A stretch of 38,390 bases of DNA. It comes from Haloplasma contractile. Lineage in GTDB: Bacteria > Bacillota_I > Bacilli_A > Haloplasmatales > Haloplasmataceae. Position numbers and translations under genes: made by a program. Positions 1 to 38,390 of this stretch are shown piece by piece. Position 1 is the stretch's first letter. Every line of letters starts with the position of its first letter. The stretch is taken from the NCBI GenBank assembly GCA_016841945.1, contig JAENYC010000032.1, forward strand, positions 1-38,390, in the 5' to 3' direction. The notes below the pieces were generated by a model, which saw only the letters and a list, made by a program, of their open reading frames with translations, had not been told where the DNA came from and did not search any database.

Positions 1-43
1 CTAATCCGCTCTAACATTTTTCTACAAAATTTACACAAACTAC

Positions 44-72
44 TTGACAAGCTCTCAATTGATGCGTATTAT
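44..72 (+). promoter_or_regulatory. Possible promoter antisense to the metallophosphoesterase gene
   Basis: TTGACA (44-49), 17-base spacer, TATTAT (67-72) on the plus strand. It points into the 3' end of the minus-strand gene at 69. No plus-strand gene follows for kilobases, so this is either a chance match in AT-rich DNA or an antisense start. The match to consensus is seen directly; activity is not. Confidence 0.25.
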
Positions 73-884
73 TTTTGTCTAATATCAAGGCTTATCTCAA
101 CAATCTCAGGTCGTGCAAAAAAACGAATCGGTAAACCCACAACTCCAATACCGTTTGTGATAATGAGTTTAATCTGATTGATTTGTTTTAAACCTTTACG
201 ATATTTTTGTTTATAATTCGATGGAATATACGGTGCATACATCCCAAATATCGTGACTTGACCACCATGTGTATGACCACTTAACATCAAATTGATATTA
301 TGATTTTTGATTTCTTCTACATAATCTGGATTATGAGAGACCAATATAATAAAATCATCTGTATCTACATCATGTAAAGTATTCTTAATATCAGGTTTAT
401 CATATAGATAATCAGCAACTCCTCCAATTTTAATTCTTTCATTATCCTTCACTATCCAATAAGATTTATTATCAAGTGATTTTATATCATTTACTTTCAT
501 CGCATTAAGTATTTTCTCTTTTGAAACATCGATATCATGATTACCTATAACACCATAAATGCCATATTTGGCATTCATTTGGTTCAATTCCTTAAATAAT
601 GGTTCAATATATTTAAAACTAGCACTAATGTAATCCCCACCTAAAATGATTAAATCAGGTTTTAAATCGTTAACTCTTCTAACAATTCTTTTAATAAATC
701 TTTTAGATACAATGGATGAATGATGAAAATCACTAATAAATATGATTTTAAATTGATCAAAATTTTTCTTATTGATATATACTTTATATTTTGTTGTTTT
801 AATCCAGAATCTTTCAATAAATGAATAGATAAAAAGTAATAAAAATAAAATCGTTAAAATAAATAACACATTGATCCAATCCAT
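69..884 (-). CDS. Membrane-anchored metallophosphoesterase (YkuE-like, calcineurin fold)
   Basis: A calcineurin-like phosphohydrolase of the YkuE type, 271 residues from the chosen start. The metal-site motifs appear in family order: FISDFHHS (DxH), GGDY, GNHD, SHNPD and SGHTHGGQ. One N-terminal hydrophobic stretch (residues about 4-22) is a membrane anchor, so the catalytic domain is probably displayed outside the membrane. Members hydrolyse phosphoesters such as lipid-pyrophosphate or nucleotide-type substrates; the substrate here is unknown. The ATG at 884 is preferred. A TTG at 917 would add 11 residues and overlap the upstream gene by 20 bases, and neither start has a strong RBS. It appears to be cotranscribed with the metallo-beta-lactamase-fold gene upstream. 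Confidence 0.85.
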   Translation of the reverse strand: MDWINVLFILTILFLLLFIYSFIERFWIKTTKYKVYINKKNFDQFKIIFISDFHHSSIVSKRFIKRIVRRVNDLKPDLIILGGDYISASFKYIEPLFKELNQMNAKYGIYGVIGNHDIDVSKEKILNAMKVNDIKSLDNKSYWIVKDNERIKIGGVADYLYDKPDIKNTLHDVDTDDFIILVSHNPDYVEEIKNHNINLMLSGHTHGGQVTIFGMYAPYIPSNYKQKYRKGLKQINQIKLIITNGIGVVGLPIRFFARPEIVEISLDIRQK

Positions 885-897
885 AACATACCACGCT

Positions 898-1812
898 TTA
901 CTTAATAATATTATCAAAATAATCTCTTAAATCTTCTTTTAAATCTTGATAGCTTAGTTCAGATATATCCCATATCCTTTTTTGATAATAATGATGTCTT
1001 TGACTAATATAATGCCATAAATCTATTTTATGTTCATAATAGTTAAAGTGTTCTTGTAATTCATTTCTCATTTTTTCTTCGTATTGTAGTAATAATAAAT
1101 TTTTCATATTGATACCATGTCGTATCGGTGCTTGTTTAGTTGTATTAGTAAGATATCTACCTGACATCACATCTTTTAGATAAAGTATGTGTTCATCAAT
1201 TAATGTTTCTGATACGATGTTAGAATGGGTAGTAATAATTATATTTGGTTTTAAACGCTTTATCAATTCTAAAGAGTCAATATATTTATCAAGATGAAGG
1301 TAACTTAAAATTGGAATTGGTTTTTCTAATAAATCTCCTACATAAACATTCTTTTCATCTTTATCAAAACAGATGGTTGAATCAATCGTATGACCCGGCG
1401 CATAAATAAATTCTATGCCTATATCCTCAAAAACTAATTGTTTCTTAAAGGTGATAGTTGGATATTTAATCTTTATTGTATCATCATGAAAATTTGAATA
1501 TATTTCAAGATCTAATATAGCTCGTTCTTTCATCCGCTTTGAACATGATTGATGGGCAATAATTGGGGCATCAAAAGCATCATTTCCCCATATATGGTCC
1601 CAATCTGAATGAGAATTAAAAATATATAATTGCTTATCCATTAAATCATTAGTTTGTATGTATTGTTTAACATGTTCCATTGATTTCTTTCCTTCATGTG
1701 TATCACATAAAATGAGTTTATCCATCGCATTGATTAAATAAACACTATCTCCAAATTCAAATGTGAATAAAATACCACGAGAACCTATTTCTTTTATTTC
1801 ACTAAGTCTCAT
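898..1812 (-). CDS. Metallo-beta-lactamase-fold hydrolase
   Basis: A 304-residue MBL-fold protein. The first metal motif reads HSDWDH (residues 68-73), an HxDxDH form in which the usual second His is Asp. The APGHTIDS segment (His about 140), GDLLE (bridging Asp about 160) and TTHSN (His about 197) supply the remaining ligands. The C-terminal 90 residues are helical and charged and match nothing I recognise. The start has a perfect RBS (AGGAGG, then AAATC, ATG). It is probably a hydrolase of a thioester, phosphodiester or lactone; the exact substrate cannot be read. It is first of an apparent two-gene unit with the metallophosphoesterase, separated from the DHH genes by a palindromic terminator. 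Confidence 0.8.
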   Translation of the reverse strand: MRLSEIKEIGSRGILFTFEFGDSVYLINAMDKLILCDTHEGKKSMEHVKQYIQTNDLMDKQLYIFNSHSDWDHIWGNDAFDAPIIAHQSCSKRMKERAILDLEIYSNFHDDTIKIKYPTITFKKQLVFEDIGIEFIYAPGHTIDSTICFDKDEKNVYVGDLLEKPIPILSYLHLDKYIDSLELIKRLKPNIIITTHSNIVSETLIDEHILYLKDVMSGRYLTNTTKQAPIRHGINMKNLLLLQYEEKMRNELQEHFNYYEHKIDLWHYISQRHHYYQKRIWDISELSYQDLKEDLRDYFDNIIK

Positions 1813-1861
1813 GATTTCCTCCTCTTAAACCTTTTTATTCATTTTATCATTTAATAGTGTT

Positions 1862-1891
1862 GAAAAGAAGTGTTAATTAACACTTCTTTTC
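1862..1891 (-). terminator. Perfect 30-bp palindromic terminator after the DHH pair
   Basis: Bases 1862-1876 and 1877-1891 are exact reverse complements. The stem overlaps the stop codon of the DHH gene. Read on the minus strand, the GAAGTG...CACTTC core is followed by TTTTC. It separates the DHH pair from the MBL/metallophosphoesterase pair. Confidence 0.7.
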
Positions 1892-2833
1892 ATATTTTAA
1901 ACATATTTCATCTGCATCTTCAATGATGTTGTCAACAATATCCCATGAATCAACCAACGCACCACTCGCAAAATTGTGACCCCCGCCACCATATTTTGTC
2001 GCTAACTTATTAACAATTGGGCCTCTTGAGCGGAATTCAACACGAACTTTACCTAAGTCTTTATATTCAACAAAGAAAATCCAGGTGATGATTTCTTTGA
2101 TATTGGCTAATCTATTTACTTTAATTGATGCAAATTCTTCGCTAATATGAAATCTTTCTAATAATTCCTTCTCTATTTTCATATATGCTAAACCATTTTT
2201 TGTATATTGAAATTGATTTAATATATAACCTTCAAATTTCAACTCAGCAATTGTTTGATGATAAATATCAGCATATAATGCTTGTTTATCAAAACCAAAC
2301 TGATATAATTCAGCACCATACATTAATGTGCGTGGTGTAACACTATTATAGTAATAACGTCCTGTATCGGTTAAAGTACCGGCATATAAACACCTAGCCG
2401 CTTTTTCTGTCATGATTAGTTTATCTTTATTTTGTATAAATAGGTCAACAATCATTTCTGTTGCTGATGCGAAACTGGTATCCACCCATTCAATATCTCC
2501 AAATTCTTCTGTTTTAGGGTGATGATCTATTTTAATCAAAGCATCACCATTTAAAAATCTCTTATCATTAACTCTTTCTTTATTTCCAACATCAACTATA
2601 ATAACTAAGGACTGCTCATATTCTTCATCAGATATTTCATCTAAATCACCTAAGAATCTTGTACTTTCATTATGATGACCAACAGCGAAAACATCCTTAT
2701 TAGGATAGGTTGCTTTAATCATATATTTTAAACCTAATTGTGAACCCATGCAATCACAGTCTGGATTGATATGATGATGAATAATAATCTTTTCATAATT
2801 TTCAATTAATTCAAGAATTCTTTTTTGAATCAT
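1877..2833 (-). CDS. DHH/DHHA1 phosphoesterase, NrnA-like (copy 1)
   Basis: A 318-residue protein with an N-terminal DHH domain and a C-terminal DHHA1 domain. HHHINPDCDCMGSQ supplies the first metal ligands, IIVDVGN the next Asp, KIDHHP is the DHH motif, and GGGGHNFASGA is the DHHA1 substrate loop. NrnA-type enzymes degrade nanoRNA and short oligonucleotides, and dephosphorylate pAp; some members cleave cyclic-dinucleotide breakdown products. The start at 2833 is chosen over an ATG at 2869 because AGGAG lies eight bases before it and the upstream gene stops at 2847. It is a tandem paralogue of the next gene, with all catalytic motifs kept in both copies. Confidence 0.88.
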   Translation of the reverse strand: MIQKRILELIENYEKIIIHHHINPDCDCMGSQLGLKYMIKATYPNKDVFAVGHHNESTRFLGDLDEISDEEYEQSLVIIVDVGNKERVNDKRFLNGDALIKIDHHPKTEEFGDIEWVDTSFASATEMIVDLFIQNKDKLIMTEKAARCLYAGTLTDTGRYYYNSVTPRTLMYGAELYQFGFDKQALYADIYHQTIAELKFEGYILNQFQYTKNGLAYMKIEKELLERFHISEEFASIKVNRLANIKEIITWIFFVEYKDLGKVRVEFRSRGPIVNKLATKYGGGGHNFASGALVDSWDIVDNIIEDADEICLKYEKKC

Positions 2834-2846
2834 CTTTTTTCTCCTA

Positions 2847-3800
2847 TTATTGATTTTGAAATTCTTCACACAATTTATCAGCGTCTTTTATTATACGGTC
2901 TACCATATCCCAATCATCACATAGTGTACCACTGGCCCAAATATGGCCTCCACCACCATATTTAGCCGCTAGTTTATTAACTATTGGGCCTCTTGAACGA
3001 AAACTTGTCCGAATTTTACCTAAATCTTTATCATCTGTGAAAAACATCCACATGATAATTTCTTTGATGTTCGCTAAGGTATTAACCATACCAGAAGCAT
3101 AGTCAGCCGTAATATTAAACTCATCTAAAATTTCCTGGGTGATTTTCATGTATCCCAATCCATTTTCAGTATAGTGAAAATGATTCATTAAAAATCCATT
3201 GAATTTCATTTCAGCAATTGATTTATAATACAGGTTGGCATATAGTGCTTGCTTATCAAAGCCAAATTGATACACCTCAGCACCATATCTAAGTGTTCTT
3301 TCTGTCACACTATTATAATAAAAACGACCTGTATCAGTTAAGAGACCTGCATATAACACCATGGCAGCTTCTTCTGTCATCACCAATTGTTTTTTGTTAT
3401 ACAAGTAAAGTTCAATAATCATCTCTGTTGCGGCAGCATAGGTGGTATCCACCCACTCTAATGAACAAAATTCCTCTGTCAGTGGATGATGATCGATTTT
3501 TATGATTTCCTTTCCATTCATAAAACGTTCATCATCAATTCTTCTTTTATCGCCAACATCTACGATAATGACGAGTGCATCTTGATATATATCATCACTA
3601 ATACTGTCCATTGGACCCATAAATTCTGTACGATTTGAATGAGCACCTACTGCGTATACAGATTTATCTTTAAATGATGCTTGAAGTATATATTTCAACC
3701 CTAATTGTGAACCAATACAATCTGGGTCAGGACTCACATGATGATGGATAATAATCGTTTCATATTCTAAAATCTTCTCAAATATTTCTTTTTGTATCAT
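2847..3800 (-). CDS. DHH/DHHA1 phosphoesterase, NrnA-like (copy 2)
   Basis: A 317-residue paralogue of the gene downstream, clearly similar along the whole length. HHHVSPDPDCIGSQ, IIVDVGD, KIDHHP and GGGGHIWASGT are all present, so it should be active. A strong RBS (TTGGAGG, then TTTT, ATG) precedes the start. The gap to copy 1 is 13 bases, so they form one transcript. Differences such as NPDCDC versus SPDPDC near the metal site and HNFASG versus HIWASG in the DHHA1 loop could mean different substrate lengths or sugar preference. With nuclease lipoproteins next door, a role in finishing degradation of short oligonucleotides is plausible but inferred. Confidence 0.88.
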   Translation of the reverse strand: MIQKEIFEKILEYETIIIHHHVSPDPDCIGSQLGLKYILQASFKDKSVYAVGAHSNRTEFMGPMDSISDDIYQDALVIIVDVGDKRRIDDERFMNGKEIIKIDHHPLTEEFCSLEWVDTTYAAATEMIIELYLYNKKQLVMTEEAAMVLYAGLLTDTGRFYYNSVTERTLRYGAEVYQFGFDKQALYANLYYKSIAEMKFNGFLMNHFHYTENGLGYMKITQEILDEFNITADYASGMVNTLANIKEIIMWMFFTDDKDLGKIRTSFRSRGPIVNKLAAKYGGGGHIWASGTLCDDWDMVDRIIKDADKLCEEFQNQ

Positions 3801-3822
3801 AAAACCTCCAATTTATAAAAAA

Positions 3823-3860
3823 TATAGTGTTAATAAGATTATTAACTTATTAACACTATA
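3823..3860 (-). terminator. Terminator after the first thermonuclease gene
   Basis: A 15-bp perfect inverted repeat (3823-3837 with 3846-3860), loop of eight bases, followed on the minus strand by a run of T. It also lies in the leader of the DHH pair, whose promoter may be a weak TTGATT...TATTAT just upstream; if so it could act as an attenuator. Confidence 0.65.
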
Positions 3861-3885
3861 TAATACCATACTATGTAAATAATAA

Positions 3886-5382
3886 TCAACCTTTAGGCGC
3901 ATTTTGTTCATAATCCCAATATGGATCTAGTAAATCACTCCACATTCCTATATCTTCTAACTGTGCTTTATCTTGTGTCTCCCTTATTAACACGTCGTAT
4001 TTGGCTGGTTCTCCTGTATAAAACGTATATCTATCATCCGCTAGTCCCAAAGCCATTAAATTATACTGGAGTAATTCTTCATCAACCCATACCCAAGCTA
4101 ATAAGCGTCCATAATCATCACGAGGACCTTCAACCATATCAGATTCTAAATAAAAATGACTACCTTGTGTTAAAACATGACAAGTATATTCACTCCCAGG
4201 ATATCCCCATTCTTCAGCTCCTATATCAGGATGATGTGTTTCTAAAGTATTAACGCCTAAAAACCGTATACTCTCATTTTCTATTGTACCGTCTGGTTGA
4301 GTAACTAAAAATCGGGCTGTATCTCCATCAACACAGGATGAAAATTCAACTTCTTGTAATGCATTTTCATTCCAAAAATCACCATTTAATTTATCTTCTG
4401 GAAATACTGGTCCATCATAATAAAAATAATTTGTTAGTTCTAAACTCCAATAAGCCTGTTCAACTAAATTAAGGTGATATATTTTCTCAAGAGGCAATTC
4501 ATCATTCAATGAAAAACTAGCTTTTAAATCTATTTCTATATCTTCACTTGAACTATCGACACGAACTAAATCATTTTCTACAATCCTAATTTCAGGTGAT
4601 TCAGTCGTCCATGTAATAACTACATCATCATATTGAGTTGGCAATGTGTAATTTAAAGATATGTTATCTGGCATATATAAAAGTTCATAGGCCCTTTTTA
4701 ATTTATCCGAATCAGTAATATAAGAACTTCCCACGATGTCTTTATTATAATTAACAATCATTAAGTGACCATAAGCTTCTGAATGATAGTAAACACCTGT
4801 TACATCTACATAATGTTTGTTTTGTATAGATAGATTACCTATCACATTTACGATAAACTGATCTTCATGATCATAAATTACACGATTCACCATATCTACA
4901 TTTACTAATGTAATCAGTCGCCCTTCATACAATGATAATGTAGTATAATCTGATACGACAAGTGGTTCTGGTAATGTTGATTGATTGTTCAATATTTTAA
5001 TATCACTTAAATTCTTAATCTTTAATTGTATAATGCCATCCATAACACTCTTTTTCCCCGATATTCTAACTTCTGTACCAATAAAAGAAGTGTCAATACT
5101 TAGACCAAAAGTACTCCCACCTGAAACATATATACCCGCTGTAGTATCTTGTACAAAAAAATCTCCATCATCAACTGCAGTTATAACGCCTTCAATATTA
5201 ACAAAAGTATTATCACTATAATCAAGTACATCAATTACATAAGAAACTCTATCATGATCAAATGTTGTTGTAACACTTGGTTGTATTGTAGTTGTTGTTA
5301 TTTCAGTATCTGAACGCATAAATGTACAACTAGATAATAAAAGCAAGATTAATAGTGAAAACATAAAACATATTCTTTTCAT
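3886..5382 (-). CDS. Lipoprotein with OB-fold, Ig-like and thermonuclease (SNase) domains
   Basis: 498 residues. A lipoprotein signal (LLLLSSC, Cys19) leads into a Thr-rich linker, an OB-fold-like region (about 58-220), a degenerate Ig-like domain (about 227-306) and a C-terminal staphylococcal-nuclease-type domain (about 345-480). Against S. aureus nuclease I see the VDGDT metal segment (Asp354), the Arg35 equivalent in SIRFLG (Arg373), the Glu43 equivalent (Glu381) and the Arg87 equivalent in DDYGR (Arg426). The Asp40 calcium ligand is Asn378 (VNTLE for VDTPE). It is probably a surface nuclease for DNA/RNA, possibly with altered metal binding. It has its own promoter and terminator, a GAGGT-type RBS, and sits beside a second SNase operon. 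Confidence 0.87.
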   Translation of the reverse strand: MKRICFMFSLLILLLLSSCTFMRSDTEITTTTIQPSVTTTFDHDRVSYVIDVLDYSDNTFVNIEGVITAVDDGDFFVQDTTAGIYVSGGSTFGLSIDTSFIGTEVRISGKKSVMDGIIQLKIKNLSDIKILNNQSTLPEPLVVSDYTTLSLYEGRLITLVNVDMVNRVIYDHEDQFIVNVIGNLSIQNKHYVDVTGVYYHSEAYGHLMIVNYNKDIVGSSYITDSDKLKRAYELLYMPDNISLNYTLPTQYDDVVITWTTESPEIRIVENDLVRVDSSSEDIEIDLKASFSLNDELPLEKIYHLNLVEQAYWSLELTNYFYYDGPVFPEDKLNGDFWNENALQEVEFSSCVDGDTARFLVTQPDGTIENESIRFLGVNTLETHHPDIGAEEWGYPGSEYTCHVLTQGSHFYLESDMVEGPRDDYGRLLAWVWVDEELLQYNLMALGLADDRYTFYTGEPAKYDVLIRETQDKAQLEDIGMWSDLLDPYWDYEQNAPKG

Positions 5383-5412
5383 ATAAGTACCTCTTTTCTA
5401 TATTGCTAGTTA

Positions 5413-5441
5413 ATTATATAAAAAATATGATTTGAAGTCAA
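5413..5441 (-). promoter_or_regulatory. Promoter of the first thermonuclease gene
   Basis: On the minus strand: TTGACT (5441-5436), 17-base spacer, TATAAT (5418-5413). Transcription would begin about 25 bases before the start codon at 5382. Confidence 0.7.
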
Positions 5442-5495
5442 ACTAATAATTACTTATAACTATTAGTTCTTATGAAACTTTTATTCATTTATTAA

Positions 5496-5522
5496 TAAAA
5501 AAAGGGCTTCGAAAAGCCCTTT
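5496..5522 (-). terminator. Terminator closing the ABC importer/nuclease operon
   Basis: A 9-bp stem (5501-5509 with 5514-5522), CGAA-type loop, GGGC core, followed on the minus strand by a run of T. It lies 13 bases past the stop of the 912-residue lipoprotein gene. Confidence 0.88.
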
Positions 5523-5534
5523 AAGTCAATATTA

Positions 5535-8273
5535 TTAGTTAACAGTTGCTTCATCTAAATCTAAATGAGCTGGATCCACTACTATAAATTTATAATAAGA
5601 ACTAGAACAATCATACATATAGGCATAAATCGTACCTGTATATTCTACTGCTTCACCAGTAAAAGAATCTAACCAGTTATCTCCTAACGCAATTTTGTTA
5701 GCACCAACTTGTAATCCTAGATATTTACCATCATAGGCTTTGTCATTAATATCATTGATTAAACCTATTCTTAAGTAAGAAGTATCACCTATTCCTGAAT
5801 ATCTTGCCCAAATTGTTCCCTCAAATTTAACTAATTTATTATAATAGTCTGAATAATTTTGAATATCTCTATCAAATACAATCGCATTTTGAGTATCATG
5901 TGTCACGGCATTTTCTTCAGAAACAACTGTTAAAGCAGATACATTTGTTATTCTATCTCTAGAATAATCAACATTATAATCACCAATGATTTTTACTTCA
6001 TCTCCAACCTCTACAGTATTGTTAGAATCATCAACAGATATTGTTGTACCATCTAAATCTTGAATTAAATAACCTTCATCAGTTAATGCAGATACAATAC
6101 CAGTAACATAGGTAGTAGTATAATCAGTATAATGAGTTGGATATCCTTGATTATAAACTTCCGTTACAGTATAAGGAGAACCAAATACTGTGACTGTAAT
6201 ATCTTTTGTCACATCTTGTTCAGTTCCAATTGATAATGTAGCTCTTAAGGTTACATCAACATTACCACTTGCAGGAGGAGTAACAACACCTGCATTTGAA
6301 ATAACAGATGTATCTAAAGATTCCCAAGTAATACTTACATTACCAGTTAAATCAGTTGCTGGTAAAGTTATATCAGCAAATACTTCAGCTGGTAAATCTA
6401 GAATAGCTTGTGCCCCTGTTAAAAGGTCAGCATCAGATACAGTAGTAGATGCAACTGTATCAGATATAACAGATACACGCCAATGATCACTTCGATAACT
6501 ATGTAAGACAACGTCTAACGTTACAAAATCTCCTTCAAATGCTTCAATAGCTTCTATTAATGTTTCATCAGAATTATAATATATTTCAACTTTATCTCCT
6601 GACATATGGTCATAGATAAACACATTATTATATGAACCTTCAATTTTCACAAATCCAGTAAGAGTAACATATTGATTATAATCTAAAGGATTTGTTGAAT
6701 CTAAAGCAGCTAAATCTGTAAATGTTTTTGTTTGTGCTGTTGGAGCAGTAATAGTAGATGTACTTTCTGATGTCTCTAGAATATTAGTAAGTTCTGGCTG
6801 GTCATTATAAATGTCCAGTTGTCCTACTAATTTTACAACGTCGTTAACTTCTACATCGAACTCATCTGTATAAACAAATAATGAATTAGTACCATCTGAA
6901 ATATAGTATCCATCAGATTGAACACCAAACACTATACCTTCAACTGTAAACCAATCATATTTATTTGCTGCTAACACTTCAGAGATAGGACTAGGATTAG
7001 TTTCAATAACTGTAACATCTTTTGTAACTACGACAGGATCTAAATTATCAATTGTCAATGTTGCAGTCAATGTTACTTCTTCACTGGCATCTGCAGGGCG
7101 ACTAACTACTGCTGTTGAGCCATCTTGTGAAATAGTAAATACTGTTTGTTCAGCAGGAACTGACCATTCTATTGTTACATCACCAGTTAAATCAGTAGTA
7201 ATTAAGTTTAAATCAGTCATCGTTCCATAAGGTAAATTAATAAGAGCTTTTGCTGCGTCTAACTTCTCTTGAGGCGTCATAACAACTTCTTCTAAAGTAC
7301 CATCTACATATGACATACGGAATGTTTCTAAATCAGTACGATATGTGTGGAATATCAAATCAATTTTAACTTTCTTACCTACAAATGCTTTTACAGCATC
7401 TTCATTAGAATTATAGTTAATTTCTAACTCATTTCCATCACTATCAACAATATAAGCTGTATCATCTTCAACTTGAACAAATCCTTCAACTTGAACAAGT
7501 TTTGCATAATTAGATCTAACGTTCAAATCATATGAATTAGGGTCGTTAATTGTTGCTATTGTAGTTTGTTCAGGTTCTGGTAATTCATTATTACTACTTA
7601 CAATTGTATATCCATTAGGATCCTCAATTTCAGGCTGTCCATAGTATAGAACAAATGTACCTAATAGATTAACTTTATCTCCTACTACTACATCTTCAGA
7701 AGGTGCATCACTAGTATATACAAAGATATTACCTGTTTCATCACCAACATAATAACCATCTCCGATAACACCTAATACAGTAACATTTTCTAATGCAATC
7801 TCTGTATCTGGGTCTTGATCTAAAACACCCTCAACAGTAACACCAATTTTTTCAGGCGCTTCAATTACTCTTACACTAAACTCTTTTGTATCAGATACAT
7901 CACCCAAAGTTATTGTAGCTGTTAAAGTTAATGTTGCATTACCTGAGCCAAACTCTGGTCTCACTACTACACCATCATTACTTAATACATCCGTGTTACT
8001 TGATGCCCAAGTAATTGTTGTACCGTGTCTACCTTGTGTAGGTAATGTTAAATTATCTTTAACTTGACTTAAGTCACCTAAAATTAACGACGTTTTCGCT
8101 TCTGCAACTAGAGCGATATTTGGATCTTCAGTTGTTGTCGTCGTTTGTTCTTCAGTTGTTGTCGTTGTTTGTTGTTCAGTTGTTGTTTGATTTTTTAATA
8201 GATCACATGATGTTAAAACTAACATGAATGTAATGACAACAACAAATAAGTACTTCTTGAAAACTTTTAACAT
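5535..8273 (-). CDS. Large lipoprotein with three aBig-OB-OB repeat units
   Basis: 912 residues. A lipoprotein signal (LVLTSC, Cys23) and a TTTTTEE linker are followed by three units of about 300 residues. Each has a degenerate bacterial Ig-like domain (about 60-140, 338-425, 640-735; hallmark ITW-S and TLTAT) then two OB-fold-like modules (hallmarks V-GIV, DGYYI-D, VGD-VK--G). In units 1 and 2 the second OB module carries YNS(N/D)E and a conserved H(T/S)YR segment. No catalytic motif is seen. A surface ligand-binding role, possibly nucleic acid given OB folds and the linked nuclease genes, is inference. It is last in a six-gene operon, with an AAGGAGGAG RBS and a terminator just downstream. 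Confidence 0.8.
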   Translation of the reverse strand: MLKVFKKYLFVVVITFMLVLTSCDLLKNQTTTEQQTTTTTEEQTTTTTEDPNIALVAEAKTSLILGDLSQVKDNLTLPTQGRHGTTITWASSNTDVLSNDGVVVRPEFGSGNATLTLTATITLGDVSDTKEFSVRVIEAPEKIGVTVEGVLDQDPDTEIALENVTVLGVIGDGYYVGDETGNIFVYTSDAPSEDVVVGDKVNLLGTFVLYYGQPEIEDPNGYTIVSSNNELPEPEQTTIATINDPNSYDLNVRSNYAKLVQVEGFVQVEDDTAYIVDSDGNELEINYNSNEDAVKAFVGKKVKIDLIFHTYRTDLETFRMSYVDGTLEEVVMTPQEKLDAAKALINLPYGTMTDLNLITTDLTGDVTIEWSVPAEQTVFTISQDGSTAVVSRPADASEEVTLTATLTIDNLDPVVVTKDVTVIETNPSPISEVLAANKYDWFTVEGIVFGVQSDGYYISDGTNSLFVYTDEFDVEVNDVVKLVGQLDIYNDQPELTNILETSESTSTITAPTAQTKTFTDLAALDSTNPLDYNQYVTLTGFVKIEGSYNNVFIYDHMSGDKVEIYYNSDETLIEAIEAFEGDFVTLDVVLHSYRSDHWRVSVISDTVASTTVSDADLLTGAQAILDLPAEVFADITLPATDLTGNVSITWESLDTSVISNAGVVTPPASGNVDVTLRATLSIGTEQDVTKDITVTVFGSPYTVTEVYNQGYPTHYTDYTTTYVTGIVSALTDEGYLIQDLDGTTISVDDSNNTVEVGDEVKIIGDYNVDYSRDRITNVSALTVVSEENAVTHDTQNAIVFDRDIQNYSDYYNKLVKFEGTIWARYSGIGDTSYLRIGLINDINDKAYDGKYLGLQVGANKIALGDNWLDSFTGEAVEYTGTIYAYMYDCSSSYYKFIVVDPAHLDLDEATVN

Positions 8274-8294
8274 ATTTCTCCTCCTTATTGGCTT

Positions 8295-9554
8295 TTAATT
8301 ATTAAAAGTTAAATCACTTAAATGTGATAAAGTAATTTGATATTCTGACTCATCCCCAACATTATATGTAAACTCAGAAATATTACCTACAATATCAAAG
8401 TTTTTACCGGTTGGGAATAAAGATATATCAACAGGTGGATATAATTGAGCATCTACTCTAATTTCCACTTCCTGTCCACTTTGATCTTCAGCATAAACAC
8501 TATATGAACCATTGTTAGAGGTATAGGTGCTTTTTACTGTAAGATTTTCTAGTTTGACAAAAGTAGACTCTAACTCTTCACTAATTTGATCAATAGTGAT
8601 TAAATTAGGAGTAACTTCATTATCCATAGAAATTATTTCTATCTTTGTGGTTTTTATATCTGTTAATTCTAATAATCCATTATATTGAGATACATTTGCA
8701 GTAACTCTTACTTCATATCCTTCGATCAAACTATACATTGGCACATAACCAGCAAATATATATGCAGCATAACCATCCTGTTCGATAAATGCACAGTAAG
8801 TATTGGTCGCATAAACCCTAGTTATTATGCCGGATAACATTACATTTTTACCTAAATAATCATCTTGATTCTCTCTTAATTCCTTAATCGTAAGTTGCGT
8901 GGCAGTATTACTATAATCATATTCCGGGTCTAATTCTCCCCATATTCTTCTTCCTGTTTCCTGAGTTTTTAATTCCGCTGTATAAAATGTATTTGCATAA
9001 GGAGAACCTGCTAATCCTTTTGTTGTTGTATAAGCTTCTTCTACTAACTCTAAGTTCAATAATCTTCCATCATACCACACAAATGCTAAATAACGTGTTC
9101 CAGTAGAATCTAGTACTTCATCTTCTCTTTGTAATACAATTGTCTCTGCATTTGTCAACTTTTCACAAGTAAATCGAGATGCAGCTCTTCCCCATGGATC
9201 CAATTGTGCAGTTGATTCTGGTGTATCTATACCTAAAAATCTAACCGTAATTCTTTCTCCATTACTCATAAATCTTGCGGTATCACCATCTACACAACGC
9301 TCTAATGTGACTTCTCCTATTCCATCAGTTATAAAATCTTTACCTACATAATCTTGTTCTAAAGTAAAGTTGTCTGTGTATTCTGTCGTTAATTCTACTG
9401 GCGTACTATCCTCAGTCGTTGTTGTTAGCTCTGTTGTCGTCGTTATCACTTGTTCAGTTGTTGTCGTTGTATTCAAGTTACCTTGACAACTATATAATAA
9501 TACAATTAATAAAAATGAAACAAATGATAAGAGGAATTTTTTCTTATAAATCAT
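8295..9554 (-). CDS. Thermonuclease (SNase) lipoprotein with C-terminal OB-fold domains
   Basis: 419 residues. Lipoprotein signal LLYSC (Cys23), a Thr/Glu linker to about 50, an SNase domain (about 78-205), then OB-fold-like modules (about 218-415). The catalytic set is complete: VDGDT (Asp91), Arg105 in VRFLG, Asp110 and Glu113 in IDTPE. The Arg87 equivalent is Arg154 in STGTRYLAFVW, where one extra residue sits in the usual D-Y-G-R turn. It should be a calcium-dependent surface nuclease cutting DNA or RNA outside the cell. It is 58 bases after the importer binding-protein gene and 21 bases before the repeat lipoprotein, so a single operon is likely. The RBS is AGGTGATT. Domain order is reversed relative to the other SNase protein. 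Confidence 0.88.
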   Translation of the reverse strand: MIYKKKFLLSFVSFLLIVLLYSCQGNLNTTTTTEQVITTTTELTTTTEDSTPVELTTEYTDNFTLEQDYVGKDFITDGIGEVTLERCVDGDTARFMSNGERITVRFLGIDTPESTAQLDPWGRAASRFTCEKLTNAETIVLQREDEVLDSTGTRYLAFVWYDGRLLNLELVEEAYTTTKGLAGSPYANTFYTAELKTQETGRRIWGELDPEYDYSNTATQLTIKELRENQDDYLGKNVMLSGIITRVYATNTYCAFIEQDGYAAYIFAGYVPMYSLIEGYEVRVTANVSQYNGLLELTDIKTTKIEIISMDNEVTPNLITIDQISEELESTFVKLENLTVKSTYTSNNGSYSVYAEDQSGQEVEIRVDAQLYPPVDISLFPTGKNFDIVGNISEFTYNVGDESEYQITLSHLSDLTFNN

Positions 9555-9612
9555 ATTTAATCACCTATTCAAATGTTAAACAAGACTATGATGTTTAACT
9601 TATTATTATTAA

Positions 9613-10962
9613 CTACTCTTCTTGTAAATTCCAGATTGCATCTTCAATTGCAATTTGTGGTGTTAAACCACCAAATAATACATTACCTACAACCATATCA
9701 ACTTCATTACGCGCATTTGAAGAACCTACAAATGCTGGGTCATAGAACATATAATCAACTTGTTCAAAGGCTGCTTTTTCAGCCATTGCGATAGGGTCTG
9801 CAGGATTATTTAAGAAAGCTTGATAAGTTGGGTCATCTAATGCAGATAGTCTTACTGGAAGATATCCAGTTTGCATCGCCCAAGAAATAGTTGCTTCTTT
9901 ACTTGTCAAATGTTTTATTAATAACCAAGCTGCTAATTTTTCTTGTTCAGTACCATTAGCCATAATGGATATATTAGTACCTTGCTGTATAACAGCTTTA
10001 GTCGTTTCACTTTTTTGTGGAATTGGAGCAACACCAATTTCAAAAGCTCCATTTGCAGGCACATTATAAGTAACACCCGCTGTTGAACCTACTGTCATAT
10101 ATACATCTTGGTTTTTAAATGGTTCTGATGCATAGTTTTGTTCCCATTCTGCTGGTATAGTAAATAAACCGGCATCATGTTGACTTTCATAGTATGTTAA
10201 CATATTAATTGCTTCTTGATTTTCAAATAATAACTCACCGCTTGGACTAGTATATTGTCCACCCCATTGTCTTAACAATGTAATAAACAAGTTTGCTGAT
10301 GAATCATAAGCAAATCCCCATTTGCCTGTATCATTATAAATAGCTTGTGATACAGTTTCAACTTCATCCCATGTTGTTGGAACAGTCAATTCATTAGCAT
10401 CGAAATAGGTTTTGTTGTAGATTAAGATTTCTGTTGATTTATTAAATGGTAATCCATATGTTATGCCATTAAATTGTTGGTTTTCTTGTAAATATGCAGG
10501 AACAAAATCATTTAATTCTTCTGTAGTAAAACCAATCTCAGGATGATTAATATATGAATCTAAAGATACAACAGCATTTCCAGTTAAATAATCTGCTATA
10601 TGGTCTGGATATCCAATTAACATAGTAGGTGTATTACCTGTTACAATTGATTGTATTGTTTTTTCTCTTAAGCCATCGTAATCTCCTTGACTAAACACAT
10701 CAACTGTAACTTTTGGGTTATCTTCTTCAAATTCATCAATTAAGTCTACTAAGATACCTTCTTTAGTACCACCAAAAGCATGCCAGAAAGTTATCGTTAC
10801 TGGGTCTGTAATGGTTGTTCCCATCGGTTCTTCTGTTGTGGTCGTACCGCTTTGTTCAGTTGTTGTAGTCTCTTCTGTCGTAGTATCTACATCTACAGTA
10901 AGACTACAACCAGCAATCATAAAGCTAAATGAAATCGCAAATATCATTAAAACTTTTTTCAT
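9613..10962 (-). CDS. ABC importer extracellular binding lipoprotein (family 1, UgpB/MalE-like)
   Basis: 449 residues. Lipobox MIAGC (Cys19), a TTTEE-rich linker, then a family 1 solute-binding fold beginning with VTITFWHAFGG and continuing through YGLPFNKSTEILIYNKTYF, WAMQTGYLPVR and AEKAAF, the usual landmarks of CUT1 sugar or glycerol-3-phosphate binding proteins. It captures substrate for the permease pair encoded just upstream. The RBS is AGGAGG. The ligand cannot be read from sequence. CUT1 families carry oligosaccharides, sugar phosphates and glycerol-phosphate diesters. Cotranscription with a nuclease suggests a nucleic-acid-derived sugar, nucleoside or nucleotide, which is inference. 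Confidence 0.9.
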   Translation of the reverse strand: MKKVLMIFAISFSFMIAGCSLTVDVDTTTEETTTTEQSGTTTTEEPMGTTITDPVTITFWHAFGGTKEGILVDLIDEFEEDNPKVTVDVFSQGDYDGLREKTIQSIVTGNTPTMLIGYPDHIADYLTGNAVVSLDSYINHPEIGFTTEELNDFVPAYLQENQQFNGITYGLPFNKSTEILIYNKTYFDANELTVPTTWDEVETVSQAIYNDTGKWGFAYDSSANLFITLLRQWGGQYTSPSGELLFENQEAINMLTYYESQHDAGLFTIPAEWEQNYASEPFKNQDVYMTVGSTAGVTYNVPANGAFEIGVAPIPQKSETTKAVIQQGTNISIMANGTEQEKLAAWLLIKHLTSKEATISWAMQTGYLPVRLSALDDPTYQAFLNNPADPIAMAEKAAFEQVDYMFYDPAFVGSSNARNEVDMVVGNVLFGGLTPQIAIEDAIWNLQEE

Positions 10963-11026
10963 TCTTTATCCTCCTATTTATTTATTTCTAATTTATGTAA
11001 AGTACACTCATGACTTGGTGTACATT

Positions 11027-11899
11027 TTACCCTTTAATTCCACTACGTGATACACCACGCATTATTTGTTTTCTTAAAATCAAGAAAATAAATAGAATTG
11101 GAACTGTTACTATTGTACTAGCAGCCATCTGCATGTTTCTCGCAGGTCGGCTATCAACAGTAAATGCGGTATTTAATCCATTGGTTATTAGTCGCATCGA
11201 AACATCGTTTGTAACTAAGTTAGGCCAAATATAAGCATTCCATGCTCCTAATGCATTTAATATGGTAATCGTTACAATAGTAGGAGAAGCGATTGGAATC
11301 ATAATTCGCCATAAATACTTAAAATCACTCGTTCCATCTACTTTAGCAGCATAATATAATTCATCAGGTATTTTCTTAAACGCTTGTCTTAAGAAGAATA
11401 TGTAAAAAACACTTGTCATAAACGGAACAATCAATGCTTGATATTGATTTATCCAACCAAATTTTGATACCGTTACGAAGTTAGTGATAATTAACATCTC
11501 TCCTGGAATCATCATTGTTGATAATAAAGCCGCAAATAAGAAATCTCTTCCTTTAAATGATAAACGAGAAAAAGCAAATGCGGATAAAATGGTTGTTATC
11601 AATGTACCCAATGTAGAGAAAAAAGATACAATGAGTGTATTTTTAAAGAATAAATCAAATCTTGCTTGTTGATTATAAGTAAAGGCTGATTCACCTGGTT
11701 CTTTACTTAAGAAGTTAGACCACGCAAATTCTTTTGGAAATAGAGACGGTGGAATCAACTCAATTTCAGCCTGGGTTTTCAATGCTGTAACAAGCATCCA
11801 ATAAAATGGAATTATAATAAATATTGCAAATACAACAAGGAATAAATATATTGTTATTTTTGAAACTATACGAGATAATTTATAATTATTTTCTTTCAT
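11027..11899 (-). CDS. CUT1-type ABC importer permease 2 (UgpE/MalG-like)
   Basis: 290 residues with six predicted membrane segments, starting IYLFLVVFAIFIIIPFYWMLVTALK. The EAA loop that docks on the ATPase reads YYAAKVDGTSDFKYLWRIMIPIASP. The C-terminus LRKQIMRGVSRSGIKG is typical of the MalG/UgpE branch. The ATG at 11899 is preferred over GTG at 11908 because AAGGTGAT then lies at normal spacing. The gap to the permease 1 gene is 10 bases. It forms the translocation channel with permease 1. Confidence 0.92.
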   Translation of the reverse strand: MKENNYKLSRIVSKITIYLFLVVFAIFIIIPFYWMLVTALKTQAEIELIPPSLFPKEFAWSNFLSKEPGESAFTYNQQARFDLFFKNTLIVSFFSTLGTLITTILSAFAFSRLSFKGRDFLFAALLSTMMIPGEMLIITNFVTVSKFGWINQYQALIVPFMTSVFYIFFLRQAFKKIPDELYYAAKVDGTSDFKYLWRIMIPIASPTIVTITILNALGAWNAYIWPNLVTNDVSMRLITNGLNTAFTVDSRPARNMQMAASTIVTVPILFIFLILRKQIMRGVSRSGIKG

Positions 11900-11909
11900 A
11901 TGCATCACC

Positions 11910-13409
11910 TTAATAATGTACTCTCTTACTACTTACTTTCATTTGTAAGTAAGTAAACGTAAGAATGACTAGAAATAGTATTACAGAACCAGCCGAAGCC
12001 CTTGCAATATTACCTGGTTCTCCATAATTATTTAGATAGTTATATATATACCATACGAAGGTTCCAGCTGCACCATAATTTCCAGTTGGTCCAGCGTTAT
12101 TACCAAACATAGCGATAACTGATGCATAAGCCTTAAAAGCACCTATACATGATGTAATGGTAATATAAAGAATAAATGGAGACAATAAAGGTACTGTGAT
12201 TTTTCTAAAGACTCTAAATCGATTGGCTGCATCGACTTTGGCAGCTTGATAATATTGCTTATCTATTCCTTGAATTCCTGCTAAGAATACCATAATTTTA
12301 AATGGTAAAGCAGACCAAATTGTATACACCATAAGCGCAAACATAATATGAAAATCTTCTGCCCCAGGTCCAATCCAATTAATACTTTGTTGTGTAATGA
12401 CATTGATTAATCCATGATCTTGATTAAATAACATACTAAATACCATACCAATCGCTATCACATTTGTTACGTATGGTAAAAAGAATATGGTTTGGAAAAA
12501 CCCTTGTAATTTTTTTATAGAGTTTAGGAATACAGCAATTAATAATGAAATAAGGACTGATATTGGAACTGAAACAAATACAATAATAAATGTATTAATA
12601 AACGGTCTCCAAAAACCTTGTTTATGGTTCCATATAGCTTTTAACACACTGCCATATCTTTCTACATAACGAGGATGAACTTTAAAAATATCAATATAAT
12701 AATTTAAGCCTAATCCTAAATATTCACCAGTTAAATAATTAAGTTTAACCTTAAATGACATAATAAATGTGTTATATAATGGATAAATTAAGAAAATTAA
12801 AATTAATATTAATGCTGGTGTTAAGTAAATATAAGCATGTGCCGCATCATAGATATCATTTTTATTTTCTTTATAATATCTTTTATAAACTTTAGGTATT
12901 ATTAAATTAAGTACAAAAGATAATGGTTTAATAATAAATGTTTTTATAAAATAAAATACATATTTTAAAACATATTGATAAATTGGTTTTGTAATAAAAC
13001 TTAAGAAATTAAGATTATAAATCCATATAAATATATTACCAATACCTGTTATAACTAATTTGATCATTTCAATTGCTACTGAGAAAATAAACACAACAAT
13101 AACTAAAGTTTTCTTGAATTTTTTATTATAAAACTTTATATATGATTGAATATATTTATTATTTACTGGTATTTTACTAACGACTTCTTTCCTTATAATA
13201 ACCTCTATACCTTTTATCAATATATCAATAATAAATACTGGAAAAGATAATAAGAATAAAAGGGTAAAAAGAAATAGCTTAGTAATACCAATAAAGATTT
13301 TTAATATTTTTTTTCCTAAATGAATTATTTTTTCTACGACCCAATTCATTATAGCCTTAAAAATACCGCCCGTTTCCTGTTGTTTATTAATATCTCTAGT
13401 TTCATTCAT
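11910..13409 (-). CDS. CUT1-type ABC importer permease 1 (UgpA/MalF-like) with long N-terminal extension
   Basis: 499 residues, against roughly 290-310 for ordinary UgpA-type permeases. The family core starts at about residue 190 (YIYLTPALILILIFLIYPLYNTF) and includes the EAA loop YYQAAKVDAANRFRVFRKITVP at about 385-410. The first 190 residues are Lys/Ile/Phe-rich with several hydrophobic or amphipathic stretches (about 35-70, 100-130, 150-180), no motif I recognise, and base composition even more A/T-rich than the rest. MalF also has extra N-terminal segments, but this extension looks unrelated. The gene overlaps the ATPase gene by eight bases, implying translational coupling. Confidence 0.88.
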   Translation of the reverse strand: MNETRDINKQQETGGIFKAIMNWVVEKIIHLGKKILKIFIGITKLFLFTLLFLLSFPVFIIDILIKGIEVIIRKEVVSKIPVNNKYIQSYIKFYNKKFKKTLVIVVFIFSVAIEMIKLVITGIGNIFIWIYNLNFLSFITKPIYQYVLKYVFYFIKTFIIKPLSFVLNLIIPKVYKRYYKENKNDIYDAAHAYIYLTPALILILIFLIYPLYNTFIMSFKVKLNYLTGEYLGLGLNYYIDIFKVHPRYVERYGSVLKAIWNHKQGFWRPFINTFIIVFVSVPISVLISLLIAVFLNSIKKLQGFFQTIFFLPYVTNVIAIGMVFSMLFNQDHGLINVITQQSINWIGPGAEDFHIMFALMVYTIWSALPFKIMVFLAGIQGIDKQYYQAAKVDAANRFRVFRKITVPLLSPFILYITITSCIGAFKAYASVIAMFGNNAGPTGNYGAAGTFVWYIYNYLNNYGEPGNIARASAGSVILFLVILTFTYLQMKVSSKRVHY

Positions 13410-14457
13410 ATTTTATAATAGCTCCATTCTTAGGATTAAAAATATGAACACCTCTACGTCTTAAACTAACTTTAACATCTTGGCCAGGAACCAAACGATA
13501 TTCTGAATCAATGAATGCACGTACTTGTTGTTCACCCAATTTAAAACGAATTAATGTATCTCTACCGATTGTTTCTACGTTTTCTATATGAATTTCAAAT
13601 CCATTTTCATCTAAGGTAAATGCTTCAGGGCGTAACCCAACATCAACTATTTCTAATGGTTCTTCTAATTTCTGAACTAATGGATATATATCATTTCCAT
13701 CAATAATTAAACGCCCATCCTTGACATCACCTTGAAGAATATTGATAGGTGGATTACCTAAAAATTTAGCAACAAATTTATTAATAGGGTCATTATACAA
13801 TTCTTGAGGCTCATCAACTTGTTGTACAAGACCTTCTTTCATTACGATAATTTGATCTGATATACTCATTGCTTCTTCTTGATCATGTGTAACAAAAACT
13901 GTAGTAATCCCTGTTTCTTGTTGTATACGTTTAATTTCTTCACGTGTCTCTAAGCGTAGGCGAGCGTCTAGATTAGATAATGGTTCATCTAATAATAATA
14001 TTCTTGGCTTTTTAGCAAGTGCTCTAGCTATTGCTACACGTTGTTGTTGTCCTCCTGATAATTGTGATGGTTTTCTTTTCATTAATTTTTCAATTTGAAC
14101 TAATTTAGCCATTTCAAAAGCGATTTGTTTGGCTTGTTTCCTTGGAACTTTTACATTTTCTAAAGGGAACATGATGTTTTGTTCTACCGTCATATGTGGA
14201 TACAATGCATAATTTTGAAATACTAATCCAATCCCTCTTTTTTCTGGTGGTAAATCAGTCACTTCTTCATCACCAAAAAAGATTTTCCCTCTTGTTGGAT
14301 TATGTAGACCAGCTAACATAAATAGTGTTGTAGATTTCCCACAACCAGATGGTCCTAAAAGACCTGTTAGCTTGCCTGATGGGAAAACAACTGTCATATT
14401 ATCTACTGCAACTGTATCAGTAAATATTTTTGTTAATCCTTCTAACCTAACTTCCAT
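13402..14457 (-). CDS. CUT1-type ABC importer ATPase (UgpC/MsmX/MalK family)
   Basis: 351 residues. Walker A GPSGCGKS, Q-loop VFQNYALYP, signature LSGGQQQRVAIARAL, Walker B ILLLDEP, D-loop SNLDARLR and H-loop VTHDQEEAM are all canonical. The C-terminal 110 residues are the MalK-type regulatory (TOBE) domain, beginning after KFLGNPPINIL. It energises import through the two permeases encoded next. It is the first gene of the operon, with RBS AAAGGAG, and overlaps permease 1. MsmX-type ATPases can serve several importers, so it may act more widely. Confidence 0.93.
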   Translation of the reverse strand: MEVRLEGLTKIFTDTVAVDNMTVVFPSGKLTGLLGPSGCGKSTTLFMLAGLHNPTRGKIFFGDEEVTDLPPEKRGIGLVFQNYALYPHMTVEQNIMFPLENVKVPRKQAKQIAFEMAKLVQIEKLMKRKPSQLSGGQQQRVAIARALAKKPRILLLDEPLSNLDARLRLETREEIKRIQQETGITTVFVTHDQEEAMSISDQIIVMKEGLVQQVDEPQELYNDPINKFVAKFLGNPPINILQGDVKDGRLIIDGNDIYPLVQKLEEPLEIVDVGLRPEAFTLDENGFEIHIENVETIGRDTLIRFKLGEQQVRAFIDSEYRLVPGQDVKVSLRRRGVHIFNPKNGAIIKYE

Positions 14458-14877
14458 TAGACATTTCTCCTTTTAATATAATAAAACATACAAACATGCA
14501 CATACACTTTTAATTATAATGGAATATAAAACAAAATTCTACAATATTATGAATATTAATTAAGAATAAACAAAATATTAATCTCTTAGATGATGTATAT
14601 CTTTAAATTTATTAAATATAAGGTTTAAATATAAAGTTTTCCTATTTCTATTATAATATATTCCAATTTAAAGAAAATAAAAAGGACTTCATATTACCAT
14701 AAAAAGTCCTGTGTGCATGCTAAAAAATGTGTGAATCGTATGTAAAAATATTTAAATTAATGGTTTGATTATTAATTTTCACATACATATTTATCACCAT
14801 TTTCTAATCACTAGTGTACTATTAATTATAATATAATTAATTAGTAAAGTAAATACTTATGACTCAATTTTCTTATT
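14458..14877. other. 420-bp intergenic region between ackA and the importer operon
   Basis: Very A/T-rich, with no ORF worth calling. For the importer operon a TATAAT lies on the minus strand at 14518-14513, about 55 bases before the start, but no good -35 is seen; it may depend on an activator. GGAATATA (14521-14528) and TATATTCC (14657-14664) form widely spaced inverted copies. The ackA terminator is at 14683-14710. The stretch 14735-14800 has loose inverted repeats of uncertain meaning. Confidence 0.5.
14683..14710 (-). terminator. Terminator after acetate kinase
   Basis: AGGACTT...AAGTCCT, a 7-bp stem with a 14-base loop, followed on the minus strand by TTTTTATTTT. It lies about 170 bases beyond the ackA stop. 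Confidence 0.6.
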
Positions 14878-16062
14878 TTATTGACTAGTCAGTCGAATTA
14901 CATTTCTTGCAATCATCACTTCTTCATTTGTAGGAACAACAAAGCATTTTATTTCTGATTTTTTTGTAGAAATTAATCTCTCAATTCCTCGTACATCATT
15001 TAAATTCTTATCTAAATCTATATTTAAAACAGTAAGTCGTTCGACAATTTCTTGCCTTGTTTGCGATGAGTTTTCACCAATTCCTCCAGTAAATGCAATC
15101 GCATCAGCACCACCTAATAAGACATGATAACTCGCTATATAAGATGCTATTTTACGTGTATACATATTTTGGGCTAATATACAACGTTTGTTACCATTTT
15201 TAATTCCTTCTTCTATTTCTCTTGAATCATTACTAATACCACTAATTCCTAACAAGCCAGATTTTTTATTTAAGTCATTTTCAATTTCAGTAATTGTTTT
15301 ATTGGTTTTATTAATCATAAATGGAATAATCGCTGGGTCAATATCACCACTTCTAGTTCCCATGATTAAACCTGTTAGCGGTGTAAATCCCATTGTTGTA
15401 TCTATTGATTTTCCGTTTTTTACAGCACAAATACTTCCACCATTGCCTAAATGACATACAATGACATTTGCATTTTCTTTACCTAATAATTTGGATACTC
15501 TATTTGATACATATTCATGTGAGGTACCATGAAAACCGTATTTTCTAATCCCATATTTTTCATACCATTCATATGGAACACCATATAGAAAAGCTTCTTT
15601 TGCCATTGACTGATGAAATGCTGTATCAAAAACAGCAATTGATGGAACATTGGGCAATAATTTTTGAAATATTTTAATCCCTGTTAAATTATGAGGATTG
15701 TGTAGTGGTGCTAATTCTTTTAATACATCGATTTCTTTTATCACTTCATCATCAATGATTACAGAATCATTAAATTTCTCACCACCATGAACTACCCTGT
15801 GTCCAATTCCTTTAATTTCTTTTAAATCTTTAATGACTTTTGATGCAGTTAAGCTTTCAACTAATAATTGTACTGCTTTTTCATGGTTTAAGATCGAAAC
15901 CACATTTTTTTCTTTAATTTGCTGTGCTTTAAAATTAAAAATCGCATCATTTTTACCAATACGCTCAAAATTTCCTTCTGCTAAAGTGATTTCTTCGGGC
16001 ATATCGATTAATTTAAATTTTAATGAAGAACTACCTGCGTTTACTGATAAAACTTTTTTCAC
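14878..16062 (-). CDS. ackA: Acetate kinase
   Basis: 394 residues, the normal family length. Signatures: VLSVNAGSSSLKFKL (phosphate-binding, first half), HRVVHGGE (substrate Arg and His), FDTAFHQSM (catalytic Asp), HGTSHEYV, HLGNGGSICAV, TPLTGLIMGTRSGDIDP and FTGGIGENS. It interconverts acetyl phosphate plus ADP with acetate plus ATP. The GTG at 16062 is preferred over GTG at 16071: AAGGTGAT then has proper spacing and the N-terminus becomes the typical MKKVLSVNAG. It is monocistronic, with its own consensus promoter and a terminator. No phosphotransacetylase gene is in the window. Confidence 0.97.
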   Translation of the reverse strand: MKKVLSVNAGSSSLKFKLIDMPEEITLAEGNFERIGKNDAIFNFKAQQIKEKNVVSILNHEKAVQLLVESLTASKVIKDLKEIKGIGHRVVHGGEKFNDSVIIDDEVIKEIDVLKELAPLHNPHNLTGIKIFQKLLPNVPSIAVFDTAFHQSMAKEAFLYGVPYEWYEKYGIRKYGFHGTSHEYVSNRVSKLLGKENANVIVCHLGNGGSICAVKNGKSIDTTMGFTPLTGLIMGTRSGDIDPAIIPFMINKTNKTITEIENDLNKKSGLLGISGISNDSREIEEGIKNGNKRCILAQNMYTRKIASYIASYHVLLGGADAIAFTGGIGENSSQTRQEIVERLTVLNIDLDKNLNDVRGIERLISTKKSEIKCFVVPTNEEVMIARNVIRLTSQ

Positions 16063-16091
16063 ATTTATCACCTTCTTCTTTTTTCATAATC

Positions 16092-16120
16092 AGTATAATG
16101 TACACAAATCTAAATGTCAA
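16092..16120 (-). promoter_or_regulatory. Promoter of ackA
   Basis: On the minus strand: TTGACA (16120-16115), 17-base spacer, TATACT (16097-16092), the same hexamers as the thiolase promoters. It sits between the upstream operon's terminator and ackA, about 30 bases before the start. Confidence 0.8.
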
Positions 16121-16126
16121 TAACTA

Positions 16127-16156
16127 GATAAAGAACCTACTCGTAGGTTCTTTATC
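16127..16156 (-). terminator. Terminator ending the thiolase/LIV importer operon
   Basis: Fourteen-base arms GATAAAGAACCTAC/GTAGGTTCTTTATC separated by two bases. It overlaps the stop codon of the alpha/beta hydrolase. There is no long T tract, so termination may be partial. Confidence 0.6.
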
Positions 16157-16970
16157 ATAAGAGAGAGACATTGGTATTACTATTGAAAAAACCATTGATT
16201 AAACTTATGAAAATCGTCGGATTTTCATACATTGAAGCATGTCCACATCTTGGTATAATGACTAACTTTGAATTTTTCATTTTTTGATGTAAAAAACGTT
16301 GTTCAGGTAAAGGGGTTAAATAATCATTTTCAGCACCAACTATTAAAGATGGAACTTCTATCGTATGAACCCGATTTCTTACATCAAATCCTTCAGCGCT
16401 TTTTATTAAACGAATCATCGCATCAAGAAATGGTTTTTGAAACACATTATTTAATAATTTTTCTCTATTTTTCATCCATTCAATATTCTCGGTATAAAAT
16501 TCTGGTGAATAAATGACAGGAATCGTGACTTTATAAAAGGTATTTGCATCATAAGTTTCAGCTGCTTTTATCCATCCTCTTCCTATATCACGGAGCCAAG
16601 GTGATGTATAACTTGCTGTGTTAAATATCATTAACTTATCAAGTTTATCTTGATATTTTATGGAAAACTCAAGGGCTACTTCTCCACCATAAGATATGCC
16701 TACAATATTGGCTTTATCTAATCCTAAATGATTGATTAAATCGTTGATTAAATCAACTTGAAGGTCTATTTTATATTCTTCTTCAATCAATTTTTCACTT
16801 TGGCCTTGATCAAAGAAATCAACTAATATGATTTGATTATCTTTAAATGAATCTAAAAAGATCTTCCAACTTAGAGTAGACATCATTATTCCATTTAAGA
16901 TGATAAGTGGTTTGCCTTCACCATATACTTCGTAATATACTTTTTTATTGTTGAATTTAAAATATGACAT
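16155..16970 (-). CDS. Alpha/beta hydrolase (esterase-like), operon end
   Basis: 271 residues. Nucleophile elbow GISYGG (Ser), acid in VGAENDYLTP (Asp) and His in RCGHASMYENP form a complete triad; the oxyanion segment is ILNGIMMS. The first ATG of the open frame (17048) lies deep inside the CoA-transferase gene. The ATG at 16970 has AGAGGTG at good spacing and starts the conserved fold (YFKFNNKKVYYEVYGEGKPLIIL). It follows the CoA-transferase gene by 13 bases. Probably a carboxylesterase or acyl-thioesterase; the substrate is unknown. Confidence 0.87.
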   Translation of the reverse strand: MSYFKFNNKKVYYEVYGEGKPLIILNGIMMSTLSWKIFLDSFKDNQIILVDFFDQGQSEKLIEEEYKIDLQVDLINDLINHLGLDKANIVGISYGGEVALEFSIKYQDKLDKLMIFNTASYTSPWLRDIGRGWIKAAETYDANTFYKVTIPVIYSPEFYTENIEWMKNREKLLNNVFQKPFLDAMIRLIKSAEGFDVRNRVHTIEVPSLIVGAENDYLTPLPEQRFLHQKMKNSKLVIIPRCGHASMYENPTIFISLINGFFNSNTNVSLL

Positions 16971-16983
16971 CACAACACCTCTT

Positions 16984-18291
16984 CTAATATATGATTCCAA
17001 ATTCTTTTGCGTCTTTACGCAATTGTTCTCTAAACTTAGGGTGAGCAATATTAATTAATCTTTCAACACGTTCTTTTATATTTGTCCCTCGAAGTGCAGC
17101 CACACCATATTCAGTCACAACATAATCTACATCATTTCTCGATAATGTCACATAAGCACCTTGTTTTAATTGAGGAACGATTTTTGAAATTTCTTCTCTT
17201 TCACCAGTTTTTTTATTTTTCACCATTGCTGTAGAATATAACGTAATGAACGAACGTCCATTTTTGGCATTTTGAGCACCAATTGCTGTATCTGCTTGCC
17301 CCCCTGTTCCACTAAATTGCACAGAACCAATAGATTCTGAACAACACTGACCCGTTAAATCAATTTCTATCGTTGTATTAATAGATACTTGATTATCATT
17401 TTGTCCAACTACATAAGGGTCATTTACATAATTTCCATCCAAAAATAAACAAGATGGATTATCATCAATAAAATCATATAATTCTTTTGTCCCTAAAGCA
17501 AATGTTGCAACCATTTTTCCTCTATGTAGTGTCTTTTTCTTTCCAGTCACAACACCAGCTTTTGCGAGTTTCATTAATCCGGTTGTCAACATTTCTGTGT
17601 GAACACCCAAATCTTTTTTGTCCATTAATGATGCTGCAACCGCATTTGGAATTCCACCAATACCTAATTGAATACAATCGCCATCATTAATAAATTGTGC
17701 GATATAAGAACCAATTTTTAAATCTTTTTCATTTGGTTCAGCATCAGGTAATTCAGGAATATCATAATCAACTTGAACAAAGTAATCTATATCATTAACA
17801 TGTACCTCTAAATCTCCTAATGTTCGAGGTAATTTAGGATTAATTTCTAAAATAACTATATCACTAGCTTCTAGCATTCTCTTCTCATAGGTATTACCTA
17901 GTGACAATGAAACAAAACCATGTTTATCAGGTGGAGTTGCATTTCCCATATAAATATTTGGTTTAACATGATGCAATCGCTTCACACCTGCTAAATGTAA
18001 ATGATTTGGAATATAGGATATATTTCCATTTTTATGTGCTTTTCGAATAGGTCCAGTATAAAACCACCCATCCATTGTAAAAGAATCTTTATATTGTGGA
18101 TCCATAAAATAATCAGCATTATTCATTGGCAAACAGGTTGTGACCCTCACATTTTTTACTGTATCAGCAATCGTGTGTAATTTTGATAAAATTTCACGTG
18201 CTTCAGAGCCACCTAATCCAGTTACTATAACATCATTTGATTTTATCTTTGAAAGTGCTTGTTCAACTGTTATAATTTTATCATTATACAT
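16984..18291 (-). CDS. Acyl-CoA:carboxylate CoA-transferase (acetyl-CoA hydrolase/transferase family)
   Basis: 435 residues, of the 4-hydroxybutyrate/butyryl-CoA:acetate CoA-transferase branch. GIGGIPNAVAASL is the nucleotide/CoA loop and DLGVHTEML holds the Glu (about 233) expected to carry the CoA thioester; VQFSGTGGQADTAIGA and YGVAALRG are also typical. It moves CoA between an acyl-CoA and a free acid such as acetate. The ATG at 18291 is chosen over an upstream start at 18318 because AAGGAG precedes it correctly and a hairpin occupies 18311-18351. With thiolase, reductase and acetate kinase nearby, acetate or a C4-C6 acid is a likely partner. Confidence 0.92.
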   Translation of the reverse strand: MYNDKIITVEQALSKIKSNDVIVTGLGGSEAREILSKLHTIADTVKNVRVTTCLPMNNADYFMDPQYKDSFTMDGWFYTGPIRKAHKNGNISYIPNHLHLAGVKRLHHVKPNIYMGNATPPDKHGFVSLSLGNTYEKRMLEASDIVILEINPKLPRTLGDLEVHVNDIDYFVQVDYDIPELPDAEPNEKDLKIGSYIAQFINDGDCIQLGIGGIPNAVAASLMDKKDLGVHTEMLTTGLMKLAKAGVVTGKKKTLHRGKMVATFALGTKELYDFIDDNPSCLFLDGNYVNDPYVVGQNDNQVSINTTIEIDLTGQCCSESIGSVQFSGTGGQADTAIGAQNAKNGRSFITLYSTAMVKNKKTGEREEISKIVPQLKQGAYVTLSRNDVDYVVTEYGVAALRGTNIKERVERLINIAHPKFREQLRKDAKEFGIIY

Positions 18292-18310
18292 ATCATCACT
18301 CCTTGTGATT

Positions 18311-18351
18311 ACTATCAATTTAGGGAAGGTAAACCTTCCCTATTTGATAGT
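18311..18351 (-). other. Strong two-part hairpin between livK-like and CoA-transferase genes
   Basis: Inner stem AGGGAAGGT/ACCTTCCCT (18322-18330, 18333-18341) and outer stem ACTATCAA/TTGATAGT (18311-18318, 18344-18351). No T tract follows on the minus strand, so it looks more like an mRNA-stabilising, processing or partial-attenuation element behind the abundant binding-protein message than a full terminator. Confidence 0.6.
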
Positions 18352-18358
18352 CTTAATT

Positions 18359-19606
18359 TTACTCTTCTGTTAAGATTTCGTCAATAGACTGAACTGGTTC
18401 AAAGACTGGTAATATTAATGGATCAGTATAATTTAATTTTAACAATGACATTTCTTGTGTACCAATACGTTGTCCATCAGCAAAATCAATTTGTCCACCA
18501 AATGGATTGTCAATAGGTGTCTCTTCCATTGCGTCAATATAACTATCCCAAGTAATCTCTTCACCTTCTAAACGTTTTAATCCTTCAATGAAGAAATGTC
18601 CTGCAATCCAACCAGCCATTGCATATGCATTCGCATTAAAGGAATCATCACCCATATAAGCTGTCATAGCAGTTGTAAATTCAGTTACAGCGTCAACATC
18701 TCCTAAGTCTACCCATGCATTTAGATAGACATCAAATTTGTAAGTATCTTCTGTTTCATTATAAATATCAGCTTTAATACTATTCATATAAGTAGCACTT
18801 GCACTAACATATGAAGAAATAACAGGTAGTGTAGAATTTTGTTTTGCTAGTTCTTTTGCCGCAACAACGAATGGTCCTTGATTAGAAGCAATGAGTACGA
18901 TTTCAGCATCAGATTCTAATATACGCATTATTTGAGAACTAACATCTGTATCTGTTGCACCAAATGATTGTCTTTCTACGATTTCAATGCCTTCTCCAGT
19001 CATATTATCGACTTGCTCTTCGATTCCATCGCGCATGCTATAACCAGCATCATCGTTTGTATAAATTACAGCTATTTTTGTTTTTGCTAAATCCTTAACA
19101 GCACGTGCTACCATGAATCTACCTTCCATTTGATAGATTGGTTGTACTGGGAATATTGCACGTTCGCTACCAGTTGCACTTGGATTATACAATGCACCAA
19201 TACCAGTTGCTAGATATACAGTTGGTATACCAGCATCTTCAATTAAATCTAAAGTAGCTGATACTGTAGGTGTTCCAAAATGACCAACAAGCGCAAAAAC
19301 TTCATTATCCTCTATCATCTTACGAGTACACGGTACGCCTTTTTCTGACGTGAAATCATCACTCTCATTAATTAATGAAATAGTACGTCCATCGACTCCA
19401 CCATTATCATTAATCATCTTGAAGTAAGCATTAATTCCTGCATTAAATGGCTCACCAACAAAAGCTAAATCTCCAGCAGTTGCAGCACAGTTTCCAACAA
19501 GAACACTGTCTTCTGTTATCCCTTGTGTACCAGTGTCTTCTTTTTTACAAGAAGATAATACAAATACTGCACATAAAATAACCAATACAGTTAGTATTTT
19601 TTTCAT
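18359..19606 (-). CDS. Branched-chain-amino-acid-type ABC importer binding lipoprotein (LivK-like)
   Basis: 415 residues. Lipobox FVLSSC (Cys20) is followed directly by the fold, without the Thr-rich linker of the other lipoproteins here. The Peripla_BP_6 fold is recognisable from VGNCAATAGDLAFVGEPFNAGINAYFKMIND, GRTISLINESDD, GHFGTPTVSATLD and YTNDDAGYSM. This family binds Leu/Ile/Val, amides, aromatic acids and other small carboxylates, so its ligand is open. The RBS is GGAGGAG. A weak AT hairpin (19639-19657) lies in the 59-base gap after livF and could help set its separate expression level. Confidence 0.92.
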   Translation of the reverse strand: MKKILTVLVILCAVFVLSSCKKEDTGTQGITEDSVLVGNCAATAGDLAFVGEPFNAGINAYFKMINDNGGVDGRTISLINESDDFTSEKGVPCTRKMIEDNEVFALVGHFGTPTVSATLDLIEDAGIPTVYLATGIGALYNPSATGSERAIFPVQPIYQMEGRFMVARAVKDLAKTKIAVIYTNDDAGYSMRDGIEEQVDNMTGEGIEIVERQSFGATDTDVSSQIMRILESDAEIVLIASNQGPFVVAAKELAKQNSTLPVISSYVSASATYMNSIKADIYNETEDTYKFDVYLNAWVDLGDVDAVTEFTTAMTAYMGDDSFNANAYAMAGWIAGHFFIEGLKRLEGEEITWDSYIDAMEETPIDNPFGGQIDFADGQRIGTQEMSLLKLNYTDPLILPVFEPVQSIDEILTEE

Positions 19607-19665
19607 TAAATCTCCTCCAATTTTTTATTATTTATCTATAATATCTTAAAGATATTATTCCTATA

Positions 19666-20373
19666 TTATTTCCCTAAGTAAGCTTCCACTATCTTAGGAT
19701 CCTTAATTAAATCACTTGCTAAGCCTTCTTTTTTAACCAATCCTACTTCTAATATGTAAACATAATCAGCAATTTTGAATGTTTGTAAAGCGTTTTGTTC
19801 TACAATTAAGACCGTTGTACCTTCTTTTTTTATCTCTTTTATAATATTAAAAATCTCTTTTACTAATAGGGGTGCTAATCCTAATGAGGGCTCATCCAAT
19901 AACAATATCTTAGGATTAGCCATTAATGCTCTTCCAATTGCAAGCATCTGTTGTTCTCCACCTGATAAAGTAGCCGCTATTTGTTTTTTCCTTTCCTTTA
20001 ATATAGGAAAGTAATGATAAACACGATCATAATTAATTTTATCTTTACTAACGGTAAACGCACCAATTTTTAAATTTTCTTCAACAGTAAAATCTAAGAA
20101 TATTTGACGCGCCTCAGGTGCCTGCACGATTCCTAATCTTGTGATTTTCTCAGGTGATAAACGAGTTATATCTTGGTTATAACAAAATACCTCTCCATCT
20201 TTAGCATCAATAAGACCTGATATTTTTTTCAATGTGGTCGTTTTTCCAGCACCATTTGCTCCAAGAAGTGCAACCACACTTCCCTCAGGAACAGAAAGAT
20301 TAATGCCTTTCAATGCTTGTATGTTGCCATAATTGACAATTAAATCTTTAACAGTTAAGGCGATTTTACTCAT
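19666..20373 (-). CDS. livF: LIV-type ABC importer ATPase (LivF-like)
   Basis: 235 residues, normal LivF length. Walker A GANGAGKTTT, Q-loop VQAPEARQIF, signature LSGGEQQMLAIGRAL, Walker B ILLLDEPSLGLAP and H-loop VEQNA. It pairs with LivG to drive the LivHM channel. It overlaps livG by eight bases, and AAGGAAG precedes its start. Confidence 0.93.
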   Translation of the reverse strand: MSKIALTVKDLIVNYGNIQALKGINLSVPEGSVVALLGANGAGKTTTLKKISGLIDAKDGEVFCYNQDITRLSPEKITRLGIVQAPEARQIFLDFTVEENLKIGAFTVSKDKINYDRVYHYFPILKERKKQIAATLSGGEQQMLAIGRALMANPKILLLDEPSLGLAPLLVKEIFNIIKEIKKEGTTVLIVEQNALQTFKIADYVYILEVGLVKKEGLASDLIKDPKIVEAYLGK

Positions 20374-21196
20374 TCATATCATCTTCCTTTCCTAAGTATG
20401 CTTCTTGTACAAGTGTGTTGTTCTGTATTTCTTTCGCCTTTCCAATTGCAAGTAATTTTCCAAAAGATATTGCACAAACTCTATCACAGGTACCCATTAC
20501 AAGACGCATATCATGTTCTACAAGGAAAATGGTACAATTTAATTTATCTCTTATATCTTTAATTAATTGGGATAAATTTTCTGTTTCCTGCTCGTTCAAT
20601 CCTGCTGCTGGTTCATCGAGTATAATTAGTTTTGGATCACTCATTAACGTTCTTGCAAGTTCTACTTTTTTTAAAACACCATATGGTAATCCCCCTACTA
20701 GAGCATCTTTATACTTTTCAATACCTACAAATTTTAATATATCGACAGCTTTTTTTCTAAACTTACGTTCTTCTTTGTTAGCTCTTGGTAAGCGTAGTAT
20801 TTGAGAAAAAATATCTGTCTTGTAATAGATATGACACCCAACTAATAAGTTATCAATTACTGATAGTTCATAAATCAATTCAACATTTTGAAAGGTTCTC
20901 ACAATTCCCTGTCTAATAACATTATGAACTTTTTGTCCTATCAAATTAACGACTTCATTATTTTTATTTTTCATGAGAATAGTGCCAGTATCTGGTGGAT
21001 AGAACTGTGTAATACAATTAAATACAGTTGTTTTACCTGCACCATTTGGTCCTATTAAGCCAAAGATTTCCTTTTCTTTTATATCAAAAGATAAATTATC
21101 AACTGCTTTTAATCCACCAAATGCAATCGATAAATCCTCAATTTCTAATACTGTATTTTCTTTCATTTGATATTGTTTATTTATTTTTTTACCCAT
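20366..21196 (-). CDS. livG: LIV-type ABC importer ATPase (LivG-like)
   Basis: 276 residues. Walker [13 protein letters not shown]-loop RTFQNVELI, Walker [17 protein letters not shown]-loop VEHDM. The signature region reads [15 protein letters not shown], where LivG proteins usually have LSYGQQRRLEIARAL, so the central Gln is replaced. The insert after the Q-loop ([18 protein letters not shown]) is typical of LivG. ATG 21196 is preferred over GTG 21205 because AGGTG lies just ahead. It overlaps livM slightly. Confidence 0.92.
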
Positions 21197-22208
21197 TACC
21201 AACACCTATTTTTCTCTGAAAAAATTTTCTAAATAATCTTTTTATATCATGAAAGATATTCACTAATCCACGTGGATAAAATAATATAATTACAATGATA
21301 AGTGCACCTCTTAAAATATAATCTATACCACTAATTGGAATATAATGTAAGAATAAAACATCTGCACAAACGATAAAAGCTCCAATTAATGTTCCAAATA
21401 TTGAACGCATACCGCCAATCACAATTATGGCCAATATGTTTAATGATGTGACCATCGTCCAAGTTTGATAATCCGTGTGGTTTAAATTATGGGCAAAAAG
21501 CACACCCGCTACACTTGCAAATAAAGTCGAAATTGCAAAAGCTTCTAATTTATATTTTAATAGATTTATTCCCATTGCTTGAGCACAAGTTTCACTGCCA
21601 CGCATAGTGAGGAAAGCGCGCCCTACTTTAGAGTGAATGATATTAAAAGTTAAAAACATCACTATCCCTAATATAATGATTAGTAGGATAAACATTGAAT
21701 TAAAGCTATTATACTCGTAGTGCTTTAATTTAATTAATCCAAATAATAATTGTGGTGTCTCTGCTTTTCGTCCTGTAGAACCACCAAAAAAATCGATATT
21801 TAGAAATAATTTATGTAATATTTCTCCAACACCTAATGTAGCAATCGCTAAATAATATCCCTCTAATCGTAGTGATACAAGTCCTACTAATAATCCTATT
21901 AACATCGGAATACCAACTGCGATTAATAATGACAAGAAAAATGGTAAATTTAAATCCTTAGTAAAATAAGCAGCAAAGTAAGAACTTAATCCCATAAATC
22001 CAGCAGTTCCTAAAGATACCAAGCCAGAATATCCTAATAAAATATTTAAACCTAATGCTGCTATCCCATAAATCACAACATTACTTAAAATATCAACAGT
22101 AGCATTTTGTATGATGTCATAATAAGCTAGCACTGGTAATAATGCCATTAATGCAATAAAAACTGCGTATGATAAATATGCTTTTTGAGCTATGGATAAT
22201 TTCTTCAT
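21189..22208 (-). CDS. livM: LIV-type ABC importer permease (LivM-like)
   Basis: 339 residues, highly hydrophobic with about eight to nine membrane segments. Family landmarks are YGIAALGLNILLGYSGLVSLGTAGFMGLSSY, GYYLAIATLGVGEIL, RGSETCAQAMGINLLKYKLEAFAIS and GGMRSIFGTLIGAF. It forms the channel with LivH. The RBS is GGAGGGATTGAT. The gap after livH is 13 bases. Confidence 0.94.
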   Translation of the reverse strand: MKKLSIAQKAYLSYAVFIALMALLPVLAYYDIIQNATVDILSNVVIYGIAALGLNILLGYSGLVSLGTAGFMGLSSYFAAYFTKDLNLPFFLSLLIAVGIPMLIGLLVGLVSLRLEGYYLAIATLGVGEILHKLFLNIDFFGGSTGRKAETPQLLFGLIKLKHYEYNSFNSMFILLIIILGIVMFLTFNIIHSKVGRAFLTMRGSETCAQAMGINLLKYKLEAFAISTLFASVAGVLFAHNLNHTDYQTWTMVTSLNILAIIVIGGMRSIFGTLIGAFIVCADVLFLHYIPISGIDYILRGALIIVIILFYPRGLVNIFHDIKRLFRKFFQRKIGVGNG

Positions 22209-22221
22209 ATCAATCCCTCCA

Positions 22222-23109
22222 TCATACTTTCTTCACTATTTTTTTACCGATTAAACCTTGAGGTCTAAAAACGATAAAAAGTAAAATTAAAACATACATT
22301 AAGGATTCTCCCCATACTGATGAAATATAATATGTAAATACATTTCTACTAAATGCGATAAGATACGCCCCAATGACTGGGCCATAAAAGGTTTGGAATC
22401 CTCCTAAAACACATGCAATTAATGCAATGACTTGTATTGAGTCCATCATATCAGGTTTAACATTAACACTAGGTGCAATCATAATTGCAGCAAGTGCGCC
22501 GAATGCTCCAGCAATTGCCCATGCACTCATGGTGACAATTTTAGTAGGAACACCCATTAGTCTTGCAGTTGGTTCGTTTGATGCTGTAGCACGAACGGCT
22601 AATCCCCATTTTGTTTTTTGAATAAAGAAAAACAAACATACCATGAAGATTAATCCTATTCCAACAGTAAATAAACCATTATATTCAATTGATGCATTCA
22701 TAATCGTTAAAGAATCAGATTGCCCAACATAATTTATAAACTTAGGTAAATGAAAAGGATTTATTCCAAAGAGCAATGGCGTAATACCTGAAATAATAAT
22801 AATAAGTCCTAAAGTAACAATTTGTTTTCCAATAATATCAACTTTATGAGCATGTCTTAATACAACCATATCTACAATTAATCCAATAACAATGGCGGAT
22901 ATTATTCCAACTACTGCCCCTAGCCATATTGATGAAAGAATGTGGTTCATAAAATAAACAGTAATAAAGGCTGTAAACATTCCAATTCTTCCAAATGCAA
23001 AGTTAACCGTGAAAGAGGTTCTAATAATAAGGATAATACCTAAAGCTGCTAAGGCATAGATACTTCCTTTTTCTAAACTATTAAATAGAATCTGTAAGAT
23101 TGTCTCCAT
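22222..23109 (-). CDS. livH: LIV-type ABC importer permease (LivH-like)
   Basis: 295 residues. LEKGSIYALAALGIILIIRTSFTVNFAFGRIGMF, RATASNEPTARLMGVPTKIVTMSAWAIAGAFGALAAIM and LGGFQTFYGPVIGAYL are standard LivH landmarks. The ATG at 23109 (METILQ) is chosen. The open frame reaches to 23166, but the GGGGG before 23109 gives the only sensible spacing. It overlaps the 3' end of the KAS III-like gene by 29 bases, which ties importer and condensing enzyme to one transcript. Confidence 0.93.
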   Translation of the reverse strand: METILQILFNSLEKGSIYALAALGIILIIRTSFTVNFAFGRIGMFTAFITVYFMNHILSSIWLGAVVGIISAIVIGLIVDMVVLRHAHKVDIIGKQIVTLGLIIIISGITPLLFGINPFHLPKFINYVGQSDSLTIMNASIEYNGLFTVGIGLIFMVCLFFFIQKTKWGLAVRATASNEPTARLMGVPTKIVTMSAWAIAGAFGALAAIMIAPSVNVKPDMMDSIQVIALIACVLGGFQTFYGPVIGAYLIAFSRNVFTYYISSVWGESLMYVLILLFIVFRPQGLIGKKIVKKV

Positions 23110-24124
23110 TGACATCCCCCCATCTAATGACATTTGCTGCCCACACATAACCAATTCCTGCAGCAATCATACATACAACTGTTTTATCCTTTACTTTACC
23201 TTGTTCTAATGCTAAATGTAATGATAAAATTTGATCGACTTGCCCCATGTGTCCATAATTTTCTAGATATATCGTTTGGTCTTCTGTTAATCCTAAATCT
23301 TTAATCATTGCATTGTGTTGAGAACGTTTAAAATGTAATACAGCTAGATAACCTATATCCTCTCTTGTAAGATTTGATTTTCTTAATGCTTCATCAATAC
23401 AAAAATACCAGTTTTTTAATGAAACTTCCTTTAATCTATCTTTCATATGAACAGGATTCATCACTCTAAGAGATTGATAAGCTTCATCAATATTGTCCTT
23501 TGTAATAGGCTTACAAATTCCCCCTATCTCAACACCAGCATCCCTTGATAATGAGCCATCCGCAATAATATGCGAACCTAACAATACATTTCTAGAATAA
23601 TTCTTCTTTAATATAATTGCGCCTGCGCCTGCTGATAAGTTATACATCATAGACATATATTTATCACTATAATCGACGAAATCACCATTTCGATAGCCAC
23701 CGACAACCATAACGGTTTCAATCTCATCATCGGAAATGATCATATCTTTTGCTATTTTCATTGCGGTAACGGTTGTACAACATCGATTTTGAACATCTAT
23801 CCCCCAAGCATTTACTGCACCAATTTTATCTTGTATATATAAAGCAGAAGTTGTGAGAGGATATTCCTTCCATTCTTCCCCCATACACAATATGACATCA
23901 ATTTCTTTTGGGTCTACCTTTGTATTTGTTAAACAATCTAGTGCTGCCTTGACTGCCATTTCTTGTGTCCCATCATCTTCTAAGGGAATCGGTTTTTCTA
24001 TTATTCCTAACTTCTCTTTAACAGCTGATGCTTCCCAAACACCATTAGTCTTTTTCGCAATTTCCTCTGCTGTCATCTTTTTATTAGGAATATAGATACC
24101 GGTTCCAACAATTCCTATATGCAT
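23081..24124 (-). CDS. KAS III-like condensing enzyme (thiolase superfamily) with His in place of the FabH Asn
   Basis: 347 residues with the thiolase fold. The nucleophile Cys115 is in VQNRCCTTVTA and the first catalytic His264 is in AVLHFKR. The position of the FabH Asn (GNTS) reads YGHMGQ, giving His292, so the apparent triad is Cys-His-His, as in KAS I/II, on a KAS III framework. The GVW-ASAVKEKLGI N-terminal region and AAGIGYVWAANVIRW C-terminus match the KAS III group. It is not a housekeeping fabH neighbourhood: no acpP, fabD or fabG-F cluster surrounds it. It may condense, cleave or transfer an acyl group from CoA. RBS is AGGAGG. Confidence 0.82.
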   Translation of the reverse strand: MHIGIVGTGIYIPNKKMTAEEIAKKTNGVWEASAVKEKLGIIEKPIPLEDDGTQEMAVKAALDCLTNTKVDPKEIDVILCMGEEWKEYPLTTSALYIQDKIGAVNAWGIDVQNRCCTTVTAMKIAKDMIISDDEIETVMVVGGYRNGDFVDYSDKYMSMMYNLSAGAGAIILKKNYSRNVLLGSHIIADGSLSRDAGVEIGGICKPITKDNIDEAYQSLRVMNPVHMKDRLKEVSLKNWYFCIDEALRKSNLTREDIGYLAVLHFKRSQHNAMIKDLGLTEDQTIYLENYGHMGQVDQILSLHLALEQGKVKDKTVVCMIAAGIGYVWAANVIRWGDVNGDNLTDSI

Positions 24125-24150
24125 CTATATCCTCCTATCATTAATCACTA

Positions 24151-25050
24151 TCATTTATTAATAAAATTCCTCATCACTTCGATAAATTTATCAAATTGAT
24201 CTGTTAATGGTGAATGACCACTATCTTTTAGTAAAACCATTTCAGCTATATCTCCTAGTTGTCTTTTTGTTTCTTGTGCAAAGATAACAGGTACGACTAA
24301 ATCATCTTCACCTTGAATAATTAAAACAGGTGCTTTTATTCCTTCTTTTCTATTACTACCTTGACAAACACCATTATATTCATCTGTCATATTAAAATGC
24401 GCAAGTGCATAATCAACATCTACTAAGTTTCTTTGTTTAACAATGGCATTTAAATATCTATCATAACGAGATGGTTCCGGTTGTTTCTTATTGTATATTA
24501 ATAAATTATAGGTATTTCTAAAAAACTCTTTATTTTGAGTTTCTAATGCATGAACAGCTGGTTTGACTTGAACAGGATCATTAGCGATATCTTCATAAGA
24601 ACTGAGTAATTTTGTCATAATCGGTTGACCATTATCATCCTTTTTAAATATTGGATATCCTTTAATACCAACTGATTCAATTAATACCACTTTTTTAATA
24701 CAATTTGGCATATCACAAGCAAGTTCTAAAGCGACGCCTCCACCTGTTGACCAGCCAGCAACAATGATGTCTTGTAAATTTAATTCTTTAATTAATAATT
24801 CAATATCTTCTGCAAAATCTCTTAAAGAACGAATTGGTTTATTATAACTACTATCTCCAAATCCTCGCATATCAACAGCGTATATTGTATACTCATTTTC
24901 AAGTGTCTCCATCACAGTATCATAGAAGACAGATGATGACATATTGCCATGAATAAGTAATAATGTCTGTCCTTGATGACCTGCTTTTCGATAAGCAATC
25001 TTTTCACCGTTTGTTAAAGAAATATATGAAACTGGAAACTCTTTTAACAT
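24151..25050 (-). CDS. Alpha/beta hydrolase (esterase/lipase-like)
   Basis: 299 residues. Oxyanion loop LLIHGNMSSS, nucleophile GWSTGGG (Ser), acid IQGEDDLVVP (Asp) and KDSGHSPLTD (His) make a complete triad. A cap region of about 70 residues lies between strands 6 and 7. It is 19 bases after the SDR and 26 before the KAS III-like gene. Possible activities are carboxylesterase, acyl-CoA thioesterase or hydroxyalkanoate-oligomer hydrolase; none can be picked from sequence. It ends in TGA, evidence for the standard code. Confidence 0.87.
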   Translation of the reverse strand: MLKEFPVSYISLTNGEKIAYRKAGHQGQTLLLIHGNMSSSVFYDTVMETLENEYTIYAVDMRGFGDSSYNKPIRSLRDFAEDIELLIKELNLQDIIVAGWSTGGGVALELACDMPNCIKKVVLIESVGIKGYPIFKKDDNGQPIMTKLLSSYEDIANDPVQVKPAVHALETQNKEFFRNTYNLLIYNKKQPEPSRYDRYLNAIVKQRNLVDVDYALAHFNMTDEYNGVCQGSNRKEGIKAPVLIIQGEDDLVVPVIFAQETKRQLGDIAEMVLLKDSGHSPLTDQFDKFIEVMRNFINK

Positions 25051-25069
25051 ACAATCCTCTCCAATCTTT

Positions 25070-25789
25070 TTATAATCTCATACCACCATTTACATCTAAT
25101 ACATGCCCGGTAATATACGAAGCATCGTCTCCTGCTAAAAATAATGCTGCATTTGCAACTTCAACTGGTTCTCCAATACGACCAAGCATCGTTTGTTTAG
25201 CGAATTTATCCAATAAATCTTGTGGGACGGTTTTTAAGATATCCGTCATGATATATCCTGGAGCAATCGCATTCACTCTCACTTTTGCACCTTTACGAGC
25301 AAATTCTTTTGCCCAAGTTTTTGTTAGTCCTATGACACCAGCCTTTGTGGCAGAATAGTTAGCTTGCCCTATATTTCCGTATTCTCCTACAATTGATGAA
25401 ATATTAATAATGCTCCCTTGACCTTGCTCCATCATTTTAGGACCAACTAATCGCGTTAGATTGAAAACACCTTTTAAATTAACATCGATGACTAAATCCC
25501 ACATATCATCCGTCATTTTTCGTGTTAATGCATCTCTAGTAATACCAGCATTATTCACTAAAATATCAATTTTTCCATATTTTTCTATCACATCATTAAA
25601 TAATTGCTGACAATTATCTACATCTGTTACATTCAATTGGTAATAGAATACATTATCTTGTTCATAGGTTAAATCATTCATATCCGCTGCGATGACTGTG
25701 GCACCTTCTAATGCAAATAACTTAGCCATTTCTGCCCCAAGTCCTCTTGCCCCACCAGTAATAATCGCTATTTTTCCTTTTAACTTCAT
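25070..25789 (-). CDS. Short-chain dehydrogenase/reductase, FabG/PhaB type
   Basis: 239 residues, classical SDR. Cofactor motif TGGARGLG, NNAGIT, catalytic Ser in NISSIVGEYGN, YSATKAG (Tyr and Lys), and C-terminal YITGHVLDVNGGM. The Asp at the end of beta-2 (AADMND) is usually taken to favour NAD(H) over NADP(H). Placement straight after an acetoacetyl-CoA-type thiolase suggests a 3-oxoacyl-CoA/3-hydroxyacyl-CoA (or 3-hydroxybutyrate) dehydrogenase. The ATG at 25789 is preferred over GTG 25798 (AGAGGTG spacing). Confidence 0.88.
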   Translation of the reverse strand: MKLKGKIAIITGGARGLGAEMAKLFALEGATVIAADMNDLTYEQDNVFYYQLNVTDVDNCQQLFNDVIEKYGKIDILVNNAGITRDALTRKMTDDMWDLVIDVNLKGVFNLTRLVGPKMMEQGQGSIINISSIVGEYGNIGQANYSATKAGVIGLTKTWAKEFARKGAKVRVNAIAPGYIMTDILKTVPQDLLDKFAKQTMLGRIGEPVEVANAALFLAGDDASYITGHVLDVNGGMRL

Positions 25790-25808
25790 ACTACACACCT
25801 CTTCCTAT

Positions 25809-27017
25809 TTATAAAATATTTTTTAAAACAACAGCAGTACCCATTCCTCCACCAATACAAAGTGAAGCTAACCCGTGTATCGCTTCCCGTTTTTTCATTT
25901 CATAAAGCAAAGTCACGATAATACGACTACCACTTGCACCCACAGGGTGTCCTAAAGCAATAGCACCACCATTGACATTGGTTCTTTCCTTAATCCAGTC
26001 TTCTGTTACACCATACGCTTCACTTAATTCATGAATAACACCTAAACTCTGCGCTGCAAATGCTTCATTTAATTCCATCAATTCCATATCTTTTAAATCC
26101 ATTTGTGCATAATTTAGTGCATTTTTAATTGCTGGTGTTGGACCTAATCCCATCACGCTTGGGTCAACAGCTCCTTGACCAATACCAATCAACTCAGCCA
26201 AAGGTGTCAATTGATATTTTTCAATTGCTTCTTCACTCGCAACCAATATCATCGATGCACCATCATTAATACCTGATGCATTTCCTGCCGTCACTGAACC
26301 CTCTTTTTTAAAGACCGGTCTTAATTTCGCCAATTTTTCTAAATTTGTCTTTCTGTTTGGATATTCATCTTGCTCAAATATAAGGGTTTCTTTACGTTTT
26401 TTTACTTCAATCGGAACGATTTCATCTTTAAATCTGCCACAATCTACTGCATGAATCGCTTTTTGCTGTGAAAGATATGCAAATTCATCTTGTGCCTCAC
26501 GCGTAATATGGTATTTATCAACGATATTTTCCGCGGTAACTCCCATGTGATAACCATTAAATATATCAGTTAGTGCATCATAAATCATATGATCTTTAAT
26601 CTTCATTTCCCCCATCTTGTAACCACTTCGAGTCGCCTCGGGTATTAAGTAAGGCGCTTGACTCATCGATTCAACACCACCAGCAAACACTAGATGATGT
26701 AGTCCTAATTGAATATTTGCATAAGCATTCATGAGTGCTTTCATACCACTTCCACAGACCATGTTAACAGAATAAGCTGGTACTTCATGTGGTAAACCAC
26801 CATAAATGGCTACTTGTCTTCCAACTCCTTGACCTAAACCCGCAGGTAATATATTTCCAACAATCACCTCATCAATAGATGCATTATTCACTTCTGTTTC
26901 CTCTAAAATATTTTTAATTAAAGTCGCCCCTAATTGTGCAGGATGAACATCTTTAAGAGACCCTAAAAAACTACCAATCGCTGTACGTTTTGCAGCAACA
27001 ATAAACACTTTTTTCAT
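25809..27017 (-). CDS. Acetyl-CoA C-acetyltransferase (thiolase II type), operon copy
   Basis: 402 residues. Catalytic Cys88 in NMVCGSGMKA, His357 in LGHPVGASGSR, Cys387 in LCIGGGMG; NEAFAAQ is also present. It condenses two acetyl-CoA or cleaves acetoacetyl-CoA or a longer 3-oxoacyl-CoA. From the start codon (27017) to base 25912 I read the DNA as identical to the second copy; only the last ~100 bases differ, giving six substitutions (Y372H, E378K, A379S, I380L, V397I, L402I relative to copy 2). It is first gene of the long operon, with a GGGAGG RBS and an unusually long leader of about 165 bases. Confidence 0.95.
   Translation of the reverse strand: MKKVFIVAAKRTAIGSFLGSLKDVHPAQLGATLIKNILEETEVNNASIDEVIVGNILPAGLGQGVGRQVAIYGGLPHEVPAYSVNMVCGSGMKALMNAYANIQLGLHHLVFAGGVESMSQAPYLIPEATRSGYKMGEMKIKDHMIYDALTDIFNGYHMGVTAENIVDKYHITREAQDEFAYLSQQKAIHAVDCGRFKDEIVPIEVKKRKETLIFEQDEYPNRKTNLEKLAKLRPVFKKEGSVTAGNASGINDGASMILVASEEAIEKYQLTPLAELIGIGQGAVDPSVMGLGPTPAIKNALNYAQMDLKDMELMELNEAFAAQSLGVIHELSEAYGVTEDWIKERTNVNGGAIALGHPVGASGSRIIVTLLYEMKKREAIHGLASLCIGGGMGTAVVLKNIL
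25912..27017 (-). repeat. 1.1-kb direct repeat, copy A (thiolase)
   Basis: Pairs base for base with 28090-29195 (offset 2178) as far as I can compare by eye. The identity ends exactly at the start codon on one side and about 100 bases before the stop on the other. The outer ends and promoters are clearly diverged. Confidence 0.9.
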
Positions 27018-27048
27018 TATTTACCTCCCTTTTTTATCATATATTTTA

Positions 27049-27064
27049 ATAAAAGCGCTTTTAT
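27049..27064. promoter_or_regulatory. GCGC-centred palindrome in the thiolase 1 leader (cre-like)
   Basis: ATAAAAGCGCTTTTAT, a perfect 16-base palindrome about 120 bases downstream of the predicted transcription start. It resembles low-GC Gram-positive CcpA (cre) sites, with two mismatches to the usual TGWNANCGNTNWCA. A similar GCGC site lies at the thiolase 2 promoter. Confidence 0.45.
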
Positions 27065-27121
27065 ATTTGATTAAAAAAAAATAGTAATACTACTATGTAA
27101 CCAATAATTTAAAAATTTTGT

Positions 27122-27150
27122 TTGATTTAACATAAAAGTTCATATATACT
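27122..27150 (+). promoter_or_regulatory. Plus-strand promoter facing the thiolase promoter (toward tetR)
   Basis: TTGATT (27122-27127), 17-base spacer, TATACT (27145-27150). It faces the thiolase 1 promoter head-on, and its -10 lies in the mirror arm of the same palindrome. It would give the TetR gene a second, longer transcript under the same operator. Confidence 0.5.
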
Positions 27151-27196
27151 AAACATGAAGGGTGTCTCACATGAAGGACCTTTCATGTTTAGTATA
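27145..27196. promoter_or_regulatory. Palindromic operator region at the thiolase 1 start
   Basis: Outer arms TATACTAAACATGAA (27145-27159) and its exact complement (27182-27196) contain the -10 of each facing promoter. Inside, ACATGAAGGACCTTTCATGT (27169-27188) is a near-perfect inverted repeat starting two bases after the thiolase -10. A weaker copy (27153-27172) starts two bases after the plus-strand -10. The TetR-family gene next door is the obvious candidate repressor; binding is inferred. Confidence 0.7.
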
Positions 27197-27219
27197 ATTT
27201 ACCAATTTTTGTTTGTCAA
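27191..27219 (-). promoter_or_regulatory. Promoter of the thiolase/LIV importer operon
   Basis: On the minus strand: TTGACA (27219-27214), 17-base spacer, TATACT (27196-27191). The palindromic operator begins two bases downstream, so a bound repressor would block the start site. Confidence 0.82.
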
Positions 27220-27271
27220 TAGTTTTTTATATTATTATTTATTTCACAAATTATATAATTTTCGTTTTTTT

Positions 27272-27300
27272 TTGATAAAATTATTGAAATATGGTAAAAT
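27272..27300 (+). promoter_or_regulatory. Proximal promoter of the TetR-family gene
   Basis: TTGATA (27272-27277), 17-base spacer, TAAAAT (27295-27300), start about 30 bases before the ATG. No palindrome overlaps it. Confidence 0.6.
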
Positions 27301-27338
27301 TCTTATGGCATAATTAATTAGATAAGGATGTTAGAAAT

Positions 27339-27935
27339 ATGAACTTATTAGTTAAAGAACCAAAAACAAAAAGAGGATTAAATACATTAAATAGGATTTG
27401 TGATAGTGCAAAACAATTATTCTATGAAAAAGGCTATCATAATACTTCTATCAACGACATTACAGATGGCGCTAATATTGCTCCGGGAACCTTTTATATC
27501 TATTTTAATGATAAGTATAATTTGTATAAATATTTATTGCTTCAATATAGCCACGACATACGTAAATCTATAAGATTAGCTACGGAAAACTGTGAATCTC
27601 GTTATGAAAGGGAAAGAATAGGGCTAAAAACATTTTTAAAGTATATTCATAAACATAAAAATGCATATCATATCATTTGGGAATCTTTATATATTGACTA
27701 TGAACTATTTAGAGCATATTATGTTGATTTTGGACAACGTTATTCTAATGGAATCATCGCTGGACAAAAAGAAAATGAAGTAAGAAACGTAGACCCAACT
27801 GTCCTATCTTTTATGCTTATGGGTATATCTAACTTTATTGGTCTAAACTATGCAATATTTGCTGATGGAAAAGATTTTGATGATGTAGTAGATAAAGTGA
27901 TGGATATTTTAAAAAATGGCATGTTTAAAAAATAA
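27339..27935 (+). CDS. TetR/AcrR-family transcriptional regulator
   Basis: 198 residues. The N-terminal DNA-binding domain (about 15-62) has the family pattern: RICDSAKQLFYEKGYHNTSINDITDGANIAPGTFYIYFNDKYNLYKYLL. The rest is a helical ligand domain with a C-terminal hydrophobic helix (FMLMGISNFIGLNYAIF). It lies between two thiolase genes, divergent from the first and convergent with the second. By position it should repress the thiolase operons and respond to an acyl-CoA or free acid; this is inference. AAGGATG precedes the ATG. Confidence 0.9.
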   Translation: MNLLVKEPKTKRGLNTLNRICDSAKQLFYEKGYHNTSINDITDGANIAPGTFYIYFNDKYNLYKYLLLQYSHDIRKSIRLATENCESRYERERIGLKTFLKYIHKHKNAYHIIWESLYIDYELFRAYYVDFGQRYSNGIIAGQKENEVRNVDPTVLSFMLMGISNFIGLNYAIFADGKDFDDVVDKVMDILKNGMFKK

Positions 27936-27945
27936 TAGAGTCAAA

Positions 27946-27974
27946 AAAAGATACCTCCAAAAAAGGTATCTTTT
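27946..27974. terminator. Bidirectional terminator between tetR and thiolase 2
   Basis: Stem AAAAGATACC/GGTATCTTTT (27946-27955, 27965-27974) with A and T runs on opposite sides, placed between two convergent genes. Confidence 0.85.
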
Positions 27975-27986
27975 GTCATCTAAATG

Positions 27987-29195
27987 TTAAATTATATTTT
28001 TTAATATTACCGCGGTTCCCATTCCTCCACCTATACATAGTGAAGCTAGACCATGTAATGATTTACGCTTTTTCATTTCATGAAGCAAGGTCACGATAAT
28101 ACGACTACCACTTGCACCCACAGGGTGTCCTAAAGCAATAGCACCACCATTGACATTGGTTCTTTCCTTAATCCAGTCTTCTGTTACACCATACGCTTCA
28201 CTTAATTCATGAATAACACCTAAACTCTGCGCTGCAAATGCTTCATTTAATTCCATCAATTCCATATCTTTTAAATCCATTTGTGCATAATTTAGTGCAT
28301 TTTTAATTGCTGGTGTTGGACCTAATCCCATCACGCTTGGGTCAACAGCTCCTTGACCAATACCAATCAACTCAGCCAAAGGTGTCAATTGATATTTTTC
28401 AATTGCTTCTTCACTCGCAACCAATATCATCGATGCACCATCATTAATACCTGATGCATTTCCTGCCGTCACTGAACCCTCTTTTTTAAAGACCGGTCTT
28501 AATTTCGCCAATTTTTCTAAATTTGTCTTTCTGTTTGGATATTCATCTTGCTCAAATATAAGGGTTTCTTTACGTTTTTTTACTTCAATCGGAACGATTT
28601 CATCTTTAAATCTGCCACAATCTACTGCATGAATCGCTTTTTGCTGTGAAAGATATGCAAATTCATCTTGTGCCTCACGCGTAATATGGTATTTATCAAC
28701 GATATTTTCCGCGGTAACTCCCATGTGATAACCATTAAATATATCAGTTAGTGCATCATAAATCATATGATCTTTAATCTTCATTTCCCCCATCTTGTAA
28801 CCACTTCGAGTCGCCTCGGGTATTAAGTAAGGCGCTTGACTCATCGATTCAACACCACCAGCAAACACTAGATGATGTAGTCCTAATTGAATATTTGCAT
28901 AAGCATTCATGAGTGCTTTCATACCACTTCCACAGACCATGTTAACAGAATAAGCTGGTACTTCATGTGGTAAACCACCATAAATGGCTACTTGTCTTCC
29001 AACTCCTTGACCTAAACCCGCAGGTAATATATTTCCAACAATCACCTCATCAATAGATGCATTATTCACTTCTGTTTCCTCTAAAATATTTTTAATTAAA
29101 GTCGCCCCTAATTGTGCAGGATGAACATCTTTAAGAGACCCTAAAAAACTACCAATCGCTGTACGTTTTGCAGCAACAATAAACACTTTTTTCAT
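27987..29195 (-). CDS. Acetyl-CoA C-acetyltransferase (thiolase II type), monocistronic copy
   Basis: 402 residues with the same catalytic Cys88, His357 and Cys387 as the operon copy. The first 371 residues are identical between the two, and six substitutions fall in the last 31. Unlike copy 1 it has a short leader, its own TTGACA/TATACT promoter and a terminator, so it is transcribed alone. TAGGAGG precedes the start. Two identical enzymes under different control suggest a dosage or condition-specific need for thiolase independent of the importer operon. Confidence 0.95.
   Translation of the reverse strand: MKKVFIVAAKRTAIGSFLGSLKDVHPAQLGATLIKNILEETEVNNASIDEVIVGNILPAGLGQGVGRQVAIYGGLPHEVPAYSVNMVCGSGMKALMNAYANIQLGLHHLVFAGGVESMSQAPYLIPEATRSGYKMGEMKIKDHMIYDALTDIFNGYHMGVTAENIVDKYHITREAQDEFAYLSQQKAIHAVDCGRFKDEIVPIEVKKRKETLIFEQDEYPNRKTNLEKLAKLRPVFKKEGSVTAGNASGINDGASMILVASEEAIEKYQLTPLAELIGIGQGAVDPSVMGLGPTPAIKNALNYAQMDLKDMELMELNEAFAAQSLGVIHELSEAYGVTEDWIKERTNVNGGAIALGHPVGASGSRIIVTLLHEMKKRKSLHGLASLCIGGGMGTAVILKNII
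28090..29195 (-). repeat. 1.1-kb direct repeat, copy B (thiolase)
   Basis: Same-orientation partner of 25912-27017. Recombination between them would delete 2178 bases including the TetR gene. Confidence 0.9.
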
Positions 29196-29209
29196 ACTTA
29201 CCTCCTATA

Positions 29210-29229
29210 AAATGAATGCGCTTTCACAT
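29210..29229. promoter_or_regulatory. Operator at the thiolase 2 start (TetR- or CcpA-type)
   Basis: On the minus strand ATGTGAAAGCGCATTCATTT starts two bases after the -10, the same offset as the thiolase 1 operator. It shares TGAAAG--C-TTCAT with that site. It also matches the cre consensus TGWNANCGNTNWCA with one mismatch. Either the TetR protein or CcpA could bind; sequence alone does not decide. Confidence 0.6.
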
Positions 29230-29231
29230 CT

Positions 29232-29260
29232 AGTATAGTTTACCTCATATTATTTGTCAA
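29232..29260 (-). promoter_or_regulatory. Promoter of thiolase 2
   Basis: On the minus strand: TTGACA (29260-29255), 17-base spacer, TATACT (29237-29232). Hexamers and spacing are identical to the thiolase 1 promoter although spacer sequences differ. Confidence 0.82.
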
Positions 29261-29280
29261 CTTTATTGTTATATTAATTT

Positions 29281-29309
29281 AAAAAAGGGATTTATTCACA
29301 CTAAATCCC
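29281..29309 (-). terminator. Terminator of the CBS gene
   Basis: GGGATTTA/TAAATCCC (29287-29294, 29302-29309) followed on the minus strand by TTTTTT. The stem overlaps the last codons and stop of the gene. Confidence 0.82.
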
Positions 29310-30009
29310 ATGCAGATATTACACCTAAAATATCTTCATTTTCTTTTCCATTACCTGTCACAAATACCATTTCTAATCTTTTTTTATTTTTATTATTCTG
29401 AAATAAAGATTTGACATCAAATATATTATCTTTTACTTTACAAAATGCAAAATACTCACCATGATGTGATCTAATATCGATTAATTTAAGTATATCTTTA
29501 ATCTTTAATCGATTAAAATCACATACATCTTTTTGAGCAATCAAACTCAATAATACATTCTCACTAAATACACCAATTAATTTGTAGTTTTGAAGAATGG
29601 GTACACAAGTAAAAGATTTATTATACATTTTTTTTATGATATCGATTATTTTATCATCTAAATTAGCTGTTAAAACCATTTTATCGGTTATTTTACGATA
29701 GATATCTTTCGCAACAATTGGTTTCATGATTTTTTCTAATAATTCTTCGTATAAATCAACCACTACATCGTGTGGTTCTGCGATGATTTCACCATAACGA
29801 TTATCACAAAAATGCGTATTGTGTACAATCGCATTTCGAAGTTCTGCAAATTCTTTTAAATCATTTCTGTAATGCCTAAATAAATTACTTTTCTTAGCCA
29901 ATGTATCGATCAAAAAAATATGACTTACCTTTGAATCTTGATCTAATAAATGCCTCATATAATCATCTAATTGATTGTATATATTAAGAAAACGATCTGA
30001 ATTTCGCAT
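29296..30009 (-). CDS. HEPN-like N-terminus with two CBS domains
   Basis: 237 residues. The first 95 are helical and contain ELRNAIVHN, an R-x4-H motif (Arg58, His63) of the kind found in HEPN-fold proteins, some of which are RNases. A tandem CBS pair follows (about 106-165 and 170-237); CBS pairs bind adenine nucleotides and switch attached domains. So it may be a nucleotide-gated effector, but HEPN proteins can also be non-catalytic. The RBS is AGGAGAGAG. It is the second gene of a pair, 21 bases after a two-TM protein. HEPN assignment rests on one motif and is tentative. Confidence 0.75.
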   Translation of the reverse strand: MRNSDRFLNIYNQLDDYMRHLLDQDSKVSHIFLIDTLAKKSNLFRHYRNDLKEFAELRNAIVHNTHFCDNRYGEIIAEPHDVVVDLYEELLEKIMKPIVAKDIYRKITDKMVLTANLDDKIIDIIKKMYNKSFTCVPILQNYKLIGVFSENVLLSLIAQKDVCDFNRLKIKDILKLIDIRSHHGEYFAFCKVKDNIFDVKSLFQNNKNKKRLEMVFVTGNGKENEDILGVISAWDLV

Positions 30010-30030
30010 ATACTCTCTCTCCTATTATCT

Positions 30031-30789
30031 CTATAATTGAATTTTTATATGTAACATAATCACATCTTCATCATCTAATTGACGTTCATATGGTTTAATC
30101 GATGAGTTTTCATCTATCTGATAAACTTGATAACGTCGATGACTTAACACTTGAGAATCATTTAATATCAGTCCAAAAACAGGATACATTAACTCATAAG
30201 TGTCTGTTTTTCCCCCTATTTTTCTTTCCCATATATCATAAACCTTATGGTAATCAATCCCAATGTTTTTAAGTAGTGTTTGTACTTCTTTAGATATATT
30301 TTCAATATTTTTTAATACCTTTTTTATGGATGGTTTATCTTTTAACACTAACTTATCATAAAAAGATTTGGTCTTTTGATGATTATATAATATTTCCCAA
30401 TGACCAATCTTACTTTTATCATGATACTTATCATATATTTTCAATGTTCGTAGTATTTCCTTAAATATTAATTTTTCATTTGTAAAATCAAATAAATCAA
30501 GAAAGTAAGTCTTCCGATTTTCTAGAGAATTTATCACATCTAAAGTACGTTTTTGATAATAATTCATACAAAAAGTAATTGCTTTTTGTTTTTTTATATA
30601 CAATATAAAACCCATAATAAAAATAAATATCAATCCACAAAAAATGATTATTTTAATTTTTATATCTACATTCATAAATATACTACCCGTTATAAGGCAT
30701 ATAAGAATTATTTCCATAATAATAAATTTTATTAAATTTTTCATTTTAATTGTCTGAAATTCATTTAACAATAATCGAACTTTTTCCAT
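30031..30789 (-). CDS. Two-TM membrane protein of unknown function
   Basis: 252 residues, not recognised. Two hydrophobic segments near the N-terminus (about 19-39 and 45-65) form a hairpin anchor. The remaining 185 residues are soluble, Lys-rich and presumably cytoplasmic. They include a helical middle (ENISKEVQTLLKNIGIDYHKVYDIW) and a beta-rich end (YPVFGLILNDSQVLSHRRYQVYQI). It has its own promoter and GGAGG RBS, and is followed by the HEPN-like/CBS gene, suggesting the two proteins work together at the membrane. Confidence 0.75.
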   Translation of the reverse strand: MEKVRLLLNEFQTIKMKNLIKFIIMEIILICLITGSIFMNVDIKIKIIIFCGLIFIFIMGFILYIKKQKAITFCMNYYQKRTLDVINSLENRKTYFLDLFDFTNEKLIFKEILRTLKIYDKYHDKSKIGHWEILYNHQKTKSFYDKLVLKDKPSIKKVLKNIENISKEVQTLLKNIGIDYHKVYDIWERKIGGKTDTYELMYPVFGLILNDSQVLSHRRYQVYQIDENSSIKPYERQLDDEDVIMLHIKIQL

Positions 30790-30817
30790 AATTCCTCCAT
30801 TAGTACTGTTTTAATTA

Positions 30818-30846
30818 ATTATATATAAATCATTATCATTTGTAAA
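30818..30846 (-). promoter_or_regulatory. Promoter of the two-TM/CBS operon
   Basis: On the minus strand: TTTACA (30846-30841), 17-base spacer, TATAAT (30823-30818), about 30 bases before the start codon. Confidence 0.7.
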
Positions 30847-30859
30847 GCCAGTATTAAAA

Positions 30860-30879
30860 AAGTCGTCAACAGACGACTT
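30860..30879 (-). terminator. Terminator of the LysM-GH18 gene
   Basis: AAGTCGTC/GACGACTT with a 4-base loop, followed on the minus strand by TTT. Confidence 0.82.
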
Positions 30880-30888
30880 AAATCTAAT

Positions 30889-32181
30889 TTATTCTATTCT
30901 TTTGGTCACATTAAAATTATCTTCTATTAATAACCAATTTTGAGGAAACGGTAATCCTAATTTCCAATAGCTAATTCCTCTAAGCCCATATTCTTTGACT
31001 AAATTAAACTTAGCTTGTATTGAACGGGCATCTTCAAACCAAACGATATGTTCATTATTATCATTATCGACATATTCAAAAAATGGCGCTTGAGCAGTTT
31101 CATCAAATTCAATTGGGACTTGATAAGTTCTTGCAAGTTCAATTGCTCTTTGTGGACTGATGGCTTTGGCATACTCACCCCCTGGTACATATGGCAATGT
31201 CCAATCATATCCATATAAATTTTGTCCCAACATAATCTTTGTCGGAGGCATGGTGGTAATCGCATAATTCACTACTTTTCTGACCTCATCTATTGGTGAA
31301 ACAGCACGAGGTGGTCCTCCACTATACCCCCATTCATAGGTCATAAGTACGACAAAATCAGCAATGGCACCAATTTGTGGATAATCATGGGCTTCATACC
31401 ATAATCCTTCTTGTTCACCACTTACTTTTGGTGCTAATGCAACACTCATTAAAAATCCTTCTCTTGATAAACGTTGTTTAGCTCTTCTCAAAAATTCAAC
31501 GTAATTTTCTCTTTCTTCTGGTGGTAAAAATTCAAAATCGAAATGAATATCTTTAAATCCTAAATCTTTGGCTGTTTCAATAATATTATCAATTAATGTT
31601 TTTTGAATGTCCTCATTAGTTAAAATGGTCCGTCCTAATTCTGCACTAAATTGACCTTCTTCTAAATTGGTTAACACCATCATGAGTACTACTCGGTTAT
31701 CTTCTGCAATTTCTGGAAAATCATTTAACAATGGTGGCTTTAATGAACCATCTCTTAATACTTTAAAACTAAATGGTGCTAAATAGGTTAAAAATGGGCT
31801 GGCCTCTTTTGCAGCGTTTATTAAATCTTCAGAGACTTCTTTACCAAAGGGTTCAACATAAGCATTGATTTCCACTTCTCGCTTCGGTAAAGGTGGTATA
31901 TATAATTTTTGTCCAACCATTAACGTTTGATTCGGTAATAATTGATTAACCCCTGCTAACTGTTGATAACTAATACCAAAGTTTTCAGCAATTTGATAAA
32001 GGGTATCTCCTTGCTTTACAATATATATCCTACCGACAATAGGAATCACTAGTGACTGACCGACTACTAATGTATATGGATAAGGTATTTCATTCGTTGA
32101 AATAATCGTATTAGAAGTAATATTGTAGAAGTTGGCAATTGAGTCTATTGTTTCACCTTGTTTTACAACATGTATTTGCAT
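30889..32181 (-). CDS. LysM-GH18 glycosidase (SleL/YaaH-like)
   Basis: 430 residues: two LysM repeats (about 2-47 and 51-96; each with VKQG-T--IA and LVVGQ-L-IP) and a GH18 TIM barrel (about 104-425). The active-site strand reads DIHFDFEF, with Asp211, Asp215 and Glu217 as the D-x3-D-x-E core, close to spore-cortex N-acetylglucosaminidases SleL/YaaH. VVLMTYEW and GLRGISYWKLG are other GH18 landmarks. It should cleave GlcNAc linkages in peptidoglycan or chitin-like glycans. No signal peptide is visible. It is monocistronic with a GGGGGGAG RBS and a terminator. Neither sporulation nor wall genes occur nearby. Confidence 0.9.
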   Translation of the reverse strand: MQIHVVKQGETIDSIANFYNITSNTIISTNEIPYPYTLVVGQSLVIPIVGRIYIVKQGDTLYQIAENFGISYQQLAGVNQLLPNQTLMVGQKLYIPPLPKREVEINAYVEPFGKEVSEDLINAAKEASPFLTYLAPFSFKVLRDGSLKPPLLNDFPEIAEDNRVVLMMVLTNLEEGQFSAELGRTILTNEDIQKTLIDNIIETAKDLGFKDIHFDFEFLPPEERENYVEFLRRAKQRLSREGFLMSVALAPKVSGEQEGLWYEAHDYPQIGAIADFVVLMTYEWGYSGGPPRAVSPIDEVRKVVNYAITTMPPTKIMLGQNLYGYDWTLPYVPGGEYAKAISPQRAIELARTYQVPIEFDETAQAPFFEYVDNDNNEHIVWFEDARSIQAKFNLVKEYGLRGISYWKLGLPFPQNWLLIEDNFNVTKRIE

Positions 32182-32237
32182 TTTCTCCCCCCTTTTTTTG
32201 CATTCTATATAGTGTATGTTAATTGATATAAAAAGGT

Positions 32238-32262
32238 AAAAAAATCACAGATTATTCTGTGA
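32238..32262 (-). terminator. Terminator of surE
   Basis: TCACAGA/TCTGTGA (32245-32251, 32256-32262), 4-base loop, seven T residues after it on the minus strand. The stem overlaps the gene's 3' end. Confidence 0.85.
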
Positions 32263-32971
32263 CTTTCTCTCTTAATTTCTTTACCATTAAAGCATCACCA
32301 TTACCAAGTTTTAACGGTGTGATAGATGTATAACCGTATTTTAATGCCCATAAATCAGTTCCTTCTAAATACTCATATGGTTTGAATCGACGATTTGAAA
32401 ACATCTTGTTTTCTTTTTCTATAAAATCAATATGAAAATTTCTAATGGCCAAATCTGTAATCATAATCCCATTTGATTTTGTATAATTTTGACTTGGAAA
32501 ATTGACATTTAATAGACATTCATTTGATAATAAATCATAATCTATGATATATTTTAATACATCATCAATTTCTTTTAATACAATATCAAAATAATCAAAA
32601 TCAGTTGATAAACTAATGGCTTTATAACCATGAAATAATGCCTCCATGGCAGCACCAATCGTACCAGAATAAATGGTATCGATTCCTAAATTAAATCCAT
32701 TATTCACACCTGAAACAACAAAATCAACATCTAGCTTTAATCCAAAAAGTGCATATTTTACACAATCACTCGGTGTACCATCCACACTCCAGATTTGATT
32801 CCCATGAGAATAGACATTGACACCATTATGCACGGTAATAGAACTTGAAGCTCCACTTTTTGTCGTATGAGGAGCAACTACATATACATTTCCAAGTTTC
32901 CTACAAGCATTAGCCAGTATTTCTATTCCTTTTGCTTGATATCCATCATCATTCACAACTAAAATATTCAT
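32252..32971 (-). CDS. surE: 5'/3'-nucleotidase SurE
   Basis: 239 residues, normal SurE length. ILVVNDDGYQAKGI gives the metal-binding Asp pair, APHTTKSGASSSIT the conserved Ser, and VVSGVNNGFNLGIDTIYSGTIGAAMEA the Asn and Gly-rich substrate loop. It dephosphorylates nucleoside 5'- and 3'-monophosphates, and some members cut short polyphosphate. Two adjacent ATGs are possible; the second (32971) lies at the better distance from AAAGGAG. It stands alone, but its function fits the nucleic-acid-salvage genes at the left of the window. Confidence 0.94.
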   Translation of the reverse strand: MNILVVNDDGYQAKGIEILANACRKLGNVYVVAPHTTKSGASSSITVHNGVNVYSHGNQIWSVDGTPSDCVKYALFGLKLDVDFVVSGVNNGFNLGIDTIYSGTIGAAMEALFHGYKAISLSTDFDYFDIVLKEIDDVLKYIIDYDLLSNECLLNVNFPSQNYTKSNGIMITDLAIRNFHIDFIEKENKMFSNRRFKPYEYLEGTDLWALKYGYTSITPLKLGNGDALMVKKLREKVTE

Positions 32972-33039
32972 CATTTACTCCTTTATCAATAATATATATT
33001 AGTATAACATAAAAGAATAAATTCATTCTATAGAAATCA

Positions 33040-34194
33040 TTAAACTAAATGCATAAAACGCGTTTTATTTTCTAGGATAAAATAAAACGGATAGGAAAAT
33101 TGTAAATAATTGATCAAGTAACTGTCCTCTACTTTTTTTAAAATCATATGAACTCGAATTGGCCATTCATATGTATCTGATATAGGGATATCTCTCATTG
33201 CCGTTGATATTTCTTTTCTAATATTAAATAATTTATCTTTAATTGAATGATTACTATCGATAGTATGGAATATCTTTTCTTTGGTTCTGTTTAACATACT
33301 TTGTTCATCTAATACACTTCTTCCTATTCCATTCATCAATAAATAGGCTATTTGTTTTTGTTCTTCTATGTAAGCTTCATCATAATTACAAAATAAGCTT
33401 TGCCATTTATTTCTTTGTGTTAATAAAATATCTTTAAGTTCTTCTTTATTTTTAGCAATTTTATCATCCACATTTAAGACGAATAGATAATCTTCATCAA
33501 AGTACAACTGGATAAAATCTTCTACTTCCATCTTATCAAAATCATCACTAAATGATTTTAAAAATTGACGAATTTCTTTGTTTTCTGATGATTTATTTAA
33601 TAAATATTTTTCTTTTTCTTTTTTATAAGTCCTTTTAATATCCGGTAAGGCAAGTCTAGCATCAGGGTTTTCATCAGGTACTGAAAACTGAATTTGTTTT
33701 ATTCTATAATTATCATCTATTTTCTTTATAATAAAACAAACGCGTAAATCAAGTTTGTATTTTCTATCTCTTAATTCTCGCTCATGTAGAAAATGAGCCA
33801 ATATCCAATTGATTTCAGTTAAATCTCTTTTTAAATCTGTTGAATCTTTTAACTGTCCCTTTATTTCATCGATGTAGTTTCCATAATTACTATTATGTAA
33901 AAATGTAAAAGTAAAATAAGCCGGCGCATAGACAAATACAAGCTCTTCATGATCTTTAATTATGAGTTTATCAAAATCAATTTTTTCAAAACTCCAGTAT
34001 TTCCAATCATCCACAAACAATTTTTTACATTCTTTATATCCTAAACACAATTCTCCAAAACTCGTCCCTAATATAGATATTTCTTCATCTAAGACAAAAA
34101 GTTTTTTTATCATTTCATCTGCATAATTTTCATCTTTTTTATCATATGCATATTGAAATTCACGTAATAAATTGAGTATTTTAACCTTGTTCAT
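33040..34194 (-). CDS. Unknown protein with two similar halves (possibly NTF2/SnoaL-like)
   Basis: 384 residues, not confidently recognised. It appears to have two similar halves (about 1-180 and 190-384). Each starts with a helix containing a short F--AY-KKDE or F-DDFDKMEVEDF segment, passes an ISILGTSFGE- or YLFVLNVDD-type strand and ends in LDLRVCFIIKKIDDNYRIKQIQFS or IRVHMILKKVEDSYLINYLQFS. That ending resembles the last strands of NTF2/SnoaL-like 'calcium/calmodulin kinase association' folds. No catalytic motif, signal or TM is seen. The ATG at 34194 is preferred; the earlier ATG at 34209 overlaps the AGGAGA RBS. Confidence 0.65.
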   Translation of the reverse strand: MNKVKILNLLREFQYAYDKKDENYADEMIKKLFVLDEEISILGTSFGELCLGYKECKKLFVDDWKYWSFEKIDFDKLIIKDHEELVFVYAPAYFTFTFLHNSNYGNYIDEIKGQLKDSTDLKRDLTEINWILAHFLHERELRDRKYKLDLRVCFIIKKIDDNYRIKQIQFSVPDENPDARLALPDIKRTYKKEKEKYLLNKSSENKEIRQFLKSFSDDFDKMEVEDFIQLYFDEDYLFVLNVDDKIAKNKEELKDILLTQRNKWQSLFCNYDEAYIEEQKQIAYLLMNGIGRSVLDEQSMLNRTKEKIFHTIDSNHSIKDKLFNIRKEISTAMRDIPISDTYEWPIRVHMILKKVEDSYLINYLQFSYPFYFILENKTRFMHLV

Positions 34195-34312
34195 CATTCT
34201 TCTCCTCATATTTTAATACCTTATATTATATCTAAAACAACGCTGAAATACTAGTATTGTATAAATAATTAAGCTAGATAAATAAAAAAAAAGAAATATT
34301 TAAAGGAAATCA

Positions 34313-34341
34313 TTGACAATCTTAAACGACACTGATAGAAT
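34313..34341 (+). promoter_or_regulatory. Promoter of the ABC exporter operon
   Basis: TTGACA (34313-34318), 17-base spacer, TAGAAT (34336-34341). Transcription should begin near 34348, about 36 bases before the leader ORF and about 290 before the first exporter gene. Confidence 0.8.
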
Positions 34342-34374
34342 AAATAAGGTTAAAAAAATAATAAAGAATCGGAG

Positions 34375-34451
34375 GTGAAGACAATGTTAAAGTTAATCAT
34401 AACTTTTTTAACAAAGAATAAAATTGAATATTTTAAAAGAAATGTCTTCAC
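34375..34451 (+). promoter_or_regulatory. RBS-sequestering pairing in the exporter leader
   Basis: GTGAAGACA (34375-34383), directly upstream of the leader ATG and including part of its RBS, is perfectly complementary to TGTCTTCAC (34443-34451) inside the leader ORF. If formed it would mask the leader RBS; a ribosome in the ORF would open it. Confidence 0.55.
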
Positions 34452-34476
34452 AGATAGATTCTTTCTAATTATGTAA
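34384..34476 (+). CDS. 30-codon leader peptide upstream of the ABC exporter
   Basis: ATG at 34384, TAA at 34474-34476, preceded by GGAGGTGA at good spacing. The peptide is hydrophobic and basic: MLKLIITFLTKNKIEYFKRN followed by VFTDRFFLIM. It shows no signal-peptide or toxin pattern I recognise. Position between a consensus promoter and two terminators suggests a regulatory leader, like BmrB upstream of bmrCD in Bacillus subtilis. Its last codons (34456-34461) include the first strand of the antiterminator described below. Confidence 0.7.
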   Translation: MLKLIITFLTKNKIEYFKRNVFTDRFFLIM

Positions 34477-34576
34477 TCTTTTTATCTTTATTTTGCATTG
34501 GAATCTTTCTGTAGGTTCCTATTTTTTTATGCTTATTTTTCATACAATGATAGGAGAAGTGTGACATTTCTCCTAT
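34456..34576 (+). promoter_or_regulatory. Candidate ribosome-mediated attenuator (five alternating segments)
   Basis: Segment 1 AGATTCT (34456-34462, inside the leader ORF), 2 GGAATCT (34500-34506), 3 AGGTTCCTAT (34513-34522), 4 ATAGGAGAAGT (34550-34560), 5 ATTTCTCCTAT (34566-34576). Pairings 2:3 and 4:5 make terminators; 1:2 and 3:4 compete with them. A ribosome finishing at the stop codon would cover segment 1 and favour termination. One stalled early would leave segment 1 free and favour read-through. Confidence 0.65.
34500..34528 (+). terminator. Leader terminator 1
   Basis: GGAATCT/AGGTTCC (34500-34506, 34513-34519; one G-U pair), 6-base loop, then TATTTTTTT. It lies 24 bases after the leader stop codon. 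Confidence 0.65.
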
Positions 34577-34580
34577 TTTT
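34550..34580 (+). terminator. Leader terminator 2
   Basis: ATAGGAGAAGT/ATTTCTCCTAT (11 bp with one G-U), 5-base loop, then a T run and more T after one C. It stands 55 bases before the first exporter gene, so it must be bypassed for expression. Confidence 0.8.
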
Positions 34581-34634
34581 CATTTTTAAAAAGAAATTGA
34601 ATTAATTAGATATATATAAAAGGGGTGATTCAAA

Positions 34635-36461
34635 ATGAATTATATAAAAACCCTGTTCGGATGGGTTAAAAAAGACATTATTTATCTATTGATTTCTGTA
34701 ATCGCGTTATTTTCAGTCACTTACACATTAACCATTGTACCTTTATTTTATCAACATGCACTAGATAGAATCATAATTCCTGCATTAGGATTAGAACCTG
34801 AAAAAGAAAGTTTAACAAGACTTCCTCATTTATTTACTAACTTTATTAATCAAGGACAAACACCTTTAAGACAATTGTATTATTTAGGAATCGCTTTGGT
34901 ACTACTACAATTAGTACGAGCATGTTTCATGTTTTTATCGGGGCGTTCTAATGCGGTATTCTCTGAACGCGTTGCCTATAAGGTTCGAATAAGATTATAT
35001 GATCACATTCAAAAATTGTCGTATTCTTATCACACTCATGCTGAAACAGGAGACCTTATACAAAGAAGTACATCCGATGTCGATACAGTTAGAAGATTTA
35101 TTGGGATGCAGTTCCCTGAAATGTTTAGAATTATCTTTCTATTCGTTTTCGTTTTAATTCAAATGTTTTCGATTAATATTCCTTTAACTTTTATCTCACT
35201 CACAGTTGTTCCGATTATTTTTACCTTTGCATTTATCTTCTTTAAAAAAATACAAACTGTTTTTACGAAGACCGATGAATCAGAAGGAAGAATGTCAACT
35301 GCATTACAAGAAAATTTAACAGGAATACGAGTTGTAAAAGCTTTTGCGAGGGAAAATCACGAAATTAAACGATTTGATGATTTTAGTCGTACTTACAGTA
35401 ATAATGTACAAAAAATCATCAACAACATGGCTTTTTATTGGTCAAGTTCTGATGTGATTTGTTTACTTCAAATTGGTTCAACCATTGTATTAGGTGCCTA
35501 TTTTGCCTTAACAGGCCAAATCACAGTAGGTGAATTAGTCGCGTTTTCAGGATTTATTAATTTTATCCTATGGCCAATTCGCCATTTAGCACGAATTATT
35601 GTTGATTTAGGTAAGAGTACTGTTGCGGTTAAACGGATTCAAGAAGTTTTAGATGAAGAAGATGAATATCAAGAAAAAGACTTACAAAAACCTGAAATTA
35701 GAGGAAACATAACATTTGATAATGTCAGTTTTGTATTTAGTGATGCGACCGTACCAACATTGAAAAATATAAATTTAAGTATAAAAAAAGGTGAAACCAT
35801 TGCGATTATTGGTAAAACAGGTAGTGGAAAATCAACACTTGCCCATCTACTAGTTAGATTATATGATTATACAGATGGCTCTATCAAGATTGATGGCGTT
35901 GAATTAAAAGAAATGGATAAACAATGGGTAAGAAAACACATTGGAATTGTATTACAAGAACCATTCTTATTCTCAAAAACCATTTATGAAAACATCGGTA
36001 TTATATCTGATAATCCTGATGATGATACCATCTACAATGCAGCATCAGTTGCTTCTATTCACGATGATATTCTACATTTTGATAAAGGCTATAAAACCAT
36101 TATTGGTGAACGTGGGGTTACTTTATCAGGAGGTCAGAGGCAACGCGTCGCAATCGCTAGAATGTTAGTCAAGAACTTACCAATCATCATCTTTGATGAT
36201 TCATTAAGCGCTGTTGATACTGAGACAGACTTAGCGATTCGAAATGCATTAGCGAAGCGTTCTAAAGATTTAACTAAAATCATAATTACCCATCGTATAT
36301 CAACCGCAATGGAAGCAGATAGAATTATTGTGTTAGAAGATGGAAAGATTCTTGAAATGGGAACACACGATGAACTATTAGAAAATGATAAGGTATACAA
36401 GAAAATATGGGGTATTCAATCAGCACTAGAAACAGGACTAAACAAGGAAGGGGTGAAGTAA
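34635..36461 (+). CDS. Heterodimeric ABC exporter subunit, BmrC/YheI-like (Asp in place of catalytic Glu)
   Basis: 608 residues: a six-helix exporter membrane domain (about 15-330) fused to an ATPase domain (about 360-595). Walker A is GKTGSGKS (about 393), signature LSGGQRQRVAIARM (about 497), Walker B IIIFDD with Asp521 and Asp522, H-loop ITHRIS. The residue after the Walker B Asp is Asp522 rather than Glu, the mark of a degenerate site in heterodimeric exporters. With the next gene it should form a multidrug- or peptide-exporting pair like BmrCD. RBS is AAGGGGTGA. Expression seems to depend on read-through of the two leader terminators. Confidence 0.93.
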   Translation: MNYIKTLFGWVKKDIIYLLISVIALFSVTYTLTIVPLFYQHALDRIIIPALGLEPEKESLTRLPHLFTNFINQGQTPLRQLYYLGIALVLLQLVRACFMFLSGRSNAVFSERVAYKVRIRLYDHIQKLSYSYHTHAETGDLIQRSTSDVDTVRRFIGMQFPEMFRIIFLFVFVLIQMFSINIPLTFISLTVVPIIFTFAFIFFKKIQTVFTKTDESEGRMSTALQENLTGIRVVKAFARENHEIKRFDDFSRTYSNNVQKIINNMAFYWSSSDVICLLQIGSTIVLGAYFALTGQITVGELVAFSGFINFILWPIRHLARIIVDLGKSTVAVKRIQEVLDEEDEYQEKDLQKPEIRGNITFDNVSFVFSDATVPTLKNINLSIKKGETIAIIGKTGSGKSTLAHLLVRLYDYTDGSIKIDGVELKEMDKQWVRKHIGIVLQEPFLFSKTIYENIGIISDNPDDDTIYNAASVASIHDDILHFDKGYKTIIGERGVTLSGGQRQRVAIARMLVKNLPIIIFDDSLSAVDTETDLAIRNALAKRSKDLTKIIITHRISTAMEADRIIVLEDGKILEMGTHDELLENDKVYKKIWGIQSALETGLNKEGVK

Positions 36462-36462
36462 G

Positions 36463-38307
36463 ATGCAAGATCAATTTCAAGAACAAGATTTTACCACAAG
36501 CATTAATTTAACGACATGGAAAAAGATTTTAATATTTTTAAAGCCTCTAAAAAAACATGTAATATTTGGTACAATGTTTGTCGTCTTAATCGCAGTATTT
36601 GACGCAATCTTCCCTATCATCTCAAAAGAAGTCATTGAATATGTAGAAGAAGTAACAAAAAATAATAGAGCACTTAATTATAATATATTGTATTTATTTG
36701 GTGTTATATATATTTTATTTGCCTTTATTCAATCGTTTTTCATTTATAAATTTATTAAACATGCTGGCACGATAGAAGTTGAGTTATCCTATCGCCTAAG
36801 AAAAGCAGCCTTTGAAAAACTACAGTCATTATCCTTTAATTATTTCAACAATACACCTGTTGGATGGATTATGGCTAGATTAACAAGTGATGCTAGACGC
36901 TTAAGTGAAATCATTTCATGGGGACTGATTGATATGAGTTGGGGCCTTATGATGATGATTTCAATCATATTCGTGATGTTCTTTGTCAATGCGAAACTAG
37001 CACTCATCACATTAGCTGTTACACCAATCATTATCATTGTCAGTATTGTCTTTAGACAGTTCATGTTAAGACTTTACCGTGAGGTAAGAAAGATTAATTC
37101 TAAAATCACTGGTAGTTTTAATGAGGGAATTACAGGTGCTAAAACTTCTAAAACCCTTGTTTTGGAAGAAAAGAATTTACATGAGTTCGACCGTCTCGCA
37201 ACATCTATGAAAAGAAAATCTATCCGTGCAATGGTCATTTCATCCTTATTCTTTCCATGTGTGTTAGTATTAGGATTTATTGGAACTGCGCTTGCGATAT
37301 ATAATGGTGGTAATTACGTCTTACAAGGCATTATTTCATTTGGAACTTTATCATTGTATGTCACTTACTCTACTCAGTTTTTCGATCCTATCTTACAACT
37401 TGCTAGAGTTTTAGCAGAACTTCAACAAGCACAAGCATCTGCTGAACGATTAATATCTCTTCTAGAAGAAGAACCAGAAATAGTAGATGATAAAGAAGTA
37501 ATTAAACAATATGGAGACTTCCTACATTTTAAAAAAGACAATTGGGAAGAAATAAACGGTAAAATTGAATTTAAAGATGTCACCTTTCACTATCCTGATG
37601 GAGAAAATATTTTAGAACATTTCAATCTGACTGTCAATGTAGGAGAAACCATCGCTTTAGTAGGTGAAACAGGTGCTGGTAAAAGCACACTTGTAAACCT
37701 AATATGTCGTTTCTTTGAACCCACTGGTGGGAATATATTAATTGATGATGTAGATTATCGTAAACGTTCATTAGGTTGGTTACATTCAAACCTAGGTTAC
37801 GTCTTGCAAAGTCCACATCTATTTAGCGGAACAATACGTGAAAACATTCGTTATGGACGACTTGAAGCAACAGATGAAGAGGTTGTAGAAGCGGCAAAAT
37901 TAGTCGATGCACACGACTTCATCATGGAATTTGAAAAAGGATATGATACAGAAGTTGGTGAAGGTGGTGGCAGATTATCAACGGGACAAAAACAATTGAT
38001 ATCCTTTGCTAGAGCCATCTTAGCTGACCCAGCCTTATTTGTATTAGATGAGGCAACCTCATCGATTGACACAGAAACGGAACGTAAAATTCAAAAAGCG
38101 ATAGATAAACTATTAAACGGTAGAACCAGTTTTATCATCGCACACCGTCTGTCAACGATTGTCAGTGCAGATAATATATTAGTCATTAGGGACGGTAAAA
38201 TCGTTGAGCAAGGTAAACATGAGGACTTAATAAAACAAGAAGGATACTATTACCGTCTATATACCAATCAATTTGTTGAAGAACAAACACAATCATTAGG
38301 ATATTAA
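36463..38307 (+). CDS. Heterodimeric ABC exporter subunit, BmrD/YheH-like
   Basis: 614 residues: exporter membrane domain (about 30-345) and ATPase domain (about 370-605). Walker A GETGAGKS (about 401), Walker B FVLDEATSS with catalytic Glu530, H-loop IIAHRLS. Its signature is LSTGQ (505-509) rather than LSGGQ. It therefore faces the partner's Asp-type Walker B in the degenerate site, while its own catalytic Glu pairs with the partner's intact signature: one active and one degenerate site, as expected for this type. It starts one base after the first subunit's stop codon, with AAGGGGTGA inside the upstream gene. Confidence 0.93.
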   Translation: MQDQFQEQDFTTSINLTTWKKILIFLKPLKKHVIFGTMFVVLIAVFDAIFPIISKEVIEYVEEVTKNNRALNYNILYLFGVIYILFAFIQSFFIYKFIKHAGTIEVELSYRLRKAAFEKLQSLSFNYFNNTPVGWIMARLTSDARRLSEIISWGLIDMSWGLMMMISIIFVMFFVNAKLALITLAVTPIIIIVSIVFRQFMLRLYREVRKINSKITGSFNEGITGAKTSKTLVLEEKNLHEFDRLATSMKRKSIRAMVISSLFFPCVLVLGFIGTALAIYNGGNYVLQGIISFGTLSLYVTYSTQFFDPILQLARVLAELQQAQASAERLISLLEEEPEIVDDKEVIKQYGDFLHFKKDNWEEINGKIEFKDVTFHYPDGENILEHFNLTVNVGETIALVGETGAGKSTLVNLICRFFEPTGGNILIDDVDYRKRSLGWLHSNLGYVLQSPHLFSGTIRENIRYGRLEATDEEVVEAAKLVDAHDFIMEFEKGYDTEVGEGGGRLSTGQKQLISFARAILADPALFVLDEATSSIDTETERKIQKAIDKLLNGRTSFIIAHRLSTIVSADNILVIRDGKIVEQGKHEDLIKQEGYYYRLYTNQFVEEQTQSLGY

Positions 38308-38317
38308 AAACATAAAA

Positions 38318-38390
38318 AGAGTAGCTATTTAATAGGGCTCTTTGTCAACTAGTGTTGGTGGAGAAAAACCAATAAACTGATAAATAGGAT
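38318..38390. mobile_element. Possible insertion-sequence terminus at the right edge
   Basis: After the exporter operon the sequence GGGCTCTTTGTCAACTAGTG (38334-38353) and what follows resemble the terminal inverted repeats of ISL3-type elements from low-GC Gram-positives. No transposase reading frame is inside the window. AAAGAG/CTCTTT (38318-38343) could instead be a weak terminator stem. Recognition is from general pattern only. Confidence 0.25.

What the first reader, a model, noticed from the sequence alone, without database searches (positions are those of the whole stretch)
27122..27219. Face-to-face promoters sharing one palindrome between thiolase and tetR
TTGATT-17-TATACT (plus) and TTGACA-17-TATACT (minus) point at each other; both -10 elements are in the 15-base arms of one inverted repeat, each followed by AA-ACATGAA. 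Their starts would be only ~25 bases apart, so the repressor, and polymerase collision, could couple operon expression to tetR autoregulation. tetR also has a separate proximal promoter at 27272-27300.
Basis: partly seen in the sequence, partly recalled or inferred. Interest (0 to 1): 0.55.

Follow-up and report, generated by a model that had tools for sequence, protein, structure and literature searches.

The report
Face-to-face promoters sharing repressor sites
Two promoters that point at each other, with a pair of repressor-binding sites between them, most likely switch a storage-polymer/acyl-CoA operon and its own repressor gene together; the layout is real and conserved in many related bacteria, but the principle is already known from other systems.

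Summary
The two promoters and the inverted repeat are at the stated coordinates, and the repeat exceeds all 200 shuffles. The long palindrome, however, is not the conserved unit. In 59 loci with a thiolase divergent from an orthologous tetR, the conserved units are 14-bp sites TGAA-N6-TTCA: 113 perfect sites against 1.0 expected, at least one in 59 of 59. The window has two: O1 27156-27169 (one mismatch) and O2 27172-27185, centres 16 bp apart, each 5 bp past one -10 element. A plus promoter (TTG, 16-18 nt spacer, TATAAT/TATACT) upstream of the minus -10 occurs in 30 of 30 loci of families f1, f12 and f3. With a spacer of exactly 17, it occurs in 27 of 31 tandem-operator loci against 0.13 expected, and in 1 of 28 others. 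Most other families keep separate promoters. Best reading: TetR dimers on O1/O2 block both start points and an acyl-CoA releases them; polymerases also exclude each other. Nothing here shows transcription. Closest known design: scbA-scbR of Streptomyces. New member of a known kind. The proximal tetR promoter is not established.

The parts
27122..27150 (+). Plus promoter, TTGATT-17-TATACT, toward tetR (face-to-face partner 1); predicted start about 27157
   Evidence: TTG-17-TATAMT conserved at this place in 27 of 31 tandem-operator loci, TTG-16..18-TATAMT in 30 of 30 f1/f12/f3 loci
27191..27219 (-). Minus promoter, TTGACA-17-TATACT, toward the thiolase operon (face-to-face partner 2); predicted start about 27184
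   Evidence: 11/12; a TTGAC.-17/18 promoter is found in 59 of 60 loci (none scored in L012)
27156..27169 (.). Operator O1, TGAAGGGTGTCTCA (7 of 8 consensus positions), starts 5 bp after the plus -10
27172..27185 (.). Operator O2, TGAAGGACCTTTCA (8 of 8), ends 5 bp before the minus -10; 16 bp from O1 centre to centre
27145..27196 (.).
   Evidence: mostly not conserved as a repeat
27050..27063 (.). cre-like site TAAAAGCGCTTTTA (12 of 14) in the thiolase leader, possible CcpA site
   Evidence: 46 of 60 loci have a site of 12 or more against 0.96 in mononucleotide shuffles; cre consensus recalled
27272..27300 (+). Possible proximal tetR promoter TTGATA-17-TAAAAT, not established
   Evidence: 59 of 500 shuffles as good
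27339..27935 (+). tetR: TetR-family repressor, FadRSa-like acyl-CoA sensor (inferred)
   Evidence: PF00440 2.5e-13; best solved relative 6el2 2.7e-36; residues
25809..27017 (-). Thiolase (acetyl-CoA C-acyltransferase), first gene of the operon
   Evidence: TIGR01930 467.5 bits, cutoff 240.55
25070..25798 (-). SDR, FabG/acetoacetyl-CoA-reductase-like
   Evidence: NF009466 above cutoff
24151..25050 (-). Intracellular short-chain-length PHA depolymerase
   Evidence: NF050089 386.4 bits, cutoff 300
23081..24124 (-). 3-oxoacyl-ACP-synthase-like protein PRK06840
   Evidence: NF005308 479.7 bits, cutoff 315
18359..23166 (-). Five genes read as a branched-chain amino acid-type ABC transporter: two permeases, two ATPases, binding protein
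   Evidence: binding protein PF13458; permeases and ATPases named from the sequences, not scanned
16984..18318 (-). Acetyl-CoA hydrolase/CoA-transferase family
   Evidence: PF13336 7e-61; closest NCBIfam butyryl-CoA:acetate CoA-transferase below cutoff

Best explanation
A bidirectional autoregulatory control region. The thiolase/PHA-depolymerase operon (minus) and tetR (plus) are transcribed from two promoters that face each other, so their first ~27 nt overlap. Two TetR operators (TGAA-N6-TTCA, centres 16 bp apart) fill the overlap, each straddling one start point. Without ligand, TetR dimers occupy both and stop both promoters (autorepression plus operon repression). A short acyl-CoA made or consumed by the pathway releases TetR and both promoters open. 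Because the polymerase footprints would overlap, only one promoter at a time can hold an open complex; the stronger minus promoter should win, keeping tetR low while the operon is induced. Shown here: sequence anatomy, conservation, gene content, conserved DNA-contact and some CoA-contact residues. Inferred: that TetR binds these sites, the ligand, the start points, and mutual exclusion.
For: Both promoters present. 113 perfect operators in 59 loci against 1.0 in shuffles, at least one in 59 of 59; pair spacings only 16, 19, 33 or 38. Plus promoter TTG-17-TATAMT in 27 of 31 tandem loci, 0.13 expected, 0 on the opposite strand of the same stretch, 1 of 28 in the other group. Of these 31, nine were among the loci from which I read the pattern; the 22 others give 18 hits. 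Spacer sequences differ while the 17-nt length is kept. In f12 tetR begins 12-71 nt past the minus -35, mostly too near for another whole promoter. tetR's best solved relative is FadRSa, an acyl-CoA-released repressor binding semi-palindromic sites between its own gene and a divergent esterase gene (PMC6449355, abstract and passages). Its essential Gly48 is Gly50 here (80 of 80 orthologues); CoA-contact Arg86 is Arg88 (80 of 80), Arg73 is Arg75 (71 of 80).
Against: No transcript or binding data exist here. The window's plus promoter is weak by consensus (9/12; -35 TTGATT 4/6). A second plus -10 (TATAAT, perfect) overlaps the minus -10; a plus promoter-like match of that kind scores 9 or more in 15 of 30 loci. 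The FadRSa CoA contacts Lys77 and Arg132 are not conserved across orthologues (position 79 mostly A/S, position 134 R in 33 of 80). O1 of the window has one mismatch. Upstream of 22 tetR relatives without a nearby divergent thiolase, 9 lack a perfect site within the upstream stretch searched, at most 450 bp.
Confidence: 0.78

Rival explanations
1. Only the minus promoter is real in this position; the plus TATACT is a by-product of operator symmetry and tetR is made from the proximal promoter 27272-27300.
For: Proximal 10/12 promoter exists in the window, and best plus matches of 10/12 occur in the same stretch of three relatives; the plus face-to-face promoter scores only 9/12.
Against: The plus TTG-17-TATAMT is kept in f12 loci where the long palindrome is absent, and no proximal promoter of 9 or more lies past the minus -35 in 23 of 25 f12 loci. 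The proximal match is chance-level in each f1 locus (59, 42, 49, 148 of 500 shuffles).
Confidence: 0.12
2. Back-to-back bidirectional promoter: tetR is started from a plus -10 (27192-27197 TATAAT) that overlaps the minus -10, with operators in its -35/spacer region.
For: Plus promoter-like match overlapping the minus -10 scores 9 or more in 15 of 30 and 8 or more in 26 of 30 f1/f12/f3 loci.
Against: Much of the match is forced by the operators (TTCA) and by symmetry of TATAAT; hexamers and spacers vary (16-18) and 4 of 30 have none, whereas the distal plus promoter is in 30 of 30.
Confidence: 0.07
3. The inverted repeat acts as RNA (hairpin, terminator or attenuator) in one of the leaders.
For: 19-nt arms 95% complementary.
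Against: Predicted start points cut the repeat; predicted leaders do not fold clearly better than shuffles (z -1.10 plus, +0.95 minus). No terminator found. The repeat is mostly not conserved.
Confidence: 0.03

Closest known systems
scbA-scbR of Streptomyces coelicolor (PMC3134472; passages read)
   Same: Divergent genes, repressor gene and target transcribed from face-to-face promoters whose transcripts overlap (53 bp there, about 27 bp here); repressor sites OA and OR at the two promoters; small-molecule release; interference modelled as sitting-duck collision. ScbR being TetR-family is recalled; the ScbR NCBIfam model hits the window protein weakly, below cutoff.
   Different: Target there makes a signalling butyrolactone; here a PHA/acyl-CoA operon. 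Here two or three operators sit at fixed 16- or 19-bp spacing inside the overlap; the scb operators were described only as adjacent to the promoters in what I read.
E. coli bioA/bioBFCD operator with BirA
   Same: Two operons and one 40-bp operator (PMC4382993, passages); face-to-face overlapping promoters are recalled, not seen in a call.
   Different: BirA is a biotin ligase with a winged helix, not encoded there (recalled); biotin is a co-repressor, here a ligand is expected to release.
FadRSa of Sulfolobus acidocaldarius (PMC6449355; abstract and passages)
   Same: Closest solved relative; repressor of esterase/beta-oxidation genes, sites in the divergent intergenic region, acyl-CoA release, one or two dimers per site.
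   Different: Archaeal TBP/TFB promoters; 16-bp motif; 56 of 173 identical.
EcoRV restriction-modification control region (PMC5333194; passages)
   Same: Divergent genes with overlapping polymerase sites.
   Different: C protein control; no TetR.

Membership tests
TetR-family repressor | TetR_N helix-turn-helix domain | tested here: met
   PF00440 50 bits, cutoff 24
FadRSa-type acyl-CoA sensor | Conserved DNA-contact Gly48 and CoA-contact basic residues | tested here: inconclusive
   Gly50 80/80, Arg88 80/80, Arg75 71/80 conserved; positions 79 and 134 not
FadRSa-type acyl-CoA sensor | Acyl-CoA releases it from DNA | not testable with these tools
   needs binding assay
Bacillus-type FadR (NF053878) | Score above the equivalog cutoff | tested here: not met
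   36.2 bits, cutoff 200
ScbR autoregulator-binding factor (NF041196) | Score above the equivalog cutoff | tested here: not met
   37.9 bits, cutoff 150
Overlapping face-to-face promoter pair | Two sigma-70-type promoters pointing at each other within one polymerase footprint | tested here: met
   by sequence only
Overlapping face-to-face promoter pair | Overlapping 5' ends of both transcripts | not testable with these tools
   needs 5'-end mapping

The most novel reading that the evidence does not exclude
The face-to-face pair is a selected switch: operators are added or lost as whole units at 16- or 19-bp steps between two opposed promoters (one in L006, two in the window, two or three in f12), so that repressor occupancy and promoter exclusion together set a sharp or bistable response; related families have taken the alternative of separate promoters.
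Probability: 0.25. Interest if true: 0.55.

Novelty: new member of a known kind. Interest (0 to 1): 0.38.

Why it matters
It gives a natural comparative series of one regulator with its target in two promoter layouts (face-to-face, and separate), which would let the effect of promoter opposition on autoregulation be tested directly. It also predicts an acyl-CoA-responsive regulator and its operator for a poorly studied group that includes Haloplasmataceae.

Tried and rejected
RNA hairpin or terminator: no terminator, leader folds not clearly better than shuffles. One palindrome as the binding unit: mostly not conserved. A wider regulon by ATGAA-N6-TTCAT in the own genome: 24 sites against 11 in the reversed control. 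I read 15 of these 24 in context: one is the window's own site and 10 lie inside open frames; the 4 other intergenic or between-frame sites showed no acyl-CoA gene in the reading-frame starts printed, which I judged by eye without a family search. The 9 others were not read. Naming the tetR by NCBIfam: no equivalog above cutoff. Literature: searches showed no description of this locus in their listings; (Haloplasma contractile with polyhydroxybutyrate) gave 0 papers; one search listed 3 papers, seen as a listing only.

Counts and dropped rows: of 76 tetR matches, 3 were not fetched. One search used 82 loci with 120 bits or more, 60 of them with a thiolase within 900 bp. L048 (same intergenic sequence as L005) was left out of the counts, but is one of the 60. 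L001, L002 and L047 are the window itself and were left out. One search used 80 rows (L048 and one row under 150 aa dropped); its face-to-face labels were assigned by me and checked afterwards. In call 35C, 27 of the 30 face-to-face loci were scored; L012, L062 and L084 were not, and 5 rows of other families (L093, L101, L103, L112, L115) were also printed. L010 and L080 were scored there from a plus TATAAT nearer the operators than the promoter listed for them.

Full report
What is there. The plus promoter TTGATT-17-TATACT (27122-27150) and the minus promoter TTGACA-17-TATACT (27219-27191) are present as described, as is the inverted repeat 27145-27163/27178-27196. No dinucleotide shuffle of the intergenic region reached its score (0 of 200). 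Promoter matches alone mean little in this AT-rich stretch (7 found, 5.6 expected), so I turned to relatives.

Relatives. Orthologues of the window's tetR were taken from 60 relatives, 395 genomes of the class and a species collection, and 40 more stretches were fetched. The window lies in family f1; L048, named Haloplasmataceae, has the same intergenic sequence as the f1 member L005, so f1 is most likely Haloplasmataceae. Of 82 tetR loci examined, 60 have a thiolase divergent to it within 900 bp; L048 repeats L005, leaving 59.

The conserved element. Reading 14 intergenic regions, one of them empty, suggested a 14-bp dyad TGAA-N6-TTCA. In 59 loci there are 113 perfect copies against a mean of 1.0 (max 4 of 50 shuffle sets), and 59 of 59 have at least one. 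Pairs of perfect copies lie 19 bp apart in 25 loci, 16 bp apart in 4, 38 in 7 and 33 in 1. In the window O1 (27156-27169, one mismatch) and O2 (27172-27185) are 16 bp apart, and each is separated by 5 bp from one -10. Elsewhere the same parts are kept while the long repeat mostly is not: 18 and 16 of 19 complementary in the window and its nearest relative, 6-14 of 19 in the other 25 face-to-face loci scored (call 35C; L012, L062 and L084 not scored).

Two layouts. In families f1, f12 and f3, a plus promoter TTG-16..18-TATA(A/C)T lies upstream of the operators and faces the minus promoter in 30 of 30 loci (for L012 no minus promoter was scored, so its facing partner is only a -35-like TTGACA). 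With the stricter 17-nt spacer it is in 27 of 31 tandem-operator loci, against 0.13 expected and 0 on the opposite strand; in the 28 other loci it occurs once, in L006, an f1 member with a single operator. Nine of the 31 had been seen before I formed the pattern; the remaining 22 give 18 hits, and the 4 misses are two f12 loci with 16- or 18-nt spacing and two f22 loci. Loci of f9, f14, f16 and f22 have instead an operator near the minus promoter, commonly 12 bp before its -10, and in most of them another operator or plus promoter-like matches close to tetR. On the tetR tree the face-to-face label needs 2 changes, shuffled mean 24.3; the root is a drawing choice, so which layout came first is open. 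In f12 tetR starts 12-71 nt past the minus -35, mostly leaving no room for another complete promoter.

Gene content. The operon begins with thiolase, an SDR of FabG/acetoacetyl-CoA reductase type, an intracellular short-chain PHA depolymerase (NF050089, 386 over cutoff 300), a PRK06840 synthase-like protein, five genes read as a branched-chain-type ABC transporter and a CoA-transferase-family protein. This suggests use of 3-hydroxybutyrate or a related acyl-CoA (inference). That all belong to one transcript is inferred from spacing and strand.

The repressor. The best solved relative is FadRSa, PDB 6el2, E 2.7e-36, 56 of 173 identical. Per the passages read in PMC6449355, FadRSa represses esterase and beta-oxidation genes, binds semi-palindromic sites between its gene and a divergent esterase gene, and is released by acyl-CoA. 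Its essential Gly48 corresponds to Gly50 (80 of 80 orthologues), Tyr51 and Tyr53 to Tyr53 and Tyr55 (80 and 79 of 80), Arg86 to Arg88 (80 of 80) and Arg73 to Arg75 (71 of 80), while positions 79 and 134 vary. An acyl-CoA ligand is therefore likely, not shown. The protein does not meet the NCBIfam cutoffs for Bacillus FadR or ScbR.

Mechanism. With starts 7 nt past each -10 (assumed), the two transcripts overlap by about 27 nt and both starts fall in an operator. TetR bound at O1/O2 would block both promoters. Once it is released, footprints of about -50 to +20 (recalled) would overlap, so the promoters should exclude each other, with the stronger minus promoter dominating. The rivals (proximal promoter only; back-to-back promoter sharing the -10; RNA hairpin) are weighed above; bear on them.

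A second layer. A cre-like site (12 of 14 or more) is in 46 of 60 loci against 0.96 in mononucleotide shuffles: in the thiolase leader in f1 and several f9 loci, and overlapping or next to the minus -35 in most f12 loci. CcpA control is a recalled inference.

Comparison. scbA-scbR (PMC3134472, passages) has the same plan: divergent repressor and target, face-to-face promoters, 53-bp overlap, one operator by each promoter, ligand release. The finding is therefore a new member of a known kind. What is unusual is the depth of conservation, the fixed 16/19-bp operator steps, and sister groups with the alternative layout.

Noticed in passing
25809-27017 and 27987-29195: Two thiolase genes in the same orientation flank tetR; 1192 of 1213 bases identical with all differences at the two ends, suggesting gene conversion, recent duplication or an assembly effect. 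Recombination between them would delete tetR and the operators.
   Followed up: partly
29213-29260: The second thiolase has its own TTGACA-17-TATACT promoter (29260-29232) and a cre-like site 29213-29226 (13 of 14); I saw no TGAA-N6-TTCA pair in the upstream sequence.
   Followed up: partly
L118, G001: The same-genus relative has a second thiolase (76% identical to the window's) about 10 kb from its tetR-linked copy, not beside tetR.
   Followed up: partly
L006: A family member with a single operator between face-to-face promoters; the alignment looks like loss of one whole operator unit.
   Followed up: partly
27050-27063 and relatives: Conserved cre-like sites change place: thiolase leader in f1 and f9, overlapping or next to the minus -35 in most f12 loci.
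   Followed up: partly
1961-2833 and 2928-3800: Another direct duplication in the window, 72% identical over 0.9 kb.
   Followed up: no
1861-1892: Perfect 32-base palindrome.
   Followed up: no
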